A stretch of 64,000 nucleotides of DNA from Chloroflexota bacterium (lineage in GTDB: Bacteria > Chloroflexota > JAJPGV01). Numbering within the stretch: the stretch's first letter is position 1; every line of letters starts with the position of its first letter. Below the pieces are notes generated by a model. It saw nothing but the letters and a program-made list of their open reading frames with translations, searched no databases and was not told the origin of the DNA. The translations under genes and the position numbers were made by a program. Shown piece by piece: positions 1 through 64,000 of the stretch. The DNA lies in the NCBI GenBank assembly GCA_021325635.1, contig JAJPGV010000061.1, positions 1 to 64,000 on the forward strand, read 5' to 3'.

Positions 1-612
1 CCGACTGACACCGCAACGGCGACGCCGACCGACACCCCAACGCCGACCCCGACGAACACCCCAACGGCAACCCTGACCAACACCCCGACCGCAACGCCAA
101 CCAACACGGCAACGGCAACCCCAACCGACACCCCAACGGCGACCGCGACGAACACCGCAACGCCGACGGCAACCAACACGCCGACGGTGACCCCGACGGA
201 CACCGCAACGGCGACGCCGACCAACACGCCGACGGCGACGCCCACGAATACCGCGTCAGCGACGCCGACCAACACCCCGACCGCAACGCCGACCGACACG
301 GCAACGCCGGTGCCGACCGTGACGCCGACCGCCACACCGACCAACACGCCGACTACGATCCCGACGGCGACCAGCACGGCGAGCCCGACGGCGACGAGCA
401 CAGCGACGGCGACCCCAACCAACACGCCGACGGTGACGGCGACCAACACCCCAACGCCGACGCCGACCAACACCCCAACGGCCACGGCGACCAATACCCC
501 AACCAACACCCCGACGGCTACGCCAACGAATACGCCGCCGCCGTCGGCGACGCCGACCGCGACTCGTACGAATACGCCGACCGCCACACCAACGAGCACG
601 GCTACGCCTCCG
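1..612 (+). repeat. Pro-Thr coding low-complexity repeat
   Basis: Degenerate tandem repeat of roughly 12-24 bp units (consensus like ACGCCGACCAACACC) in coding frame 1, encoding alternating Pro/Thr with Asn, Asp and Ala. Units differ at synonymous and at Asn/Asp/Ala positions, so the repeat is old or selected at protein level. Its left edge lies outside the window and copy number may vary between strains. Confidence 0.85.
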
Positions 613-2025
613 CCGGCCAGCGGGCAGATCATGCTCAGCCCCAACAGCGGGCTGGCAGGCTCTCAGGTATCGATCTATGGCAGTGGGTTCGGTTCCAACA
701 GGACGATCACCCTCACCTTTGACGGCGCCGCGGTGAGCTTCATCAACGGCCCGTCGTTCAACTCGGGCACAAAGCTGTGCTCCAGCGCAGCCGATGGCAC
801 CTTCACCTGCACCTTCGCGGTGCCGCCGGCGTCCACGGGTGCGCATACCGTGGCGGTCAGCGATGGGCTTGTAAGTGGCTCCGCCGGCTACACGGTCACC
901 GTCGTTCCCCCGGCGCCCAGGTCGATCACGGTGAGCTCGGTTTCACCGGCCTATGGCCGGCCCACCGGAGGGAACACGGTCCGAATCATCGGGAAGAACT
1001 TCACAAACTCCACGGCGGTCCTGTTCGGAACAGCTGCTGGTACGGTCATGTCCACCAATTCCACAGGGACGGTCATCACCGTCAAGCCGCCCGCCGGGGT
1101 CGGCGCGGTCCACGTGCAGGTGCTTGGCATCAATGGGACGAGCGACAACACTACTCCCGAAAGCCTGTACAGCTACGGCCCGGTGGTGAGAGACATCACC
1201 CCACCGGTCGGACCGGCCGGAGGCGGGAACATGGTGACGCTCATCGGCCACAACTTCCTGGGGGTGACCAGCGTCACCTTCGGGAACTTGCCGTCGATTA
1301 CCAGCGGATTGGTCATCAGTAAGAACGGCACTACGCTCAAAGTGAGGGCACCCGCTGCCCCTGCAGGCACGGGAGGGGTGCACGTCGTCGCCACGGCACC
1401 CAATAGCGGCAGCCTGAGCGCCGGCAGCAGCGACGCCAGCGGTGATGGCAGCTATTACAGCTATGGAGCGGCCGTTACGCAGGTGAGTCCCAATGTTGGC
1501 CCAAGTGACGGCGGAAACAGGGTCACGATTTCGGGTCGTGGGTTCAAGTCGGCTACGTCGATCGCCATTGGCGGCACCACCATCAGCTTGCCTGCAGCCG
1601 GCATCATCGTTACGGATAGGACGATTGTCATCCGCTCCATGCCGGCGCAGCTGGATACGGATCCTGGCCAGGTGGACATCGTCGTCACTGGCCCCGGCGG
1701 GAGCAGTCCCGTGGTAGCAGACGATAAGTACGCGTACGGGCCGGTAATTCGGGCTATTTCGCCGCGGTTCGGATTCCCGTCCACGTCCAAGAGAATCACC
1801 ATCACCGGCCGGAATTTCACGGGCGCCACGTCCATTAAGTTCGGCACCACCGCAGTACCGCTGGCACCGGCGAGCGCTCCTGGGCAGCCGGGCGTTCAAG
1901 CCAACGGCCGGACCATTATCCTGACGACTGTTCCTGCCCACGCTCCTGGCACGGTGAACGTAACGGTTACGAACCCGGACGGCACCAGCCCGGTCAGCTC
2001 GAAGATGACCTTCGACTTCTACTAG
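1..2025 (+). CDS. Pro-Thr-repeat, IPT/TIG-domain surface protein (5' partial)
   Basis: The frame is open from base 1, so the true start lies outside the window; an internal ATG at 187 is not a credible start. About the first 205 visible residues are a degenerate TPT(N/D/A)TPTAT repeat. Five Ig-like units follow, beginning near nt 625, 928, 1189, 1477 and 1744. The last four open with a V/I-SP-x-x-G-P-x-GG-type strand and most close with a YSYG/YAYGP motif, which is typical of IPT/TIG folds. Proteins of this build are usually secreted and use the PT stretch as an extended, possibly glycosylated stalk (family knowledge). No sorting signal, transmembrane segment or catalytic domain is visible at the C-terminus, which ends right after the last IPT unit. 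The function is probably adhesion or cell-surface display; the partner is unknown. Confidence 0.85.
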
Positions 2026-2069
2026 AGTCGACGACGCGAGAAGGTGGAACGTTAGGCCAGCGGGAAGCC

Positions 2070-2519
2070 TTAAGCGCGGTGTGGTGGCGCCCCAGTGATC
2101 TCCTCGTAAGTGGGCGTTGGCATGCCCGCTCGCCAGCTTGCATCGCGAATCTCGAGCATATTGCCCGAAGGATCCAGGATGTACATTTCTCGGCCGGTGA
2201 AGAACCCCTTTTCACGGTAGACGATCGGCTCGGCGAGGGGCACGCCCTGTTCGTGGACGAGCTGCACCGCCCTTTCCCATTCCTCGGGAGCGACCTCGAA
2301 GGCGTGATGCAGCCGGTTGTCCTGCTGAGGGCTGCGTCGCAGCGGTTCCTTGCGCTCACAGAGCAGGATGTTGTGGCCGGCGACGGCGAAGCAGGACATC
2401 GTCGATGAGCCCAGCCGCCCCTTGAATTCGAGGCCCAGGACCTCACCGTAGAAGCGCTCGCTCTCCGCCAGATCGTTCACCGGGATGGACCAGTGGGTAA
2501 CTCCCCGAATCTTCAGCAT
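2070..2519 (-). CDS. VOC (glyoxalase/bleomycin-resistance) family protein
   Basis: 149 residues, the usual size for a single-subunit vicinal-oxygen-chelate protein with two beta-alpha-beta-beta-beta modules. The N-terminal module opens with a GVTHWSIPVNDLAESERFY stretch (His9 is a likely metal ligand). The second module has a LHHAFEV strand and ends in MYILDPSGNMLEI, whose final Glu is the usual fourth ligand position. Such proteins are metal-dependent lyases, isomerases, dioxygenases or drug-binding proteins; the substrate cannot be told from sequence. It sits 36 bp downstream of the PD-(D/E)XK gene on the same strand and may share its transcript. The ATG start fits family N-termini. Confidence 0.85.
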   Translation of the reverse strand: MLKIRGVTHWSIPVNDLAESERFYGEVLGLEFKGRLGSSTMSCFAVAGHNILLCERKEPLRRSPQQDNRLHHAFEVAPEEWERAVQLVHEQGVPLAEPIVYREKGFFTGREMYILDPSGNMLEIRDASWRAGMPTPTYEEITGAPPHRA

Positions 2520-2555
2520 GCTTGCCTTCGTCCTATCGGAGATCGGTTGCAGGCA

Positions 2556-2999
2556 TCATGACCAAGCGGAGGAGTTGATCAGCAAGGGCGGCTGGACGTG
2601 CTTTTCCAATGGAAGGCCGAAATACAGCCTCAGCCAATCCTCCAGGTCCTCGATATCGACCGCCTTGCCGCTCGAGATCAGGTAATAGCGCATGTTCGGG
2701 GAGAAGCCTTTACCGCTGATGACCACGATGCCGCGGATGGGCCAGGCATCGATGTCGCTGAGGATGGCGGGAATCTTTTCCTCGGCGGTGCCGGTCGTGC
2801 CCTGGAACTTGCACTCCACACCAAGCCGGCCCTTGGTCTCCGGGTGCGTCAACACCACGTCGATGTTCCTCACCGCACCCCATAGCCGCCGCCCCACCTT
2901 CACCTGCTCCTGGCAGTCGAGGCCCAGCTTTTCCGCCACTGCCAGCACCTGGGCCACCAGTCCCGCGCCGGTGCTGACGGCGTACGCACGGCCGGGCAC
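2556..2999 (-). CDS. PD-(D/E)XK-superfamily nuclease paired with Dam methylase
   Basis: 147 residues. The centre carries a PD-(D/E)XK signature: Asp47 in NIDVVL, then Glu62-Cys-Lys64 in GVECKFQ about 14 residues later, with an upstream Glu31. This matches the restriction-endonuclease-like nuclease core. The GTG start (2999-2997) directly abuts the TGA stop of the Dam-type methylase (3002-3000), so the two should be translationally coupled. The arrangement suggests a restriction-modification pair in which this protein cleaves, probably at the site the methylase protects. It is shorter than classical DpnII/MboI enzymes and shows no separate recognition domain, so it might instead be a methyl-dependent or nicking nuclease, or an accessory factor. 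Confidence 0.65.
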   Translation of the reverse strand: MPGRAYAVSTGAGLVAQVLAVAEKLGLDCQEQVKVGRRLWGAVRNIDVVLTHPETKGRLGVECKFQGTTGTAEEKIPAILSDIDAWPIRGIVVISGKGFSPNMRYYLISSGKAVDIEDLEDWLRLYFGLPLEKHVQPPLLINSSAWS

Positions 3000-3893
3000 T
3001 CAGATTTCCCCCGGCGGCGGGTAGTTAGTGACAATCAGCTCCGCCACTCCTCCTCGGCGATCGGCGCGGCTGTTTATCATACGATTGGCGGTCGCGACGG
3101 ACAGGTTGAAGCCCTGGTACAGCCGCCGCAGCAGCAGGGTGTCATGGTTGTTCAGCAGGAAGCGAGCGCCGCGCCGGTCGAGGTCGTGCAGCGCCTGGGC
3201 AAGCTGCACCTGATCCGATTCTTCGAATGAGTCCTTGGTGTAACGGGTGAAGTTGGCCGTCGCGCTGAGCGGCTGGTAGGGGGGATCGAGGTAAACGAAG
3301 TCCCCTGGCCCCGCCTTGGAGAGCGCGGAATCATACGATTCCACGCCGATATGCGCGTGCTGGAGCAGCTGTGAGACGCTCTTCAGGTTGGCCGGATCGA
3401 AGACGCGGGGAGGGGTCTTGTAGCGTCCGCGAGGCACGTTGAACTGACCCTTGCTGTTCACTCGATACAGGCCGTTGTAACACCACTTATTCAAATAGAT
3501 GAAGCGCGAAGCCCGGCGGACCTTGGTCAGCTCGCTCGGCTGCAGGTTGCGAACGAAGTAGTAGTGCTCTTCGGTGGGCTGGTGGCGGCTCAGGCTGGCC
3601 AGCAGCTCGTCCAGATGATCGCGTATGACCTCGTAAGCGTTGATGAGCTCTTCGTTCAGGTCGGAGAGGACGGCTCGCTGTGGCTGCAGGTGAAAGAACA
3701 CCGCGCCTCCGCCCAGGAAGGGCTCGAAGTAGCGATGGTAGGTCCCGTCAGGGGGAAAGAACGGGTCGAGCTGGCTCAGGAGCTGCCCCTTGCCGCCGGC
3801 CCATTTGACGAAGGGTGAAGCGGCGAGCCGCTGGCGAGGTGCTGCGGCGGCGGGGACGTCGTCCGTCGACACTGGCACTGCGGCCGCCTGCAT
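3000..3893 (-). CDS. dam: Dam-type DNA N6-adenine methyltransferase (D12 class)
   Basis: 297 residues, typical for the D12/Dam family (about 270-300). The AdoMet-binding motif is FVKWAGGKGQLL (residues 28-39) followed by the YFEPFLGGGAVFF region, and the catalytic DPPY motif is at 203-206. The order (motif X, motif I, recognition domain, motif IV) is alpha-class, as in E. coli Dam and M.DpnII, which methylate adenine in GATC. GATC is therefore the likely but unproven target. The first 24 residues are Ala/Pro-rich and may not be translated. The gene is transcribed just ahead of, and abuts, a PD-(D/E)XK nuclease gene, which favours a restriction-modification role over an orphan methylase. Confidence 0.9.
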   Translation of the reverse strand: MQAAAVPVSTDDVPAAAAPRQRLAASPFVKWAGGKGQLLSQLDPFFPPDGTYHRYFEPFLGGGAVFFHLQPQRAVLSDLNEELINAYEVIRDHLDELLASLSRHQPTEEHYYFVRNLQPSELTKVRRASRFIYLNKWCYNGLYRVNSKGQFNVPRGRYKTPPRVFDPANLKSVSQLLQHAHIGVESYDSALSKAGPGDFVYLDPPYQPLSATANFTRYTKDSFEESDQVQLAQALHDLDRRGARFLLNNHDTLLLRRLYQGFNLSVATANRMINSRADRRGGVAELIVTNYPPPGEI

Positions 3894-3958
3894 CGCAGCG
3901 ACTATAGCAGAGCCCCCCGCGGCGAACAGCCCAGGCTCAGCAGCGTTGGGCGGCCGTC

Positions 3959-5989
3959 TCAGGTAGCAATACGCTCCACCTCTACCTTATTAGAGAAGAA
4001 CACCGCGCCGCCGCCCATGTCGGCGATGCGGTCGGGAGTGGTTTGGTTCACGCCGCCGCCGCCGGGCATCTTGCTGGCCCACCATACGCCCTGACTCACC
4101 ACCACACCCGGCTGCACGGCGTCGGTGATGTGCGCGTACAGCTCAACGGCGCCGCGCTTGTTCCAGGCGCGCACCAGGTCGCCCTCCTGGATGCCCCGCT
4201 CGCGCGCATCGGCCGCGCTCAGCTGCAGCGTGGGGCGTCCCTCCCGTTCGATCAGCGCATCCACGCCGGCCAGGGTGGAGTTGAGGAAGTGATGATTGGG
4301 TGGGGTAACCAGCGTGAGGCCCTGGTCCGGCTCCGGCAGGGGCACGTAGGATGGCAGCGGATCGAAGCCATCCCGGGCCATTTGCTCTGAGTAGAAGAAC
4401 GTCGTGGGCACGTGCTTGCTGGGAGCGTTGAGCCGGACGACATGCTCGCGCCGCAGCCGATCGAGGGTCACGTCCTCCAGGTGGGGATTCGCGGGGAAGT
4501 CCAGCGCCTGTCGCATGATGTCCTCTGGGGAGTCGGCAAAGCATTCGTCCTCGAAGCCCATGGCGCGGGCCAGCAGCCGGAACACGTCCAGGTTGGACTT
4601 GGACTCACCCACTGGCTCAATCGCCGGCTCGGCCATGGCGGAGCGCAGGTGCCAGTAGGAGCGGTACAGGTCGGTGTGCTCCCAGGCGCTGGTCGCCGGC
4701 AGCACGACGTCGGCGTAGCGGCAGGTGTCGGTCATGACGACGTCGTGGACGGCCAGGAACAGATCCTCGCGGCTAAGGCCTCGCAGCACCTTGGCCTGGC
4801 TGGGAGCGACGGCGGCCGGGTTCGAGTTGTACACGTACATGGCCATGACGGGCGGGTCGCTCACCTCCAGCAGAGTTTTGCCCAGCTCGTTCATATTGAT
4901 CGTCCTGGGCAGGCGCCCGTGCGCCGCCCGGGGCATGAGGTCGGGCCGGGTGACGGCCATCTCGTTGAAGGCGTGGTAGCCGCTGTTGCTCTTCATGCAG
5001 CCGCCGCCTCGATGGAGCCAGGCGCCGGTAAGCGCTGGCAGGCAGGCGATATTCCGAACGCACATGCCGCCGTTGTCGTGGTGCTGGATGCCGTTGCCGA
5101 TGCGGATGAACGACGGCTGACGCGTGGCGTACTCGCGGGCCAGCCGGCGGATGTCTTCCATCGGGACGCCTGTGATGGCCGCCACGTCGCCGGGAGGATA
5201 GGCCTCGAGGCGGCTGCACAGCTCCTCGAAGCCCACCGTGTGCTCGGCAATGTACGCGGCGTCGTACAGCCTCTCGGCCACGATCACGTGCATCAGGCCG
5301 AGCGCCAGCGCCCCGTCCGTTCCGGGCTTGATGGGAATGAACCAATCCGCGGCGTCGCCGGTCTTGTTGCGGTGCACGTCGATGACGACGAAGCGAGCGC
5401 CTTTACGGCGGGCCTGCTGCACATAGGCCATCTGGTGGACGTTGGCGCTGACCAGGTTGGCGCCCCAGGCAATGATGTAGCGGGACTCGGACGTCTCTTC
5501 CGGGTCCACTCCCCTGTTGCTGCCGTTGGTGTAGCAGTAGCCCACGTTGCCGGCGATGGAGCAGATGCTGCGCAGCAGCTGTGAAGCTCCCAGCCGGTAG
5601 AAGAAACGATGGCCCACGTTGTAGTTGACGATGCCCATGGTGCCGGCGTAGCTGTAGGGCAAGATGGACTCGGCCCCGTAGCTGGCCGCCACGTCCTTGA
5701 ACCGGCCGGCGATGGTGCCGATGGCCTCGTCCCAGCCAATGGGCTCGAACGCTCCGGCGCCCTTCGGGCCGATGCGTTTCAGCGGCTGGGTGAGCCGGTT
5801 GGGGCCATGCACGCGCAGATGGTCGAAGGCTACCTTCGAGCAGATGTGGCCCCTGGTCACGGGATGGTCCGGATCGCCGCCCACGGCCACCAGCCGTCCG
5901 TCCTTCACGTAACCCAGCAGTCCGCAGGCGTCGGGGCAGTCGAAAGCGCAGATAGAGCGCCGGACGTCGTCGTAGTCCAGGCGTTTCAC
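3959..5989 (-). CDS. Molybdopterin/tungstopterin oxidoreductase, [4Fe-4S] (formate dehydrogenase-like superfamily)
   Basis: 676 residues. The N-terminus holds a [4Fe-4S] binding set Cys14-x3-Cys18-x3-Cys22 and Cys50 (ICAFDCPDACG ... GHICSK), followed by a bis-MGD catalytic domain and a C-terminal dinucleotide-binding domain (from about residue 555, ending near VNQTTPDRIADMG). This is the DMSO-reductase/formate-dehydrogenase superfamily. No Tat signal is visible, so a cytoplasmic enzyme is likely. No FeS or membrane subunit is adjacent, so it probably works alone or with an unlinked partner. The substrate cannot be assigned. The window also encodes a TupAB tungstate/molybdate uptake system and a ModE-like regulator, consistent with Mo/W cofactor supply. 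A divergent regulator gene lies 80 bp away with a perfect palindrome between them. Confidence 0.88.
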   Translation of the reverse strand: MKRLDYDDVRRSICAFDCPDACGLLGYVKDGRLVAVGGDPDHPVTRGHICSKVAFDHLRVHGPNRLTQPLKRIGPKGAGAFEPIGWDEAIGTIAGRFKDVAASYGAESILPYSYAGTMGIVNYNVGHRFFYRLGASQLLRSICSIAGNVGYCYTNGSNRGVDPEETSESRYIIAWGANLVSANVHQMAYVQQARRKGARFVVIDVHRNKTGDAADWFIPIKPGTDGALALGLMHVIVAERLYDAAYIAEHTVGFEELCSRLEAYPPGDVAAITGVPMEDIRRLAREYATRQPSFIRIGNGIQHHDNGGMCVRNIACLPALTGAWLHRGGGCMKSNSGYHAFNEMAVTRPDLMPRAAHGRLPRTINMNELGKTLLEVSDPPVMAMYVYNSNPAAVAPSQAKVLRGLSREDLFLAVHDVVMTDTCRYADVVLPATSAWEHTDLYRSYWHLRSAMAEPAIEPVGESKSNLDVFRLLARAMGFEDECFADSPEDIMRQALDFPANPHLEDVTLDRLRREHVVRLNAPSKHVPTTFFYSEQMARDGFDPLPSYVPLPEPDQGLTLVTPPNHHFLNSTLAGVDALIEREGRPTLQLSAADARERGIQEGDLVRAWNKRGAVELYAHITDAVQPGVVVSQGVWWASKMPGGGGVNQTTPDRIADMGGGAVFFSNKVEVERIAT

Positions 5990-6026
5990 GGCAATTCCGA
6001 GTATAGGTGGGCCGTGCCAGGCATCC

Positions 6027-6041
6027 CATTACCTGGTAATG
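6027..6041. promoter_or_regulatory. Palindromic operator candidate between divergent genes
   Basis: CATTACCTGGTAATG is a perfect 7-1-7 palindrome in the 80-bp gap between the molybdopterin oxidoreductase (start 5989, minus) and the BTAD regulator (start 6070, plus). Its position suits a dimeric repressor or activator acting on either promoter. The cognate factor is unknown; BTAD/OmpR-type domains usually bind direct repeats rather than palindromes. Confidence 0.45.
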
Positions 6042-6069
6042 CGAGAGGTCGGTTCATATAGTTCAGCTA

Positions 6070-9000
6070 ATGGCTGTCCGCGCACTGGGGAGCCGCAGGC
6101 CGGCCGCGCCCCTGATCTCCACGAAGATCGCCATCCCTCGAAAGAGGGGTGACGTCTTACGCCGCACGCGGCTGGTGGACGCCATCCACAACGCCATCGA
6201 CCGCCAGCTGTTCCTCGTGGTTGCGCCTGCCGGGTACGGCAAGACGACGCTGCTGGTCGACTTTGCCTCGGACAGCGACATCCCGGTGTGCTGGTATTCG
6301 CTGACCCCGCAGGACGCCGAGCCCGCGGTCTTCCTGGACTACCTCGTGGCCAGCATCGAGGCTCGCTTTCCTCGCTTCGGCGCGGAGACGCGGCGGGTCA
6401 TGGCCCAGGTTTCCAATTTCCGGACCGACGCTTTCTCGGTCGTGGCCGCGCTGATCAATGAGATCCAGGAGCGCATTCCCGAGTACTTCGCGGTCGTTCT
6501 GGACGACTACCACGAGGTCAGCGAGAGCCGCGAGATCAGCGAGCTGGTGGATGCGCTGCTGAAGCATGCGCCGGAGAACCTGCAGCTCATCGTCTCGTCG
6601 CGCACCATGCCCCACCTGCAGCTGGCGAGATTGGCCGCCTTGCGGCAGGCGGGAGGTGTGGGCGCCAACGACCTGCGCTTTACCTCCGACGAGGTCCGCG
6701 ACCTCATGCGCGAGAGCTTCGAGACCGAGCTCCCACCCAAGGTCGTGGAGGAGCTCACGCTGCGATCGGAAGGCTGGATCACAGGCATCATCCTGACCAC
6801 CCACACCATGTGGCAGGGCCTGTTCGAGAGCATGATCCAGAACTCGGGACAGGAGCAGCTCTACAGCTATCTGGCGAACGAGGTGTTCGAGCGGCAGGAC
6901 CCAGAGGTGCAGGCGTTCCTGCTGGCCACTTCAATCCTGGACGACATGGAGCCAGCCATCGCCGGAGCCCTGGCGGGGGTGAGCCGGGCGAACGAGCTGT
7001 TCGTTCAGCTGAAGGAAGGCAACCTTTTCGTCACCGAGCTACAGACCCGCAAGCGGGTCTATCGCTACCATCATCTGTTCCGCGACTTCCTTCGCGCGCG
7101 CTTGGACCGCGAAGGGCCCGACGATCGAGCTCGGTTGGAGCGCGCGGCCGGGCTTCTGTATCAGCAGCGCGGCCAGCACGAGCAGGCGATCGGCCATCTG
7201 CTGATGGCGGGCGAATTCGTCAGCGCGGCCGACTCAATCATTGCCATCGCAGAAGCGGTGTTCAACGCCGGGAGGCTGGACGCGCTCGCCCAATGGATCG
7301 ACACCCTGCCCGACGAGACTCGAACCCAGCGGCCGCGCTTGATGCTCTGGCGCGCCCAGGTCGCAATCCAGAAGGGGGAACTTCAGCTTGCGGTCACTAT
7401 CTGCCAGCGTGTCGAGGAGCATGCTCTGTCTCTCGGACAGGAGACGGAGGCGTGCGAAGCCAGGCTGCATCGTGCTGCGGCTCTGCGTCTGTTGGGAGAT
7501 ACTGAGCAGGCGGTCGAACTTTGTCAGCAGGTTCTGCAGACATTCGGCAACGAGGTCAGCCAGCGCCGGGCTTTTGCTCTCCGTGTTCTAGGCACGGCCT
7601 ACTGGCGCCTGGGAGAACTCGTGCTTTCTCGCGAGTGCGCTCTTGAGAGCCATCGCTTGTACGAGTCTCTGGGGGACAAAGCCGCTGCCGCCTATTTGCG
7701 AAACGACCTGGGTAACATTGCGAATTTTCTCGGAATGTTGGGTGAAGCCCGGCAACAGCTGGAACTCTCAGCTGCTTACTGGCGCCAGGTTGGCAACGTT
7801 GGCAGGCTTGGTCTCACTATCTCGAATCTAGGCTGGGTGGCATATCTCGAGGAGGATTACGGGGAAGCAATCCGGTTATTCGAGGAAGCTATTCGCTATG
7901 CCCAGGCCGGCTTGTTCACTTACGCCGAAGGTTTGGCGGCCTGCTCCCTGGGAGACGCATACCGTGATCTCGGCGAGTTCCGAAGGGCGGAGGCTGCATA
8001 TGACAAGGCCCACGACCTGGTACTCGAAGGTACTGACCGCGCAGAACTAGCTGTCGTCCTTAACTCAACGGCTCACAGTTATCGTCTTCAGGGTAAGCTG
8101 GCAAAGGCTGAAGGTGCGCTCCGACGGGCTCGGGCGAATGCTGCGGGGTATCGCCTCGCGCAGATTGATCTGACCAGCGGCATTTGCGCAGCGGAGCGAG
8201 GTAGCTACGCCCGCGCACTGCGGTTCTTGGAGACCGCGCTTCAATCGTTTCGGGTCGGTGGGGCGCGCTATGGCGTGGCGCGTGCGCTGTTTCACCTCGG
8301 CTTCGTCTTTTTCAAGCGCGGGGATTTGGAGCGCAGTGACGCGCTCCTCGAGGAATCGCTGTCGACATTGGAAGATCTCGGCTTCTCCCAGTTCTTCTCC
8401 GTGGATGCTCCGCGTTGCTTAGAGTTCGTCCAGCAGGCGGCGGACCGCGACATCGGAGGAGCGTTCCTGAAGACACTCCTGAACCGTGCGGTGCAGAAGC
8501 CATCGTTGCCCCGCGTCGAGCCGGCAGTCGCCTCTCAGAGCGTTGCCGGGCCTCGAATTCGAGTGCGCATGCTAGGGGCGCTGGAGGTAACCATGGATGG
8601 CCGCCAAGTTTCGCTTCGCCACTGGGGGACGCAGGCGGCGCGTGAGCTGTTTTTCTACCTGCTTCTTCACCGGGAAGGGGCGACGAAGGACAGATTGATG
8701 GACCTTCTGGCTCCGGAAGTGACTCCGTCTCGTGCGAATTCTCAGTTCCATGTGGCGGCCTATCGTCTTCGTCGGGCGCTTTACCGCGGCGCCCTGCAAT
8801 TCGATGGCACGCACTACCACCTCGATTCCGGTATGCAGCGCGAATGTGACGTAGATGTCTTTTGTGACGCGCTGGCCGCGGCAAAGAACGCCAAGCACGG
8901 CAGTGCTGAGGAAGCACTGGCGCTCCGCCGAGCCACCGAGGCCTACGGTGGCCGATTTCTCGAAGGTCTCTACTCAGAATGGATAGAGCAGGAGCAGCGC

Positions 9001-9306
9001 CGCCTGGAGAGCCAGTTCTTCGATGCCTGCAGCCGCCTTGCCTGGTCTTCTTTCCACGCAGGTGACTTTCGCGGGGCTCTGGCCACCGCAGAGCGTGCAC
9101 TCAATGAAGACGATAGCTTGCAGGATCTGCACGAGGTGGTCGTCAGGTCACTGCTGGCGCTGGATCGAAGAGGAGAAGCCACTCGACACCTGGAAGCGTA
9201 CGCCAAGTACCTGGACGAAGAGCTTGGCGCTGAGCTTCCTGAAGAGCTGCGCCGGATCCTGGATGCGGATACGGCAGGCAAGCCACGGCTGCTGCTTCGC
9301 CGTTAA
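6070..9306 (+). CDS. MalT/LuxR-like ATPase-TPR regulator with C-terminal BTAD (SARP-type) DNA-binding module
   Basis: 1078 residues. The N-terminal STAND-type NTPase has Walker A APAGYGKTT (residues 52-60) and a Walker-B-like FAVVLDDYHEV. A winged-helix/arm region and a long TPR array follow (about residues 350-800, repeated pairs such as EAIRLFEEAIRYAQ). The C-terminus, from about residue 829 (IRVRMLGALEV), is an OmpR-like winged helix followed by a bacterial transcriptional activation domain, as in SARP/AfsR regulators. TPR-STAND regulators act as ligand-gated switches (MalT). Just downstream is a small-peptide/DUF5317 operon whose upstream region has an 11-bp-spaced direct repeat of the SARP-site type, so that operon is the likely target. 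No strong Shine-Dalgarno precedes the ATG; the start is moderately certain. Confidence 0.85.
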   Translation: MAVRALGSRRPAAPLISTKIAIPRKRGDVLRRTRLVDAIHNAIDRQLFLVVAPAGYGKTTLLVDFASDSDIPVCWYSLTPQDAEPAVFLDYLVASIEARFPRFGAETRRVMAQVSNFRTDAFSVVAALINEIQERIPEYFAVVLDDYHEVSESREISELVDALLKHAPENLQLIVSSRTMPHLQLARLAALRQAGGVGANDLRFTSDEVRDLMRESFETELPPKVVEELTLRSEGWITGIILTTHTMWQGLFESMIQNSGQEQLYSYLANEVFERQDPEVQAFLLATSILDDMEPAIAGALAGVSRANELFVQLKEGNLFVTELQTRKRVYRYHHLFRDFLRARLDREGPDDRARLERAAGLLYQQRGQHEQAIGHLLMAGEFVSAADSIIAIAEAVFNAGRLDALAQWIDTLPDETRTQRPRLMLWRAQVAIQKGELQLAVTICQRVEEHALSLGQETEACEARLHRAAALRLLGDTEQAVELCQQVLQTFGNEVSQRRAFALRVLGTAYWRLGELVLSRECALESHRLYESLGDKAAAAYLRNDLGNIANFLGMLGEARQQLELSAAYWRQVGNVGRLGLTISNLGWVAYLEEDYGEAIRLFEEAIRYAQAGLFTYAEGLAACSLGDAYRDLGEFRRAEAAYDKAHDLVLEGTDRAELAVVLNSTAHSYRLQGKLAKAEGALRRARANAAGYRLAQIDLTSGICAAERGSYARALRFLETALQSFRVGGARYGVARALFHLGFVFFKRGDLERSDALLEESLSTLEDLGFSQFFSVDAPRCLEFVQQAADRDIGGAFLKTLLNRAVQKPSLPRVEPAVASQSVAGPRIRVRMLGALEVTMDGRQVSLRHWGTQAARELFFYLLLHREGATKDRLMDLLAPEVTPSRANSQFHVAAYRLRRALYRGALQFDGTHYHLDSGMQRECDVDVFCDALAAAKNAKHGSAEEALALRRATEAYGGRFLEGLYSEWIEQEQRRLESQFFDACSRLAWSSFHAGDFRGALATAERALNEDDSLQDLHEVVVRSLLALDRRGEATRHLEAYAKYLDEELGAELPEELRRILDADTAGKPRLLLRR

Positions 9307-9416
9307 GCCCACACTCACACTGCTGGGTGGTGGGACGCTACTTCCCTGCCGAGCCGAAAGTGGCATCGGCTGAGCCAAACACCGCGTTCCGTGCTCCGCG
9401 CGCCCCCGCGGATTTC

Positions 9417-9451
9417 TTGTAAGTGATTTGTAAGTGGTAGAGGCCTACGCT
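9417..9451 (+). promoter_or_regulatory. 11-bp direct repeat (SARP-site-like) and -10 upstream of peptide operon
   Basis: TTGTAAGTGAT (9417-9427) is followed immediately by TTGTAAGTGGT (9428-9438), an almost perfect 11-bp direct repeat, one helical turn each. A -10-like TACGCT lies at 9446-9451. SARP/BTAD activators typically bind heptamer repeats with 11-bp periodicity close to the -10 in place of a good -35. The gene immediately upstream encodes a BTAD regulator, and the site is 45 bp ahead of the first small gene. Assignment of the regulator to the site is inference. Confidence 0.55.
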
Positions 9452-9482
9452 GAGCCCAACTTAAACAAAAAGGGGGTTCCAA

Positions 9483-9584
9483 ATGCGCAGGTTCAAATCG
9501 GTCTATTACGCAGTTGCTGGCGTTCTCTTTGGCCTCGTCGCCCTGGTGGCGGCAATCGGTGCCGATTCTGGCGCGGGACCGTAA
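9483..9584 (+). CDS. 33-residue hydrophobic peptide (putative secreted or membrane signal)
   Basis: ATG at 9483, preceded by a strong purine-rich Shine-Dalgarno (AAAAAGGGGG, 9467-9476, 6 nt spacing), and TAA at 9582-9584. The peptide has a basic head (MRRFKSVYY), a single hydrophobic helix of about 18 residues (AVAGVLFGLVALVAAIG) and a small polar tail (ADSGAGP). It looks like a short membrane peptide or a leader whose tail could be released. It is too short for most gene finders, and the next gene begins 11 nt later. The ribosome-binding site, the coherent amino-acid pattern and the position as first gene of a promoter-bearing operon all support translation. No homologous family is recognised; function is unknown. 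Confidence 0.6.
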   Translation: MRRFKSVYYAVAGVLFGLVALVAAIGADSGAGP

Positions 9585-9595
9585 CTAAAGACCGA

Positions 9596-10201
9596 ATGGT
9601 CCTACCCCTTCTGTTTTCCATCGTTCCGGCCTTGATTGCCGGTCTGCTTCTCCGCGGGCGGCTGAGCGGAATCGCGCAGTTGCAGCTGAAGTGGATGTGG
9701 CTTGTCCTGGCCGGATTGATGGTGCAGATAGTGGCGATGGGATACGTCGGCCGGAGTTGGTCCTTCGCGGCTGACCACCGGCCGGCGATCATCATCGGCA
9801 CGTACCTGGCAGTGCTCGCGGGCCTGATCCGCAACTTTCGCGTCCCGGGAATGGCGGTGGTCGCTCTCGGGTTCGCACTCAACTTCGCTGCTATCGTCGC
9901 CAACGGCGGGCAGATGCCCGTGACCCGCGACATCATCGAGGCTTCGGGTCAATCGTGGCTCATTGATGGCACACAATCTGGCGAGCCGGTGTGGCAATCC
10001 AAAGACGTGCTCCTGCCGAAAGAGGACACACGTTTGTGGGTGCTCACCGACATCTTCATTACCCCTCCGCCGGTGCGCCGCGCGGCGGCCATCGGTGACT
10101 TCGTTACGTACGCCGGTGTGGGCTTGCTGATCGTCTTCGCCATGAAAAGGGCGCAGGCGGATCGACCTTCTGCACCGGTAACCGCATCTGTCACCGCTTG
10201 A
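9596..10201 (+). CDS. DUF5317-family integral membrane protein
   Basis: I place the start at ATG 9596 (MVLPLLFSIVPALIAGLLLRG), giving 201 residues. The frame is open back to 9434, but that extension would run through the 33-residue peptide gene and is Arg/Trp-rich noise. Features fit DUF5317: an N-terminal helix ending GLLLRGRLSG, further helices (MWLVLAGLMVQIVAM, IIIGTYLAVLAGLI), a conserved LNFAAIVANGGQMPVT segment, a KEDTRLWVLTDIF patch and a final helix after SIGD-like AIGDFVTYAGVG. The family is membrane-embedded and of unknown function. It lies between the hydrophobic peptide gene and the NHLP-leader-like gene, which suggests handling, export or sensing of small peptides; that role is inference. 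Confidence 0.75.
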   Translation: MVLPLLFSIVPALIAGLLLRGRLSGIAQLQLKWMWLVLAGLMVQIVAMGYVGRSWSFAADHRPAIIIGTYLAVLAGLIRNFRVPGMAVVALGFALNFAAIVANGGQMPVTRDIIEASGQSWLIDGTQSGEPVWQSKDVLLPKEDTRLWVLTDIFITPPPVRRAAAIGDFVTYAGVGLLIVFAMKRAQADRPSAPVTASVTA

Positions 10202-10230
10202 CTTTGACATTTGATAAGGAAAGTCTCGAT

Positions 10231-10530
10231 ATGAGATTTCTCGACGAGCCCCTCCCGGTCATGAGTGATGACCTGCAAGCCGTTGTGGGCATGGCCATCG
10301 TCGACCGTTCGTTCCAACGAGATCTGCTGGCAAATCCACGAAAAGCCATCGAGCACCTGGATCTGTGCACGGCCGACCGGCGTGCCGCCGCTGCCATCAC
10401 CGGTGCGCAATCGCTGGCGGAGTACGCTCTGCGTCTCGAGCAGCGCGTACTGGGTGTCGACCATCGCAACCGTGTAGCGGTCCGGCGGTCGCACGGCCTA
10501 TCCACACAGCCGGTGCTTGTTGCCAGCTGA
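10231..10530 (+). CDS. Small NHLP-leader-like protein (Os1348/Franean1_4349 type), possible RiPP precursor
   Basis: ATG at 10231 with Shine-Dalgarno AAGGAAA (10216-10222, 8-nt spacing) gives 99 residues; an upstream TTG overlapping the DUF5317 stop is less likely. Residues about 15-75 (LQAVVGMAIVDRSFQRDLLANP, split here: LQAVVGMAIVD then RSFQRDLLANP, followed by an Ala-rich helix and SLAEYALRLEQRV) resemble the helical leader of the nitrile-hydratase-like NHLP/Os1348 clan. In that clan this domain is the leader of ribosomally made, modified peptides, or stands alone as a small acidic protein. The C-terminal 24 residues are basic, with Ser/Thr but no Cys, and could be a core peptide. No LanM, radical-SAM or YcaO modifying enzyme is adjacent, so RiPP status is speculative. 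Confidence 0.55.
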   Translation: MRFLDEPLPVMSDDLQAVVGMAIVDRSFQRDLLANPRKAIEHLDLCTADRRAAAAITGAQSLAEYALRLEQRVLGVDHRNRVAVRRSHGLSTQPVLVAS

Positions 10531-10562
10531 TCCATCTTCAAACCGCTAATCTTCCCCCCAAC

Positions 10563-10601
10563 GAGAAGGCCCGGGCTCCCCAACCGGGCCTTCTCCCTTT
10601 T
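10563..10601 (+). terminator. Strong intrinsic terminator after the peptide operon
   Basis: A perfect 12-bp stem, GAGAAGGCCCGG (10563-10574) pairing with CCGGGCCTTCTC (10584-10595), has a 9-nt loop and is followed by CCCTTTT. It closes the 9483-10530 operon and isolates it from the sigma-factor promoter. Confidence 0.9.
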
Positions 10602-10723
10602 GTAAGGACAGCTGTCGATGGCCGACGTAGGTTTTCCATCCGCGATACTTACCGCAAGGTAACCACTAGGCAAGCTGGTCCTGCGGTGCTATGCTCTGGC
10701 GGCAAGGCTGCATACGCGTAGCG

Positions 10724-10752
10724 TTGACATAAGAGCCGCGTGTTGCGATAGT
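10724..10752 (+). promoter_or_regulatory. Sigma-70-type promoter upstream of the primary sigma factor
   Basis: A consensus -35 TTGACA (10724-10729), a 17-bp spacer and a -10 GATAGT (10747-10752) lie 66 bp ahead of the sigma-factor ATG and after the upstream terminator. Confidence 0.65.
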
Positions 10753-10818
10753 CTTGCCAGACGCCTTAGCACTTTTCCCGCTGATACCTGGATCACACTG
10801 GGGTGAACAAGGACGGGC

Positions 10819-11892
10819 ATGAGGACGAGCGTAGTCGCTGAACCCGATCAGCCAGAAGCGGTTGGTCATAGTCTGCACGTCGAGCTAAGCGAGGTCCCAA
10901 AGCATCTAGACGCCGATTGGGCCGATCCCGTTATCGCGGATTGGTCGGCCAAGATCGCCGACGATGCTCACGTCCTCGCCGAGCACAGTCCGGTGGTGGA
11001 GCTGGATCGCGAAGATCTCGACGACTCCGTCCGCCTGTACTTGCGGGAGATCAGCAAGGTGGCCCTCCTCACCGCAGAGCAGGAGGTCGACCTGGCGCAG
11101 AAGATCGAGCGCGGCGAAATGGAGCTCGACAAAGGCGCCGAACCCGATCCGCAAATCATGTCCGAAGCCGAAGGCTCGCGCAGGCATCTCACCGAAGCGA
11201 ACCTTCGGCTCGTTGTTTCTGTGGCCAAGAAGTACGTGGGCCGTGGCATGTCGCTGCTGGACCTGATCCAGGAAGGGAACATCGGCCTCATCCGCGCCGT
11301 CGAGAAATTCGATTACCACCGCGGCTACAAGTTCAGCACGTACGCTACGTGGTGGATCCGCCAGGCGGTAAGCCGTGCTCTGGCTGACCATGCGCGCACG
11401 ATACGCATCCCCGTGCACATGGTCGAGACGATGAGCAAGTTCAATCGTTCGGCGCGCAATCTGCTCCAGGAGCTCGGTCGCGAGCCGACAGCGCAAGAGA
11501 TCGCCAATGAAATGGAGATCTCGGTCGACAAGGTGCGGGAAATCATCCGCATCTTCCGCGAGCCGATGTCGCTCGAAGCGCCCATCGGCGAGGAAGAGGA
11601 CAGCTCGCTGGGCGACTTCATCGAGGACCGCGGCTCGCTGAGCCCGGTGGACGCGGCATCCCGTCAGCTGCTCAAGGAGCAGATCTCCGAAGTGCTCGAC
11701 TCGCTGACCAGCCGAGAGCGCAAGGTGCTCGAGCTGCGCTTCGGGCTGGAGGATGGCCGCAACCGGACCCTGGAAGAGATCGGCCGGGAGTTCTCAGTGA
11801 CGCGAGAGCGGATCCGGCAAATCGAGGCTGAGGCGCTACAGAAACTGCGCCATCCGAGCCGCTCCCGCAAGCTCAAAGACTACTTGGAGTAG
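10819..11892 (+). CDS. rpoD: RNA polymerase primary sigma factor (RpoD/SigA)
   Basis: 357 residues. Region 1.2 is [16 protein letters not shown], region 2 includes [17 protein letters not shown] and the -10 recognition segment [16 protein letters not shown], region 3 follows ([11 protein letters not shown]), and region 4.2 is the helix-turn-helix [20 protein letters not shown]. The short Asp/Glu-rich N-terminus without a full region 1.1 is like SigA of many Gram-positive and Chloroflexota lineages, where the length is 350-400. It directs housekeeping transcription. It is probably monocistronic behind its own TTGACA/GATAGT promoter. The ATG lacks a strong Shine-Dalgarno, but the frame begins cleanly there. 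A second primary-like sigma factor elsewhere cannot be excluded. Confidence 0.95.
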
Positions 11893-11923
11893 GTTCTCAT
11901 CGGCAGCGGCCCGCGTAGGTAGA

Positions 11924-15182
<3,259 letters not shown>

Positions 15183-15315
15183 CGTCCGCTCCCCGCGGTT
15201 GGACCTTGCCCGCTGCTGTCGCGGCGCCGTCCGTGGCTCGCTAGCCATATCCTCCTAACATTTCGCAGCCAGCTTCGTTAGTTGTGATACACCCTGGCAT
15301 GTTGAGCGGCGACGA

Positions 15316-16593
15316 GTGAGGTTGAGCATCGGATCGCGGCGTGCGGGCCGCGTGGCCAGCGTTCTCGCTGGCAGTTTGCTGCTGCTCACCGCGGTGGCTG
15401 CGCCCTCCGCCGCGGGAGACACGTTCATGCCTGGCCTGTCGCCGACTCCTGACCGTTTGCGTCTCATCGGCCCCGGCGGAACGCCCACCCCAAGTGCAGC
15501 TGTGGGCGCGATTCCCGGCCAGGCGCCCGCTGTTACCGGTGTGCTCGCCCCATTACCCCCGGTCGCCGCATTTCCTGCTCCACCGGTCGCGCCCCCTCCT
15601 GCGCCGGTCGTAGCCAGCCCGCCCCCTGTCCGGTGGGTCTACATGGTGGGAACCGCGCTGCCGGACAGCCTCCGCAGTCACGCCGATCAGATCGACGTGC
15701 TGTCGCCGGCCTGGTTCCACAGCGATGCCAATGGCATGATCTACGGCTCGGATTCGCCGCAGGTCACGCAGTTTGCCAAAGATCACGGCATCAAGGTCGT
15801 GCCGATCGTGGCCAACGGCGAGTTTTCAGCCTCCGTGGGGCACGCCCTGGTCAGCGATGGCAACCGCCAGACCCAGCTGCTCGATAGCCTGCAATGGCTG
15901 GTCAGCACGTACGGCTACGACGGCGTCAACATCGATTTCGAGAACATGGTCGCCTCCGACAGGACCTCGTTGGACGCCATGATGACCAACGTCTATGCGC
16001 GGCTTCATCCGCTAGGCAAGCTGGTTACGATGGCCATCGGCTCGAAGACCAGCGAAACCTACGGGGGGTTCTCCGGCGTGTTCGACTACGCCGGGCTGGC
16101 GCCCAACCTGGATTTTGCCGTCATCATGGCCTATGACCAGCACTATGCCGGCGGTCCCGCTGGGCCCGTGGCCGACGTCGCCTGGGTCAACGACGTACTG
16201 ACGTATGCCAAGAGCCTGATCCCGCCAAACAAGCTGCTGCTCGGCATCCCGTTCTACGGGTACAACTGGAACATCAGCGGTGGTGGTTCAGCGCGGGCGA
16301 TGTCATACACGGACATTGTTTCGACCGTGTTTGCTTTTGGCGCCCAGATCCAGATGAGTCAGGCGGCGCAGTCGCCCACCTTTCTGTACAGCGCCGGCAA
16401 CGGACTGCACCAGGTGTGGTTCGAGAACAGTGACAGCCTCAAGGCCAAGCTCTTTCTGATCGACGTGCACCACCTGGGTGGCTGGGCCGGTTGGCGGCTA
16501 GGTCAGGAAGATCCCAACTTCTGGTCGCTCACGCTGCCCCCCAACCCGATTACGACGTCGCCGAGCTCGCCGCTAGCGCTTCGTTCGTCGTAA
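15316..16593 (+). CDS. Secreted glycoside hydrolase family 18 (YaaH-type) protein
   Basis: 425 residues from a GTG start. A Sec signal peptide is evident (basic RLSIGSRRAGR, hydrophobic LAGSLLLLTAVAAP, cleavage near AAG-D), followed by a Pro-rich linker to about residue 104. The TIM-barrel GH18 domain carries DGVNIDFE (202-209) with catalytic Glu209; the Asn in place of the middle Asp is typical of YaaH/spore-germination-type GH18 enzymes that act on peptidoglycan or chitin-like N-acetylglucosamine glycans. No LysM repeat is visible. The 3' end overlaps the convergent pncA gene by 44 bp. A cell-wall remodelling role is likely; the exact substrate is unproven. Confidence 0.88.
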   Translation: MRLSIGSRRAGRVASVLAGSLLLLTAVAAPSAAGDTFMPGLSPTPDRLRLIGPGGTPTPSAAVGAIPGQAPAVTGVLAPLPPVAAFPAPPVAPPPAPVVASPPPVRWVYMVGTALPDSLRSHADQIDVLSPAWFHSDANGMIYGSDSPQVTQFAKDHGIKVVPIVANGEFSASVGHALVSDGNRQTQLLDSLQWLVSTYGYDGVNIDFENMVASDRTSLDAMMTNVYARLHPLGKLVTMAIGSKTSETYGGFSGVFDYAGLAPNLDFAVIMAYDQHYAGGPAGPVADVAWVNDVLTYAKSLIPPNKLLLGIPFYGYNWNISGGGSARAMSYTDIVSTVFAFGAQIQMSQAAQSPTFLYSAGNGLHQVWFENSDSLKAKLFLIDVHHLGGWAGWRLGQEDPNFWSLTLPPNPITTSPSSPLALRSS

Positions 16594-17137
16594 CGATCTC
16601 GGCGCCGGCGGCCCGCATCGCTTCCAGCGCCTGACGTCCGTCGTCGGGATCGACGTTCACCGCGGCGATTGCGTCGCTGACCAGGGCCACTCGAAATCCC
16701 TGTCGGATCGCCTCCAGCGCCGTCTCCCGCACGCAATAGTCCGTTGCCAGCCCGCACAGCACAACCCGATCGACGTTGAGCAGTCTCAGACGCTCGGCCA
16801 GATTGGTGCCGGCAAAGCCGGAGTAGCCATCCGTCTCCCGGTCGGTGCCCTTGCGTACGACCGTTTCGATGCGGTCCTGTCGTAAAGCCGGGTGAAAGGC
16901 CGCGCCCCGGCTGCCTTGAACACAATGCACCGGCCACGGACCGCCCTGCTGTCGAAAGGAGGAGTGATCCTCCGGGTGCCAATCCTGAGTCGCGAACACG
17001 TGCTCGAAATGGGCCATCAGCCGGTTGACGTTGGGAAAGATCCGATCGCCGTCGGGCACCGCTAAGGCGCCGCCGGGGCAGAAATCATTCTGCGGATCGA
17101 CGACGATGAGCGCCCGTTCCGCGGCCATCGATTTCAT
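16550..17137 (-). CDS. pncA: Nicotinamidase (isochorismatase family)
   Basis: 195 residues. Hydrolyses nicotinamide to nicotinate for NAD+ salvage. The catalytic triad is Asp14 (VVDPQNDFCPGG), Lys96 (VRKGTD) and Cys135 (GLATDYCVRETA); the metal site DWHPEDH (Asp52, His54, His58) is intact. These residues and the length are typical of PncA rather than generic isochorismatase hydrolases. The start is the ATG at 17137; Met4 is an alternative. The last 44 bp overlap the convergent GH18 gene. Confidence 0.94.
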   Translation of the reverse strand: MKSMAAERALIVVDPQNDFCPGGALAVPDGDRIFPNVNRLMAHFEHVFATQDWHPEDHSSFRQQGGPWPVHCVQGSRGAAFHPALRQDRIETVVRKGTDRETDGYSGFAGTNLAERLRLLNVDRVVLCGLATDYCVRETALEAIRQGFRVALVSDAIAAVNVDPDDGRQALEAMRAAGAEIVTTNEALAASSATS

Positions 17138-17250
17138 CTTAGCGATGCTGGTTCCTGTCTTGCTAGCCTCTGGGCGATGGATGCGAAGCGAGCAGCCCGG
17201 TCAAGCAGCTGTGTTAGGATGGAGAGCAGGCTGCCGCTGTTAGCTCAGCG

Positions 17251-18852
17251 GTGCAGAGCAACTCGGACACAGCTCCGTGGAACATTGACCGGGGGCTTCG
17301 GACCAGTTTGTTAGGTGCGGTAAGAGACGCCCAGCGCCCGCCTGGACAGCGTTTACTCGAGGTGCTCCCGGGACTTTGCACCTACGCCGTGCTGTCGGGG
17401 CTCATATGGGCCAGTCTGCTGCAGCCACTCGCCGTCGGCATGTTGGTGCTGCTCTACGACGCCTACTGGCTGTACCACTCCACCTCTCTCGGCATCCGCG
17501 TGATCGCTGCCTATCGCCGGATGAGGCATGCCGAAGCGACCGATTGGTTGGCGCAGGCCTCGGCCATGGAGCAGTTCGGACGAGTTCATCACGTGGTCAT
17601 CGTCCCCACCTACGGTGAGTCCGTGGACATCCTCCGAGCTACCTTGCAGCGCCTGGCCGGCCAGGACTTCCCAACACAGCGCATGACCGTGGTGCTCGCC
17701 TTCGAGGCGCGCGACCCGGACGCTCACCGGCGGGCCGGCCTGCTGCAGGCCGAGTTCGGTGGTTTGTTCGGCAACCTATGGGTGACCTTTCACCCGCAGC
17801 TGCCGGGGGAGATCGCCGGCAAGTCGTCCAACCAGGCGTGGGCGGCGCGCTTCGCCAGCGAGCGGCTGGCCGGAGAAGCGGAGGTGGACCTGGCCTTCAG
17901 CACGATCACGACGTGCGACGCCGACAGCCGCTTCCACGGCAGCTACTTCAGCGCGCTGACCTGCCAGTTCCTCAGCAAGCCGCGGCGCCGCCTCTTTCAG
18001 CCGGTCATCCTGTTCTACTCCAACATCTGGCGCGTTCCCGCGCCCAGTCGGGTGCTGAACTCGGTCCACTCTCTATGGCAGCTGGCCAAGCTCACCCGCA
18101 CGGATAAGCTGGTGACGCAGTCCACATACTCCATGGCGCTGTCCACCTGCATGGAGGCTGGCTACTGGGATGGGAACGTCATCCCGGAAGACAGCCATAT
18201 GTTCTTCAAGCTGCTGTTCAAGTTCGGGCCCGAGGTCCAGGTTGAGCCGATCTTCCTGCCGGTCGTGTCCGACGCCGCGGAAAGCGCGGGCTATGTTGGG
18301 ACGTTGCGAAGCCAGTTCGAGCAGGAAAAGCGCTGGGCCTGGGGTGTGGCCGACATTCCCTACGTCATTCGCGGGCTCCTGCGCATGCCCCGTCCGGGCC
18401 GCTGGAAGGCTGTCTACCGCGGCCTGCGCTACATCGAGGAGCATCTATCCTGGCCGTTGTCGCCATTCCTGATCACGTTCGGTGCCGGGGCTCCGGGATA
18501 CTTCAGTCCCGGCTACGCTCGCACCTCATTGGGCCATCTGCTGCCGGCTCTCAGCGGCTATCTGCTCACGGCGAGCCTCGCGTCCCTGGTTGTCATGGTG
18601 GTCGTCGACTGCAAGATGAAGCCGGCCGAGGCCAATCCTCACCGCCTGCTGGGGCTTCGCCGCATGTTCGAATGGGTGCTGATGCCCGCCGTGGGTATTG
18701 GCCTCTCGGCGCTGCCGGGCCTGGCCGCTCACACCCGACTGCTTTTAGGGCGCTATCTCGAGTATCGAGTGACTCCCAAGCTGGCCGAGCCGGAGACGCT
18801 TCCTCTCCTGCAGATGGAGCAGGTCCCCGTGCACGTTTCCAGCGGGCAGTAG
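17251..18852 (+). CDS. Membrane-anchored family 2 glycosyltransferase
   Basis: 533 residues from a GTG start. Two N-terminal helices (TYAVLSGLIWASLLQPLAVGM with the following segment, residues about 38-75) precede a GT-A domain with VVIVPTYGES, a CDADS Asp-x-Asp motif near residue 222, an acceptor-binding PEDSHMFFK (Glu-Asp near 313) and QEKRWAWG (Q-x-x-R-W, near 358). C-terminal helices follow. The D,D,ED,QxxRW set marks a processive, cellulose-synthase-like GT2 fold, though the large second domain and helices are unusual. The product may be an envelope polysaccharide or glycolipid. Reading through the GTG, a D-arm-like sequence overlaps the start region; no intact tRNA is present. Confidence 0.85.
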   Translation: MQSNSDTAPWNIDRGLRTSLLGAVRDAQRPPGQRLLEVLPGLCTYAVLSGLIWASLLQPLAVGMLVLLYDAYWLYHSTSLGIRVIAAYRRMRHAEATDWLAQASAMEQFGRVHHVVIVPTYGESVDILRATLQRLAGQDFPTQRMTVVLAFEARDPDAHRRAGLLQAEFGGLFGNLWVTFHPQLPGEIAGKSSNQAWAARFASERLAGEAEVDLAFSTITTCDADSRFHGSYFSALTCQFLSKPRRRLFQPVILFYSNIWRVPAPSRVLNSVHSLWQLAKLTRTDKLVTQSTYSMALSTCMEAGYWDGNVIPEDSHMFFKLLFKFGPEVQVEPIFLPVVSDAAESAGYVGTLRSQFEQEKRWAWGVADIPYVIRGLLRMPRPGRWKAVYRGLRYIEEHLSWPLSPFLITFGAGAPGYFSPGYARTSLGHLLPALSGYLLTASLASLVVMVVVDCKMKPAEANPHRLLGLRRMFEWVLMPAVGIGLSALPGLAAHTRLLLGRYLEYRVTPKLAEPETLPLLQMEQVPVHVSSGQ

Positions 18853-18968
18853 CTCCTCCGATCGGTCTTCAGCCACCAAACGGATAGCTATACTCACCGA
18901 GCCGCCCACGAGTCGATGCATGCGCACGGCGGCTGTGTTCAGCTGATTGGGGGATTTGGAGTCCGGGA

Positions 18969-20285
18969 ATGACGGCCGTAATTGAGAGCACTGAGAACAG
19001 CCAGGTAACGCTCAAAGTCGAGGTCGAGCCCGAGCGGCTGGCCAAGGCTACCGACCGGGCCTATCAGCGCCTCGTCCAGCGGGTGAGCATCCCCGGTTTC
19101 CGCAAGGGCAAAGCTCCGCGGCGCATCCTGGAGCGCACCGTCGGCGTCGATACGCTGTACCGCGAAGCGCTGGACTTCGTCATGCCCGCGGCGTATGAAG
19201 AAGCTGTCAAAGAAAGCAACATCGTGCCTTACGCCCGGCCTGAGTTCGAGGTCGTCCAGCTGGAGCCCGAGAAAGCGCTGGTGTTCAAGGCGGTGGTGCC
19301 GGTCCAGCCCACGGTCAAGTTGGGAGACTATCGCTCCATTCGCGTCGAGGCTGGTAGTTTCGGCGTGACTGAGGAAGACGTTGACAAGGCTCTCCAGGAC
19401 GTGCGTGCCTCGCACGGGCAGTGGGTGCCGGTCGAGGGCCGGCCGCTGCATATCGGTGACCAGGCGGCGTTGGACGTCCTAACCTCACTTGATGGCCGTC
19501 AGCTTTCGGAGAGTCCGCGCGAGATCGTTGCCGAGCTCGGCACCGATGCGCCCCTGCCCAGCTGGGCGAACGCGCTGGCCGGTCTCAGCGTGGGCGAGGA
19601 AAAGGACATCGTGGAGCCGATTCCCGACGATTACCGAGACGCCAGCCTGGCAGGCAAGACGGCCACGTATCACGTCGTGGTCAAGTCGATCAAGCAGCGC
19701 GAGCTGCCTGATCTGGACGACGAGCTCGCTCGCACCGTGGGCGATTACGACGACCTCGAGGCGCTGAAGCAGGATCTGCGCAAGCGGCTGGAGGCCCAGC
19801 GGAAGAGTGACGCCAAAGAGACCTTCGAGTCCGAAGTGGTCGACAAGTTGGTAGAGATCTCGGAAATCGAGTTTCCCGCCGTTATGGTTGATCATGAGTT
19901 GGACCACATGCTTCAAGAGGCGGAGAGCAGCTTCCGGCGCCAGGGTTTCAGCTTGGAGATGTTCCTGCGGGGATCGCGAAAGTCTGTCGATGAGCTCCGC
20001 GGCGAGTGGCATCCGCGGGCTGTCAGGCGTATCAAGTCGGGCCTCGTCCTGAACGAGCTCATCGAGGCCGAGAAGCTGGAGCTGTCCGAGGGCGAGCTCG
20101 ACGGGGAGCTGACCCGCATGGTGGAAGGCACCTCGGCCGAGCGGCGCGAGTCCGTTCGCAAGCTCGTGGAGTCGCCTAAGGTCCGTGAATCGGTAGTGCA
20201 CGAGCTGCTGCTCCGCAAAGCCATGGACGTCCTCGATCGGGCAGCCGGAGGATCTCAGTTCGTAGAATTGGAGGAGAGTCGGTAA
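18969..20285 (+). CDS. tig: Trigger factor (ribosome-associated chaperone, PPIase)
   Basis: 438 residues, the usual trigger-factor length. The N-terminal ribosome-binding domain has the signature SIPGFRKGKAPRRILE, followed by a degenerate FKBP-type PPIase domain (about 150-240) and a helical C-terminal chaperone domain rich in Glu/Lys. It binds L23 at the tunnel exit and shields nascent chains. It is immediately followed by clpP (stop at 20285, ATG at 20286) and then clpX, the conserved tig-clpP-clpX order linking folding and degradation. Confidence 0.96.
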   Translation: MTAVIESTENSQVTLKVEVEPERLAKATDRAYQRLVQRVSIPGFRKGKAPRRILERTVGVDTLYREALDFVMPAAYEEAVKESNIVPYARPEFEVVQLEPEKALVFKAVVPVQPTVKLGDYRSIRVEAGSFGVTEEDVDKALQDVRASHGQWVPVEGRPLHIGDQAALDVLTSLDGRQLSESPREIVAELGTDAPLPSWANALAGLSVGEEKDIVEPIPDDYRDASLAGKTATYHVVVKSIKQRELPDLDDELARTVGDYDDLEALKQDLRKRLEAQRKSDAKETFESEVVDKLVEISEIEFPAVMVDHELDHMLQEAESSFRRQGFSLEMFLRGSRKSVDELRGEWHPRAVRRIKSGLVLNELIEAEKLELSEGELDGELTRMVEGTSAERRESVRKLVESPKVRESVVHELLLRKAMDVLDRAAGGSQFVELEESR

Positions 20286-20918
20286 ATGGCACTCGTCCCC
20301 ATGGTCATCGAGTCCTCGCCTCGTGGCGAACGTGCGTTTGACATCTATTCACGGCTTTTGAAGGACAGGATCATCTTCCTCGGCGCGGGGATCGACGACC
20401 AGCTGGCCAACACGGTCATTGCTCAGCTGCTGTTCCTCGAGAGCGAGGATCCGGACAAGGACATCCAGATGTACATCCACAGTCCGGGCGGATCGGTTCA
20501 CAGCGGCCTGGCCATTTACGACACAATGCAGTTGATCAAGCCCGACGTAGCCACAATGGCGGTCGGCGTCACGGCCAGTATGGGCACGGTGCTGCTCGCC
20601 GGAGGGGCGAAGGGAAAGCGCTTTGCGCTGCCACACGCTACCGTTCACATGCACCAGGTGCAAAGCGGAACGGAAGGGGCTGCCACGGACATCGAAATCA
20701 TGGCCAAGGAGGTGCTTCGGCTGCAGGCAACGCTGCGCCAGATTCTCGCCAAGCACACCGGCCAAGAGTACGAGCGCATCAGCACCGACTTCGACCGCGA
20801 TAAGTGGCTCACGGCTGAAGAGGCAGTCGAGTATGGTATAGTCGATGAAATTTTGCAGCCCGCTCGGTCGAAGGATCTGGCCCTGATAGGCGGCAGCGGG
20901 GGAAGCTCCAACGGCTAG
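20286..20918 (+). CDS. clpP: ATP-dependent Clp protease proteolytic subunit
   Basis: 210 residues. Serine peptidase forming tetradecameric chambers. Catalytic Ser98 ([14 protein letters not shown]), His123 (PHATVHMHQ) and the Asp of FDRDKW are all present. The N-terminus is [19 protein letters not shown], without a long propeptide. The ATG abuts the tig stop directly, so translation is probably coupled. The 3' end overlaps the proposed ACG start of clpX by 8 nt. Confidence 0.97.
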
Positions 20919-22200
20919 CTCTCGCAACACTCGCCTGACCTATCGCTGCTCCTTTTGTGGGAAGAGCCAGGAGCAGGTAAGGCGGTTGATCGCGGGCCCT
21001 GCCGGCGTTTACATCTGCGACGAGTGCATCGATCTCTGTCGGGAGATCATCGAGGAAGAGGGCGCCGCTCCTCAGAAGAACAAGTTCTTCGCCAATAAAG
21101 TCCCCACTCCGCGGCGGTTGTACGAACAGCTCAACCAGTACGTCATCGGCCAGGAGCGGGCCAAGCGTGTCCTCTCCGTGGCGGTCTACAACCACTACAA
21201 GCGCGTCAGCGCCGGCATGCAGATCGACGAGGTCGAGCTGGCCAAGTCCAACATCCTGCTGGTGGGGCCAACCGGCTGCGGCAAGACGCTGCTGGCGCAA
21301 ACCCTGGCCAAGATCCTGGACGTTCCCTTCTCCATCGCCGATGCGACCGCGCTTACCGAAGCCGGCTACGTGGGCGAGGACGTCGAGAACATCCTGCTGC
21401 GGCTGATCCAGGCCGCCGACTACGACATTGCTCGTGCCGAGCGTGGGATCATCTACATCGACGAGATCGACAAGATCTCCCGCAAGTCGGACAATCCCTC
21501 CATTACCCGCGACGTGTCCGGCGAGGGCGTGCAGCAGGCGCTGCTCAAGATCATCGAAGGCGCGGTTGCCAACGTGCCGCCGCAGGGCGGACGCAAGCAT
21601 CCGCACCAGGACTTCATCCAGATCAACACGACCAACATCCTGTTCATCTGCGGCGGGGCTTTCGAAGGGCTGGACAAGATCGTCGAGAAGCGCCTGGGTA
21701 ACAAGAAGAGCATCGGCTTCGGCCGGGAGACGCTGTCGGGCACGAACCGGCATCGTAAGGACGAAGAGAACGTCCTGCACAAGCTCATCCCGGACGACCT
21801 GCTCAAGTACGGATTGATCCCGGAATTCGTGGGCCGCCTCCCGGTCACCGTTGCGCTGGATCCATTGGAGCGAGAGGACCTGGTGCGCATCTTGACCGAA
21901 CCGAAGAACGCGATCATCAAGCAGTACCAGAAGTTCCTGGCGCTGGACAAGGTGGAGCTCATCTTCACCCCCGATGCGCTGACCGCTGCCGCCGAGTTGG
22001 CCCTGGAGCAGAAGACCGGCGCTCGCGGTCTGCGAACCATCGTCGAAGAGACGCTCACCGACGTCATGTTCGACATTCCCTCAATCGACACCGCGCGTAA
22101 ATGCGTGGTGGACGACGAGGTGATCCGCGGAAACCGCAAGCCCATTCTGCTCGGCCGCACCGACCGCGAGATGCTCCCCGGCGAAGGCGAGTCCGCCTAA
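20911..22200 (+). CDS. clpX: ClpX unfoldase, apparent ACG start
   Basis: AAA+ partner of ClpP. Walker A is [10 protein letters not shown], followed by a Walker B ([10 protein letters not shown]) and sensor motifs. The N-terminal zinc-binding domain (CSFCGK ... CDECIDLC) is encoded upstream of the first standard start (TTG 20986), so that start is wrong. The frame is closed by TAG at 20887-20889 and contains no ATG, GTG or TTG before the zinc domain. ACG at 20911 sits 7 nt after GGGGGA and would give (M)[17 protein letters not shown], 429 residues, matching ClpX N-termini beginning MA-. CTG 20935 is an alternative, as is a base error turning ATG into ACG. Product certain, start uncertain. Confidence 0.93.
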
Positions 22201-22227
22201 CCTTCCCGACTTCGTACACTAGGGCCG

Positions 22228-22638
22228 ATGAGCGCCCGAAAAGAAGTCTTCTATCTCGGCGAGGGGCACAAACACTCCAGCCCCATTCCTGAGGCCGTTC
22301 GCGGCGGCGGGTTCGTCTACCTGTCCGCGGTGCGCGGCGTCGACCCCGCTACCGGCAACCCGCCGGAAGACGCCGAGCAGCAGGCGCGACTGCTGTTCGA
22401 CAACATGAAGCTGGCCCTCGGTGCCGCCGGGGCCACACTGGCCGACGTCGTCAAGGTGGCCGTGTACATGATGGATTTGCAGCGTGACCGGCCGGTCTTC
22501 AATCGCGTCTGGCAAGAGCACTTCGGTGACGAGCCGCCCGCCCGTTTCGCGGTTCAGGTTCTGGACATGGGCGTCGAGGGCGATAACAGCAAGTTCCTGG
22601 CGGACGTCACGGCTCTCGCCCCGAGTGCCGCTCGGTGA
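22228..22638 (+). CDS. RidA/YjgF-family protein (enamine/imine deaminase)
   Basis: 136 residues, the RidA fold length. Recognisable parts are GGFVYLSAVRGVDPATG, QARLLFDNMKLALGAAGATLADVVKVAVYMMDL and PARFAVQVLDM. In RidA proteins the Arg of the P-x-R segment (PPARFAV) binds the substrate carboxylate; it is present. Family members hydrolyse reactive 2-aminoacrylate imines, and a branch acts as 2-aminomuconate deaminase. The gene overlaps the next by GTGA and is followed by an ACMSD-like amidohydrolase and a LigB-type protein, which favours the aminomuconate-type role here; this is inference. Confidence 0.88.
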   Translation: MSARKEVFYLGEGHKHSSPIPEAVRGGGFVYLSAVRGVDPATGNPPEDAEQQARLLFDNMKLALGAAGATLADVVKVAVYMMDLQRDRPVFNRVWQEHFGDEPPARFAVQVLDMGVEGDNSKFLADVTALAPSAAR

Positions 22639-23669
22639 TCGTCGACCTTCACACGCACCTCGTCCCGGAGCACTTTCCGCAAGCTGCCGGCCGGGGCTCG
22701 GGCCGCTGGCCGTCCATGGACCACTTCGAGCCTGGCCGGGCCAAGGTCACAATCGCCGGCGCGAACTTTCGGACGGTGACGGACCAGTGTTGGAGCCGCG
22801 CTCGCCGTTCGGCCGATCTGCCGTTGGAGGGCGTCGACGCGCAGGTCGTCTCGCCGATGCCGGAGCTGCTCTCGTACTGGTTCTCTCCGGCCGATGGCCT
22901 GGACATGAGCCGCTACGTAAACGATCAGATAGCGAGCCTGGTGCAGGCGTCGCCTACGCAGTTCTATGGCTTGGGCATGGTGCCGCTGCAGGACCCGGCC
23001 CTGGCCGCCAGGGAGCTCACAGCAGTCAAGAGCGCCGGCCTGCGCGGCGTGGAGCTTGGGTCTAACGTCCTCGGCAGGTCGCTTGGCGAGGAGCGCTTCG
23101 CCGAGTTCTTCGCCGAGCTCGAACGGCTCGATCTGTGCGCTTTCGTGCACGCGCTCCATCCTACCTTCAGCGATCGCTTCCCAGCCACCGAGCAGCTCAT
23201 CAACGCCATCGGCTTTCCCAGCGACACCGGGCTTACCATCGCCTCGATGATTGCCAGCGGCCTCATCGAGCGCCATCCCGGTGTGCGGCTGGCGTTCAGC
23301 CACGGCGGCGGGACCCTGCCATTCTTTCTGCCCCGGCTGCAGCATGCTTGGAGCGGACGCTGGAACGGAGAGCCGCCGGCCGCTTCCGCACTCCCCAACC
23401 CGTTTCGCCAGTCACTGCCGCGCTCCCCGGTCGACTATGCTCGAGGGCTGTTCTACGATACGCTGCTGTTCGATGCCCGCGCCATTCGCTATCTGGTCGA
23501 CATGGTTGGGATATCCCAGGTGACCGTTGGCACGGACTATCCCTTCGTGCCTCGCGAGCAGCCGGTGGCTGCCACCCTGAAGTCCATGGGCCTCTCGCCG
23601 GATGAGTGGGACCAGGTCAGCTGGAGGAACTGCTTGCGCTTCCTGGGTTTGTCGGGCGAGGCAACCTGA
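22635..23669 (+). CDS. ACMSD-like amidohydrolase
   Basis: 344 residues, GTG start overlapping the ridA stop. Metal-dependent amidohydrolase 2 family: HxH at His6/His8 (VDLHTHLVPEHFP), FVHALHP, SHGGG and GTDYPF Asp supply the Zn site. The closest well-known relatives are 2-amino-3-carboxymuconate 6-semialdehyde decarboxylase and gamma-resorcylate or 5-carboxyvanillate decarboxylases. Nonhydrolytic decarboxylation of an aromatic ring-cleavage product is the likely reaction. It is coupled on both sides (GTGA with ridA, TGATG with the LigB-like gene). Confidence 0.87.
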   Translation: MIVDLHTHLVPEHFPQAAGRGSGRWPSMDHFEPGRAKVTIAGANFRTVTDQCWSRARRSADLPLEGVDAQVVSPMPELLSYWFSPADGLDMSRYVNDQIASLVQASPTQFYGLGMVPLQDPALAARELTAVKSAGLRGVELGSNVLGRSLGEERFAEFFAELERLDLCAFVHALHPTFSDRFPATEQLINAIGFPSDTGLTIASMIASGLIERHPGVRLAFSHGGGTLPFFLPRLQHAWSGRWNGEPPAASALPNPFRQSLPRSPVDYARGLFYDTLLFDARAIRYLVDMVGISQVTVGTDYPFVPREQPVAATLKSMGLSPDEWDQVSWRNCLRFLGLSGEAT

Positions 23670-24742
23670 TGGCTGAAGTGCTCGGCGTGGGTCTGAGCCA
23701 CTTTCCGGGCTTCGCCTATGACGACGAGGCCATGTCACTGCGCGTCAGGCAGGTGCTCACCAGCGATCGCGTTCCCGCCCACCTCAAGGACCCCAGGAAC
23801 TGGCCCGAGCCCATGCAGCGGGAATGGGGCTCCGACGAGGGCACGACCGCCGCGCGGGAGCACCGCCGGCAGTTCCTCGAGGGCGTGCGCAAGATCCGCC
23901 GGGCAATCGATGACTTCAAGCCTGACGCCGTCGTGATCTTCGGGGACGATCAGTACGAGAACTTCCGCGAGGATTGCATCACGCCCTTCTGCGTGTACAT
24001 CCTGCCAAGCTTCGATCTGCACCTGTTCAATTGGACCCGGGTGGGCACGCCTGAGCCCAACGTATGGCGGGAGCCGCAGGACAAGGTCATGTCGGTGGCT
24101 GGCCAGCCGGAGGTTGCGCGCTACTTGACCAAAGCGGCTATCGAGGCCGAATTCGACATGAGCTACGCGTACAAGCTGCACTACCCGGACACCGATGGTC
24201 TGGGCCACGCCTTCAACTTCACCCTGGCCTACCTGGACTACGACCGCAGCGGCTGGCCCCATCCCATTGTGCCTGTGGCCGTGAACGCCTACGGCTCCGG
24301 AATCATTCGCAACAAGGGTTTGGTGAGCCATCTGTTCGAGTCCGATCGCGAAGCCGACCCTCCGGCCGCTTCGCCCAAGCGCGGGTTCCAGTTGGGGCAG
24401 GCGCTGGCGCGTGCGGCCAGGGAAAGTCCGTGGCGCATGGTGTTCGTTGGGACTTCGAGCTGGTCCCATGCGTTCCTGACTGAGAAGCACCACTACGTCT
24501 ATCCCGACGTTGAGACCGACCGCCGCCGCTTCGAGTCGCTGCGCCAGGGCGACTACCTGGCCTGGCGCGACATCCAGCTATCCGAGCTCGAGGCCGCCGG
24601 CGAGCACGAGCTGCTGAACTGGATGCCACTGGTCGGCGCCATGCATGAGCTGGGCCAGAAGCCAACCTACTGCCAGTTCATCGAGACCTACCTGATGAAC
24701 TCCTGTAAGTGCAACGTGATCATGGAGGACGCGAGGCGCTAG
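23669..24742 (+). CDS. LigB-type (class III) extradiol dioxygenase-like protein
   Basis: I take ATG 23669 (MAEVLGVGLSHFPG), overlapping the previous stop as TGATG, giving 357 residues; the upstream extension of the frame is inside the previous gene. The fold fits the LigB catalytic subunit: the first ligand His is in GLSHFPG, and a conserved SSWSHAFL segment is present. The second ligand region, normally a ND-His pair followed by an aromatic, reads IFGDDQYENF, so the usual His is absent. Such proteins open catechol, gallate or aminophenol rings, but the changed ligand leaves activity open. A 7-bp inverted repeat surrounds the stop codon. Confidence 0.78.
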   Translation: MAEVLGVGLSHFPGFAYDDEAMSLRVRQVLTSDRVPAHLKDPRNWPEPMQREWGSDEGTTAAREHRRQFLEGVRKIRRAIDDFKPDAVVIFGDDQYENFREDCITPFCVYILPSFDLHLFNWTRVGTPEPNVWREPQDKVMSVAGQPEVARYLTKAAIEAEFDMSYAYKLHYPDTDGLGHAFNFTLAYLDYDRSGWPHPIVPVAVNAYGSGIIRNKGLVSHLFESDREADPPAASPKRGFQLGQALARAARESPWRMVFVGTSSWSHAFLTEKHHYVYPDVETDRRRFESLRQGDYLAWRDIQLSELEAAGEHELLNWMPLVGAMHELGQKPTYCQFIETYLMNSCKCNVIMEDARR

Positions 24743-24749
24743 GCGCCTC
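24733..24749 (+). repeat. Inverted repeat flanking the stop of the LigB-like gene
   Basis: GAGGCGC (24733-24739) TAG GCGCCTC (24743-24749): a 7-bp perfect stem with the TAG stop as loop. No T-run follows, so it is at most a weak terminator. The GCGCTAG word is also the unit of the tandem array at 25904-26071. Confidence 0.5.
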
Positions 24750-24820
24750 ACCGTGCCCTACAATTAGCGCCTGGCGCCCTTCGCCTTGCGCCCAACAATT
24801 CCGACTGACGAGGCTCGACT

Positions 24821-25903
24821 TTGGCTCATCGTGTGACGTTCATCCCCGGCGACGGGACCGGTCCTGAGATCATGGAAGCGACGCGCCGCGTGCTGGAAAG
24901 CACCGGCGTGCAGTTCGACTGGGACGTGCAGCTCGCCGGAGCCGAGGTCATGGAACGGTACGGCACGCCGCTGCCAGAGCCCACCCTGGCGTCCATTCGG
25001 CGCAACAAAGTGGCCATCAAGGGCCCCATCACTACGCCGATCGGCAGTGGCTTCCGGTCGGTCAACGTTGGCTTGCGGCAGGAGCTCAACCTGTACGCCT
25101 GCTTGCGCCCGTGCAAAACGTATCCAGGGGTGCGCTCGCGTTATGAGGGCATCGACATCGTCATCGTGCGCGAGAACACCGAGGACCTGTACGCCGGCAT
25201 CGAGTTCGAGAAGGACAAGCCGGAAACGCGCGAGCTCATTGACTGGATCAGTCAGCACGCCAAGAAGGCCATCGTCCCGGACTCGGGCATCAGCATCAAG
25301 CCCATCTCCGTATCCGGCACGCAGCGCATCGTGCGCTACGGATTCGACTACGCTCGGGCCAACAATCGCAAGCGGGTCACCGCCGTGACCAAGGCCAACA
25401 TCATGAAGTACACCGATGGCCTGTTCCTGCACACTGCCGAAGAGGTGGCTAAGGAGTACCCGGACATCGCCTTCAGCACCATCCTGGTCGACAACCTGGC
25501 CATGCAGCTCGTCCAGAACCCACAGCAATTCGACATCCTGGTGCTGCCCAACCTGTTTGGCGACATCATTTCGGATCTGTGCGCCGGCCTGGTAGGAGGC
25601 TTGGGTATGACCCCTGGAGCGAATATCGGTGAGGGCGTGGCCGTCTTCGAGCCCACCCACGGAAGCGCCCCCAAGTACGCGGGCCTGAACAAAGTGAACC
25701 CGATGGCGGAGATGCTCTCTGCCGTGCTCATGCTCCGCCATCTCGGCGAGCGGACGGCGGCCGATCGCCTGGAGCAGGCCATCGCGGCCGTCATCCGCGA
25801 GGGCAAGTCCGTTACCTACGACATGAAGCCGAGTAAGGATGATCCCTCCGCCGTCGGTACTTCAGAGGTCGCCGACGCTGTCATCGGGAAGCTGAAGAGC
25901 TAG
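24821..25903 (+). CDS. Isocitrate/isopropylmalate dehydrogenase family, probably isocitrate dehydrogenase
   Basis: 360 residues from a TTG start (MAHRVTFIPGDGTGPEI). The beta-decarboxylating dehydrogenase signature is complete: an R-x-x-x-R-x-x-x-N-x-Y-type substrate segment (LRQELNLYACLRPCKTYPG), VIVRENTEDLYAGIEFE, KANIMKYTDGLF and the nucleotide-binding GGLGMTPGANIG ... FEPTHGSAPKYAG. The ENTEDLYAGIE stretch and the S/N-containing loop GSGFRSVNVGLR are characteristic of isocitrate (or homoisocitrate) rather than 3-isopropylmalate enzymes. NAD+ seems more likely than NADP+, but this is inference. It is separated by 78 bp from the LigB-like gene and followed by a heptamer array. Confidence 0.85.
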   Translation: MAHRVTFIPGDGTGPEIMEATRRVLESTGVQFDWDVQLAGAEVMERYGTPLPEPTLASIRRNKVAIKGPITTPIGSGFRSVNVGLRQELNLYACLRPCKTYPGVRSRYEGIDIVIVRENTEDLYAGIEFEKDKPETRELIDWISQHAKKAIVPDSGISIKPISVSGTQRIVRYGFDYARANNRKRVTAVTKANIMKYTDGLFLHTAEEVAKEYPDIAFSTILVDNLAMQLVQNPQQFDILVLPNLFGDIISDLCAGLVGGLGMTPGANIGEGVAVFEPTHGSAPKYAGLNKVNPMAEMLSAVLMLRHLGERTAADRLEQAIAAVIREGKSVTYDMKPSKDDPSAVGTSEVADAVIGKLKS

Positions 25904-26071
25904 GCGCGAGGCGCGAGGCGCTAGTCGCCAGGCGCTGGTCGCTAGGCGCTAGGCGCTAGTCGCTAGGCGTTGGTCGCTAGGCGCTGGTCGCTAGGCGCTA
26001 GGCGCTAGGCGCTAGGCGTTGGTCGCTAGGCGCTAGTCGCTGGGCGCGAGGTGCTGGTCGCTGGGCGCTAG
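25904..26071. repeat. Tandem heptanucleotide array, 24 units of (G/T)CGCTAG
   Basis: Starting right after the TAG stop of the dehydrogenase gene, 24 consecutive 7-bp units can be read. Consensus is GCGCTAG alternating with TCGCTAG; variants are GCGTTGG, GCGCTGG, GCGCGAG and TCGCCAG. The array fills most of the 213-bp gap to amrS. The unit is a near-palindrome with the G of the next one, so long cruciform-prone stretches result. No ORF or CRISPR-like spacer is present. Confidence 0.95.
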
Positions 26072-26116
26072 GGCTCTGTCTCCGGTATCGGCGTCCAGGC
26101 TCGCTACACTGCGCTC

Positions 26117-27283
26117 GTGACCGAGCCCGCGGGTTCATCCTTGGCCCAGCTGCTGGACAGGCTGGTGGCTCCGGGGAAGCTGTACGGCATCGAAGCCGAC
26201 GGCCGGTTGCGGTGTGTCGCCTGCGGCCACCGCTGTCTCATTGGGGAGGGCAAGCGGGGCATCTGCAAGGTGCGCTTCAACCTGGCCGGCGAGCTGATGG
26301 CGCCCCACGGCTACGTTGGCGCGCTGCAGTGCGACCCAACGGAGAAGAAGCCGTTCTTTCACGTGCTGCCTGGCTCCAACGCCTTGACCTTCGGTATGCT
26401 CGGCTGCGACCTGCACTGCGCCTACTGTCAGAATTGGGTCACGTCGCAGGCGCTGCGCGATCCCGACGCGGTTGCGCCGCCGGTGTCCATGACAGCGGAG
26501 CAGCTCCTGGGCCTGGCACAACAGCACCGGGCCGGCCTGGTCGTCAGCTCCTACAACGAGCCGCTTATCACCGCCGAGTGGGCCGTGGAAGTGTTCGAGC
26601 TGGCCTGTGCCGCCGGGTTCCGCACGGGCTTCGTGTCCAACGGCAACGCCACGCCGGAGGCGCTGGACTACATCAGGCCATGGACCGACTGCTACAAGGT
26701 CGATCTCAAGACCATGTCCGATCGCAGCTATCGTCAGCTGGGAGGCAAGCTGAGCAACATCCTGGCGACACTGGAGATGCTCGTCGAGAAGGGCTTCTGG
26801 CTCGAGGTCGTAACACTCATCGTGCCGAAGTTCAACGACTCGGATGAAGAGCTGCGCGACGCCGCCCGCTTTCTGGCCGCGCTGTCTCCTGATATTCCCT
26901 GGCACGTCACGGCCTATCACCCGGACTACCGTATGCAGGACCACGACAATACGTCCCTGCAAACGCTTCTGCGGGCCTGCGAGATCGGCCGCGAAGAAGG
27001 CCTGCGCTACGTCTACGCCGGGAATTTGCCGGGACGGGTTGGCCGTTGGGAGAACACGTACTGCGCGGTCTGCGAGGAGCTCCTGATCGAGCGCCGCGGC
27101 TTTGTGATCGTCCGTAACCGGCTGCATGACTTCGGCTGCCCGCGCTGCCACACGCCGGTCCCAGGCATCTGGACAGCGGGCAGCGCCGGGGCGGAGGGCA
27201 AGGTCGGCATCAGTCGCCAGCCGGTCCCCGCGACCGGGGCCAAGGAGACTAGCGGAAGAGATCGCGCTCCTTTGGGCGTATGA
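26117..27283 (+). CDS. amrS: AmmeMemoRadiSam-system radical SAM enzyme (AmrS-like)
   Basis: 388 residues, GTG start. The radical-SAM CxxxCxxC is Cys97-Cys101-Cys104 in GCDLHCAYCQNW, preceded by an extra N-terminal Cys set (CVACGHRC, GICKVR) and followed by C-terminal CAVC and CPRC pairs, the layout of the AmrS family. Its partners in other genomes are AMMECR1- and Memo-like proteins; neither is adjacent here. The reaction is not established. The last 35 bp overlap the convergent cofE gene. The promoter must lie in or just after the heptamer array. Confidence 0.88.
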   Translation: MTEPAGSSLAQLLDRLVAPGKLYGIEADGRLRCVACGHRCLIGEGKRGICKVRFNLAGELMAPHGYVGALQCDPTEKKPFFHVLPGSNALTFGMLGCDLHCAYCQNWVTSQALRDPDAVAPPVSMTAEQLLGLAQQHRAGLVVSSYNEPLITAEWAVEVFELACAAGFRTGFVSNGNATPEALDYIRPWTDCYKVDLKTMSDRSYRQLGGKLSNILATLEMLVEKGFWLEVVTLIVPKFNDSDEELRDAARFLAALSPDIPWHVTAYHPDYRMQDHDNTSLQTLLRACEIGREEGLRYVYAGNLPGRVGRWENTYCAVCEELLIERRGFVIVRNRLHDFGCPRCHTPVPGIWTAGSAGAEGKVGISRQPVPATGAKETSGRDRAPLGV

Positions 27284-28007
27284 GCTCGCCGGCCGTTCCC
27301 TCCGCTCGGTCGTAGGTCAGCCCCCGGACCACGACGGCTGGAATCCCTTCATCCGTCTGGCCCATCAGCAGCGAGGCCGCGGAGGCGATTTCGTCGGCAA
27401 GTCCGATCACCGACGTTTGGAGCTGGTAGCCGAAGAGATCGCGCTGGCCGCGCTCGTCTTTGATGGCGCGCATGCCGGCGATGCCGATGGCGACGCCTGT
27501 CGAGCCCTCTCTCCACGCCCGTCCATGGCTGTCATTGATGATGACGGCCACAGTCTGGCCCGTGAGCTTATGCAATCCGTCTGCCAGCCGTCGGGCGGAG
27601 GCATCCGCATCGAGCGGCAGCAGCGCGGCCACGGCGCCGGTCCCCGGGGGAACGTTGGAGCGATCGATGCCGGCGTTGGCGCATACCCAGCCCGAGCGCT
27701 GCTCCACGATGACCACCCCCTCATGGACGCGCAGTACCTCATTGCTCTCTCTCAGGATGAGCTCCATCAATGCGGGATCCTTGTTCGCGGTTCGAGCCAT
27801 GTCCTGCGCGCGGGCGGAAGGGTGCACGTCGGCCAGCCGCACCAGCCGTCCCTCTGCCCGCGAGACGATCTTCTGGGCCACGACCAGCACGTCTCCCTGC
27901 TGCAGGCCTTCGGGCAGCGATCGAACGATCAACGCCGCCAGGTCGTCGGCCGGCTGCACGGTGGGGATGCCCGGCACCGGAATGAGCCGCACTTGTCCGG
28001 CGCTCAC
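27249..28007 (-). CDS. cofE: Coenzyme F420-0:L-glutamate ligase CofE
   Basis: 252 residues, GTG start overlapping the cofC stop as GTGA. Adds L-glutamate(s) to F420-0 using GTP. Family landmarks are GDVLVVAQKIVSRAEGR near the N-terminus, then the RTANKDPALMELILRES block, HEGVVIVEQRSGWVCANAGID, and VIINDSHGRAWREGSTGVAIG; the Asp/Asn/Ser-rich D-S-H-G-R segment binds metal and nucleotide. The length matches stand-alone CofE, not the two-domain FbiB, whose C-terminal half appears to be the separate nitroreductase at 29667-30314. Confidence 0.93.
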   Translation of the reverse strand: MSAGQVRLIPVPGIPTVQPADDLAALIVRSLPEGLQQGDVLVVAQKIVSRAEGRLVRLADVHPSARAQDMARTANKDPALMELILRESNEVLRVHEGVVIVEQRSGWVCANAGIDRSNVPPGTGAVAALLPLDADASARRLADGLHKLTGQTVAVIINDSHGRAWREGSTGVAIGIAGMRAIKDERGQRDLFGYQLQTSVIGLADEIASAASLLMGQTDEGIPAVVVRGLTYDRAEGTAGELIRPKERDLFR

Positions 28008-28666
28008 CGGATGGCCAGCGCCTGCGCTTCGTCCAGCTGGGCCAGTCCTTCTTCGACAGCCAGGTAGCAGGAGAAATCTTCGGGGGTATCCACGTCAAAA
28101 GCTAGGGTGGCGCTTCGATAGATGGCCAAGACCAGGTGCCTGCGGCTTGCCTCGGCGCGGTGGATCGCGGCGCTCCCATGTCCAAACCGAAACGGCATCA
28201 CGTGCGGCGGGCGGAGCAGGAGCGCATTCGTGCCGCCGTCCTTCGATGGAGCCAGGACCACGCTCGCCGCGGATTCGGACCCGAGGCGGAGCATGTCCTC
28301 GACGTCGCTGGAGGTGACCAGCGGGACGTCTGAGGGCAGCACCAGCAGCCCGGCCGCATTGCCGCCAATGGCCCAGTCGCGCGCGGCACCGAGGGCCTGG
28401 TTGAGTCCGCCGCCACGGTCAGCGATCGCCCAGCCGCCCAACGACCTCGCCAGGCTCACCGCGTCTTGGTCGCTGCTCAGCACGGCCCAGGCCGAGACTG
28501 CCGGGACTTGCCGCAGCTGGCCCAGGACCTGCCGCAGCATGTCCATGCTCGCTGCCCGCCGGGCTCCATCGTCGAGGTGGCCGGCCAGCCTGCTCTTGCT
28601 CCGGTTGAGCTGCTTGACGGGCACGACCGCGTAGATGCCTCTCGCCGGCGGCGACGGGGCAGTCAC
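28004..28666 (-). CDS. cofC: 2-phospho-L-lactate/phosphoenolpyruvate guanylyltransferase CofC
   Basis: 220 residues when started at GTG 28666, which overlaps the cofD stop (GTGA); an upstream ATG at 28705 would overlap cofD by 42 bp. Makes the guanylylated three-carbon donor that CofD transfers to Fo. Motifs are VVPVKQLNRSKSRLAG at the N-terminus, LLVLPSDVPLV (metal site Asp) and SKDGGTNALLLRPP, followed by FDVDTPEDF. The second overlap with cofE (GTGA) makes a tightly coupled cofD-cofC-cofE unit. Confidence 0.92.
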   Translation of the reverse strand: MTAPSPPARGIYAVVPVKQLNRSKSRLAGHLDDGARRAASMDMLRQVLGQLRQVPAVSAWAVLSSDQDAVSLARSLGGWAIADRGGGLNQALGAARDWAIGGNAAGLLVLPSDVPLVTSSDVEDMLRLGSESAASVVLAPSKDGGTNALLLRPPHVMPFRFGHGSAAIHRAEASRRHLVLAIYRSATLAFDVDTPEDFSCYLAVEEGLAQLDEAQALAIR

Positions 28667-29616
28667 TGCTCTCCCACGACGGTGAGCGCTTGATCGGCGG
28701 CCCACTCCAGCAGCCTGCCGGCCAGCTCGACCTTGTCTTCCGCCGTGCTAAGGATGGTCTTGGTAACCAGCACCTCCAGCCCCAATCGCCGCAGGGGGAG
28801 CTCGAGTTCTTTGTCGGCCCAATCGATGACGATGCCGGATAGGAAGTCGCCGTACAGCCGGGCCAGTCCGAACGCCGACACGTCATAGCCGGCGGCAGCC
28901 ATCATCTGCCCTGCCGGCCCGCTGACCGCCTGGCCGGCAACGATGGGGCTGACGGCGATCTTGGCGGCCCGGCTGGTGGCAATGGCCTGCCGCAGGCCGG
29001 GGACCGACAGGATGGGCTGGATGCTCACCATAGGGTTGGAGGGGCACAGCACAATCGTGTCCGCGCTGGCGATGGCGTCGAGGCATTCGGCGGTCACGCT
29101 GGCCCGCTCGATGCCCCGATAGGCTACGGACTCCACGGCAGGCTCGTGACGCTGCTTCACGAAGTAGTCCTGAAAGCTGAGCTCGCCGGTCGCAGTGCGG
29201 ATCCGCGTTGCCACAGGCTCGTTGCACATGGGCAGAATGCGACAGCTCAGCCCTGCGCTGCCGTCCAGGCGCCGCTCCACCTCTGTCAGGCTGACGCCCT
29301 CGGACAGCAGCTGCGTCCGCGCCAGGTCTGTTGCCAGATCGCGATCGCCGAGCTTGAACCAGGTGTCCATGCCATAGGCCTCCAGCTGGGCCAAGGCGTG
29401 GAAGGTGTCCTCGCGGATGCCCCAGCCGGTCTCCGGATTGGCCATGCCGCTGAGGGTGTAGCGCAGCGTGTCGAGGTCGGGGCAGACGCGCAGCCCGAAC
29501 ATGGTCTCGTCGTCGCCCGTGTTGACGATCACCGTCAGCCGCGGACCGAGCTGCCGGTAAAGGCCGTATGCGAGCTTCGAGCCGCCCACCCCGCCGGCTA
29601 AGGCGAGAACGTGCAT
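28663..29616 (-). CDS. cofD: 2-phospho-L-lactate transferase CofD
   Basis: Start placed at ATG 29616 (MHVLALAGGVGGSKLAYGL), giving 317 residues; the longer open frame upstream is Arg/Pro/Cys-rich and unlike the family. Transfers the phospholactyl or phosphoenolpyruvyl group to Fo, forming (dehydro-)F420-0. Diagnostic parts are LAGGVGGSKL, VNTGDDETMFGLRVCPDLDT, GIREDTF, FKLGDRDLATDL and VLCPSNPMVSIQPIL. Fo synthase (CofG/H) is not in the window. Confidence 0.94.
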   Translation of the reverse strand: MHVLALAGGVGGSKLAYGLYRQLGPRLTVIVNTGDDETMFGLRVCPDLDTLRYTLSGMANPETGWGIREDTFHALAQLEAYGMDTWFKLGDRDLATDLARTQLLSEGVSLTEVERRLDGSAGLSCRILPMCNEPVATRIRTATGELSFQDYFVKQRHEPAVESVAYRGIERASVTAECLDAIASADTIVLCPSNPMVSIQPILSVPGLRQAIATSRAAKIAVSPIVAGQAVSGPAGQMMAAAGYDVSAFGLARLYGDFLSGIVIDWADKELELPLRRLGLEVLVTKTILSTAEDKVELAGRLLEWAADQALTVVGEQ

Positions 29617-29666
29617 TCCCTGCTCACAGCTGCAGTTGCATCGGCTGGCCAGCGGTAAGACACGGC

Positions 29667-30314
29667 TCAGGCACGAATCAGCATGCTTTCGTCGAGAGGC
29701 CGTCGCGCTGGGACAGGCGGTTGCTCCACTGCCTGGCCAACAGTGATCAGCGCCTGGGGCTCCCAGTCGTCTGGCAGCCCCAGTGCACGTTGGACAACGT
29801 CGGGGCAGAACAGTGGGGCGCACATCCAGCAGGCGCCCAGTCCCTGGAGGTGAACGGACAGCAGCAGGTTCTGGATGGCGGCGCCGACGCCCTGCACGGC
29901 CATGTCGCGCTCCGCTTGCCGCCGGCGTGCGTCCGGATACTGGTCCATGTCGCGCTGACTCGAGCACACAACGATCAGCGCTCGGGCCCTGCTCAGGCGA
30001 ACCCGAGAGCCCTTGATCTGTCCGGCGATGAGCCGGGGACTGAGCTCGTCGCCGGCGAGGTCCTCACCCCATTTGTCGCCCATCGCTTCTGCCAGGCTGC
30101 GTCTGGCGGCGTCCGAGCTCACGAGTGCGAAGCGCCAGGGTTGGGCATGGTGCGGAGAGGGCGCCCAGCAGGCATCTTCGATCGCCCGTTCGAGCGCCGC
30201 CAGATCGATTGGCTCGTCGCGGTAGGCGCGCACCGTTCGGCGCTCCCGGACGAGCCGGCGAAAAGCCTCGTAGGCAACGGCCGCCATGTCTGTACGCCGA
30301 TTGTAAGCGGTCAC
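29667..30314 (-). CDS. Nitroreductase-family flavoprotein, probable dehydro-F420-0 reductase (FbiB C-terminal-like)
   Basis: 215 residues. Nitroreductase fold: RRLVRERRTVRAYRDEPI at the N-terminus (FMN phosphate-binding Arg), APSPHHAQPWRFALV, and AVQGVGAAIQNLLLSVHLQGLGACWM with the conserved helix. Located 50 bp upstream of cofD on the same strand. In mycobacteria FbiB is a CofE-nitroreductase fusion whose C-terminal domain reduces dehydro-F420-0, and Chloroflexota have separate versions; the context strongly suggests that role here. Sequence alone cannot exclude another NAD(P)H:FMN reductase function. Confidence 0.85.
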   Translation of the reverse strand: MTAYNRRTDMAAVAYEAFRRLVRERRTVRAYRDEPIDLAALERAIEDACWAPSPHHAQPWRFALVSSDAARRSLAEAMGDKWGEDLAGDELSPRLIAGQIKGSRVRLSRARALIVVCSSQRDMDQYPDARRRQAERDMAVQGVGAAIQNLLLSVHLQGLGACWMCAPLFCPDVVQRALGLPDDWEPQALITVGQAVEQPPVPARRPLDESMLIRA

Positions 30315-30351
30315 TCCGAGGTGTGGGATGCGCTTACCGGCTGGCGGCGAA

Positions 30352-30921
30352 TCAGCGCTGCAGGGCGAATGAGAACGCGGTGGTGAGGTTGAGCACGTCC
30401 TGATTGGCGCGGTTGAGGTCCTCGCTCAGCTTGCGGGCGATGTTCATGAAGACGCGGAAGCCCAGGGCCGTGTCGGACTCGGCCAGCGCCACGAAGTCCG
30501 GGTTCTGGATGACCCCGAGGTCGCATTGGGTGGTGGCGGTTACCGTCGCCGAACGCTTGCTTGCAGCGTCGAACAGCGCCATCTCGCCGAAGGCGAAGAA
30601 GCCCGGAATGGTCAGGACGTTGGATGGGTTCAGCGGTTTTTCCGCCGGGGGCGGCTCTTTCGATTCGAGGCGCACCATGGCTTTTCGCGCTTGGTGGAAG
30701 CCGTCGGAGCCCTTGACGTACAGGGTCTTCGACACCTCGACCTGACCCCGCAGCAGCAGGAACATGCTGTCGCCGCTCTCGCCGTCCTTGATGATGTCGT
30801 CGCCCGCGGCGGTGGTTTGACTGCGCACGATCCTGGCTACCTTCCCCGCCTGCTCCTCGGTGAGCCCGGAAAAGTAGTTGATGCGCAGGATCTGCTCGTG
30901 GCTGATCGTCTCGATGGCCAT
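30352..30921 (-). CDS. Cyclic-nucleotide-binding domain protein
   Basis: 189 residues. A single CNMP-binding (CAP effector-like) fold: YFSGLTEEQAGKVARIV, DDIIKDGESGDSMFLLLRGQVEV (the GD-S/N-M-F/Y strand), then a phosphate-binding cassette-like FFAFGEMALFDAASKRSATVTA. In the canonical cassette FGE-x-A/S-L-x-x-x-x-R-x-A/S; here FGEMALFDAASKRSATV retains Gly-Glu and Arg-Ser-Ala. No helix-turn-helix follows, so it is not a CRP-type regulator. Its ATG overlaps the stop of the K+ channel gene by one base (TGATG), so it may be a detached gating subunit of that channel. A 28-residue acidic/Pro insertion precedes the cassette. Confidence 0.85.
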   Translation of the reverse strand: MAIETISHEQILRINYFSGLTEEQAGKVARIVRSQTTAAGDDIIKDGESGDSMFLLLRGQVEVSKTLYVKGSDGFHQARKAMVRLESKEPPPAEKPLNPSNVLTIPGFFAFGEMALFDAASKRSATVTATTQCDLGVIQNPDFVALAESDTALGFRVFMNIARKLSEDLNRANQDVLNLTTAFSFALQR

Positions 30922-32243
30922 CAGGTCATGACCAGGGCGGAGTGTTTTCCTCCGATGACGTAATCGGGGGGAGGATTGAGACGGACGACGATGCGCTCGT
31001 CCGTCGACATGCTGATGCCGGCGGCCTGAACCTGCTGCTGGATGAACTCCGTGATGTAGTCGCTGCCTCCGCGCATCGCCTGGCTCAGGCCAAAGCCCTC
31101 TTCACGAATGGCGAACCCGACCAACAGCTGGTTGCCATTCTCGCGAAGGTATTGAAACAGCGGTCCTATCGTGCCCCCAACGAAATGCTGGGGGATTTCA
31201 ACTGCCTTCAGGCCATGAGCGGCGTCAACCGACATCAGCTCGGACAGCGCCTGGGGCGCCCCCGGATTGGCCACGTGGTTGGCCAGCAGCTCGGCGGTGA
31301 ACTCGTCCGAAATGATGACCTCGTCCGCCTTGGCGCGCTTGGCGTGAGCGGCATCCTCGCGCTGCAGGACGTGAGCGTACACCTTCACCTGCGGCGCCAT
31401 CTCTTTGATGATGAGCGACGACAGTACGGTCTTCTGCTCGTCGATCTGCTCGTCCGTGCCCCCGCCGGTGGCATCCGGGATGATGACGGCGTGCGCGGCC
31501 TTCTTGATCCCGGCGTTCAGCAGAATCGACTCTTGTGTGTACGACCCTCTGACGAACAGGATGCGCAGGTTGGCATAGGCTTTCAAATGCGGTTCGATCA
31601 CGTCGGCGCTGGCTTCATTGACCAGGACGACGTCCCGGGCTCCCGCGCGCGACAGTGTTGTCAGGAAGCGCGGCATGTTGCCATTCCACCCACACACAAT
31701 GGTGTGCCCAGTCAGCGTTTCAGCGTCCAGAGTACTTCCCTCCTTTATGCGCCTGGCTACGAGGAGCGACGACGCCGTTGCCGTGAAGAGCGAGACGAGC
31801 ACCACGCTGGCCAGGATGAGAATGCTGCCGACCAGTCTGCCCGGGAAGGTGATCGGCGTCTTGTCTCCGTAGCCCACCGTGGCCATGGTCACGATGACGT
31901 ACCACAAGGCGTCGCCGATGCCTGTGAGGTAGTTGCTGGAGAAGAAGGCGTTGTCTGCGTCGCTGCGCTCGAGCAGCCAGATGACGTTCGAGCTGACAAT
32001 CATGACCAGCGCGATGATCAGGACCAGGCGCCCGAACTCGGTGCGCAGGAGCTGCACCGGACCCCGCACCAGCCCCGACCAGCTTTCGCCTGCGCTGGCC
32101 ACGCGGGTTCGCCATTGGCTCAGGATTCCGGGCTTGGCTGCATCAGGCTGGCTGCTATTCGGAGACAGCGCAGGACCGACGTCAGAGGGATGACCCTTGC
32201 CGTTAGTTGCTGCTGGTTCGGGTTTGGCTGCGACGGTCGCCAT
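30921..32243 (-). CDS. Two-helix potassium channel with RCK (TrkA-N/C) domain
   Basis: 440 residues. A Pro/Ser-rich cytoplasmic N-terminus (about 65 residues) precedes helix 1 (LVLIIALVMIVSSNVIWLL), the pore helix and the K+ selectivity filter TVGYGD (122-127), then helix 2 (LVGSILILASVVLVSLF). An RCK/TrkA-N Rossmann-like domain starts about residue 179 (GHTIVCGWNGNM) and a second C-terminal RCK lobe follows. This is the MthK/Kch architecture: K+ conduction gated by ligand binding to the RCK ring. The coupled CNB protein gene directly downstream suggests cyclic-nucleotide input. Confidence 0.92.
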   Translation of the reverse strand: MATVAAKPEPAATNGKGHPSDVGPALSPNSSQPDAAKPGILSQWRTRVASAGESWSGLVRGPVQLLRTEFGRLVLIIALVMIVSSNVIWLLERSDADNAFFSSNYLTGIGDALWYVIVTMATVGYGDKTPITFPGRLVGSILILASVVLVSLFTATASSLLVARRIKEGSTLDAETLTGHTIVCGWNGNMPRFLTTLSRAGARDVVLVNEASADVIEPHLKAYANLRILFVRGSYTQESILLNAGIKKAAHAVIIPDATGGGTDEQIDEQKTVLSSLIIKEMAPQVKVYAHVLQREDAAHAKRAKADEVIISDEFTAELLANHVANPGAPQALSELMSVDAAHGLKAVEIPQHFVGGTIGPLFQYLRENGNQLLVGFAIREEGFGLSQAMRGGSDYITEFIQQQVQAAGISMSTDERIVVRLNPPPDYVIGGKHSALVMT

Positions 32244-32358
32244 TCAACTCGTTGTGACCCTACGGATCAAGAACCTAGTTTACTGGGTGCCTGCCAATGC
32301 TGGCGAAGCCCAGTACTTATCGGTAGCTGACCGTCGAGGGCGGGCTGTTAGAGAGCGA

Positions 32359-35013
<2,655 letters not shown>

Positions 35014-35044
35014 CGCCCAACTATTATCTCCGTTAGCACATCGC

Positions 35045-35881
35045 ATGGCTGGACCTCCAGCCGGGCATTGCAAGGAGAACGCATTGGCCCTGGACTCAAT
35101 CGGAGCGGTCGGGGGGTTGTCCTCCCCGCCACCAGCGCCGGCTTCCGCGCCAGATCGACCTCTCCGCGAGCAGACGTACCCGGTGGACGTCGAGTTCAAT
35201 GAGTCCTCGCCACGTCACCGTCTGTGGGCCCTCCCAGTGCTCGGCTTCGTGGCCAAGGGGATCATCTTGATCCCGCATTTCATCTGCCTGTTGCTGCTGG
35301 ATTTGCTGGCTGGTGTCTACACGCCGCAGCCGACCTTCCAGCTCATTGGCGCCCTCTCTTTCGGAGATGTCGAGGCGTTTTCGGCCTGGCTGGTGCTGCT
35401 GCTGATCTTCAGCGGGGCGCAATCCATCCTGTGGATCCCGGTCCTCTTTGGTGGCAAGTATCCGCTTTGGGGATACGTGCTCGTCGGCGGCCTGCTACGT
35501 TGGACGTGCCGAGTGTCGGCCTTCCTCCTTGGGCTAACCGACCAGTATCCGCCGTTCAGCCTCAAGAGCGGCAGGGACGACCGCCCCTTCGACGTGCAGG
35601 TTCGGATTCACGTGGCCGAGCGAAGCAGCCGGCTGTGGGCGGTCCCGATCCTGGGGTGGTACGTCAAGGTTCTTGCCCTTCTGCCGCACTGGATCATCCT
35701 GCCGCTGCTGTGGATTGCCGCCGGCGTCAGCCAGCTGGTGTTGTGGCTGCCCGTGCTCGTCTCCCGGCGCTATCCCGCCTGGGGCTACCGTCTCGTGGGG
35801 GGCACCTTACGGTGGCAGACGCGCGTGATCGCCTTCCAGTTCGGCTTGACCGACCGCTATCCGCCGTTCTCCCTGGCCTGA
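35045..35881 (+). CDS. DUF4389-family membrane protein with duplicated unit
   Basis: 278 residues. Two homologous halves each read (V-x-V-x-F/I ... S-x-R-L-W-A-x-P-x-L-G) then a pair of hydrophobic helices and end in a Y-P-x-W-G-Y-x-L-V-G-G-x-L-R-W ... G-L-T-D-x-Y-P-P-F-S-L block (FLLGLTDQYPPFSLK in the first, FQFGLTDRYPPFSLA in the second). This is the DUF4389 pattern, integral membrane and of unknown function. It is divergent from ppdK with only 31 bp between starts, so if the ATG 35045 is right the promoters overlap the coding ends; a later start near residue 40 is possible. Confidence 0.82.
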   Translation: MAGPPAGHCKENALALDSIGAVGGLSSPPPAPASAPDRPLREQTYPVDVEFNESSPRHRLWALPVLGFVAKGIILIPHFICLLLLDLLAGVYTPQPTFQLIGALSFGDVEAFSAWLVLLLIFSGAQSILWIPVLFGGKYPLWGYVLVGGLLRWTCRVSAFLLGLTDQYPPFSLKSGRDDRPFDVQVRIHVAERSSRLWAVPILGWYVKVLALLPHWIILPLLWIAAGVSQLVLWLPVLVSRRYPAWGYRLVGGTLRWQTRVIAFQFGLTDRYPPFSLA

Positions 35882-36123
35882 GGTGTGCATGAGCCCACAG
35901 GTTGCGGCAGGGCCAGGACCACGTAGTCGGGACGGTCGGCCCGCTCCACCGTAACCGGTGCAATGGCCCCGACCGCGATCGCGCGTAACCACCACGCCGA
36001 TCCATGTGGGGCGGGGCCTTGCACCAACCGGGGTGGCTGGGCAAACGCCCGGGGCGTCGAGCCGTCTAAATGGATCGCGCGGGGTCCTGCCGTGGGTGGG
36101 GTGTGGAGATGGCCAGGCAGCGA

Positions 36124-36786
36124 TTATCTGCTGCTGCGGTCGATCCAGCTCCTCACAACGTCGGCAACGACCTCGGGTCGGTTGCGGGCAAGCGTTCGTA
36201 GCCGGTCCGCGAGGACGCGGCGGCGGGCCTCGTCCGGCGTTTCAGGTCGCGTCTCCTCTTCTTCGATCAGCACGCCCCCAGCTTCCTCGCCCGCGACTTC
36301 CGATCCGCCGGGAGCGGCCTCACCGCCGGTCGCGGCTCGTTGAGCTTGAGCCTGCGCGTGCGCCACAGCCAGCTCTCGCATCTCCTGCAGCTGGGACAGG
36401 CGTTCCTGCTGCTCGCGGAAGGCCTCTTCTTCGCTCTGCAGGCGCTGGGCCAGCGCGGTATTCGGCGGCTGCTCATTGCGCCAGTTGATGCCCGTGGAGA
36501 TGGCCATGACGATGGCGGCCAGTCCTCCCGCCAGGGCGACGAATAGGCCGTCCAGAGCGATTCGAACCGACGACACGTCGGCGCACGGCGCTGAGCCTGG
36601 CCTGGCCGAGCACTGCGCATAGGCCTGCGTCAGCTGCACCGCGAACAGCCCGCTGGCCGCCACGAGGACGAGGGCGACCACGATCATGCCTGCCCACATG
36701 CGCGGGCCGATGCGCGACACGCCGCTAGGATACCAGCCACTCTGCCAGCACCGGTCATTGTCCAAACAAAGGTACCGTTGGCGCAA
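36124..36786 (-). CDS. Hypothetical two-helix membrane protein with coiled-coil tail
   Basis: 220 residues as read; the start may be at Met30 (MWAGMIVVALVLVAASGLF). Two transmembrane segments (about 30-50 and 75-100) enclose a short loop with two Cys (AQCSARPGSAPC). A Gln/Glu-rich probable coiled coil follows (AQRLQSEEEAFREQQERLSQLQ), then an acidic linker and a C-terminal helix (LARNRPEVVADVVRSWI). That last helix resembles the C-terminal tail of flagellar FliF, where it binds FliG, but nothing else supports a flagellar role. Divergent from the PilZ gene (26 bp). Confidence 0.6.
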   Translation of the reverse strand: MRQRYLCLDNDRCWQSGWYPSGVSRIGPRMWAGMIVVALVLVAASGLFAVQLTQAYAQCSARPGSAPCADVSSVRIALDGLFVALAGGLAAIVMAISTGINWRNEQPPNTALAQRLQSEEEAFREQQERLSQLQEMRELAVAHAQAQAQRAATGGEAAPGGSEVAGEEAGGVLIEEEETRPETPDEARRRVLADRLRTLARNRPEVVADVVRSWIDRSSR

Positions 36787-36812
36787 GGCTCGTCTTGGCC
36801 CATAATTCGGGC

Positions 36813-37508
36813 ATGGCCATGAAGGCTCCCCTGCGCGAACGCCGGCGCTACTTCCGGGCGCAGGTGGACATCCCCGCCACGCTCTATCTTCAGGCTTCGG
36901 ATGACATGCGCCGCACCTGCCGCGTATTCAGTCTCGGCGGCGGGGGTGTGGGCATCTACATCGCCACGTTGGAAGAGCTGCCGCTGGCTGCCACGCACGA
37001 GATTCGATTCGAGCTGCCGAGCCGGCCAGATGCGCTGTTCTTCGAATGCCAGATCGTGCAGGTCGTTCCGGACAAGGAGGAGAAGGGGCAGGTCGTCCGG
37101 CTGGCCTTCATCGAGCCCAAGCCCGGCTACCAGGACGCGGTCATCTCCTACATTCAGAACAAAGAGCGCTACGACCGCAGCGCATTCAAGGTCGCCATGC
37201 CGGTGTCGCTAGAGGCACAGACCGGGCTGCGGCAGTTCGTGCCCTACAAGGGCACTACCGTCGAGGCTGGCCGGCAGTACGCGCTGTGCGAGCTGTCCAA
37301 GTTCGGCTTGGCAACGACCTCTGAGGTCGTCGCGACCTTCCTCGGACCAAAATTCCGAGACGAGATCTTCCTGCAAGCCACGGTGAGCAAGGTGGATCGC
37401 AACCCCATGACCAACAGCTACCGCGTACGGATTGACTTCCATCAGCCGAGCGATGAGATGCTGGACTTCATCCGTCGCCACTACGGCGGCAAGTCCAAGC
37501 CCATCTGA
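36813..37508 (+). CDS. PilZ-domain protein
   Basis: 231 residues from ATG 36813 (MAMKAPLRERRRYFR); a TTG at 36795 would add six residues. The first half carries the c-di-GMP-binding signature RERRRYFR (R-x-x-x-R) followed by the FSLGGGGVGIY loop in place of D/N-x-S-x-x-G; that loop keeps the Ser and Gly but lacks the Asp/Asn, so binding is uncertain. The second half repeats a beta-rich segment ending RVRIDFHQPSDEMLDFIRRHY. There is no GGDEF, EAL or flagellar gene nearby; a divergent two-helix membrane protein gene is the only neighbour. Confidence 0.78.
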   Translation: MAMKAPLRERRRYFRAQVDIPATLYLQASDDMRRTCRVFSLGGGGVGIYIATLEELPLAATHEIRFELPSRPDALFFECQIVQVVPDKEEKGQVVRLAFIEPKPGYQDAVISYIQNKERYDRSAFKVAMPVSLEAQTGLRQFVPYKGTTVEAGRQYALCELSKFGLATTSEVVATFLGPKFRDEIFLQATVSKVDRNPMTNSYRVRIDFHQPSDEMLDFIRRHYGGKSKPI

Positions 37509-37613
37509 AACCCGGTCAGCCTGAGCGTCCAGCGAAGGATCCACTCCCCTGGTCGGCGCGCAGAGTGACCCGCTGCTTACTCCAACCTCGTCTGAGGCGA
37601 GTATGCGCCGCGG

Positions 37614-38279
37614 CTATCGACCTGGAGGTGGCTTGACCCACTCCACGTCACCGTAGAAGTCTGCCGGCCAGGGATGCCGCAGATACTCGGCGTACTCGCG
37701 CTTGGCCTCCGCAATCGTCGTGTTGGGTCCATGCCCCGGCATCACTACCGTTTCCTCCGGCAGCGGGTGGAGGTGGGTAACGATCGAGCGGACGATCGTC
37801 TCCAGGTCACCGGGGGCCGAGGTCTTGCCGGGGCCGCCCTGAAACAGGGTGTCGCCGCTGATCAGCGATCGCCCGATGCGCAGACAGATGCTGCCGGGCG
37901 TATGGCCGGGAGTGTGCAGCACCGTGACCCGTTTGCTGCCGACCTTGATCTCCTGTCCGTGGCTCAGCCGGCCATCGATCCGTTCCGGCGGGATGTTGAT
38001 TTCCTTGTCGCACACCAGGACCGGCGCCTGCGTCGCCGCGCGCACCGGATCGTAGGTCATCCAATGGTCGCGGTGCCAGTGGGTGGCCACAATCTGGTGG
38101 ACGTTCGCCGCGGCTATGGCCTCGAGCAGGGGCTGCTCGTCGAGCGGCATGTCTACCAGCAGCGAGTCCTTCGCTTCAGCGTCGTGAAGGATGTAGGCGT
38201 TATTGCCGTACGGGCCCATCGGCCCGACCTTCACGACGCTGAAGCTGTCCTCGGTGTAGACGGTGGCTTTCGGTGGCAT
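37614..38279 (-). CDS. MBL-fold metallo-hydrolase (glyoxalase II-like)
   Basis: 221 residues. The metallo-beta-lactamase motif is complete: THWHRDHW (HxHxDH), HTPGHTPGSICL, SGDTLFQGG and MPGHGPNTT. The pattern and length fit the hydroxyacylglutathione hydrolase-like branch, which cleaves thioesters or similar, though the true substrate is unknown. The N-terminus (SVVKVGPMGPYGNNAYILHD) matches the strand preceding the metal site. It lies 38 bp downstream of sdhB on the same strand and may be the last gene of the sdhCAB transcript. Confidence 0.88.
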   Translation of the reverse strand: MPPKATVYTEDSFSVVKVGPMGPYGNNAYILHDAEAKDSLLVDMPLDEQPLLEAIAAANVHQIVATHWHRDHWMTYDPVRAATQAPVLVCDKEINIPPERIDGRLSHGQEIKVGSKRVTVLHTPGHTPGSICLRIGRSLISGDTLFQGGPGKTSAPGDLETIVRSIVTHLHPLPEETVVMPGHGPNTTIAEAKREYAEYLRHPWPADFYGDVEWVKPPPGR

Positions 38280-38317
38280 GGGCTAGCGCTCGTGCTGGGA
38301 ACCGTTCCTGCCCGCTG

Positions 38318-39142
38318 CTACTCGACGATGCCCTTGCGGGGATCCCTGCCGCTCAGCTTGCGGGCGATCCACGCCAGCGGGTCGTAGAACTCGGTCACCA
38401 CGCGCTCCTTGAGGGGGATGATGGCGTTGTCGGTGATGTGGATGTGCTCGGGGCAGACCTCGGTGCAGCACTTGGTGATGTTGCAGAAGCCCAGCCCGGC
38501 CTTGTACTTCAGCAGCTCCCGCCGATCGTTCGTGTCGAGTGGGTGCAATTCCAGCGCCGCCAGCCTCACAAAGAGCCGCGGTCCGGCGAACGATTGCTTG
38601 TTCTCTTCGTGGTCGCGGATGACGTGGCACACGTTCTGGCACAGGAAGCATTCGATGCACTTGTGGAATTCCTGGACACGGTCCACGTCCTCCTGGTACA
38701 TGCGGCGCTTGCCGTCCGGATCCAGGGGCTTGGGTTTGAAGGCCGGCACCTCCTTGGCCTTCTGGAAGTTGAAGGACACGTCGGTAACCAAGTCCTTGAT
38801 GAGCGGGAAAGTGCGGATAGGCGAGATCGTGATGACCTTCCCCGGCTCGAAGGTATTCATCCTGGTCATGCACATCAGCCGTGGCTTGCCATTGATCTCG
38901 GCGCTGCACGAGCCGCACTTGCCGGCTTTGCAGTTCCAGCGGACCGCCAGATCGTTAGCCTGCATGGCCTGGATGCGATGGACGACGTCGAGGACGACCA
39001 TGCCTTCTTCGAGGGGGACGGTGTATTCCTGAAATGCGCCGCCCGCCGCGTCCCCGCGCCAGATGCGCATCGTCACCGTCTGTCCCGCGGCGGAAGCTGA
39101 CGCGCTTGGGCCGCCCGCCGGCCGCTCAGCAACTGCAGCCAT
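38318..39142 (-). CDS. sdhB: Succinate dehydrogenase/fumarate reductase iron-sulfur subunit
   Basis: 274 residues. The [2Fe-2S] domain has CKAGKCGSCSAEI plus a further Cys (LMCMT); the C-terminal part has CIECFLCQNVC for [4Fe-4S] and CNITKCCTEVCPEHI for [3Fe-4S]. Passes electrons from SdhA's FAD to the membrane quinone site. It starts 2 bp after the sdhA stop. A 23-residue Ala/Ser-rich N-terminus precedes the core (TVTMRIWRGD). Confidence 0.95.
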   Translation of the reverse strand: MAAVAERPAGGPSASASAAGQTVTMRIWRGDAAGGAFQEYTVPLEEGMVVLDVVHRIQAMQANDLAVRWNCKAGKCGSCSAEINGKPRLMCMTRMNTFEPGKVITISPIRTFPLIKDLVTDVSFNFQKAKEVPAFKPKPLDPDGKRRMYQEDVDRVQEFHKCIECFLCQNVCHVIRDHEENKQSFAGPRLFVRLAALELHPLDTNDRRELLKYKAGLGFCNITKCCTEVCPEHIHITDNAIIPLKERVVTEFYDPLAWIARKLSGRDPRKGIVE

Positions 39143-39144
39143 GC

Positions 39145-40947
39145 TCAGTGCCCCTCCTCGAATAGCTGTTTGAGTTCATCCGGCATCTCGGGCAGCGGCT
39201 CCTCACGCAGCCGCATCTCCCCGTTCTCCTGCCGCATCACGAGGTTGACCTTGGCGAAATGCGGATCCGTAGTCGGATAGTCATCCCGAGTATGGCCTCC
39301 GCGGCTCTCTTTTCGGGCGATGGCGCCCACCGTGCAGGCCAGCGACACGGTGAGCATGTTGTGCAGATCGAGCGCCATGTGCCAGCCGGGGTTGTACTGC
39401 CGGCCGCCGAGCACGCTCACGTTGTCCAGCCGCTTGCGCAGCTCCGCCAGCTTGTCCAGCGCCTCCTTCAGCTCCGGCTCCACGCGGATGAGACCGACCA
39501 GGCTCTGCATCGTCTCCTGGAGGTCGGCGTGGATAGCGTAGGGGTTCTCACCGCCGGTATTCTCGAACGGTTTGAGCAGGTTGTGCATCACGCGTTCGAC
39601 TTCCCCAGCATCGACCACCGGCTGGCTGGGCAGAGCCTGGGCGTATTCGGCCGCGTGCAGCCCGGCGCGCCGGCCAAAGACCACCAGGTCGGACAGCGAA
39701 TTACCGCCCAGGCGGTTGGCGCCATGGAGCCCGGCCGCGACCTCGCCGGCCGCGAACAGCCCTTTCACCGCGGTCGCGGTGGTGTCGGCATCCACCCGCA
39801 CGCCACCCATGATGTAGTGGCACGTCGGGCCAATCTCCATCGGCTCCTTGGTGATGTCGACGTCGGCCAGCTCCTTGAACTGGTGGTACATCGACGGCAG
39901 CCGCTTCTGGATGTAGTCCGCCGGCCGCCGGCTGGCGATGTCCAGGAACACACCGCCGTGCGGCGTTCCGCGGCCGGCTTTGATCTCCGAGTTGATGGCC
40001 CGGGCGACCTCGTCGCGTGGCAGCAGATCGGGCGTGCGGCGGTTGTTCTTCTTGTCCTCGTACCAGGCGTCGGCTTCCTTCTCGTTATCGGCGGTCTCGG
40101 CCTTGAAGAACTCTGGAATGTACTTGAACATGAAGCGCTCGCCGCTGCTGTTCTTCAGCGTCCCGCCGTCGCCACGAACACCCTCGGTCACCAGGATGCC
40201 GCGCACGCTCGGCGGCCACACCATGCCGGTGGGATGGAACTGCACCATCTCCATGTCGATCAGCTCGGCGCCGGCGTCGGTTGCCAGGGTAATGCCGTCG
40301 CCGGTGCACTCCCAGGAGTTGGAGGTCACCTTCCACGATTTGCCCACGCCGCCGGTGGCCAGCACCACGGCCTTCGCCCTGAAGAGGATGAAGGCCCCGG
40401 TCTCGCGCCAGTAGCCAAAAGCGCCGGCGATCTTGTCGCCGTCCTTCAGCAGCCGCTGGACGTTGCACTCCATGTACACGTCGATGCCTTTGTGCACCGC
40501 GTGCTGCTGGAGCGTGCGAATCATCTCCAGGCCGGTCCGATCACCCACATGGGCCAGTCGGGCGTAGCGGTGCCCGCCAAAGTCACGCTGCAGGATGAGC
40601 CCGTCCTTGGTGCGGTCGAAGAGCGCGCCCCACTCCTCCAGCTCCAGCACACGGTCCGGCGATTCCTGGGCGTGGATCTGGGCCATGCGCCAGTTGTTCA
40701 GCATCTTGCCGCCGCGCATGGTGTCCCTGAAGTGCACCTTCCAGTTGTCTTCCGGCCATACGTTGCCCATGGCCGCGGCCATGCCACCTTCGGCCATGAC
40801 TGTGTGCGCCTTGCCGAGCAGGGATTTGCAGATGACCGCGGTTCTTACCCCCTTGGCTGAGGCCTCGATGGCGGCCCGCAGTCCGGCTCCCCCCGCTCCG
40901 ATGACGATGACGTCGTATTCATGTGTCTCGTACGGCTCAGTCGCCAT
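39145..40947 (-). CDS. sdhA: Succinate dehydrogenase/fumarate reductase flavoprotein subunit
   Basis: 600 residues. FAD-binding DVIVIGAGGAGLRAAIEA, the His for covalent FAD attachment in KAHTVMAEGGMAAAMG, the substrate-site HPTG (MVQFHPTGMVWPP), and an R-containing ANRLGGNSLSDLVVFG. The start ATG directly follows the sdhC stop (TAG-ATG), giving strong coupling. With sdhB and sdhC it makes a three-subunit complex. The direction (succinate oxidation vs fumarate reduction) cannot be told from the sequence. Confidence 0.95.
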   Translation of the reverse strand: MATEPYETHEYDVIVIGAGGAGLRAAIEASAKGVRTAVICKSLLGKAHTVMAEGGMAAAMGNVWPEDNWKVHFRDTMRGGKMLNNWRMAQIHAQESPDRVLELEEWGALFDRTKDGLILQRDFGGHRYARLAHVGDRTGLEMIRTLQQHAVHKGIDVYMECNVQRLLKDGDKIAGAFGYWRETGAFILFRAKAVVLATGGVGKSWKVTSNSWECTGDGITLATDAGAELIDMEMVQFHPTGMVWPPSVRGILVTEGVRGDGGTLKNSSGERFMFKYIPEFFKAETADNEKEADAWYEDKKNNRRTPDLLPRDEVARAINSEIKAGRGTPHGGVFLDIASRRPADYIQKRLPSMYHQFKELADVDITKEPMEIGPTCHYIMGGVRVDADTTATAVKGLFAAGEVAAGLHGANRLGGNSLSDLVVFGRRAGLHAAEYAQALPSQPVVDAGEVERVMHNLLKPFENTGGENPYAIHADLQETMQSLVGLIRVEPELKEALDKLAELRKRLDNVSVLGGRQYNPGWHMALDLHNMLTVSLACTVGAIARKESRGGHTRDDYPTTDPHFAKVNLVMRQENGEMRLREEPLPEMPDELKQLFEEGH

Positions 40948-41718
40948 CTAGAACACCACCCGCGGATCGAGGATGACGCCAGCCGAGGCCAGCCGCACGT
41001 ACACGTCGGTGAAGGCTACGAAGATCAGGCTGCACCAAGCGATGAGCATGTGGTGCTCGTTGAGGAAGGACACTCGACGCCACAAGCGGTAGCGCAGCGG
41101 ATGGCGCGACAGCATGTCGAGGTAGCCGCCGACCAGGTGCCGGCAGGAGTGGCACGACAAGCTGTAGGTGGTCAGCAGGAGCGCGTTGGCCAGGAGCACC
41201 AACGAGCCCAGCCCAATCATGAAATGGCCGTGATAGGCAAAGCCTTTGATGGCGTCGATCCACAAGAACACCACAACCACCAGGGCTGGCCAGAAGGCGT
41301 AACGATGTAGGTTCTGGATGAGGAACGGGAAGCGTGTCTCGCCCTGGTAGGACTTGGGCGCATCGGGCACCGCGCAGGCCGGCGGCGACCAGAAGAAGGA
41401 TCGGTAGTAGGCCTTGCGGTAGTAGTAGCAGGTCAGGCGAAACGCCAGCGGGAAGATGGCAATCAGGAAAGCCGGTGAGAACGCCCAGGGAATGAATCTG
41501 TAGCCGTCGACACAGTTGGTCGCAATACAGGGTGAAAAGAACGGCGAGATGTAGGGGTCGGCGAAATAGTGGTCCGAGCCGAATACCATGGCCCAGGTGG
41601 TGTAGAGCACGAAGCCGCCCAACACGACGACGGTGATGAGCGGTTCAAGCCACCACAGGTCTGCCCGCTCGGTACCCCGCGGCGCAACCCGAACTTTGCC
41701 CCCTACGGCAGTTGCCAT
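40948..41718 (-). CDS. sdhC: Succinate dehydrogenase membrane anchor, Sdh1-like, with Cys/His-rich motif
   Basis: 256 residues from ATG 41718, behind GGGGGGAAG; the longer open frame to 41991 is not protein-like. About five hydrophobic helices: LITVVVLGGFVLYTTWAMV, an amphipathic IPWAFSPAFLIAIFPLAF, HRYAFWPALVVVVFLWI, GHFMIGLGSLVLLANALLL, and AWCSLIFVAFTDVYVRL. Between helices lie NLHRYAFWP, AYHGHFMIG (His163, His165) and SLSCHSCRHLVGG (Cys189, His190, Cys192, His194). The size and the CHSCRH block fit the single large anchor of mycobacterial Sdh1 complexes rather than the classic SdhC/SdhD pair. In the Sdh1 type a membrane-embedded Rieske-like cluster replaces heme; that the CHSCRH motif supplies ligands here is inference. 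Confidence 0.8.
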   Translation of the reverse strand: MATAVGGKVRVAPRGTERADLWWLEPLITVVVLGGFVLYTTWAMVFGSDHYFADPYISPFFSPCIATNCVDGYRFIPWAFSPAFLIAIFPLAFRLTCYYYRKAYYRSFFWSPPACAVPDAPKSYQGETRFPFLIQNLHRYAFWPALVVVVFLWIDAIKGFAYHGHFMIGLGSLVLLANALLLTTYSLSCHSCRHLVGGYLDMLSRHPLRYRLWRRVSFLNEHHMLIAWCSLIFVAFTDVYVRLASAGVILDPRVVF

Positions 41719-41881
41719 GGTCTTCCCCCCATGAGGCCGCGAGCCCCTGGCTGCTGGCCGAAGCAGTTTCTGGTGAGCACTTCTCTCCTTTCGCAGGTAC
41801 TGGTTTCCGCCATTGATTATCCCGCACGTTGGAAATGAATCCCTCGGACGGGCTCGCCGGTGCCGGCTGTCGTGCGGAGGC

Positions 41882-42529
41882 TCAGGCGGGACGGACGTTG
41901 GCCAGGAATTCGGCGCGGGTCTGGGGGGCGTCCCGGAACAGGCCGCGCAGCGCGGTGGTGACCATTTTGCTTCCCGGCTTCTTGATCCCACGCATGGTCA
42001 TACACAGGTGCTCGGCTTCGATCACCACTCCTGCTCCCGCCGGCTGGACGGTTTCGCAGAACACGTCCGCGATCTGTCCGGTCAGCCGCTCCTGGACCTG
42101 CGGCCGCCGGCTCAGACAGTCCACCAGCCTGGCGACCTTGCTCAGGCCAATGATGACGCCGTTGGGCAGGTAGCCGAAGTGCGCCACGCCGTGGAACGGC
42201 AGCAGGTGATGCTCGCACATGGAATAGAAGGGGATGTCTCGGACGATCACCATTTCCGCGTGGTTTTCGGTGAACATCGAGCTAAGCTCGTCCGCCGGAT
42301 CGCGGTGCAGTCCTTCCAAGATCTCGGCGTACATCCGCGCCACGCGGCTGGGCGTGTCCAGCAGACCTTCCCGTTCGGGGTCCTCTCCGACCGCGACGAG
42401 AATCTCGCGGATGGCGCGCTCGATGCGTCGCCGATCGATCGCTGGCGGTGGGGTTGGACCATCTAGGATGGGTGTGAAGCCGGCAGGCCCATTGGCTCTG
42501 TCCGCTTCGAAGGCGGCCAGGTAGTTCAG
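41882..42529 (-). CDS. folE: GTP cyclohydrolase I, apparent CTG start
   Basis: First enzyme of tetrahydrofolate synthesis (GTP to dihydroneopterin triphosphate). The zinc/catalytic motif is [12 protein letters not shown], with the second Cys in [11 protein letters not shown]. The first standard start in frame (GTG 42343) lies inside the conserved [15 protein letters not shown] block, so it cannot be the real start. The frame is open back to the upstream stop at 42580-42578 and encodes the expected N-terminal helix ([20 protein letters not shown]). CTG at 42529 is preceded by AAGGAG (42544-42539) with a 9-nt spacer and would give 215 residues. A base error, or a frame error joining ATG 42462, is the alternative. 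Product is certain. Confidence 0.9.
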
Positions 42530-42577
42530 TTCAGGTTTCTCCTTCAGCAGTGTCGTGCCCGTCCGGCGCTCCCGGGC

Positions 42578-43225
42578 TCACGCGGCTGGTCTCACGACCT
42601 CGAATTCGCAGCGCGGAACCGGCTCTCGCCGGCAGCGTTCGTGGACGGTCGAGCCGGTTGCCTCCGTCAGCAGCAGCTCGGCCAACCGGCAGGCGTCGGG
42701 GTTGCCGGGCAGGATGGCTGTCAGAGGGCAGCTCCGACCAACGATGAGGTAGCCCTGCGGCGTCGCTTCACACGATGCGCAGCCACCGAGATCCTCCAGC
42801 ATCGCCACCGCTTCGGAGACTCGATCTTCGAACGCCGTCGGACGTGGTCCGCGCTGCACCACGATTCTCCGTGCCAGCTCGTGCAGGAGCGTGTCGATCT
42901 GCTCTGGCTCCAATCGGTCCGCCAACACCCGCAGCAGCTGACGCAGCAGCTCGCCATACGCTTTGGGAAAGAGCGCTTCGGCGTCGGATGTGAGGGCGTA
43001 GTCGAAGGCTGGCTTGCCAAGTCCGCCGCCGCGCCGCACGCCCTCCTGCTGCACCAGCCCATCGCGCTCCAGCGTTGCCAGGTGCGACCGCACGGCGTTG
43101 TCGGTCAGTCCAACCGCTTGCGACAGCTCTTCGACCGTCCGTGCCCTCGCTCGTAGGAGCGCCACAAGCTTGCCTCGTGTCGTGGCGAAGAAACGCCGTT
43201 CCCAGGTGCGCTGCTCCGGAGCCAT
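42578..43225 (-). CDS. SufR-like winged-helix regulator with C-terminal cysteine cluster
   Basis: 215 residues from ATG 43225; an upstream in-frame start at 43276 overlaps the promoter. The N-terminal winged HTH reads VEELSQAVGLTDNAVRSHLATLERDGLV. The C-terminal half holds Cys in CASCEATPQGYLIVGRSCPL, ACRLAELLL and ERCRREPVPRC, the pattern of ArsR/DeoR-type SufR proteins that bind a FeS cluster and sense iron-sulfur status. It ends 48 bp before the folE CTG, so the two may be cotranscribed. It is divergent from a Rieske-protein gene with a 19-bp palindrome between. Confidence 0.8.
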   Translation of the reverse strand: MAPEQRTWERRFFATTRGKLVALLRARARTVEELSQAVGLTDNAVRSHLATLERDGLVQQEGVRRGGGLGKPAFDYALTSDAEALFPKAYGELLRQLLRVLADRLEPEQIDTLLHELARRIVVQRGPRPTAFEDRVSEAVAMLEDLGGCASCEATPQGYLIVGRSCPLTAILPGNPDACRLAELLLTEATGSTVHERCRREPVPRCEFEVVRPAA

Positions 43226-43237
43226 GTGCAGGGACTG

Positions 43238-43305
43238 AGAATAGCAGCATTTGCCCATATAAATCAAATAAATCATTGACTTATTCGTCTAAAGATGGCA
43301 GAATC
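43238..43305. promoter_or_regulatory. Divergent promoters with AATAARTCA palindromic operator
   Basis: A 19-bp near-perfect palindrome AATAAATCA-T-TGACTTATT (43267-43285; one mismatch per arm pair) lies between the SufR-like gene and the Rieske gene. On the plus strand -35 TTGACT (43276-43281) and a weak -10 AGAATC (43300-43305) overlap it. On the minus strand -35 TTGATT (43267-43262) and -10 TATTCT (43243-43238) are spaced 18 bp. Repression of both genes by the SufR-like protein is the natural reading. Confidence 0.6.
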
Positions 43306-43365
43306 GCGCCCGTCACGAAAATTGCTAGGGAGTTGTGGCCACAATCTCGCACCGGGAGACCTGCC

Positions 43366-44235
43366 GTGCTGCAATCTATGGAACGACTGCTGGACAGGAT
43401 GTCCTTTCTGGAGCCGCTGGCCGATGTGCTCCAGAAGATCTTCGGCGACGCCTTGAGTCGCGGCGGGGAGCCGGCCAAAGCAGTGAAGGACCTGCTCAAC
43501 GGTGTATGGTTCGAGCATCCGCTGCATCCCGCCCTGACGGACGTGCCTATCGGCGCGTGGACCAGTGCGGTGTTCCTGGACCTCGTTGGCTGTGGTGACC
43601 GGCGGGTCGCCAGAGCTTCGGATGCCTTAGTCGGATTGGGCTGCATCGGGGCGGTAGGCGCCGCGCTCAGCGGTGCGGCCGACTGGCAGGATACGTATGG
43701 CAAGGAGCGTCGGACCGGGTTGGCCCACGCGCTGCTGAACAGCACCGCCCTGGGTCTGTTCGCGACCTCGTTCGTGCTGCGCAAGGCAGGCTCCCGCGCT
43801 GCCGGCGTTACCTGTTCGCTGGCCGGTTACGCCGTTACCCTGGGAGCCGCCTATCTTGGCGGCGACCTCATCTTTCGGATGGGCACGCAGGTCAATCGCA
43901 ACGCCTGGACCGAGGGCCCCGAGGAGTGGACGGCTGCGCTGCCGGAGGCGGATCTCGAGGAGGGCAAACCTTGCCGCGGGAAAGCGGGCGACGCGGCCGT
44001 GCTGCTGCTCAGGCAGAATGGTCGCATCTACGCTATGTCGGCGGTCTGCCCCCACGCCGGTGGTCCGTTGGATGAGGGAACGATTGAAGGGAACACGGTC
44101 ATCTGCCCCTGGCATGCGTCTCAATTCGAACTGGCCAGCGGATCCATCGTGCATGGGCCGGCCACGGTCTCGCCGCCGCTGTACGAGACTCGAGTCCAAA
44201 ACGGACAGGTGGAGGTTCGCCGCATTACGGACTAG
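43366..44235 (+). CDS. DUF2231 membrane domain fused to Rieske [2Fe-2S] domain
   Basis: 289 residues from GTG 43366, which has GGGAG (43354-43358) 7 nt upstream; ATG 43378 is an alternative. The N-terminal part is a four-helix DUF2231 membrane domain (HPLHPALTDVPIGAWTSAVFLDL, GLGCIGAVGAALSGAADW, ALLNSTALGLFATSFV). The C-terminal Rieske domain has CPHAGGPLDEG and CPWHASQFELASG, supplying the two Cys and two His ligands. Likely a membrane redox protein of unknown partner. It is controlled by a divergent SufR-like regulator, fitting a FeS-dependent response. Confidence 0.88.
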   Translation: MLQSMERLLDRMSFLEPLADVLQKIFGDALSRGGEPAKAVKDLLNGVWFEHPLHPALTDVPIGAWTSAVFLDLVGCGDRRVARASDALVGLGCIGAVGAALSGAADWQDTYGKERRTGLAHALLNSTALGLFATSFVLRKAGSRAAGVTCSLAGYAVTLGAAYLGGDLIFRMGTQVNRNAWTEGPEEWTAALPEADLEEGKPCRGKAGDAAVLLLRQNGRIYAMSAVCPHAGGPLDEGTIEGNTVICPWHASQFELASGSIVHGPATVSPPLYETRVQNGQVEVRRITD

Positions 44236-44253
44236 GCCGGCCCCCGGCGGCCT

Positions 44254-45333
44254 GTGCCGCTCCTGACCGGCTCAATGGCTCCGCCGTTGACCGTCGCGCT
44301 CCTGAGCTGCTGGCCGCCGTCCGTGGCTGCCGGCTCAGGGACCACGGTCTCCCAAAACCAGCTGATCGAGGCGCTGAAGGCTGTCGAGGTCGATGCCAGC
44401 ATCCTCTACACCAGTCGCTTCGCCGGCACCGCCGCTGAGCTGGCTGCGCGTGAGGCAAGGAACCAGGCGCTGGGCGGTGGCCTCGAAGGTTACGATGCCG
44501 TCCTGGGCTTCGACGGCGAGGGCTGGTTATGGGCCGCCGTCGCTCGGAGCGCGCCGTTCGTTGCCTTTTGTGAGGCCGTGCTGTCGCAGGTGCTGCCGTT
44601 CGAGGAGGGGGCTGCCGCCGCGGTTCTTCGCGCTCAGGCTGGCTGGGAGCGAGCAGCCGCTCACAGCGCGGAGGCGGTCGTGGCCCGGTCGAGCTTTGCC
44701 GCGGAATGCCTCGTGAGCGACTATGACGTCGACCCGGCCCGTATAACGGTGCTGCCCGTGCCCTTCGACCTCGACGGCTGGCGAAGCCAGCTGCCCGCGT
44801 TGCCCAAGGAGCCGCTCGTCCTGGCCGCCGGGCACACCTATCGCCGCAAGAACTACCAGGGTCTGCTGGCGGCGTGGCCCGAAGTCCACCGCCGCCGTCC
44901 CGATGCGGAGCTCGTGCTGGTTGGAGCTGGACCTGACCTGGTGGAGCTTCGGAAGCGAGCCAGCTCGCTGCGCGGGGTACGGATGCCCGGGCACGTGTCG
45001 TATGAGCAGCTCTTGGAGCTGCATGCCCGGGCGTCGGTCTTCTGCCACCCTTCACTTCAGGAAAACTTCGGCATAGCGGTCGTGGAGGGCCTGGCCAGTG
45101 GGGCTGGCGTGGTGACGCACACGCAGGCGGCCGTGCTGGAGAATACCGCCGGCCTGCCCGGCACATGGGCGGTCGATGCCCGGGAGCCCGGCGTGCTGGC
45201 GGCGGCGCTGCTCGAGGCCCTCGAAAGCCCGGCTCCGTGGCCCCCGAGCCGTCTGGCATCGCTGGCCGGCCGCCTTGCCCCGGCTCGCGTCGGGCGGCAG
45301 CTGCGAGATCTGATCGAGAGCCTGCGCCGCTAG
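44254..45333 (+). CDS. Family 4 (GT-B) glycosyltransferase
   Basis: 359 residues from GTG 44254; ATG 44275 is an alternative start. The C-terminal nucleotide-sugar domain is clear: VLAAGHTYRRKNYQGLLAAWP, AELVLVGAGPDL, GHVSYEQLLELHARASVFCHPSLQENFGIAVVEGLASGAGVV with the E-x7-E motif (ENFGIAVVE). The N-terminal acceptor domain is less conserved and has an Ala/Ser-rich start. The acceptor and sugar are unknown. It lies 18 bp after the Rieske gene and is probably cotranscribed with it, though a shared function is not apparent. Confidence 0.85.
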   Translation: MPLLTGSMAPPLTVALLSCWPPSVAAGSGTTVSQNQLIEALKAVEVDASILYTSRFAGTAAELAAREARNQALGGGLEGYDAVLGFDGEGWLWAAVARSAPFVAFCEAVLSQVLPFEEGAAAAVLRAQAGWERAAAHSAEAVVARSSFAAECLVSDYDVDPARITVLPVPFDLDGWRSQLPALPKEPLVLAAGHTYRRKNYQGLLAAWPEVHRRRPDAELVLVGAGPDLVELRKRASSLRGVRMPGHVSYEQLLELHARASVFCHPSLQENFGIAVVEGLASGAGVVTHTQAAVLENTAGLPGTWAVDAREPGVLAAALLEALESPAPWPPSRLASLAGRLAPARVGRQLRDLIESLRR

Positions 45334-45363
45334 CCGGCCCGACCTGTTGGCGCTGGGAAGCGC

Positions 45364-45771
45364 CTACGCTTGCGCGGCAACCTCCGCGGCGCGGGCCAGA
45401 ATACCGGCGCCGAGCTGTGAGCCGGCCCACACGCCGAGGAGCCCGACCAGGTTGCTGGCCAGCACGTACGCGCCAAAGCGCAGCCAGGCCGCATCGCTGG
45501 CCAGGGACAGCGCTTCCCAGGCGTAGCTGCTGAAGGTGGTATACCCGCCCAGCAGCCCCGTGATGAAGAACAGCCGGAGCAGCGGGTTGGCATCCAGCCG
45601 AGTCGCGGCCGCGGACAGGATCAGGCCGATGGCGAACGCGCCGGTGATATTGATAATGAAGGTGCCATAGGGGAAGGCCGCGCCCCAGCGCACCGTTGCC
45701 CAGCTGCTCACGAAGTAACGGAAATTGGCGCCGATGACCGCGCCTACCCCGACCGCGACGTACTGCAACAC
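45364..45771 (-). CDS. crcB: Fluoride channel CrcB/FluC
   Basis: 135 residues, GTG start. Four hydrophobic helices; family motifs GANFRYFVSSW, FPYGTFIINITGAFAIGL and GGYTTFSSYAWEAL (the Phe-box and polar track region). Dual-topology dimers export F-. A fluoride riboswitch motif lies just upstream (45811-45913), so expression is fluoride-controlled. Convergent with the GT4 gene. Confidence 0.95.
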   Translation of the reverse strand: MLQYVAVGVGAVIGANFRYFVSSWATVRWGAAFPYGTFIINITGAFAIGLILSAAATRLDANPLLRLFFITGLLGGYTTFSSYAWEALSLASDAAWLRFGAYVLASNLVGLLGVWAGSQLGAGILARAAEVAAQA

Positions 45772-45810
45772 TCGCTCACTTTCCGGCAGCTCTGTGAGGG
45801 TACGAATATG

Positions 45811-45913
45811 CCCCTGGCAGAACGGCCTGTTGGTCGTTTCCAGGGGCCATCAGCCAGCCTTGCGGCGGCGGTCCTTCTGCCTTTGAGGCAGATGAGCGGG
45901 ACCCATCGCTCAC
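45811..45913 (-). promoter_or_regulatory. Fluoride riboswitch (crcB motif) with expression-platform hairpin
   Basis: On the minus strand the RNA reads GAGCGATGGGTCCCGCTC, then a CTGCC-TCAAA-GGCAG hairpin, a variable stem, and CTGATGGCCCCTGG (45853-45840). These match the conserved parts of known fluoride riboswitches, e.g. Thermotoga petrophila GGGCGATGAGGCCCGCCC and CTGATGGCCTC. The 3' conserved strand CCCCTGG (45846-45840) can instead pair with CCAGGGG (45817-45811), a mutually exclusive hairpin. No T-run follows, so control may be at translation of crcB. It lies 40-140 bp upstream of crcB. Confidence 0.85.
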
Positions 45914-45929
45914 GCCGAGCATAGCACGA

Positions 45930-45947
45930 GGCCGCTCGCGAGCGGCC
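45930..45947. terminator. 18-bp palindrome just after ppk1
   Basis: GGCCGCTCGCGAGCGGCC is a perfect palindrome located 2 bp past the ppk1 stop codon. On the minus strand it is not followed by a T-run, so it is a weak terminator or an RNA-stabilising hairpin. On the plus strand TTTT follows, but no plus-strand gene ends here. Confidence 0.45.
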
Positions 45948-45949
45948 TT

Positions 45950-48088
45950 TTAGGGCAGCAGCGCCTGTCGATCGGTGATGGGCCGGAAACGAGCTTCCGC
46001 GCTTGCCACCTGCGCTTCTTCGAGCAGCGCCCGCTGCATGTTCCAGGGCGCGTCTCCGCTGTCGCGATGCCGGTACTCACCGTTGGGCTGCAACTCGTAG
46101 CTCTGCTCGTTGTCCCGGAAGTAGCCCTCGAGCAGTGCCTTGAGCTGACTCTTCACCGGGCCCGACAGGATGGGCACCAGGGCTTCCACTCGATAGTCGA
46201 GGTTGCGCTGCATGAAGTCAGCGCTGCCGATGAAGATCTCCTCGTCGCCACCGTTGCCGAAGCAGAACACGCGGCTGTGCTCCAGGAAGCGGCCCACCAG
46301 GCTGACAACGCGGACGTTCTCGCTTAGACCCGGCACGCCCGGGCGTAAACAGCAGATGCCCCGCACCATGAGCTGCACGTTCACGCCAACCTGGCTGGCG
46401 TCATACAGGCTCTGAATGATCTGGGGGTCGGTGAGGGAGTTCATCTTGAAGATCAGCCTTCCGTCTCCGTGGGTCCGCTGGCGCTGGGTTTCCCGTTCGA
46501 TGCGCTTGAGCACCTCGTCGCGCATATTGATGGGCGCGACCAGCAGCCGGCGATAGCTGGTGAAGCGTGAGTAGCCGGTCAGGAAGTTGAACAGATCCGA
46601 GGCGTCGGCGCCGAGCTCCTCGCGGCAGGTGAGCAGGCCCAGGTCGGTGTAGAGCCGCGCCGTGCTGCGGTTGTAGTTCCCGGTGCCGATGTGCACGTAG
46701 CGGCGGATGCCGCCAGCCTCACGCCGTACGACCAATGCGACTTTGCAGTGCGTTTTGAGCCCGGCAAAGCCGTACATCACGTGGACGCCGGCTCGCTCCA
46801 GCTCCTCGGCCCAGCCGATGTTGTTCTCTTCGTCGAAGCGCGCCTTCAGCTCGAGCAGCACCGCCACCTGCTTGCCGCAGTCCACGGCCCGCCGCAGGGC
46901 TTCGACAACCGGCGAGTTGAGTCCCACTCGATACAGCGTTTGTTTGATAGCCAGCACGTCGGGGTCGGCCGCCGCCTGGCTGAGGAAGTCGACCACCGGA
47001 TCGAACGAGTCGTAGGGGTGGTGCAGAATGATGTCGCCCTGCTGGATGGCCGAGAAGATCTGTCCGCTGGCAAGGATGGCGGGCACGTGCGGGACGAAGG
47101 GGACGTCCTTCAGATCCGGTCGGTCGAGCTCCTGCAGCTGCATCAGATCGGACAGCGCCAGCGGACCCGGCAGACGGTAGAGGTCCTGGGGGCTGAGCTC
47201 GAGGTTGGCCAGCAGGAGATCCGACAGCTCGTCGCTCATGCGCTCGTCCACCTGCAGCGCCACTGCTTCGCCGAAGCGGCGCTTCTGCAACCCGGCGCGC
47301 ACCTTCTCCAGCAGGTCTCCCGCTTCGATCTCGCGGACCTCGAAGTCCGCGTCGCGCAGCACGCGGAAGGGAAACGCCTGCTCGATGACCAGCTCCGGGA
47401 ACAGCAGCTCGAGGTGCTCGCGAATCAGCTCCTCGATCCACACGAAGCGGGCCTGCTTGGTCTGCGTGCGGGTCCTCACCGGCACCAGGCGCGGGAAGTT
47501 GGGTGGGACCTTGATCCGCGCAACGTGACGTATGCCGTCCGGGTCGCGCAGCACGACCATGAGGTTGAGGCTGAGATTGGAGATGAACGGAAACGCCTGG
47601 GCGGGATCGATGGCCAGTGGCGTGCAGACCGGGAAGATCTCGCGTTCGAAATAGCTCCTCAGGGTCTGCTTTTCGGTGCGTGACAGCTCCGAGTAGGGGA
47701 CGATGCAAATGCCGCAATCGCCCAGCCGCGGCAGCAGCGTCTCTTTGAGCAGCCGGTGCTGCTCGGCCAGCATGGGGCGGATGGCCTCGCGCACCTCCGC
47801 CAGCTCCTGGGCTGGCGTGCGGCCATCCGGCGTGCGGGTCGCCACGCCGGCCTCGACTTCGCCCAACAGGCCTGACACGCGCACCATCAGGAACTCGTCC
47901 AGGTTGGAGTCGGTGATGGCCAGAAACTTCACCCGCTCGAGGAGTGGGTGGCGCTGGTTGGACACTTCGTTCAGCACACGCCAGTTGAAGTCGATCCAGC
48001 TCAGCTCGCGGCTGAAGAATGCATACCCCGGGCTGCTCGCATCCTCCGATGCGAGCGGGACGTCAGTTTCCGGTGTCTGGATTGCCAA
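45950..48088 (-). CDS. ppk1: Polyphosphate kinase 1
   Basis: 712 residues, usual PPK1 size. Reversibly makes polyphosphate from ATP. The N-terminal domain begins FFSRELSWIDFNWRVLNEV; the head domain has LMVRVSGLLGEV. The catalytic domains have KQTLYRVGLNSPVVEAL, KARFDEENNIGWAEELE and the autophosphorylated His in RRYVHIGTGNYNRSTA, followed by FNFLTGYSR. The 5' end overlaps the 3' end of ppx by 26 bp; the pair is the classic polyP operon. Confidence 0.96.
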   Translation of the reverse strand: MAIQTPETDVPLASEDASSPGYAFFSRELSWIDFNWRVLNEVSNQRHPLLERVKFLAITDSNLDEFLMVRVSGLLGEVEAGVATRTPDGRTPAQELAEVREAIRPMLAEQHRLLKETLLPRLGDCGICIVPYSELSRTEKQTLRSYFEREIFPVCTPLAIDPAQAFPFISNLSLNLMVVLRDPDGIRHVARIKVPPNFPRLVPVRTRTQTKQARFVWIEELIREHLELLFPELVIEQAFPFRVLRDADFEVREIEAGDLLEKVRAGLQKRRFGEAVALQVDERMSDELSDLLLANLELSPQDLYRLPGPLALSDLMQLQELDRPDLKDVPFVPHVPAILASGQIFSAIQQGDIILHHPYDSFDPVVDFLSQAAADPDVLAIKQTLYRVGLNSPVVEALRRAVDCGKQVAVLLELKARFDEENNIGWAEELERAGVHVMYGFAGLKTHCKVALVVRREAGGIRRYVHIGTGNYNRSTARLYTDLGLLTCREELGADASDLFNFLTGYSRFTSYRRLLVAPINMRDEVLKRIERETQRQRTHGDGRLIFKMNSLTDPQIIQSLYDASQVGVNVQLMVRGICCLRPGVPGLSENVRVVSLVGRFLEHSRVFCFGNGGDEEIFIGSADFMQRNLDYRVEALVPILSGPVKSQLKALLEGYFRDNEQSYELQPNGEYRHRDSGDAPWNMQRALLEEAQVASAEARFRPITDRQALLP

Positions 48089-49040
48089 CTTCTTGCCCCC
48101 GGGCGAGGGTTAGAACAGCACCTTCTCGAATGCCCTTGTCACTCACCACGCAGTGGTCGAGGCTGAAGGCGGTCATGACCTGGTGGAGGATTGCGGCCCC
48201 GGCGCGGACCATGTCGGCTTCGGCGGCCGCCGCGGCGCCGAGCACCTCCATGGCTTCCGACGTGACCGACATGGTGGTTCGGGTCAAGCGCTCGACCCAG
48301 GAGTGGACCATTCGATCGCCGGATTTGAGGCGGCCGGCTTTCAGCAGCCGGCGGCCGACGCCGCCGATGAGCACGCCCAGCTCAGGGGCGACGGCGTAGC
48401 GCCCGCTGTGGCCATTGGAGGCGTTGATGGCTCCTCGCACGGATTCCACGGCGCGCGCATGCTCCCAGGGGCTGGGAGGATCGTTCTGCCAGAAGCGGAC
48501 GGGAAGCCCCACCGATCCGACCGGCAGGGTATGCACGAAGTGCGACGTTCCGGCGGCGTCGACCAGCAGCAGCTGGGTGCTTCCTCCGCCGATGTCGATC
48601 GTCAGGTAGGGGCCGGGCAGGGCCCGGTCCAGCGTCGTCCCCAGGTAGCCGAGGTGCGCTTCGGTCCGCGGATCGAGCACCTGGATAGGCTGCTCCACGA
48701 AAGCGTTGAAGCAGTCGAGCAGCTCATTCCGGTTTTGAGCGCTGCGGACAGCCTGTGTCCCGAGCACGCGTATTGCCTGGGCATTGTGCTGCTCAGCCAC
48801 CGAAACGAACTCCGCCACGGCGCCGGCCGCCGCCTCGATCTTGTCCGTGGCGAGGCAGCCATGGAGGGCCACCTCCTTGCCGAGCTGCAGCCGCCGGCTT
48901 TCGTCGTGCACGCTCCGCAGGTGCGTGCCGTCACAATCGGCTACCAGCAGGTGAACGGTGTTGCTGCCAACGTCGATGACGCCATAGCGGCTGGCATCGG
49001 GGCTGACGCCAACCGACCGCGTCGCCATCTTTCGACTCAC
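48063..49040 (-). CDS. ppx: Ppx/GppA-family exopolyphosphatase
   Basis: 325 residues. Actin-like ATPase fold: phosphate-1 YGVIDVGSNTVHLLVAD, the VLGTQAVRSAQNRNELL loop, LTIDIGGGSTQLLLV (phosphate-2) and VLIGGVGRR. It cleaves terminal phosphate from polyP or pppGpp. The size (one domain pair, no HD extension) fits the short Ppx/GppA types. It lies 16 bp after pstB and before ppk1, so it and ppk1 are probably transcribed with the pst operon. Confidence 0.92.
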   Translation of the reverse strand: MSRKMATRSVGVSPDASRYGVIDVGSNTVHLLVADCDGTHLRSVHDESRRLQLGKEVALHGCLATDKIEAAAGAVAEFVSVAEQHNAQAIRVLGTQAVRSAQNRNELLDCFNAFVEQPIQVLDPRTEAHLGYLGTTLDRALPGPYLTIDIGGGSTQLLLVDAAGTSHFVHTLPVGSVGLPVRFWQNDPPSPWEHARAVESVRGAINASNGHSGRYAVAPELGVLIGGVGRRLLKAGRLKSGDRMVHSWVERLTRTTMSVTSEAMEVLGAAAAAEADMVRAGAAILHQVMTAFSLDHCVVSDKGIREGAVLTLARGQEVGNPDTGN

Positions 49041-49056
49041 AGCTCCCTAGAGACGG

Positions 49057-49908
49057 TTAGCCAAAGCGGCCGGTGATGTAGTTCTCGGTCCGAGGATCAG
49101 CAGGGTTGGTGAAGATAGCCCGCGTGGGCCCGTATTCGATCAGCTCGCCGGCTCCCACTTTCTCGTTGCCGAGGAAGAAGGCGGTGTAGTCGGATACTCG
49201 TGCCGCCTGCTGCATATTATGGGTCACGATGACGATCGTAAGCTCTTGCTTCAGCTCGGCGATGAGGTCCTCGATCTTCAGCGTGGAGATGGGGTCGAGG
49301 GCGGAGCAGGGCTCATCCATGAGCACGACGGACGGATCCACCGCGATCGTGCGCGCTATGCAAAGGCGCTGCTGCTGTCCACCGGACAGCGCCAGAGCCG
49401 GCTTCTTGAGCTTGTCCTTGACCTCATCCCACAACGCCGCCTGCCGCAGGGACAGCTCAACCTTCTCGGCAATCAGGCCTCGGTTTCGAACCCCGTTCAA
49501 GCGCAAGCCGGAAGCAACGTTGTCGTAGATGGACATGGTCGGGAACGGGTTTGGACGTTGGAAGACCATGCCAATGGACCGCCTGACGGCCACCGGGTCC
49601 ATGCGCGGGTCGTACAGGTCTTCGTCGTCGAGCATCACCTTGCCGACCACCCGGGCATCGCGCACGACTTCGTGCAGGCGGTTCAAGCAGCGGATGAAGG
49701 TGGACTTGCCGCAGCCCGACGGACCGATGATCGCGGTGACCTTATTGGGTCTGATGGTCATGTCGACGTCGGCGACTGCCAAGAAGTTGCCGTAGTACGC
49801 GCCGAGCTTCTCGACGACCAGCCCTTTGGACACGCGGGTGACGGTTTCTTCTCGCTCTTCCACGGCAACAGCCTGCAAGGTGGTCAAGGTAATGTCCACG
49901 TTATCCAC
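49057..49908 (-). CDS. pstB: Phosphate ABC transporter ATP-binding protein
   Basis: 283 residues. ABC ATPase with Walker [12 protein letters not shown]-loop [11 protein letters not shown], signature [13 protein letters not shown] and Walker [13 protein letters not shown], then the H-loop [17 protein letters not shown]. The [10 protein letters not shown] and final ENYITGRFG match PstB specifically. A ~30-residue N-terminal extension precedes the core. Starts 7 bp after pstA. Confidence 0.96.
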
Positions 49909-49914
49909 TCCGGG

Positions 49915-50784
49915 TCAACGAATTTTTTGGAAGCCGCTGCGCGTGACGACTCGGACGCCGACGTTCAGGATCAGGATCAGCATCATAAGGATGAAGGCGG
50001 CTGCCCAGGCCTGGTCGTGCCAGTCCTTGTACGGGGCCAGCGCGTACTTGTAGACCTGCAATGGAACGGCGGCAATGGGATTGCCCAAGCCGTCCTGCCA
50101 GAACCGGCTGCCGAACGCGGTGAACAGCAGTGGGGCGGTCTCTCCTGATATACGTGCTATGGCAAGCATGACACCCGTAACGATGCCACCCAAACCGGCC
50201 GGCAGCACGATGTACATCATCGTCTTCCATTCGTGAACTCCCAGGCCTAGCGACGCTTCCCGCAGCGCGTTGGGAACACGGCGAAGCGCCTCTTCGGTCG
50301 TCCGTGTCACAACCGGGATCATGATGATCGCCAGAGCCACGCCACCTGCCACTGCCGAGAAGCTGTGCGTTGGTACGACCACCAGCGTGTAGGCAACGAT
50401 GCCGATGATGATCGACGGTACGCCGGTCAGCACATCGGTCAGAAAGCGCAGTATGCGGGCAAAGCCGGTATTCCCGAACTCCGAGAGGTAGATGCCGGCC
50501 AGCACTCCGATGGGTACCCCGAACAGGCTGGCGAGGGCGATGAGGATGGCCGTCCCAAGGAATGCGTTGCCCATGCCGCCGCCCAGCTCGCCCACCGGCT
50601 TGGGGAGTTTGGTGAGGAGGTCGAGGTTGATGCCCGAGATGCCGTTGGCCAGGATGAAGCCGATCACCAGCAGCAGCGGCGTCAGCGCCACGGCCGCCGA
50701 CAGGCAGAGCAGCGCGCCCATCACACGGTTGATGAACTGCCGCCGTGGCAACGAGCCGCCAGTGTTGAATGCGCTGCTGGCCAC
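49915..50784 (-). CDS. pstA: Phosphate ABC transporter permease PstA
   Basis: 289 residues, six hydrophobic helices, with the permease loop (EASLGLGVHEWKTMMYIVLPAGLGGIV, the EAA-type coupling helix). The FLGTAILIALASLFGVPIGVLAGIYLSEF segment is PstA-like. Begins 4 bp after pstC ends. Forms the inner-membrane channel with PstC. Confidence 0.94.
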   Translation of the reverse strand: MASSAFNTGGSLPRRQFINRVMGALLCLSAAVALTPLLLVIGFILANGISGINLDLLTKLPKPVGELGGGMGNAFLGTAILIALASLFGVPIGVLAGIYLSEFGNTGFARILRFLTDVLTGVPSIIIGIVAYTLVVVPTHSFSAVAGGVALAIIMIPVVTRTTEEALRRVPNALREASLGLGVHEWKTMMYIVLPAGLGGIVTGVMLAIARISGETAPLLFTAFGSRFWQDGLGNPIAAVPLQVYKYALAPYKDWHDQAWAAAFILMMLILILNVGVRVVTRSGFQKIR

Positions 50785-50787
50785 GGC

Positions 50788-51774
50788 TTACGCTCCGCCC
50801 AATTGCTGCGAGGCTCGCGCCGTGCTCCATACCAGGAGGCGCGCAAGCATGTTCATGATGATGGTTACGCCGAACAAGAGCAAGCCCACCTCGGTCAGGG
50901 CCGAGAGGTAGAGGTCGAACGTCGCTTCGGTGAACTCGTTGGCAATGACGCTGGCCATGGTGTAGGCCGGATGGAACAGCGAGGCCGATATCTGCGGCTG
51001 GTTGCCAATGACCATGGTCACGGCCATTGTTTCGCCCAGAGCTCGCCCGAGGCCGAGCACGATGGCTCCCAGCAGTCCGGAGCGAGCGTACGGCAGCACG
51101 GCCCAGGTGGTCGACTCCCAGTTCGTGGCGCCCAGCGCCAGCATGGCTTCGCGCTGGGCGACCGGCACCGTCACCATCACGTCACGTGAGATGGCCACGA
51201 TGGTCGGAATGACCATGATGGCCAGGATCAACCCGCCGGCGAGCAGGCCCACGCCGTAGGGCGGGCCCTCGAACAGCGGCAGGTCGGGAAAGCGCTCGAT
51301 GAAGGCTGGCTCGACGACGCGTTGGAGGAAGGGCACCATGACGAAGATGCCCCACAGGCCCAGCAGCACCGAGGGGATCGCTGCCAGCAGCTCAACCACG
51401 ATGGAGATCGAATTGCCCAGCCACGGTGGAGCGAGCTCAACGGCGAAGATCGCCACGCCCAGACTAATAGGCGTGGCGATCAGCAAGCCGAGGATGGACG
51501 TGACGATCGTCCCATACATGAACGTCAGCGCACCAAACTGCTCCTTGACCGGATCCCACACGGTGGTGTGCAGGAACGAGAGCCCAAAGACTCCGATCGA
51601 CTGGCTCGACTCCTTGACCATCGAGGCCACGATGATCGCGATCAGCACCAGCAGCGTGAGGGCGCCGAACAGGAAGACGATCGTGCGGAAGATGATGTCA
51701 GGCAGATTGGCCGCCCCGAAGAGCGCTCGCGCTTGGAACGCTCGCTTCGAGGCGGCCGGTGCAGCAGAGGCCAC
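50788..51774 (-). CDS. pstC: Phosphate ABC transporter permease PstC
   Basis: 328 residues, six to seven helices with an N-terminal cytoplasmic leader. Landmarks: FLHTTVWDPVKEQFGALTFMYGTI, PISLGVAIFAVEL, and the coupling loop EAMLALGATNWESTTWAVLPYARSGLLGAI, then ALGETMAVTMVIGN. These are diagnostic for PstC. 28 bp separate it from pstS. Confidence 0.95.
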   Translation of the reverse strand: MASAAPAASKRAFQARALFGAANLPDIIFRTIVFLFGALTLLVLIAIIVASMVKESSQSIGVFGLSFLHTTVWDPVKEQFGALTFMYGTIVTSILGLLIATPISLGVAIFAVELAPPWLGNSISIVVELLAAIPSVLLGLWGIFVMVPFLQRVVEPAFIERFPDLPLFEGPPYGVGLLAGGLILAIMVIPTIVAISRDVMVTVPVAQREAMLALGATNWESTTWAVLPYARSGLLGAIVLGLGRALGETMAVTMVIGNQPQISASLFHPAYTMASVIANEFTEATFDLYLSALTEVGLLLFGVTIIMNMLARLLVWSTARASQQLGGA

Positions 51775-51801
51775 TGGAGAGATCTTAGGTGCTGAGCCTG
51801 A

Positions 51802-52965
51802 CTACTGGGCCTTGCCGCCGATGGTCAGCCCGCCGATGATCTTGGCGTCCAGGTCCTGGACCGGCTTCGGCAGGGGCGCGTACTGCAGCGGCTGGGCAAA
51901 GTCCTGGCCCTTGGTGGTCGTGTAGGTGAAGAGATCGATCAAGGTCTTGCCCTTGGCAGCGTCCAGGTCCTTGTAGCTCAGGATCCAGCTGAAGCCCGCG
52001 ATAGGGTACGTGTCGTCGCCGGGTGCGTCCACGAAGATGGCCTTGCCATCGGCCGGCATGTTGGCCGCTGCGCCCGCCGCAGCGGCGGTCGAGCCGGGCA
52101 CGCTGGGAGCCGTGAATTTGCCAGCCTTGTTCTTCATCAAGACCGTGGCGAGCTTGTTCTGGACGGCGTAGGCGTATTCGAAGTAGCCAATGGCGCCGGG
52201 CGTTTGCGAGACCTGTCCCGACACGCCTTCGCTGCCGGCCCCGCCAATGCCTACCGGCCAGTTAACGGACGTGGCAGCTCCGACCTTCGACTTCCAATCG
52301 CTGCTCACCGCAGCCAGGTAGTTCGTGAAGATGTACGTCGTGCCGCTTCCATCGGAGCGGTGGACCACGGCGATGGGCGTGTGCGCCAGCTTGACGTCGG
52401 CATTCAGCGCGGTGATTTTCGGGTCATCCCAGAACTTGATCGTGCCGAGGTAGATGTTCGCCAGGGTCTCGCCGTCGAGCTTGAGGTTGGTGACCCCAGG
52501 CAGGTTGTACGAGACAGCCGCGGCCACGATCGTCACCGGGATATGCACGACCGGGGCGGGCGCAGCCTTCTCTTGCGCATCCGTCATGATGGCGTCGCTG
52601 GCGCCGAAGTCCACCGTCTTCTTGGTGAGCTGCTCGATGCCGGCGCCGCTTCCGACCGACTGGTAGTTGACCTGATTGCCGGTCTGCTGTCCCCAGGCGT
52701 CGAATACCTTGGTGAAGAGCGGGAAGTCGGCAGTCGACCCTGCGCCGGTGAGGTTGACCTTGGTTCCGGCTGAAGGCTTAGCGGCTGCGGAGGCTGCCCC
52801 CGATGCCGGTGCTGCCGGCTTGGCCGCAGCGGACGACGCCGCTGCTGAGGCGGCGGCGGAGGATGCGGCCGCAGGCGATGCTGGGGCCGGTGCGGAGGAG
52901 CCGCCGCACGCGGCAAGAAGAGCGCCAGCGGCCAGGCTGCTTAGGAGAGTTGTGTTCCATTTCAT
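51802..52965 (-). CDS. pstS: Phosphate-binding lipoprotein PstS
   Basis: 387 residues. Type II signal peptide with lipobox LAAC (Cys20), followed by a ~50-residue Ala/Ser/Pro linker typical of Chloroflexota lipoproteins. The binding domain reads LTGAGSTADFPLFTKVFDAW, SVGSGAGIEQL, DFGASDAIM and VVHRSDGSGTTYIFTNYL, the phosphate-coordinating loops (GAGST, SGSGT). First gene of the pst run, with a PHO box 33-61 nt upstream of the ATG. Confidence 0.95.
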   Translation of the reverse strand: MKWNTTLLSSLAAGALLAACGGSSAPAPASPAAASSAAASAAASSAAAKPAAPASGAASAAAKPSAGTKVNLTGAGSTADFPLFTKVFDAWGQQTGNQVNYQSVGSGAGIEQLTKKTVDFGASDAIMTDAQEKAAPAPVVHIPVTIVAAAVSYNLPGVTNLKLDGETLANIYLGTIKFWDDPKITALNADVKLAHTPIAVVHRSDGSGTTYIFTNYLAAVSSDWKSKVGAATSVNWPVGIGGAGSEGVSGQVSQTPGAIGYFEYAYAVQNKLATVLMKNKAGKFTAPSVPGSTAAAAGAAANMPADGKAIFVDAPGDDTYPIAGFSWILSYKDLDAAKGKTLIDLFTYTTTKGQDFAQPLQYAPLPKPVQDLDAKIIGGLTIGGKAQ

Positions 52966-52997
52966 GCCCTCAGGTTAGGTTGCTCACTTCAAGCGTC

Positions 52998-53026
52998 CTT
53001 TAACGGAAGGTAAACGTTGTGTTAAT
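52998..53026 (-). promoter_or_regulatory. PHO box upstream of pstS
   Basis: Three 7-bp direct repeats with 4-bp spacers (11-bp period) on the minus strand: ATTAACA, GTTTACC, GTTAAAG. This is the PhoB/PhoP-type operator geometry and matches the repeats ahead of phoB (62584-62623). Confidence 0.75.
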
Positions 53027-53101
53027 AGGCACCCTGGTTGCTCGATGGACTGCCCGGAACGCCGTGTTGCGGTCTTGGGCGCTATTCCAGCCGGGTTGCG
53101 G

Positions 53102-53605
53102 TTAGGCCTGCCCAACTCCGCCGAGCAGCTCTAATTGGCGGCGCCGCAGGTACCACAGCAGCCGTCCGGCTGCCTTCTGCACCTCGTCCGGGAACTGCAG
53201 GGCGACCACGCCCCCCGTCGAGAAGTCGATGAATGCCTGCGGCTCCCCGGACAGCAAATATCCCACCAGGACGCTGACGTCCGGATCGTGTCCGACGATG
53301 AGCGTATCGGACGTGCTGCCTTTGAGCGCCTTGCGAATCTCCCCCGGACTGGCTCCGGCGGCCAGCAGGTCGACGCTCTCGGGTCGGCCGCCGGGCGCCA
53401 GCTCCGCCGCCACCAGGTCAGCCGTCTGCAGGGCGCGAGTCAGCGGGCTGGAGAGAATGCGGACTCCTGAGAGCCCCAGCCGGGCTAGGCCGCGTGCAGC
53501 CGCGGCTGTCTGCTCCACGCCCTCGGGACTCAGCGGCCGGCTGAATTCATCGGGGACGCTGCCGCGGGGCATCGCCGGGCCGTGGCGCATGACGTACAGC
53601 TTCAT
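53102..53605 (-). CDS. sixA: SixA-type phosphohistidine phosphatase
   Basis: 167 residues from ATG 53605; the longer frame is antisense to other sequence. Histidine-phosphatase fold: MKLYVMRHGPAM with Arg7-His8-Gly9, RILSSPLTRALQTADLV, and the second His in LIVGHDPDVSVLV. The small size is SixA-like; it removes phosphate from phospho-His of phosphotransfer proteins. Substrate here unknown. It lies upstream of the pst PHO box on the same strand; no operon link. Confidence 0.88.
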   Translation of the reverse strand: MKLYVMRHGPAMPRGSVPDEFSRPLSPEGVEQTAAAARGLARLGLSGVRILSSPLTRALQTADLVAAELAPGGRPESVDLLAAGASPGEIRKALKGSTSDTLIVGHDPDVSVLVGYLLSGEPQAFIDFSTGGVVALQFPDEVQKAAGRLLWYLRRRQLELLGGVGQA

Positions 53606-53663
53606 ACGACGTACTCTATCGCTCGCCTCGCCTGGGCTGGGCCGCATTGGGGCCGTCGCGGAG

Positions 53664-54404
53664 CTAGGCTGCTGGTACGGCCGTGCCGGTGGGCACAGCC
53701 AATGGGGTCGGGGCGGCGTCCGGCGCCCACACCTGCGAGCCCAGCTCACGCGTTGCGTCGGTGAGCGGCACGGCTTGCATCCGGGACTGATTGAGCCCGG
53801 TGGTGATCGCGCTGACGGTTTCGTCGCGAGGGAGCTCCAGCTCCAGGTGCGCCGACCCCCATACCGCGGGCGGCAATACGGCCGCGCCGCCGCCCTGGGT
53901 TGGCAGGAGGTCGCGCCCTGCTGCGGTACGGAAGCCAACCAGGAACAGACCGATCCAGTCCTCTCCGGAGTAGAGCGAAACCGCGTGCTTGTACTGGCTC
54001 GAGGCGATGAACTTCACGGGATCGGCCGATTCGTTCAGGATGCCCAGGTCCGTGCTGAAGGTGTTGAAGCCCGCGCGTGTCGACGGTGCGACGCTGGTCT
54101 TGACCACGAAAACCCCCAGCGGCAGCAGTGCCCGGCGCACAGGCACCAGCAGCTGAATGAGCGGCAGGGGCTCAGCCGGCCGTCCGAGGGCGGCGGCCGT
54201 GGCCAGCGGATTCGGCGTTGCCGTGGGCAGTCTCGTTGCCGTCGGCTCGGGCGTGCTCGTCGCCGCTTCCGCCTGGGCCCTGCCGGCGATCAAGGGCTGG
54301 CCGAAGCCGAGCAGCTGCGTGGCGCCGACCGCCAGGCCGCAGAGGATGAGCAGCCCACCCAAACCGACGATGAGGCGCCGTACGCCCTGCCCCAACTTAG
54401 CCAC
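53664..54404 (-). CDS. Membrane-anchored extracytoplasmic protein with Pro/Thr linker, unknown function
   Basis: 246 residues. One N-terminal transmembrane helix (LIVGLGGLLILCGLAVGAT) followed by an outside region with a Pro/Thr/Ala linker (TSTPEPTATRLPTATPNPLAT) and a globular beta-rich domain of about 150 residues. Topology is signal-anchor or lipidless secreted form. It ends with an Ala/Pro-rich tail. No family recognised; 58 bp upstream of sixA on the same strand. Confidence 0.6.
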   Translation of the reverse strand: MAKLGQGVRRLIVGLGGLLILCGLAVGATQLLGFGQPLIAGRAQAEAATSTPEPTATRLPTATPNPLATAAALGRPAEPLPLIQLLVPVRRALLPLGVFVVKTSVAPSTRAGFNTFSTDLGILNESADPVKFIASSQYKHAVSLYSGEDWIGLFLVGFRTAAGRDLLPTQGGGAAVLPPAVWGSAHLELELPRDETVSAITTGLNQSRMQAVPLTDATRELGSQVWAPDAAPTPLAVPTGTAVPAA

Positions 54405-54548
54405 TACTCAGCGCGTCCCCCAAGCCCCTGGCCGCAGCGTAGCGGGCCGATCTCGCGGCAAGCTCGCTTGGCCCGTACGTTGGCCCGTTCAGGCTATCAA
54501 AGACCGCTGCCGGCAGCAAGCGGCCCACCGTTTTCGGCCACGCGGCGC

Positions 54549-55696
54549 TAGTGATCTGAGTCATAAATAACTAGACATTTCAAGCGAAATGCCATATGCT
54601 GGGTTTATGGCAAAACGGGGCCGACCATTGACGCCGATTGTGCTCCAAGAGGAGGTCCGAGCAACCCTGGTTCGGCTGTCCAAACGACCCACTGCCCCGC
54701 ACGGGATGGCGCAGCGGGCACGCATCATCCTGTCGTCTGGCGAGGGCCTCTCCAATGAGGCGGTCGCCGAGCGTGTGGGTGTGGATCGTCGGACCGTCAC
54801 GAAGTGGCGCAATCGCTTCCTGCGGGGTGGCATCGAGGCGCTGGCTGATGAGCCTCGACCAGGCGTGCCACGCAAATTCAGAGATGACGCCATCGAGGCG
54901 TTGGTGGTGAAGACACTCACTGAGAAACCCCGTGGCGCGACGCACTGGTCGAGCCGAGACATGGCCAAGGCGACTGGGATGAGCCAGCCAACGGTCAGCC
55001 GTATCTGGCGCGCCTTTGGCTTGAAGCCCTGGGCGACCGACACCTTCAAGTTATCAGAGGGCCCCTTCTTCATTGAGAAGGTCCGTGATGTCGTCGGGCT
55101 GTACTTGAACCCGCCCGACCACGCAGCGGTCGTCTGTGTCGACGAGAAGACCGGGATCCAGGCGCTCGATCGCACCCAACCGATCCTGCCTAGCGTCCCG
55201 GCCAGGTCGAACGCCGGACACACGACTACGTCCGCTATGGCGTGACCGACTTGTTTGCTGCCTTGGACGTGGCGACCGGGAAAATCATCTCGCAGACGAA
55301 GCGCCGTCACCGAGCTGCAGAGTTCAAGGCCTTCCTCCAGGAGATCGACCTGCAGGTCCCGGCCGAACTAGACGTCCATCTCGTCCTGGACAACTCGTCC
55401 ACTCACAAGACCCCGGCTATCCATACCTGGCTGCTCCGCCACCCCCGCTTTCACCTCCGTTTCACCCCGACCTCCTCCTCGTGGCTGAACTTAGTCGAGC
55501 GGTGGTTCGCTGAACTGACCTGCAAGTTGCTGCAGCGCTCTGCACACCGCAGCCTCCAAGCGCTGGAGCAGGACCTTCGGCTATGGATAGCCAGCTGGAA
55601 CGACGACCCGAGGCCTTTTGTTTGGCGCAAAACTGCGGATGAAATCCTCGAATCGCTTGGTCGATATTGCGAGCGAATCTCTGATTCGGGTCACTA
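54549..55696 (+). mobile_element. IS630-family insertion sequence
   Basis: About 1.15 kb bounded by imperfect terminal inverted repeats: TAGTGATCTGAGTCATAAAT (54549-54568) and, on the other strand, TAGTGACCCGAATCAGAGAT (55696-55677), 15 of 20 matching. A TA at each edge fits the Tc1/IS630 target duplication. It carries one transposase gene that is frameshifted. Adjacent to a tandem 119-bp duplication. Confidence 0.85.
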
Positions 55697-55697
55697 G
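54607..55697 (+). pseudogene. IS630-family transposase, broken by a one-base deletion
   Basis: The N-terminal half (54607-55245) is an HTH region ending CVDEKTGIQALDRTQPILP, with the first catalytic Asp (CVDEK). The second half (frame of 55242-55697) carries [12 protein letters not shown] (second Asp) and [16 protein letters not shown] (Glu), the IS630 DDE triad. At 55191-55193 the reading jumps frames: in the second frame the sequence continues [20 protein letters not shown] as expected for IS630. One base seems missing between CTGCCT and CGTCCC. There is no slippery heptamer, so this looks like a mutation, not programmed shifting. The C-terminal part keeps a possible internal GTG start. Confidence 0.85.
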
Positions 55698-55703
55698 TCT
55701 ATC

Positions 55704-55940
55704 GGGGCACAACGGGAACGGGGCGGGCCGCAAGGGCCCGCGCCACATGCGCGCCAACGGACATCAGGTGCATCCACGACGTGCAGCGCGGGGGCTTGTC
55801 CCCCGCCGGTCTTCCGAAGCCTGGGGCACAACGGGAACGGGCGGGCCGCAAGGGCCCGCGCTACATGCGCGCCAACGGACATCAGGTGCATCCACGACGT
55901 GTAGCGCGGGGGCTTGTCCCCCGCCGGTCTTCCGAAGCCT
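55704..55940. repeat. 119-bp tandem duplication with two internal hairpins
   Basis: Two near-identical copies, 55704-55822 and 55823-55940, starting GGGGCACAACGGGAACGG. Each contains GCGGGCC-GCAA-GGGCCCGC and GCGGGGG-CTTG-TCCCCCGC hairpins, reminiscent of REP/BIME elements. Differences between copies are few (a one-base length change, CAC/TAC, GTGC/GTGT). Located between IS630 and the MarR gene end. No gene is seen in it. Confidence 0.9.
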
Positions 55941-55964
55941 GCGACGCGATAAGCGTGGCCGGAC

Positions 55965-56513
55965 TCAGTCCGCGTTGGGGGTGGGTTCGGATACGCGGTC
56001 GCCGCCGGCCAGCAGCTGGGTGACTCGATCCTGCACCTTCAGGATCAGCCGCAGCAGCAGCTCCTGATCCTCTTCGCTCAGGCAATCCATGATTTCCCGC
56101 TGCAGGAGGTGCAGGGGCAGCCGGAATTTGAGCAGCAGCTCGCGGCCGCTGGGCGTTATGGCCACCAGGACGCTGCGCCGGTCGATTGGATGGCTCGAGC
56201 GGGCGACCAGGGCGCGCTTCTCCAGGGAGTCGAGCACGCCCGTGACGGCGCCGCTCGACATCGGCTGCAGCATGCGTTCCCGGATGACTCCGGGAGTCAA
56301 CGGCTGCCCAGCCCCATCGATGATCGAAAGGGCATTGCCTTCGGGCTCGGTCAGCCCGTAGGTGCGGAGCAGCGCAGCGTGCAGGGCGATCAGCCTTCGC
56401 GTCGTGCGAATAGTTGAGTACACCGCCTCGGTGGCCAGTGCGCTGGCGCCTGGAAACGCTCGTTCGAACTCCGTGCCCAGGTCCATCTCGGTTCGCGGCG
56501 TTGCCATTTGCAC
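55965..56513 (-). CDS. MarR-family transcriptional regulator
   Basis: 182 residues. Winged HTH: GLTEPEGNALSIIDGAGQPLTPGVIRERMLQPMSSGAVTGVLDSLEKRALVARSSHPIDRRSVLVAITPSGRELL in outline, with the conserved D-R-R-S wing of MarR proteins (written in parts: MLQPMSSGAVTGVLDSLEKR; HPIDRRSVLVAITP). Dimers bind palindromes and are released by small phenolic or similar ligands. Divergent from a methyltransferase, with a 9-bp inverted repeat in the 84-bp gap. Confidence 0.9.
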   Translation of the reverse strand: MQMATPRTEMDLGTEFERAFPGASALATEAVYSTIRTTRRLIALHAALLRTYGLTEPEGNALSIIDGAGQPLTPGVIRERMLQPMSSGAVTGVLDSLEKRALVARSSHPIDRRSVLVAITPSGRELLLKFRLPLHLLQREIMDCLSEEDQELLLRLILKVQDRVTQLLAGGDRVSEPTPNAD

Positions 56514-56526
56514 TTACTTTACCACC

Positions 56527-56571
56527 GATATTCTCACTATTGACAGAAATTGTGTCATATCAGAGAATATC
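56527..56571. promoter_or_regulatory. Promoter of the methyltransferase with inverted-repeat operator
   Basis: GATATTCTC (56527-56535) and GAGAATATC (56563-56571) form a 9-bp inverted repeat. Between them is -35 TTGACA (56540-56545); 17 bp on, the -10-like GAGAAT (56563-56568) overlaps the right arm. The two arms are 36 bp centre to centre, so two MarR dimers or one looped complex could cover the promoter. Confidence 0.55.
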
Positions 56572-56597
56572 GAAATCAAGATACTCTGAGGTGAGAA

Positions 56598-57641
56598 ATG
56601 TCCACAGTCTCTGCCCCCAGCACCGGCGTCGGGCCGGAAGACATCTTCAAAATGGCCAGTGGCTTCTGGGTTTCGAAGGCGCTGTTCAGCGCTCTCGAGC
56701 TCGGTCTCTTCGAAACGCTGTCCAATCAGCCCCAGACGGCCGAGGCGCTGGCGGCTGCCCTGCGGCTCCCTGTTGCCAGCGTGGACCGGCTGGTGAGCGT
56801 GCTGCGCGGGCTTGGCCTGGTTCGAGCCGAGAGCAATCGCTTGAGCAATACGCCCGGGACCGAAGCCTTCCTGGTGCGGCGCAGCCCGACCTTCATTGGC
56901 GGCATCTTCCACCACTTCAACGACGACCTGTACCCGCTGTGGCAGCACCTGCCCGATGCGTTGCGCTCGGGTCGAACGATGTGGAAGCAGGCCTTCGGGC
57001 CAGATGCCAGTGATAACCCCTTCGAGACGATGTACGCTGACCCCGCGCGCCTGGAGGGGTTCCTACGAACGATGGCTGCGCTTGCGGCACCGGCGGAGCA
57101 CGACTTCTGCCAGCACTTCGACTTCTCCGGCCACGCCTGCGTGATGGACGTTGGCGCCGCGCTGGGGACGCTCGTGGTCAAGGTGCTGAGCAGCCATGCC
57201 CATCTCAGGGGCATCACCTTTGACCTTCCGCCCGTTGCCCCACTGACCCAGGCCTTCGTCCAACAGGCCGGCTTGGCGGACCGAGCTCAGATCGCCAGTG
57301 GCGACATGTTCGTGGATCCGCTGCCGCGAGGCGCCGATCTCATCACGCTGAGCTTCATCGTCCACGACTGGGACGACGACCACTGCGTGCAGCTCCTGAG
57401 CCGCTGTTTCGAGGCTCTCGAGCGGAATGGCGAGATCGCCATCCTCGAGAAGGTCCTGCATGAGGACCGCGGCGGTCCGCTGCCGACGGCCTTGATGTCG
57501 CTGAACATGCTGATCGCCACCGGCGGCAAGGAGCGGACAGAGACCGAGTACGCCGCGCTGCTCGGTCGCGCCGGCTTCATCGAGACACGAGTGCTGCCGC
57601 TGCCCGGTCCGCGGGACGTGGTCATCGCCCGCAAGCCGTAA
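56598..57641 (+). CDS. AdoMet-dependent O-methyltransferase (plant OMT/ASMT-like)
   Basis: 347 residues. N-terminal winged-helix dimerisation domain (KMASGFWVSKALFSALELGLFETL ... TAEALAAALRLP), then a Rossmann methyltransferase domain (CVMDVGAALGTLVVKVL for motif I; FIVHDWDDDHCVQLL with His-Asp-W-x-D-D, and AILEKVLHEDRGGPLP). The HDW-DD segment supplies the catalytic His of this class. Methylates a hydroxyl of a small aromatic or polyketide. It is divergent from MarR, which probably controls it in response to a substrate-like ligand. Confidence 0.88.
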   Translation: MSTVSAPSTGVGPEDIFKMASGFWVSKALFSALELGLFETLSNQPQTAEALAAALRLPVASVDRLVSVLRGLGLVRAESNRLSNTPGTEAFLVRRSPTFIGGIFHHFNDDLYPLWQHLPDALRSGRTMWKQAFGPDASDNPFETMYADPARLEGFLRTMAALAAPAEHDFCQHFDFSGHACVMDVGAALGTLVVKVLSSHAHLRGITFDLPPVAPLTQAFVQQAGLADRAQIASGDMFVDPLPRGADLITLSFIVHDWDDDHCVQLLSRCFEALERNGEIAILEKVLHEDRGGPLPTALMSLNMLIATGGKERTETEYAALLGRAGFIETRVLPLPGPRDVVIARKP

Positions 57642-57649
57642 TCGCCGGC

Positions 57650-58027
57650 TCAGGAGTGGGAATCGGGGGGCTCGCCGAACAGATCGGCAAATCTGCGCGC
57701 CACGAGCTCCTCGATTCCGGCCACCAGCTCGTGGTACCGCCGCAGCACCTCGCGGCCCGCCGGCGTGAGCGACGCTCCCCCGCCGCGGGCGCCACCCGAC
57801 GTCTTCAGCAAGACCGAGGATCCGAGGCCTGCCTCGACCTCCTTCAGCTTGTACCAGGCCGTCTTGTAGGGGACGTTCATCCGGCGCGCGGCCTCCGCCA
57901 GCGAGCCGCAGGCATCGACCTTCTCCAGAAGCTCGACCCGCCAATCGGATAGCGCGACGTGCCCGTCGCGTTCTAGCCAGACCTTGCACCTTGGGGCGAG
58001 GGTCTCCAGCGCGGATGTGTCCAGCAT
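57650..58027 (-). CDS. ModE-type winged-helix regulator (HTH domain only)
   Basis: 125 residues. The N-terminal ModE-like/LysR-type HTH: RVELLEKVDACGSLAEAARRMNVPYKTAWYKLKEVEAGLG followed by LLKTSGGARGGGASLTPAGREVL. The GGxxGGGAxLT wing is the ModE signature. No C-terminal molybdate-binding (TOBE) domains, so it may respond to oxyanion indirectly. Ends the tupA-tupB run on the minus strand. Confidence 0.82.
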   Translation of the reverse strand: MLDTSALETLAPRCKVWLERDGHVALSDWRVELLEKVDACGSLAEAARRMNVPYKTAWYKLKEVEAGLGSSVLLKTSGGARGGGASLTPAGREVLRRYHELVAGIEELVARRFADLFGEPPDSHS

Positions 58028-58043
58028 GCCTTTGGCCTCCGAG

Positions 58044-58742
58044 TTACAGATACATGGCGGCTCGGGCGCGCCAGGTCAGGCCGGCGTTGACGATGAATGC
58101 CAGCGCCAGCAGCACGATGCCGAGCGCGATCGCCTCGGCGAAGTCGCCGCGGCTGGTGACCAGCGTGATCGCTGTGGTGAGGATTCGCGTTTGGCCGAGG
58201 ATATTGCCTCCGACCATCAGGGAGGCGCCAACTTCGGCAATGGCGCGACCGAAGGCTGCCGAGACGGCCACGATGACCTGTGGCAGGGCAGCCCGGATCA
58301 TCTCGTACGCCACCCGCGGCTCCTCCGCGCCAGAGACGCGCAGGGCGCTGGCCAGCTCCGGATCGAGCAATCCCAGGGCTGAGGCGGTGAGTCCCGCGGC
58401 AATCGGCAGCGCGACGATGAGCTGCGCCAGGATCATGGCCTGCGGCGTGTACAGCAGGCTCAGGAAACCCAGGGGCCCTGTGCGCCACAGCAGCATGGTA
58501 ACCGCGAGCCCCACGACAACCGGCGGCAGCCCCATGCCGGTGTTTATCAGCGCTTGAATGAGGCCCTGCCCGCGGGAGCTTCCCAGCGCTAGCCTGGCGC
58601 CGAGCGGTACGCCTATAAGCGCGGCAATGGCTGTGGCTGTCAGCGAGACGAGGAGCGACAGCGAGACGATGCGCAGCAACGCGGGATCGCCCGACACGAT
58701 GAGCGTGAGCCCCTGCACGAGCCCCTGCCACAGCAGGTCCAC
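58044..58742 (-). CDS. tupB: Tungstate ABC transporter permease TupB
   Basis: 232 residues, about five to six helices. The coupling loop (ASALRVSGAEEPRVAYEMIRAALPQVIVAV) and the N-terminus FLWQGLVQGLTLIVSGD-like (WQGLVQGLTLIVSGDPALL) match TupB/WtpB permeases. Preceded by tupA (12 bp) and followed by a ModE-type regulator; the ATPase subunit (TupC) is not in the window. Confidence 0.86.
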   Translation of the reverse strand: MDLLWQGLVQGLTLIVSGDPALLRIVSLSLLVSLTATAIAALIGVPLGARLALGSSRGQGLIQALINTGMGLPPVVVGLAVTMLLWRTGPLGFLSLLYTPQAMILAQLIVALPIAAGLTASALGLLDPELASALRVSGAEEPRVAYEMIRAALPQVIVAVSAAFGRAIAEVGASLMVGGNILGQTRILTTAITLVTSRGDFAEAIALGIVLLALAFIVNAGLTWRARAAMYL

Positions 58743-58754
58743 GCTAGAGGACGG

Positions 58755-59831
58755 TCAGACCGATAGCTGGGCCTCGTCCTTGCCGGCGTCGGGGACGAAC
58801 AGCGGCTGTCCGTACTTGTCCTTGCCGAAATCGCCGATAGTTTGCTGTGTGGTCGGCGCCACCATGAAATCGGCGAACGCCTTGCCGCCGGCAGCGTTGA
58901 TCTTGATGTTCGGGAACTTGGCTGGGCTCACCGGCATCACGTGATAGATGTTCAGCAGCGGCTTGTCGCGCTCGACCATGACGATCGCCTGCAGCTTGCT
59001 CTTCTGGGCGAGGTAGGTCGCCCGGTCGCTGAGGGTGTAGGCGTTCTTCTGGTCGGCCAGCGTAAGGGTTGGGCCCATCCCCTGTCCTGAGGTGATGTAC
59101 CACGGCTGCCCCTTGGGGTTGATGCCTACCTGGCTCCACAGCTGCTTCTCGAATTGATCCGTTCCTGAGGCATCGTCTCGGCTCACCCAGCTTGCCTTGC
59201 CTTGGGCGATCTTCTTGAAGGCGTCGGCCGCTGAGGGATTGCCCTTGATGCCGGCCGGGTCCGATGGCGGGCCGATGATGATGAAATCGTTGTGCATGAC
59301 CAGCAGCCGCTCTGTGCCGTTGCCGTCGGCCATCCATTTCGTTTCCGCCTCAGGGGCATGCACCAGAACCACGTCGGCCTCTCCTCGGCTGCCCAGGGCC
59401 AATGCCGCGCCGGTGCCGACGCTCACCGTCTTGGTTTGCCACCCACCCTCGCGGTCGAACATCGGCACCAGCACGTCCAGTAGACCGCTGTCCTGAGTGC
59501 TGGTGGTGGTGGCGAGGATCACCGCCTTGTCGCTGCCGCTGCGGGGAATTGGCGTGGGACCGGCAGCGGAAGCGCTCGCCTGGGGCTGGCCTGCGGTCGA
59601 CGAGCTGGCTGCCGCGCCTGATTGGAGCTGGGGTGCCGTGGATGGACGCGCCGAGGCGCTGACGGCCGCCGATGGTGCGGCCGCGCTGGCCTGCGCAGCT
59701 GATGGCTGGGGAGCCGCGGACTGAGCGCACGAAGACAGGAGGAAAGCAGCAAGCAGCGATATGCCGGTTGACGTTCGGGCTAGCGATGCATCGCGTTTGG
59801 CTATTGCTGGCATAACGCTAGAGTACGGCAT
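58755..59831 (-). CDS. tupA: Tungstate/molybdate-binding lipoprotein TupA
   Basis: 358 residues. Lipobox LSSC (Cys35), then an Ala/Ser/Gln linker (~70 residues) and a periplasmic-binding domain with VILATTTSTQDSGLLDVLVPMF (the TTTSTxDSGLLD signature of TupA), GTGAALALGSRGEADVVLVHAPEAE and YITSGQGMGPTL. TupA binds tungstate with very high affinity; molybdate is also possible. A start at Met7 is equally plausible. The window contains a Mo/W-bisMGD oxidoreductase that would need the metal. Confidence 0.9.
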   Translation of the reverse strand: MPYSSVMPAIAKRDASLARTSTGISLLAAFLLSSCAQSAAPQPSAAQASAAAPSAAVSASARPSTAPQLQSGAAASSSTAGQPQASASAAGPTPIPRSGSDKAVILATTTSTQDSGLLDVLVPMFDREGGWQTKTVSVGTGAALALGSRGEADVVLVHAPEAETKWMADGNGTERLLVMHNDFIIIGPPSDPAGIKGNPSAADAFKKIAQGKASWVSRDDASGTDQFEKQLWSQVGINPKGQPWYITSGQGMGPTLTLADQKNAYTLSDRATYLAQKSKLQAIVMVERDKPLLNIYHVMPVSPAKFPNIKINAAGGKAFADFMVAPTTQQTIGDFGKDKYGQPLFVPDAGKDEAQLSV

Positions 59832-59920
59832 TTCTCGCCTTCGCCGCCAGGGGGAGAGGCCGATTGGTGGTCGTGTGCCGCGAACTTGGTGCGGCTTGCG
59901 CTTGCCGGAGCGGTCGAAAG

Positions 59921-60589
59921 CTACGCTTGAGCGGGCGCCATGGGCCGGTCCAGGCTGCCGGTCACGAGGAACACCACCCGTTCGGCAATGTTGCTCACCC
60001 TATCGCCGATGCGCTCCAAGTTGTGCGCCACCCACAGCAGGTAGGTGGCTCTGGTGACCGATGCAGGCTGCTCGATCATGTAGGTGAGCAGCTCCCGCAA
60101 GATCTGCTGATACAGCTCGTCCAGCTGGTCGTCTTCCTGCCATATCTGCCGCGCGGCCTGCTCGTCGCGATCGACGAAGGCCTGCAGCGCCCGCTTGAGC
60201 ATGCTCTGGGCAATGGTCGACATGCGAGGAATGTCGATGAGCGGTTTGAGCGGCGGCTCGCCGGCCATCTTGATGGTGAGCTTGCAGATGCCCTCCGCGT
60301 AGTCGCCCATGCGCTCGAGCTCATTGGAGACGATGAGCGCGGACGTGACCGTGCGCAGGTCGCTGGCCATGGGGTTTTGAGTAGCGAACAGCTCGATGCA
60401 CTTTTCTTCGATCTCGTAGCGCATGTGATCTATCTCTGAGTCGCGCGTGGCAATCTGCTCGGCGGCATACGCGTCTCGTCGCTTGAGCGCGTCGACCGAC
60501 TGCTCGATCTGTTTCTCGACCGCCGCGCCCATGCTGAGGAGGTCGTCCTGCAGCAGTTGAAGCGCCTGATTGAAAGTGTAGCGGCTCAT
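59921..60589 (-). CDS. phoU: Phosphate-transport regulator PhoU
   Basis: 222 residues from ATG 60589, which overlaps the phoR stop (ATGA). Two three-helix bundles with (E/D)-x-x-x-D metal sites: ELERMGDYAEGICKL and NLERIGDRVSNIAERV. It links the Pst transporter to PhoR, keeping PhoR inactive when phosphate is plentiful. Unusually it is in the phoBR operon and not at the end of pstSCAB. Confidence 0.95.
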   Translation of the reverse strand: MSRYTFNQALQLLQDDLLSMGAAVEKQIEQSVDALKRRDAYAAEQIATRDSEIDHMRYEIEEKCIELFATQNPMASDLRTVTSALIVSNELERMGDYAEGICKLTIKMAGEPPLKPLIDIPRMSTIAQSMLKRALQAFVDRDEQAARQIWQEDDQLDELYQQILRELLTYMIEQPASVTRATYLLWVAHNLERIGDRVSNIAERVVFLVTGSLDRPMAPAQA

Positions 60590-61848
60590 GGGGTTGCCTC
60601 CTGCGGGATCTGGTTCCGGATGAAATCTGGTTCGGCAAAGGTGAGCGGCATGCCCTCCCATCTATTGACGAGAGGAAGGGTGAAGATGAAGGTCGAGCCC
60701 CAGCCTTCCTGGCTCTCGGCCCACATCCGTCCACCCATGGCCTGCGTGAGATGTTTGGCAATGGCAAGCCCCAGCCCGGTGCCCCCGTTTTCACTTCGGG
60801 CCCGACCCTTGTCGGCCTTGTAGAAGCGTTCGAAAACGCGCGGCAGATCGCCTTCGCTGATGCCCACGCCAGTGTCGTTGACGGCTATCACCGCCGAATC
60901 GCGCGCCTCGACCCGGATCGTGACCGTGCCGGACGGGCGGCTGAACTTGATGGCGTTGTCGACGAGGTTGGTGAGAATCTGCGAGGCCCTGCGGCGGTCG
61001 GCAAGGACCCATGGCCTATCCGGATTTTCGATGGAGAGCGTCAACCGCCGGGCCCGGGCCGCGGGACGCATCCTGCCGACGACGTCTTCGACGACCTCAT
61101 TGAGGTCGAAGCGCTCGACGTCGAGGGGGAAATGGCGCGACTCTATTCGGGACAGCTCCAGCAGGTCGCGCACCAATGCCGTGAGTCCGTCGAGCTCGCG
61201 GTTGATCTTGGCCAGGAAATCCTTGGTGATGGTGCGACTCTTGAGCGCTCCGCCCTCGAGCGTTTCGACCATGGCCTTCACCGCTGCCAGTGGCGTCCGC
61301 AGCTCATGCGAGACGTTGGCCACGAACTCGCGGCGGATCACCTCCAGCCGGTGGAGCTCGGTTTGATCCTCGATGACTACGGTTGCGCCTGAAATGCGGC
61401 CTTCATCGCCGAAGATCGGGCGCGCGGTGGCCTGCAGAACGCGCTCGGTGCCTGGCGGCTGCACTTCTACCACTTCAGCGGCTGAGCTGCCGCTTAGCAC
61501 AGCCCGTACCATGGCTTCCAGGTCATGATCGCCAACGACTTCGATGAGCGGCTTGATCCCGGGGCTGCTGACTTCGAGATCGAACAGGCGGCTGGCAGCC
61601 GGATTGAAGTAGGTGACTCGGCGCTGCAAATCGACCAGCAGCAGCGCCGCGGAGGCCTGCTCGACGAACGATCTGTTGAGCGCCGAGATGAACATGCTCC
61701 GGCGCTCGGCCTCGTCCGCACGCTGCCGCTCATGCATCAGCGCCTGCTGGTACTCGTCCTTCTCCGCGCTCATCGAGCGCAAGCGCAGAAGGGTGGCTGA
61801 CCAGACCAGCGCCAGGATAGCGCTCAGTCCCAGCAGCCAGGCATTCAT
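60586..61848 (-). CDS. phoR: Phosphate-sensor histidine kinase PhoR
   Basis: 420 residues from ATG 61848 (MNAWLLGLSAILALVW), overlapping the phoB stop by ATGA. One N-terminal membrane helix, a PAS domain (LVDLQRRVTYFNPAASRLFDLE), H-box FVANVSHELRTPLAAVKAM, N-box LVDNAIKFS, G1 DTGVGIS, and G2 GGTGLGLAIAKHL. The single helix and cytoplasmic PAS are PhoR-like: no periplasmic sensor. Works with PstB/PhoU. Confidence 0.94.
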   Translation of the reverse strand: MNAWLLGLSAILALVWSATLLRLRSMSAEKDEYQQALMHERQRADEAERRSMFISALNRSFVEQASAALLLVDLQRRVTYFNPAASRLFDLEVSSPGIKPLIEVVGDHDLEAMVRAVLSGSSAAEVVEVQPPGTERVLQATARPIFGDEGRISGATVVIEDQTELHRLEVIRREFVANVSHELRTPLAAVKAMVETLEGGALKSRTITKDFLAKINRELDGLTALVRDLLELSRIESRHFPLDVERFDLNEVVEDVVGRMRPAARARRLTLSIENPDRPWVLADRRRASQILTNLVDNAIKFSRPSGTVTIRVEARDSAVIAVNDTGVGISEGDLPRVFERFYKADKGRARSENGGTGLGLAIAKHLTQAMGGRMWAESQEGWGSTFIFTLPLVNRWEGMPLTFAEPDFIRNQIPQEATP

Positions 61849-62561
61849 TCCGCGAAGCGGTAGCCCACGCCCCTCACCGTCTGAATGTACCTCGGGTTGG
61901 CGGGGTCGACTTCTAGCTTCTTGCGCAGCCAATTGACGTGGACATCGACCGTGCGGGTGATACCGCCGGGATAGTCGAAATGCCACACGCGCTCGAGCAG
62001 GATGTCGCGTGTGAACACCACACCAGGATGGCTCGCCAATAGCAGCAGCAGGTCGTATTCCTTGGGTTTCATGCCCACCGTCTCGCCGCACAAACGGACC
62101 TGGTGCTTGGCCGGGACGATCTCGATCTCGCCGCGCACGATTCGCTCGGCGCTCGGAGCCTCCTTCGCGTGGTGGGTGTGACGCGCCTTTTCCGAGCGCC
62201 GCAGGTGCGCCTTGACGCGCGCCATGAGCTCGCGCATGCTGAACGGCTTCGTGATGTAGTCATCGGCGCCGATCTCCAGTCCCAGAACCTTTTCGAACTC
62301 GTCGTCCTTGGCGGTCAGGATGAGGATCGGCGTCTCGACCTCCCGGCGCAGGGCTCGGCAAACTTCGAGCCCGTCCATGCCTGGCATCATCAGGTCGAGC
62401 AGCACGAGGTCAGGCCTGGTGCGCTGAGCTACTCTCAGGGCTTCTATGCCGTCGGCGGCCAGCAGCGCTTGGTAGCCCTCCCGGCGGAGGTTGTAGTCGA
62501 GCGTGTCGCGCAGGACCTGCTCGTCATCAACGACCAGGACCTTTTTACGCTCGGCAGCCAT
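61845..62561 (-). CDS. phoB: Phosphate-responsive response regulator PhoB (OmpR family)
   Basis: 238 residues. Receiver domain with phosphoacceptor Asp56 (LVLLDLMMPGMDG), DD at 12-13, the Thr in ILTAKD, and Lys in DYITKPFSMREL; the C-terminal OmpR winged helix ends VDVHVNWLRKKLEVDPANPRYIQTVRGVGYRF. A four-repeat PHO box is 23-62 nt upstream, implying autoregulation. First gene of phoB-phoR-phoU. Confidence 0.95.
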   Translation of the reverse strand: MAAERKKVLVVDDEQVLRDTLDYNLRREGYQALLAADGIEALRVAQRTRPDLVLLDLMMPGMDGLEVCRALRREVETPILILTAKDDEFEKVLGLEIGADDYITKPFSMRELMARVKAHLRRSEKARHTHHAKEAPSAERIVRGEIEIVPAKHQVRLCGETVGMKPKEYDLLLLLASHPGVVFTRDILLERVWHFDYPGGITRTVDVHVNWLRKKLEVDPANPRYIQTVRGVGYRFAE

Positions 62562-62583
62562 CAGGCGTACGTTACCCGGCCTG

Positions 62584-62623
62584 CTTTAAGCTCAAGTTAA
62601 CGTAAGTTTAAATGGACGTTAAC
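62584..62623 (-). promoter_or_regulatory. Four-repeat PHO box upstream of phoB
   Basis: On the minus strand GTTAACG, TTTAAAC, GTTAACT and CTTAAAG are spaced by 4 bp each (11-bp period). It partly overlaps the 3' end of the upstream gene. Same geometry as the pstS box. Confidence 0.8.
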
Positions 62624-63093
62624 GCCACGGAGCGTTGTCCATCCTTCGGGGCGGGCAGCTTGTCCTTGGCCGCCCATTTCAGGAAGCGGGCGATGCGCGC
62701 ATCCAGCCAGGTGGTGAGATCTCCCACGGGCACGCCGCGGCGGTTATCGATCCAACCCCGGCTGGGATCGAAGTGCAGGGTCCGAACGACGATTCGCCTC
62801 TTGGAATCCCTGGCCGGCAGCTGAGCGAGCTGGATGCGTGGGTGGTCGCTGGCCATCCCGCTGGCCATGAGTACCATGGCGTGGCCGTTGGCCACGAGGC
62901 GGCAGCGGGCAGCGGTGCAGCTGCCGGGTAGAATCGTCAGCTTTCTCGCCGCGGATTCCGCCGCCACAGCGCGAAACCGGGACTTCACGACACAGGTGAA
63001 CAGCTGGTCGAAGAAGTCCCGGTTTCGTTGCAGCGGGCTGGGCATCGCCGGAGCGGCTGGGCGCGGCTTACGGGATTTGCCGTGCCGTGCCAT
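62608..63093 (-). CDS. Hypothetical basic protein
   Basis: 161 residues, Arg/Lys-rich at the N-terminus (RHGKSRKPRPAAPAMP). There is a hydrophobic segment about GHAMVLMASGMA, a beta-like RRIVVRTLHFDPSRGWIDNR and a C-terminal helix TTWLDARIARFLKWAAKDKLP. No family recognised. Its 3' end lies in the phoB PHO box; it may share a transcript with the phosphatase gene upstream. The TAA is inside a repeat of the box. Confidence 0.55.
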   Translation of the reverse strand: MARHGKSRKPRPAAPAMPSPLQRNRDFFDQLFTCVVKSRFRAVAAESAARKLTILPGSCTAARCRLVANGHAMVLMASGMASDHPRIQLAQLPARDSKRRIVVRTLHFDPSRGWIDNRRGVPVGDLTTWLDARIARFLKWAAKDKLPAPKDGQRSVALTSI

Positions 63094-63122
63094 CGCGCTC
63101 GCCCCGGCGTGCCTTCTCGAGA

Positions 63123-64000
63123 CTAAGGCTTCTGGGTGAAGTCGAAGGCGTTGGTCAGGTCGTTGACCTTCGCGTCCCTATCTCCGAGCGGCTGGAGCTC
63201 CCAGTTGTTCTCGATGAACTTCAGGATCGAGGTGGTGTCGTACACCGTTTTGTCCACGAAGGACTTCTTGGCATAGGGCGAGATGATGAGTGTCGGCACT
63301 CGCACGCCCGGCCCCCAGCGGTCGACCTTGGGAGGCGCCACATCATCCCAGGATCCGCCGTGCTCGTCGTAGGTGATGATGATGGCGGTGTCCTTCCAGT
63401 ACGAGCTGTCCTGAATGGCCTTCACCAGGTCGGCGGCGTGCTGGTCGCCCCGAGTGATGTTGGCGTAGCCGGGATGCTCGTTGTCGGGGCCAAGGGGCTT
63501 CACGAACGACACCTGGGGCAGGGTGTTGGTGCCTTTGAGGGCGGCCATGAATTCCTTCTCATCGCGCAGGTGCTGCGCCTTGGCGGGCGTGCCGTCGGCG
63601 AGATCCTTGAAGAAGGCGAACGCCTGGTGGTGGAACTGGAAGAGGGGGTCGGGCTTGCCGGCCATGGCGTCGTCCCAGCCGCCGGAGTACCAGGCCCAGG
63701 AGATCTTCTTGGTATCCAGCCTGTCGCCGATGTGCGGCATGGTCTGCGGTGGCACGAGCGTCTCCGGCGCGGCACTGGCGGGATGCGGATTATAGGTGGT
63801 GAACATGGTGTTGATGCCGAAGCCGTCCGGGGTGACGGATCCGTCATTGATGGGCTTCCCGCTGGCATCGAGCGCCAGCGTTCCGTCCGGGTTGGGCTTG
63901 GCGACCATGTTCGCCGGAGCGTTGGGGAAGGTGGGCGTGCAGGCGCACACTAGCCAGAAGTGGTTCAGAAAGGAGCCGCCGAACGCGGCGTGAAAGAAGT
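63123..64000 (-). CDS. Phosphoesterase-family (phospholipase C / acid phosphatase-like) protein, 5' partial
   Basis: The frame is open past GTG 63950 to the window edge (FFHAAFGGSFLNHFWLVCACTP), so the gene continues outside. The fold matches the bacterial PF04185-type phosphoesterase: the segment LNHFWLVC, SWAWYSGGWDDA, VKPLGPDNEHPGYANI, and the metal-site IIITYDEHGGSWDDVAPP. Family members hydrolyse phosphate or phospholipid esters outside the cell. Lying next to the phoB cluster it could be a Pho-regulon phosphatase. The C-terminus (DAKVNDLTNAFDFTQKP) is complete. Confidence 0.87.
   Translation of the reverse strand, partial: FFHAAFGGSFLNHFWLVCACTPTFPNAPANMVAKPNPDGTLALDASGKPINDGSVTPDGFGINTMFTTYNPHPASAAPETLVPPQTMPHIGDRLDTKKISWAWYSGGWDDAMAGKPDPLFQFHHQAFAFFKDLADGTPAKAQHLRDEKEFMAALKGTNTLPQVSFVKPLGPDNEHPGYANITRGDQHAADLVKAIQDSSYWKDTAIIITYDEHGGSWDDVAPPKVDRWGPGVRVPTLIISPYAKKSFVDKTVYDTTSILKFIENNWELQPLGDRDAKVNDLTNAFDFTQKP

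Follow-up and report, generated by a model that had tools for sequence, protein, structure and literature searches.

Four genes on the forward strand of contig JAJPGV010000061.1, from a Chloroflexota bacterium, lie in a row at positions 6070–10601 of the window (the whole stretch of DNA analysed, 64,000 nucleotides) and encode a regulator, a 33-aa peptide, a DUF5317 membrane protein and an Os1348-type protein of the NHLP clan (Table 1). Since these genes are kept together in much of Chloroflexota and the peptide-DUF5317 pair recurs elsewhere, next to c-di-GMP enzymes in about six other phyla, the peptide and the membrane protein probably belong to an undescribed peptide-signalling module, whose function we infer from sequence. 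We put at about even the chance that the window locus itself is a small autoregulated peptide-signalling operon. Each of the four genes lies where an earlier note on this DNA had placed it, and the note's suggestion of a peptide signal made or sensed here appears plausible.

Table 1. Features of the locus, in window coordinates
Feature	Position	Strand	Basis
STAND (MalT-like) ATPase-TPR-C-terminal SARP (winged HTH + BTAD) activator, 1078 aa	6070..9306	+	profile searches, orthologues
Operator-like direct repeat TTGTAAGTG-AT-TTGTAAGTG-GT, period 11 bp	9417..9438	+	sequence; genome-unique; repeats at orthologous loci
Candidate -10 TACGCT	9446..9451	+	9 nt past second repeat; inferred
33-aa peptide MRRFKSVYYAVAGVLFGLVALVAAIGADSGAGP; predicted cut between AIG and ADSGAGP	9483..9584	+	alignment, HMM, codon-position changes
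DUF5317 membrane protein, 201 aa	9596..10201	+	PF17248 match, alignment, predicted topology
Os1348-family (NHLP-clan) helical protein, 99 aa	10231..10530	+	NF038399 profile, homologue alignment, structure comparison
Terminator-like hairpin	10563..10600	+	12-bp stem without mismatch (10563-10574 paired to 10584-10595) followed by CCTTTT

The 11-bp direct repeat that had been described at the promoter consists of TTGTAAGTGAT and TTGTAAGTGGT, identical at 10 of 11 positions, and the 20-bp repeat pair is its own sole match in the 4.64-Mb genome, even allowing 3 mismatches. Judged by its sequence, the promoter is of the SARP type, with a geometry that agrees with published SARP promoters (PMC10936776, PMC4393881). 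Direct repeats of 9 bp (at least 8/9 identical), 11–12 bp apart, were found at 23 of 36 loci, versus 0.67 after shuffling (maximum 2), and 15 of the 23 repeat-bearing loci have TAnnnT 8–9 nt downstream; a strong repeat is absent from 13 of the 36 promoters. Since the spacing is 12 bp in the Anaerolineaceae-type loci, a scan at a spacing of 11 understates this signal. The GC-rich word CCCCGCGGAYTT, located upstream in the window and at locus L003, was rejected as an operator, being unenriched in the genome and the window and missing from most other loci. The feature common to the promoters is the 11–12 bp repeats.

Residues 15–524 of the regulator are MalT-like (NCBIfam PRK04841, E 6e-81, below the equivalog cut-off), with the Walker A motif GYGKTTLL readable in the sequence. 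The TPRs match TPR_12 (E 1.5e-32), the BTAD domain occupies residues 926–1063 (E 2e-14), and the AfsR/SARP model covers residues 818–1068, the winged HTH being unmatched by its own Pfam model. Full-length orthologues are found at the same position in other families, and the paralogues in the window genome are partial only. Given the SARP promoter geometry in most orthologous loci, where the adjacency is also kept, the regulator very probably switches the downstream operon, as had been proposed.

Own ribosome sites had been claimed for the three downstream genes; clear ones precede the peptide gene (AAGGGGG) and the last gene (AAGGAAAG). The DUF5317 ATG, however, lacks a good Shine-Dalgarno and begins 11 nt past the peptide stop, which makes translational coupling of DUF5317 more likely. 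The perfect terminator reported after the last gene stands, its stem being without mismatch though followed by a weak U-run, and a terminator scanner returned no more than a 6-pair stem at this hairpin. No known RNA element, riboswitches included, was found in 5900–10900.

The peptide matched no family in Pfam or NCBIfam. Nevertheless, when a peptide HMM was run phylum-wide on 400 genomes, 27 of 29 matches at E<1e-4 adjoined DUF5317 or the regulator, so that by this co-occurrence the peptide is a real gene family. An HMM built without the window peptide ranked it first of 1633 six-frame segments, with an E-value of only 0.019; the window peptide is divergent, with A-D where others have A-P. 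Nucleotide changes concentrate at the third codon position (64/42/129), and between the tandem copies at locus L156, 11 codon differences are synonymous and 3 non-synonymous, a pattern by which the peptide is under selection as a protein.

The peptides share a basic start, a hydrophobic core and then an [A/G]-x-G↓A-P motif (arrow, predicted cut). In the 37 aligned peptides position -3 is A, G or S without exception and position -1 is G, A or T in 36; V and I are tolerated at -2. The motif resembles a signal-peptidase site with a predicted tail of 6–18 aa: ADSGAGP in the window and 6–14 aa in most others, usually starting with A-P. The same residues would also suit a peptide that spans the membrane once and stays uncut, and it is possible, if rather doubtful, that the peptide is a permanent membrane micro-protein: joined to DUF5317 in a complex, it would modulate some function of the membrane or envelope, for example that of a sensor complex serving the HD-GYP or STAND output, with nothing secreted. 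The hydrophobic core and basic N-terminus would suit such a subunit, as would a Gly/Ala-rich end able to pack against helices, the tight peptide-DUF5317 linkage in two architectures, and the very short tails (5–9 aa, usually starting with A-N) predicted for HD-GYP-type peptides. However, an A/G/S-x-G↓A signature whose middle position is free, followed by a divergent tail, has the look of a cleavage site, and tandem copies, such as the 2–3 peptide copies at some Chloroflexota loci, are met more often among secreted signals than among stoichiometric subunits.

The order regulator, peptide, DUF5317, Os1348-like protein is kept at no fewer than 22 named Chloroflexota loci besides that of the window, and at about ten further loci in a second genome collection, counts that are not independent since many loci come from related genomes; carriers include Chloroflexus, Herpetosiphon and Anaerolineae MAGs. 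The gene order and peptide ORF put forward by the earlier note are thus conserved, the order recurring in distant relatives beyond what chance would give, among comparison genomes of which none is nearer the window's lineage than phylum level. Where regulator orthologues lack an adjacent DUF5317 (L194, L195, L197, L198, L210, L215, L216, L218), they are still followed by an ORF for a small hydrophobic peptide. Of the 51 other DUF5317 loci, 31, spread over seven phyla, have a related peptide followed by a gene of about 420 aa and then DUF5317, with near-constant spacing; the intervening gene encoded a MASE9-HD-GYP protein in the five cases examined. The peptide-DUF5317 pair also recurs in other phyla beside MASE9-HD-GYP enzymes, without the STAND-SARP regulator, a pairing that the earlier note, made without databases, had missed. 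The peptide and DUF5317 seem to be the core, with an output module that exchanges.

This second architecture bears on two other readings. That the SARP regulator merely drives a set of envelope-related genes with separate tasks seems to us the least probable: the genes are tied here by genomic position only and outputs differ between clades, yet the peptide-DUF5317 linkage persists though the regulatory partner changes completely. A toxic hydrophobic peptide with DUF5317 as its immunity or antitoxin-like partner is also very improbable. Small basic and hydrophobic peptides do resemble membrane toxins, and most loci have a partner membrane protein close by, but conserved SARP- or HD-GYP-linked control is unlike a toxin-antitoxin layout, as is the 1.3-kb gene that separates peptide and DUF5317 in the HD-GYP type.

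DUF5317 matches PF17248 with E 3e-29 (102 bits, gathering threshold 25) and has five predicted long helices. On a positive-inside reading, its conserved ANGG-MP, K, D and GD residues would lie on the outer side. The invariant Asp residues D150 and GD168, about 18 residues apart, and the motif FSxGDxxIxxGxxLL recall an LspA-like aspartyl peptidase, a candidate set aside as no more than an idea (hhalign probability of 2.7% for Peptidase_A8, no LspA in Foldseek). Because Foldseek gave DUF5317 no recognisable fold relative and no paper in the literature searched mentions it, its handling of the peptide rests on guilt by association.

The label NHLP-leader-like, given earlier to the 99-aa protein, appears to hold at the level of the clan but not of the leader itself, as the true NHLP leader model matched just 4 of 16 homologues, weakly. 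The window protein matches NF038399 with E 1.3e-5 (25 bits, below the curated cut-off of 40), and all 16 aligned homologues match it (best 5e-16). A RiPP or bacteriocin cluster, in which this protein would be the precursor of a modified peptide as the earlier note had allowed, finds some backing in NF038399, in a distant Frankia_peptide similarity and in the related regulator locus L200, downstream of which come a precursor-like ORF rich in Cys and the start of an ABC transporter. We consider it highly unlikely and rejected the protein as a RiPP precursor: in many orthologues little sequence follows the conserved domain, and there is neither a core peptide nor a conserved Cys, Ser or Thr; the true leader match is weak; and none of the annotated neighbours was recognised as a RiPP-maturation gene. 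The Os1348-type protein would be an intracellular accessory, for which a binding or adaptor role is likelier than that of a precursor.

In the peptide-signalling operon that we favour, the STAND-TPR-SARP protein would bind the paired repeats at 9417–9438 and recruit RNA polymerase to the operon, a step well supported by sequence. The 33-aa pre-peptide would be exported and cut at the signal-peptidase-like site to give a short C-terminal peptide, as the conserved motif suggests. From the cross-phylum pairing, DUF5317 may handle the peptide at the membrane as a processing factor, exporter, anchor or receptor subunit. The output module would then sense the peptide or its state, through the TPRs of the STAND activator in Chloroflexota, with positive or negative feedback, and through the MASE9-HD-GYP phosphodiesterase elsewhere; peptide binding by the TPRs is assumed by analogy with other TPR regulators. 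The cassette contains no dedicated exporter or importer, and the window genome has 7 matches to oligopeptide-binding proteins (SBP_bac_5), which we counted for peptide signalling.

Beyond the window, one undescribed signalling family could span about seven phyla, with mini-peptides maturing to A-P or A-N tails, DUF5317, and exchangeable STAND-TPR-SARP (Chloroflexota) or MASE9-HD-GYP outputs, a proposal to which we give somewhat less than an even chance. Peptide signalling is well described in Bacillota, but to our knowledge little has been reported of it in Chloroflexota, Bipolaricaulota, Atribacterota and deep lineages related to them. When thermophiles were surveyed by homology, no complete peptide system emerged (PMC6022435). 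Genes of 25–50 aa are easily overlooked in annotation. If true, the proposal would give DUF5317 its first function, connect both c-di-GMP and SARP activators with peptide signals, and make the module accessible in culturable hosts such as Thermoanaerobacter wiegelii and Caloranaerobacter azorensis.

Among known systems, the AfsR-type large SARP regulators of Streptomyces likewise combine STAND ATPase, TPR and SARP domains with a paired-repeat promoter, and afsS is a small gene adjoining afsR. AfsR activates afsS, and large SARP target promoters carry two direct repeats 11 bp apart, the 3' repeat about 8 bp from the -10 (PMC10936776); in the window the repeats are 11 bp apart, with 9 nt to the candidate -10. 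The SARP part of AfsR is N-terminal, whereas that of the window regulator is C-terminal (818–1068) and its N-terminal half is MalT-like, so it is a variant rather than an AfsR orthologue. Window-type loci also differ from AfsR-afsS in phylum, in their spacing of 11 or 12 bp, and in their target, a membrane or secreted-type peptide with DUF5317 and an Os1348-like protein.

As in the RRNPP pairs PlcR-PapR, Rap-Phr and AimR-AimP, a TPR regulator gene lies beside that of a small putative pre-peptide of exported type, the C-terminal end of which would act as the signal. RRNPP pre-peptides are adjacent, 10–100 aa long and carry a Sec-type signal; the 33-aa ORF adjoins the regulator and its motif would fit such a signal. 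In RRNPP systems the peptide is also taken up and bound by the TPRs, a step to which the SBP_bac_5 proteins of the window genome may relate. Tandem duplication is reported for RRNPP pro-peptides (PMC11343458), and tandem copies occur at window-type loci. RRNPP receptors are defined at 250–500 aa in a survey that covers Firmicutes and viruses, with Chloroflexi unmentioned (PMC10075063), whereas the window receptor has 1078 aa, a STAND ATPase and a SARP domain, together with the extra DUF5317 and Os1348-like genes.

For Thermotoga maritima, PMC6022435 and PMC3022713 cite a report of peptide signalling accompanied by induction of exopolysaccharide. This species encodes a DUF5317 protein, recovered as a search control, and the likeness, a peptide signal in a DUF5317-encoding species, is a lead only. 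Os1348 of Pseudomonas sp. Os17 (PDB 6LK7, PMC7726476) belongs to the NCBIfam family in which the 99-aa protein probably falls and was the top, not significant, Foldseek match of its model; its neighbours form a putative bacteriocin/efflux cluster with no SARP regulator or DUF5317, unlike the window. No HD-GYP gene was identified beside the window genes, whose output is a transcription activator, in contrast to other phyla, where the gene of a MASE9-HD-GYP c-di-GMP phosphodiesterase sits immediately between those of the related peptide and of DUF5317.

Four genes, all in one direction, occupy positions 6070-10601 of the window (see table). Downstream lies a gene for a sigma-70-type factor and, divergently upstream, one for a molybdopterin oxidoreductase; neither was seen to recur with the cassette, and no Rfam family matched at the locus.

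Coordinates of the features of the window locus and of the ~210-aa gene in comparison loci (L numbers)
Feature	Position	Size	Remarks
Regulator	6070-9306	1078 aa	residues 15-524 MalT-like STAND ATPase half (PRK04841, E 6e-81), then TPRs
Regulator SARP unit	C-terminal		BTAD 926-1063; AfsR model match 818-1068
Direct repeat TTGTAAGTG-AT-TTGTAAGTG	9417-9436		between regulator and peptide genes
Peptide ORF	9483-9584	33 aa	
DUF5317 gene	9596-10201		102 bits vs cut-off 25
Os1348-like gene	10231-10530	99 aa	matches Os1348 NHLP-clan family NF038399, E 1.3e-5
Operon-end hairpin	10563-10595		perfect 12-bp
~210-aa gene	L121:4861-5490	~210 aa	
~210-aa gene	L119:4857-5492	~210 aa	
~210-aa gene	L153:4841-5491	~210 aa	
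~210-aa gene	L131:1377-2027	~210 aa	
~210-aa gene	L138:1873-2529	~210 aa	
~210-aa gene	L141:30-668	~210 aa	

Loci were gathered by DUF5317 searches over genomes of the phylum and a named genome collection, the comparison genomes being no closer to the window's lineage than phylum level. The earlier note had proposed a regulator switching on an operon that makes, exports or senses a peptide; the four-gene order and the peptide ORF are indeed kept in relatives, being complete in 22 loci (L077, L078, L080, L081, L084, L086-L090, L092, L094, L101, L109, L118, L124, L125, L133, L140, L150, L154, L156) and in about 10 more from a second collection, counts that come from MAG-rich sampling and from related, hence not independent, loci. 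Carriers include, by record title, Anaerolineae, Chloroflexus and Herpetosiphon MAGs. In variant loci such as the SAR202 contig L126, the Os1348-like gene or the regulator was not detected. Comparative sequence analysis supports a conserved operon.

Across families, the regulator next to DUF5317 is orthologous over its full length (E 1e-68 to 1e-194) and has only partial paralogues in the window's own genome (best 2e-18), which argues that it travels with the operon. Where it lacks an adjacent DUF5317, peptide and Os1348-like protein are retained in L195, L197, L210, L215 and L216; L198 and L218 carry a peptide and a response regulator, the latter identified by sequence reading only. The window regulator has an orthologue in L200 (genome G366) with, behind it at 3563-3897, a precursor-like ORF of 38 aa that is rich in Cys and Gly and ends in LCCGVGCGGGLK, and the beginning of an ABC-transporter-like gene, where the contig stops; here the output of the same regulator type is possibly bacteriocin- or RiPP-like.

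Among 36 upstream regions, 23 contained a pair of 9-bp direct repeats spaced 11 or 12 bp and agreeing at 8 or more positions (shuffled mean 0.67), and in 18 the agreement was complete (shuffled mean 0.02); other spacings gave 0-5 repeat-bearing regions. The repeat word varies by clade (GTAAGTG, GTGAGTG, GAAGCCT) at constant geometry, which is what co-evolution of regulator and site would predict. TAnnnT follows the repeat by 8-9 nt in 15 of the 23 repeat-bearing regions; in SARP promoters from the literature, the repeats are spaced 11 or 22 bp and the last one lies 8 bp before the -10 (PMC10936776, PMC4393881). A dedicated, SARP-type operon promoter is supported by this analysis. Since the window's repeat pair has no second match in its own genome, even allowing three mismatches, the regulator seems dedicated to its operon. 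Mere co-regulation of the parts is, in our estimate, very improbable.

The peptide genes have a ribosome site; their products start basic, continue with a hydrophobic core and carry a conserved A-P, replaced by A-D in the window, ahead of a short tail. None of 37 peptides had a convincing Pfam match. An HMM built from 37 peptides placed 27 of its 29 matches at E<1e-4 in 400 genomes within 2.5 kb of DUF5317 or a regulator orthologue, and many matches were absent from the model (G159, G296, G331, G247, G396, G079, G376, G168, G358, G300, G386, G215). The window peptide, left out of the HMM, ranks first of 1633 window segments, but with an E of only 0.019. Tandem copies are present in L083, L090, L156, L095, L108, L211 and L255. 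Similar peptide pairs and tandem copies changed 64/42/129 times by codon position, the L156 pair differing at 11 synonymous versus 3 non-synonymous codons; these comparisons support translation. L211:4888-5834 (G386) holds three different small hydrophobic peptide ORFs consecutively from regulator to DUF5317. L256 (G018) has near-identical copies 3.5 kb apart (4641-4760 and 8118-8237), one divergent from the regulator and the other before DUF5317, whose tails NDWPGG/NDWPGP differ in the last residue alone.

Position -3 from the conserved alanine is A/G/S in 37/37 peptides and -1 is G/A/T in 36/37, while -2 admits V and I. As a sequence argument only, this resembles a type I signal-peptidase site, whose cut would leave 6-18-residue tails. 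Peptide signalling, to which we give an even chance, would have the peptide exported and trimmed, handled by DUF5317 and sensed by the STAND-TPR or MASE9 module, with feedback on the operon. The hydrophobic peptide might instead be a stable membrane micro-subunit, a possible but doubtful reading; a toxin is very unlikely.

A broader HMM, used on 51 other DUF5317 loci, found a related same-strand ORF 1.35-1.72 kb ahead of DUF5317 in 31, with the core, a tail such as ANFSWL or ANIRWG and 25-58 aa by the start chosen; 11 of the 20 loci without it are truncated by contig or locus end. Its carriers span seven phyla: Bacillota (including Thermoanaerobacter wiegelii, Caloranaerobacter azorensis and Fervidicola), Bipolaricaulota, Aerophobetes, Atribacterota, Armatimonadota, one genome labelled Calditrichales, and Chloroflexota (n=2). 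The intervening gene (~410-510 aa) encodes MASE9-HD-GYP in 5/5 tested (L153, L121, L097, L093, L141; MASE9 sub-cut-off in some) and a histidine kinase in the Chloroflexota variant L254. One branch (91/92) of the DUF5317 tree splits 30 regulator-type rows, including the long-branched window, from 31 HD-GYP-type rows. These comparisons support a pairing of peptide and DUF5317 that persists when the output module is exchanged. In several Anaerolineaceae-type regulator loci (L101, L150, L125), a PAS/GAF-HD-GYP gene follows the Os1348-like gene, so c-di-GMP recurs in both architectures; no such gene was seen beside the window operon.

In the HD-GYP architecture the peptide is often preceded by a gene of ~210 aa marked by a recurrent '...EEIHILxxxxRxPKQxxRD'-like segment; the one tested (L121) has no Pfam match, and the gene may also belong to this operon. 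Peptide-like ORFs lie just past DUF5317 at L106:7592-7652 (AGGAGNKWG) and L155:7648-7717 (SSGAFFKWG), the latter followed by a 424-aa gene, as if the order were permuted. Neither peptide nor upstream ~420-aa gene was found at the DUF5317 loci of Geobacillus thermodenitrificans (L149) and Paenibacillus (L142), where the partner may have been lost or changed. In one family (L250, L251, L252; G246, G295, G026), a peptide with an ANW/AQW/ANF tail adjoins response-regulator-like genes; DUF5317 lies ~2.1-2.2 kb away in the opposite direction, and no STAND-SARP regulator was detected.

The predicted DUF5317 structure (pLDDT 87) has five long helices and no PDB relative (best E 1.4). Its invariant residues (W33, Q42, N78, N94, ANGG, MP, K134, D150, GD168) lie mainly between helices four and five, a region that would be outside by positive-inside reading. 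Comparison with signal peptidase II revealed no likeness. The model of the Os1348-like protein is a helical bundle (pLDDT 82); its top Foldseek matches, Os1348 (6LK7), borosin methyltransferase/precursor chains and nitrile hydratase alpha, all have E >1 and are suggestive only. A RiPP reading of the locus has, in our view, a slight probability.

The searched literature, open-access papers only, so that absence is no proof, held no mention of DUF5317 and no paper joining Chloroflexi, SARP, tetratricopeptide and peptide. SARP regulators, the RRNPP-like gene layout and HD-GYP are of known kinds; the combination of parts and the peptide family seem undescribed.
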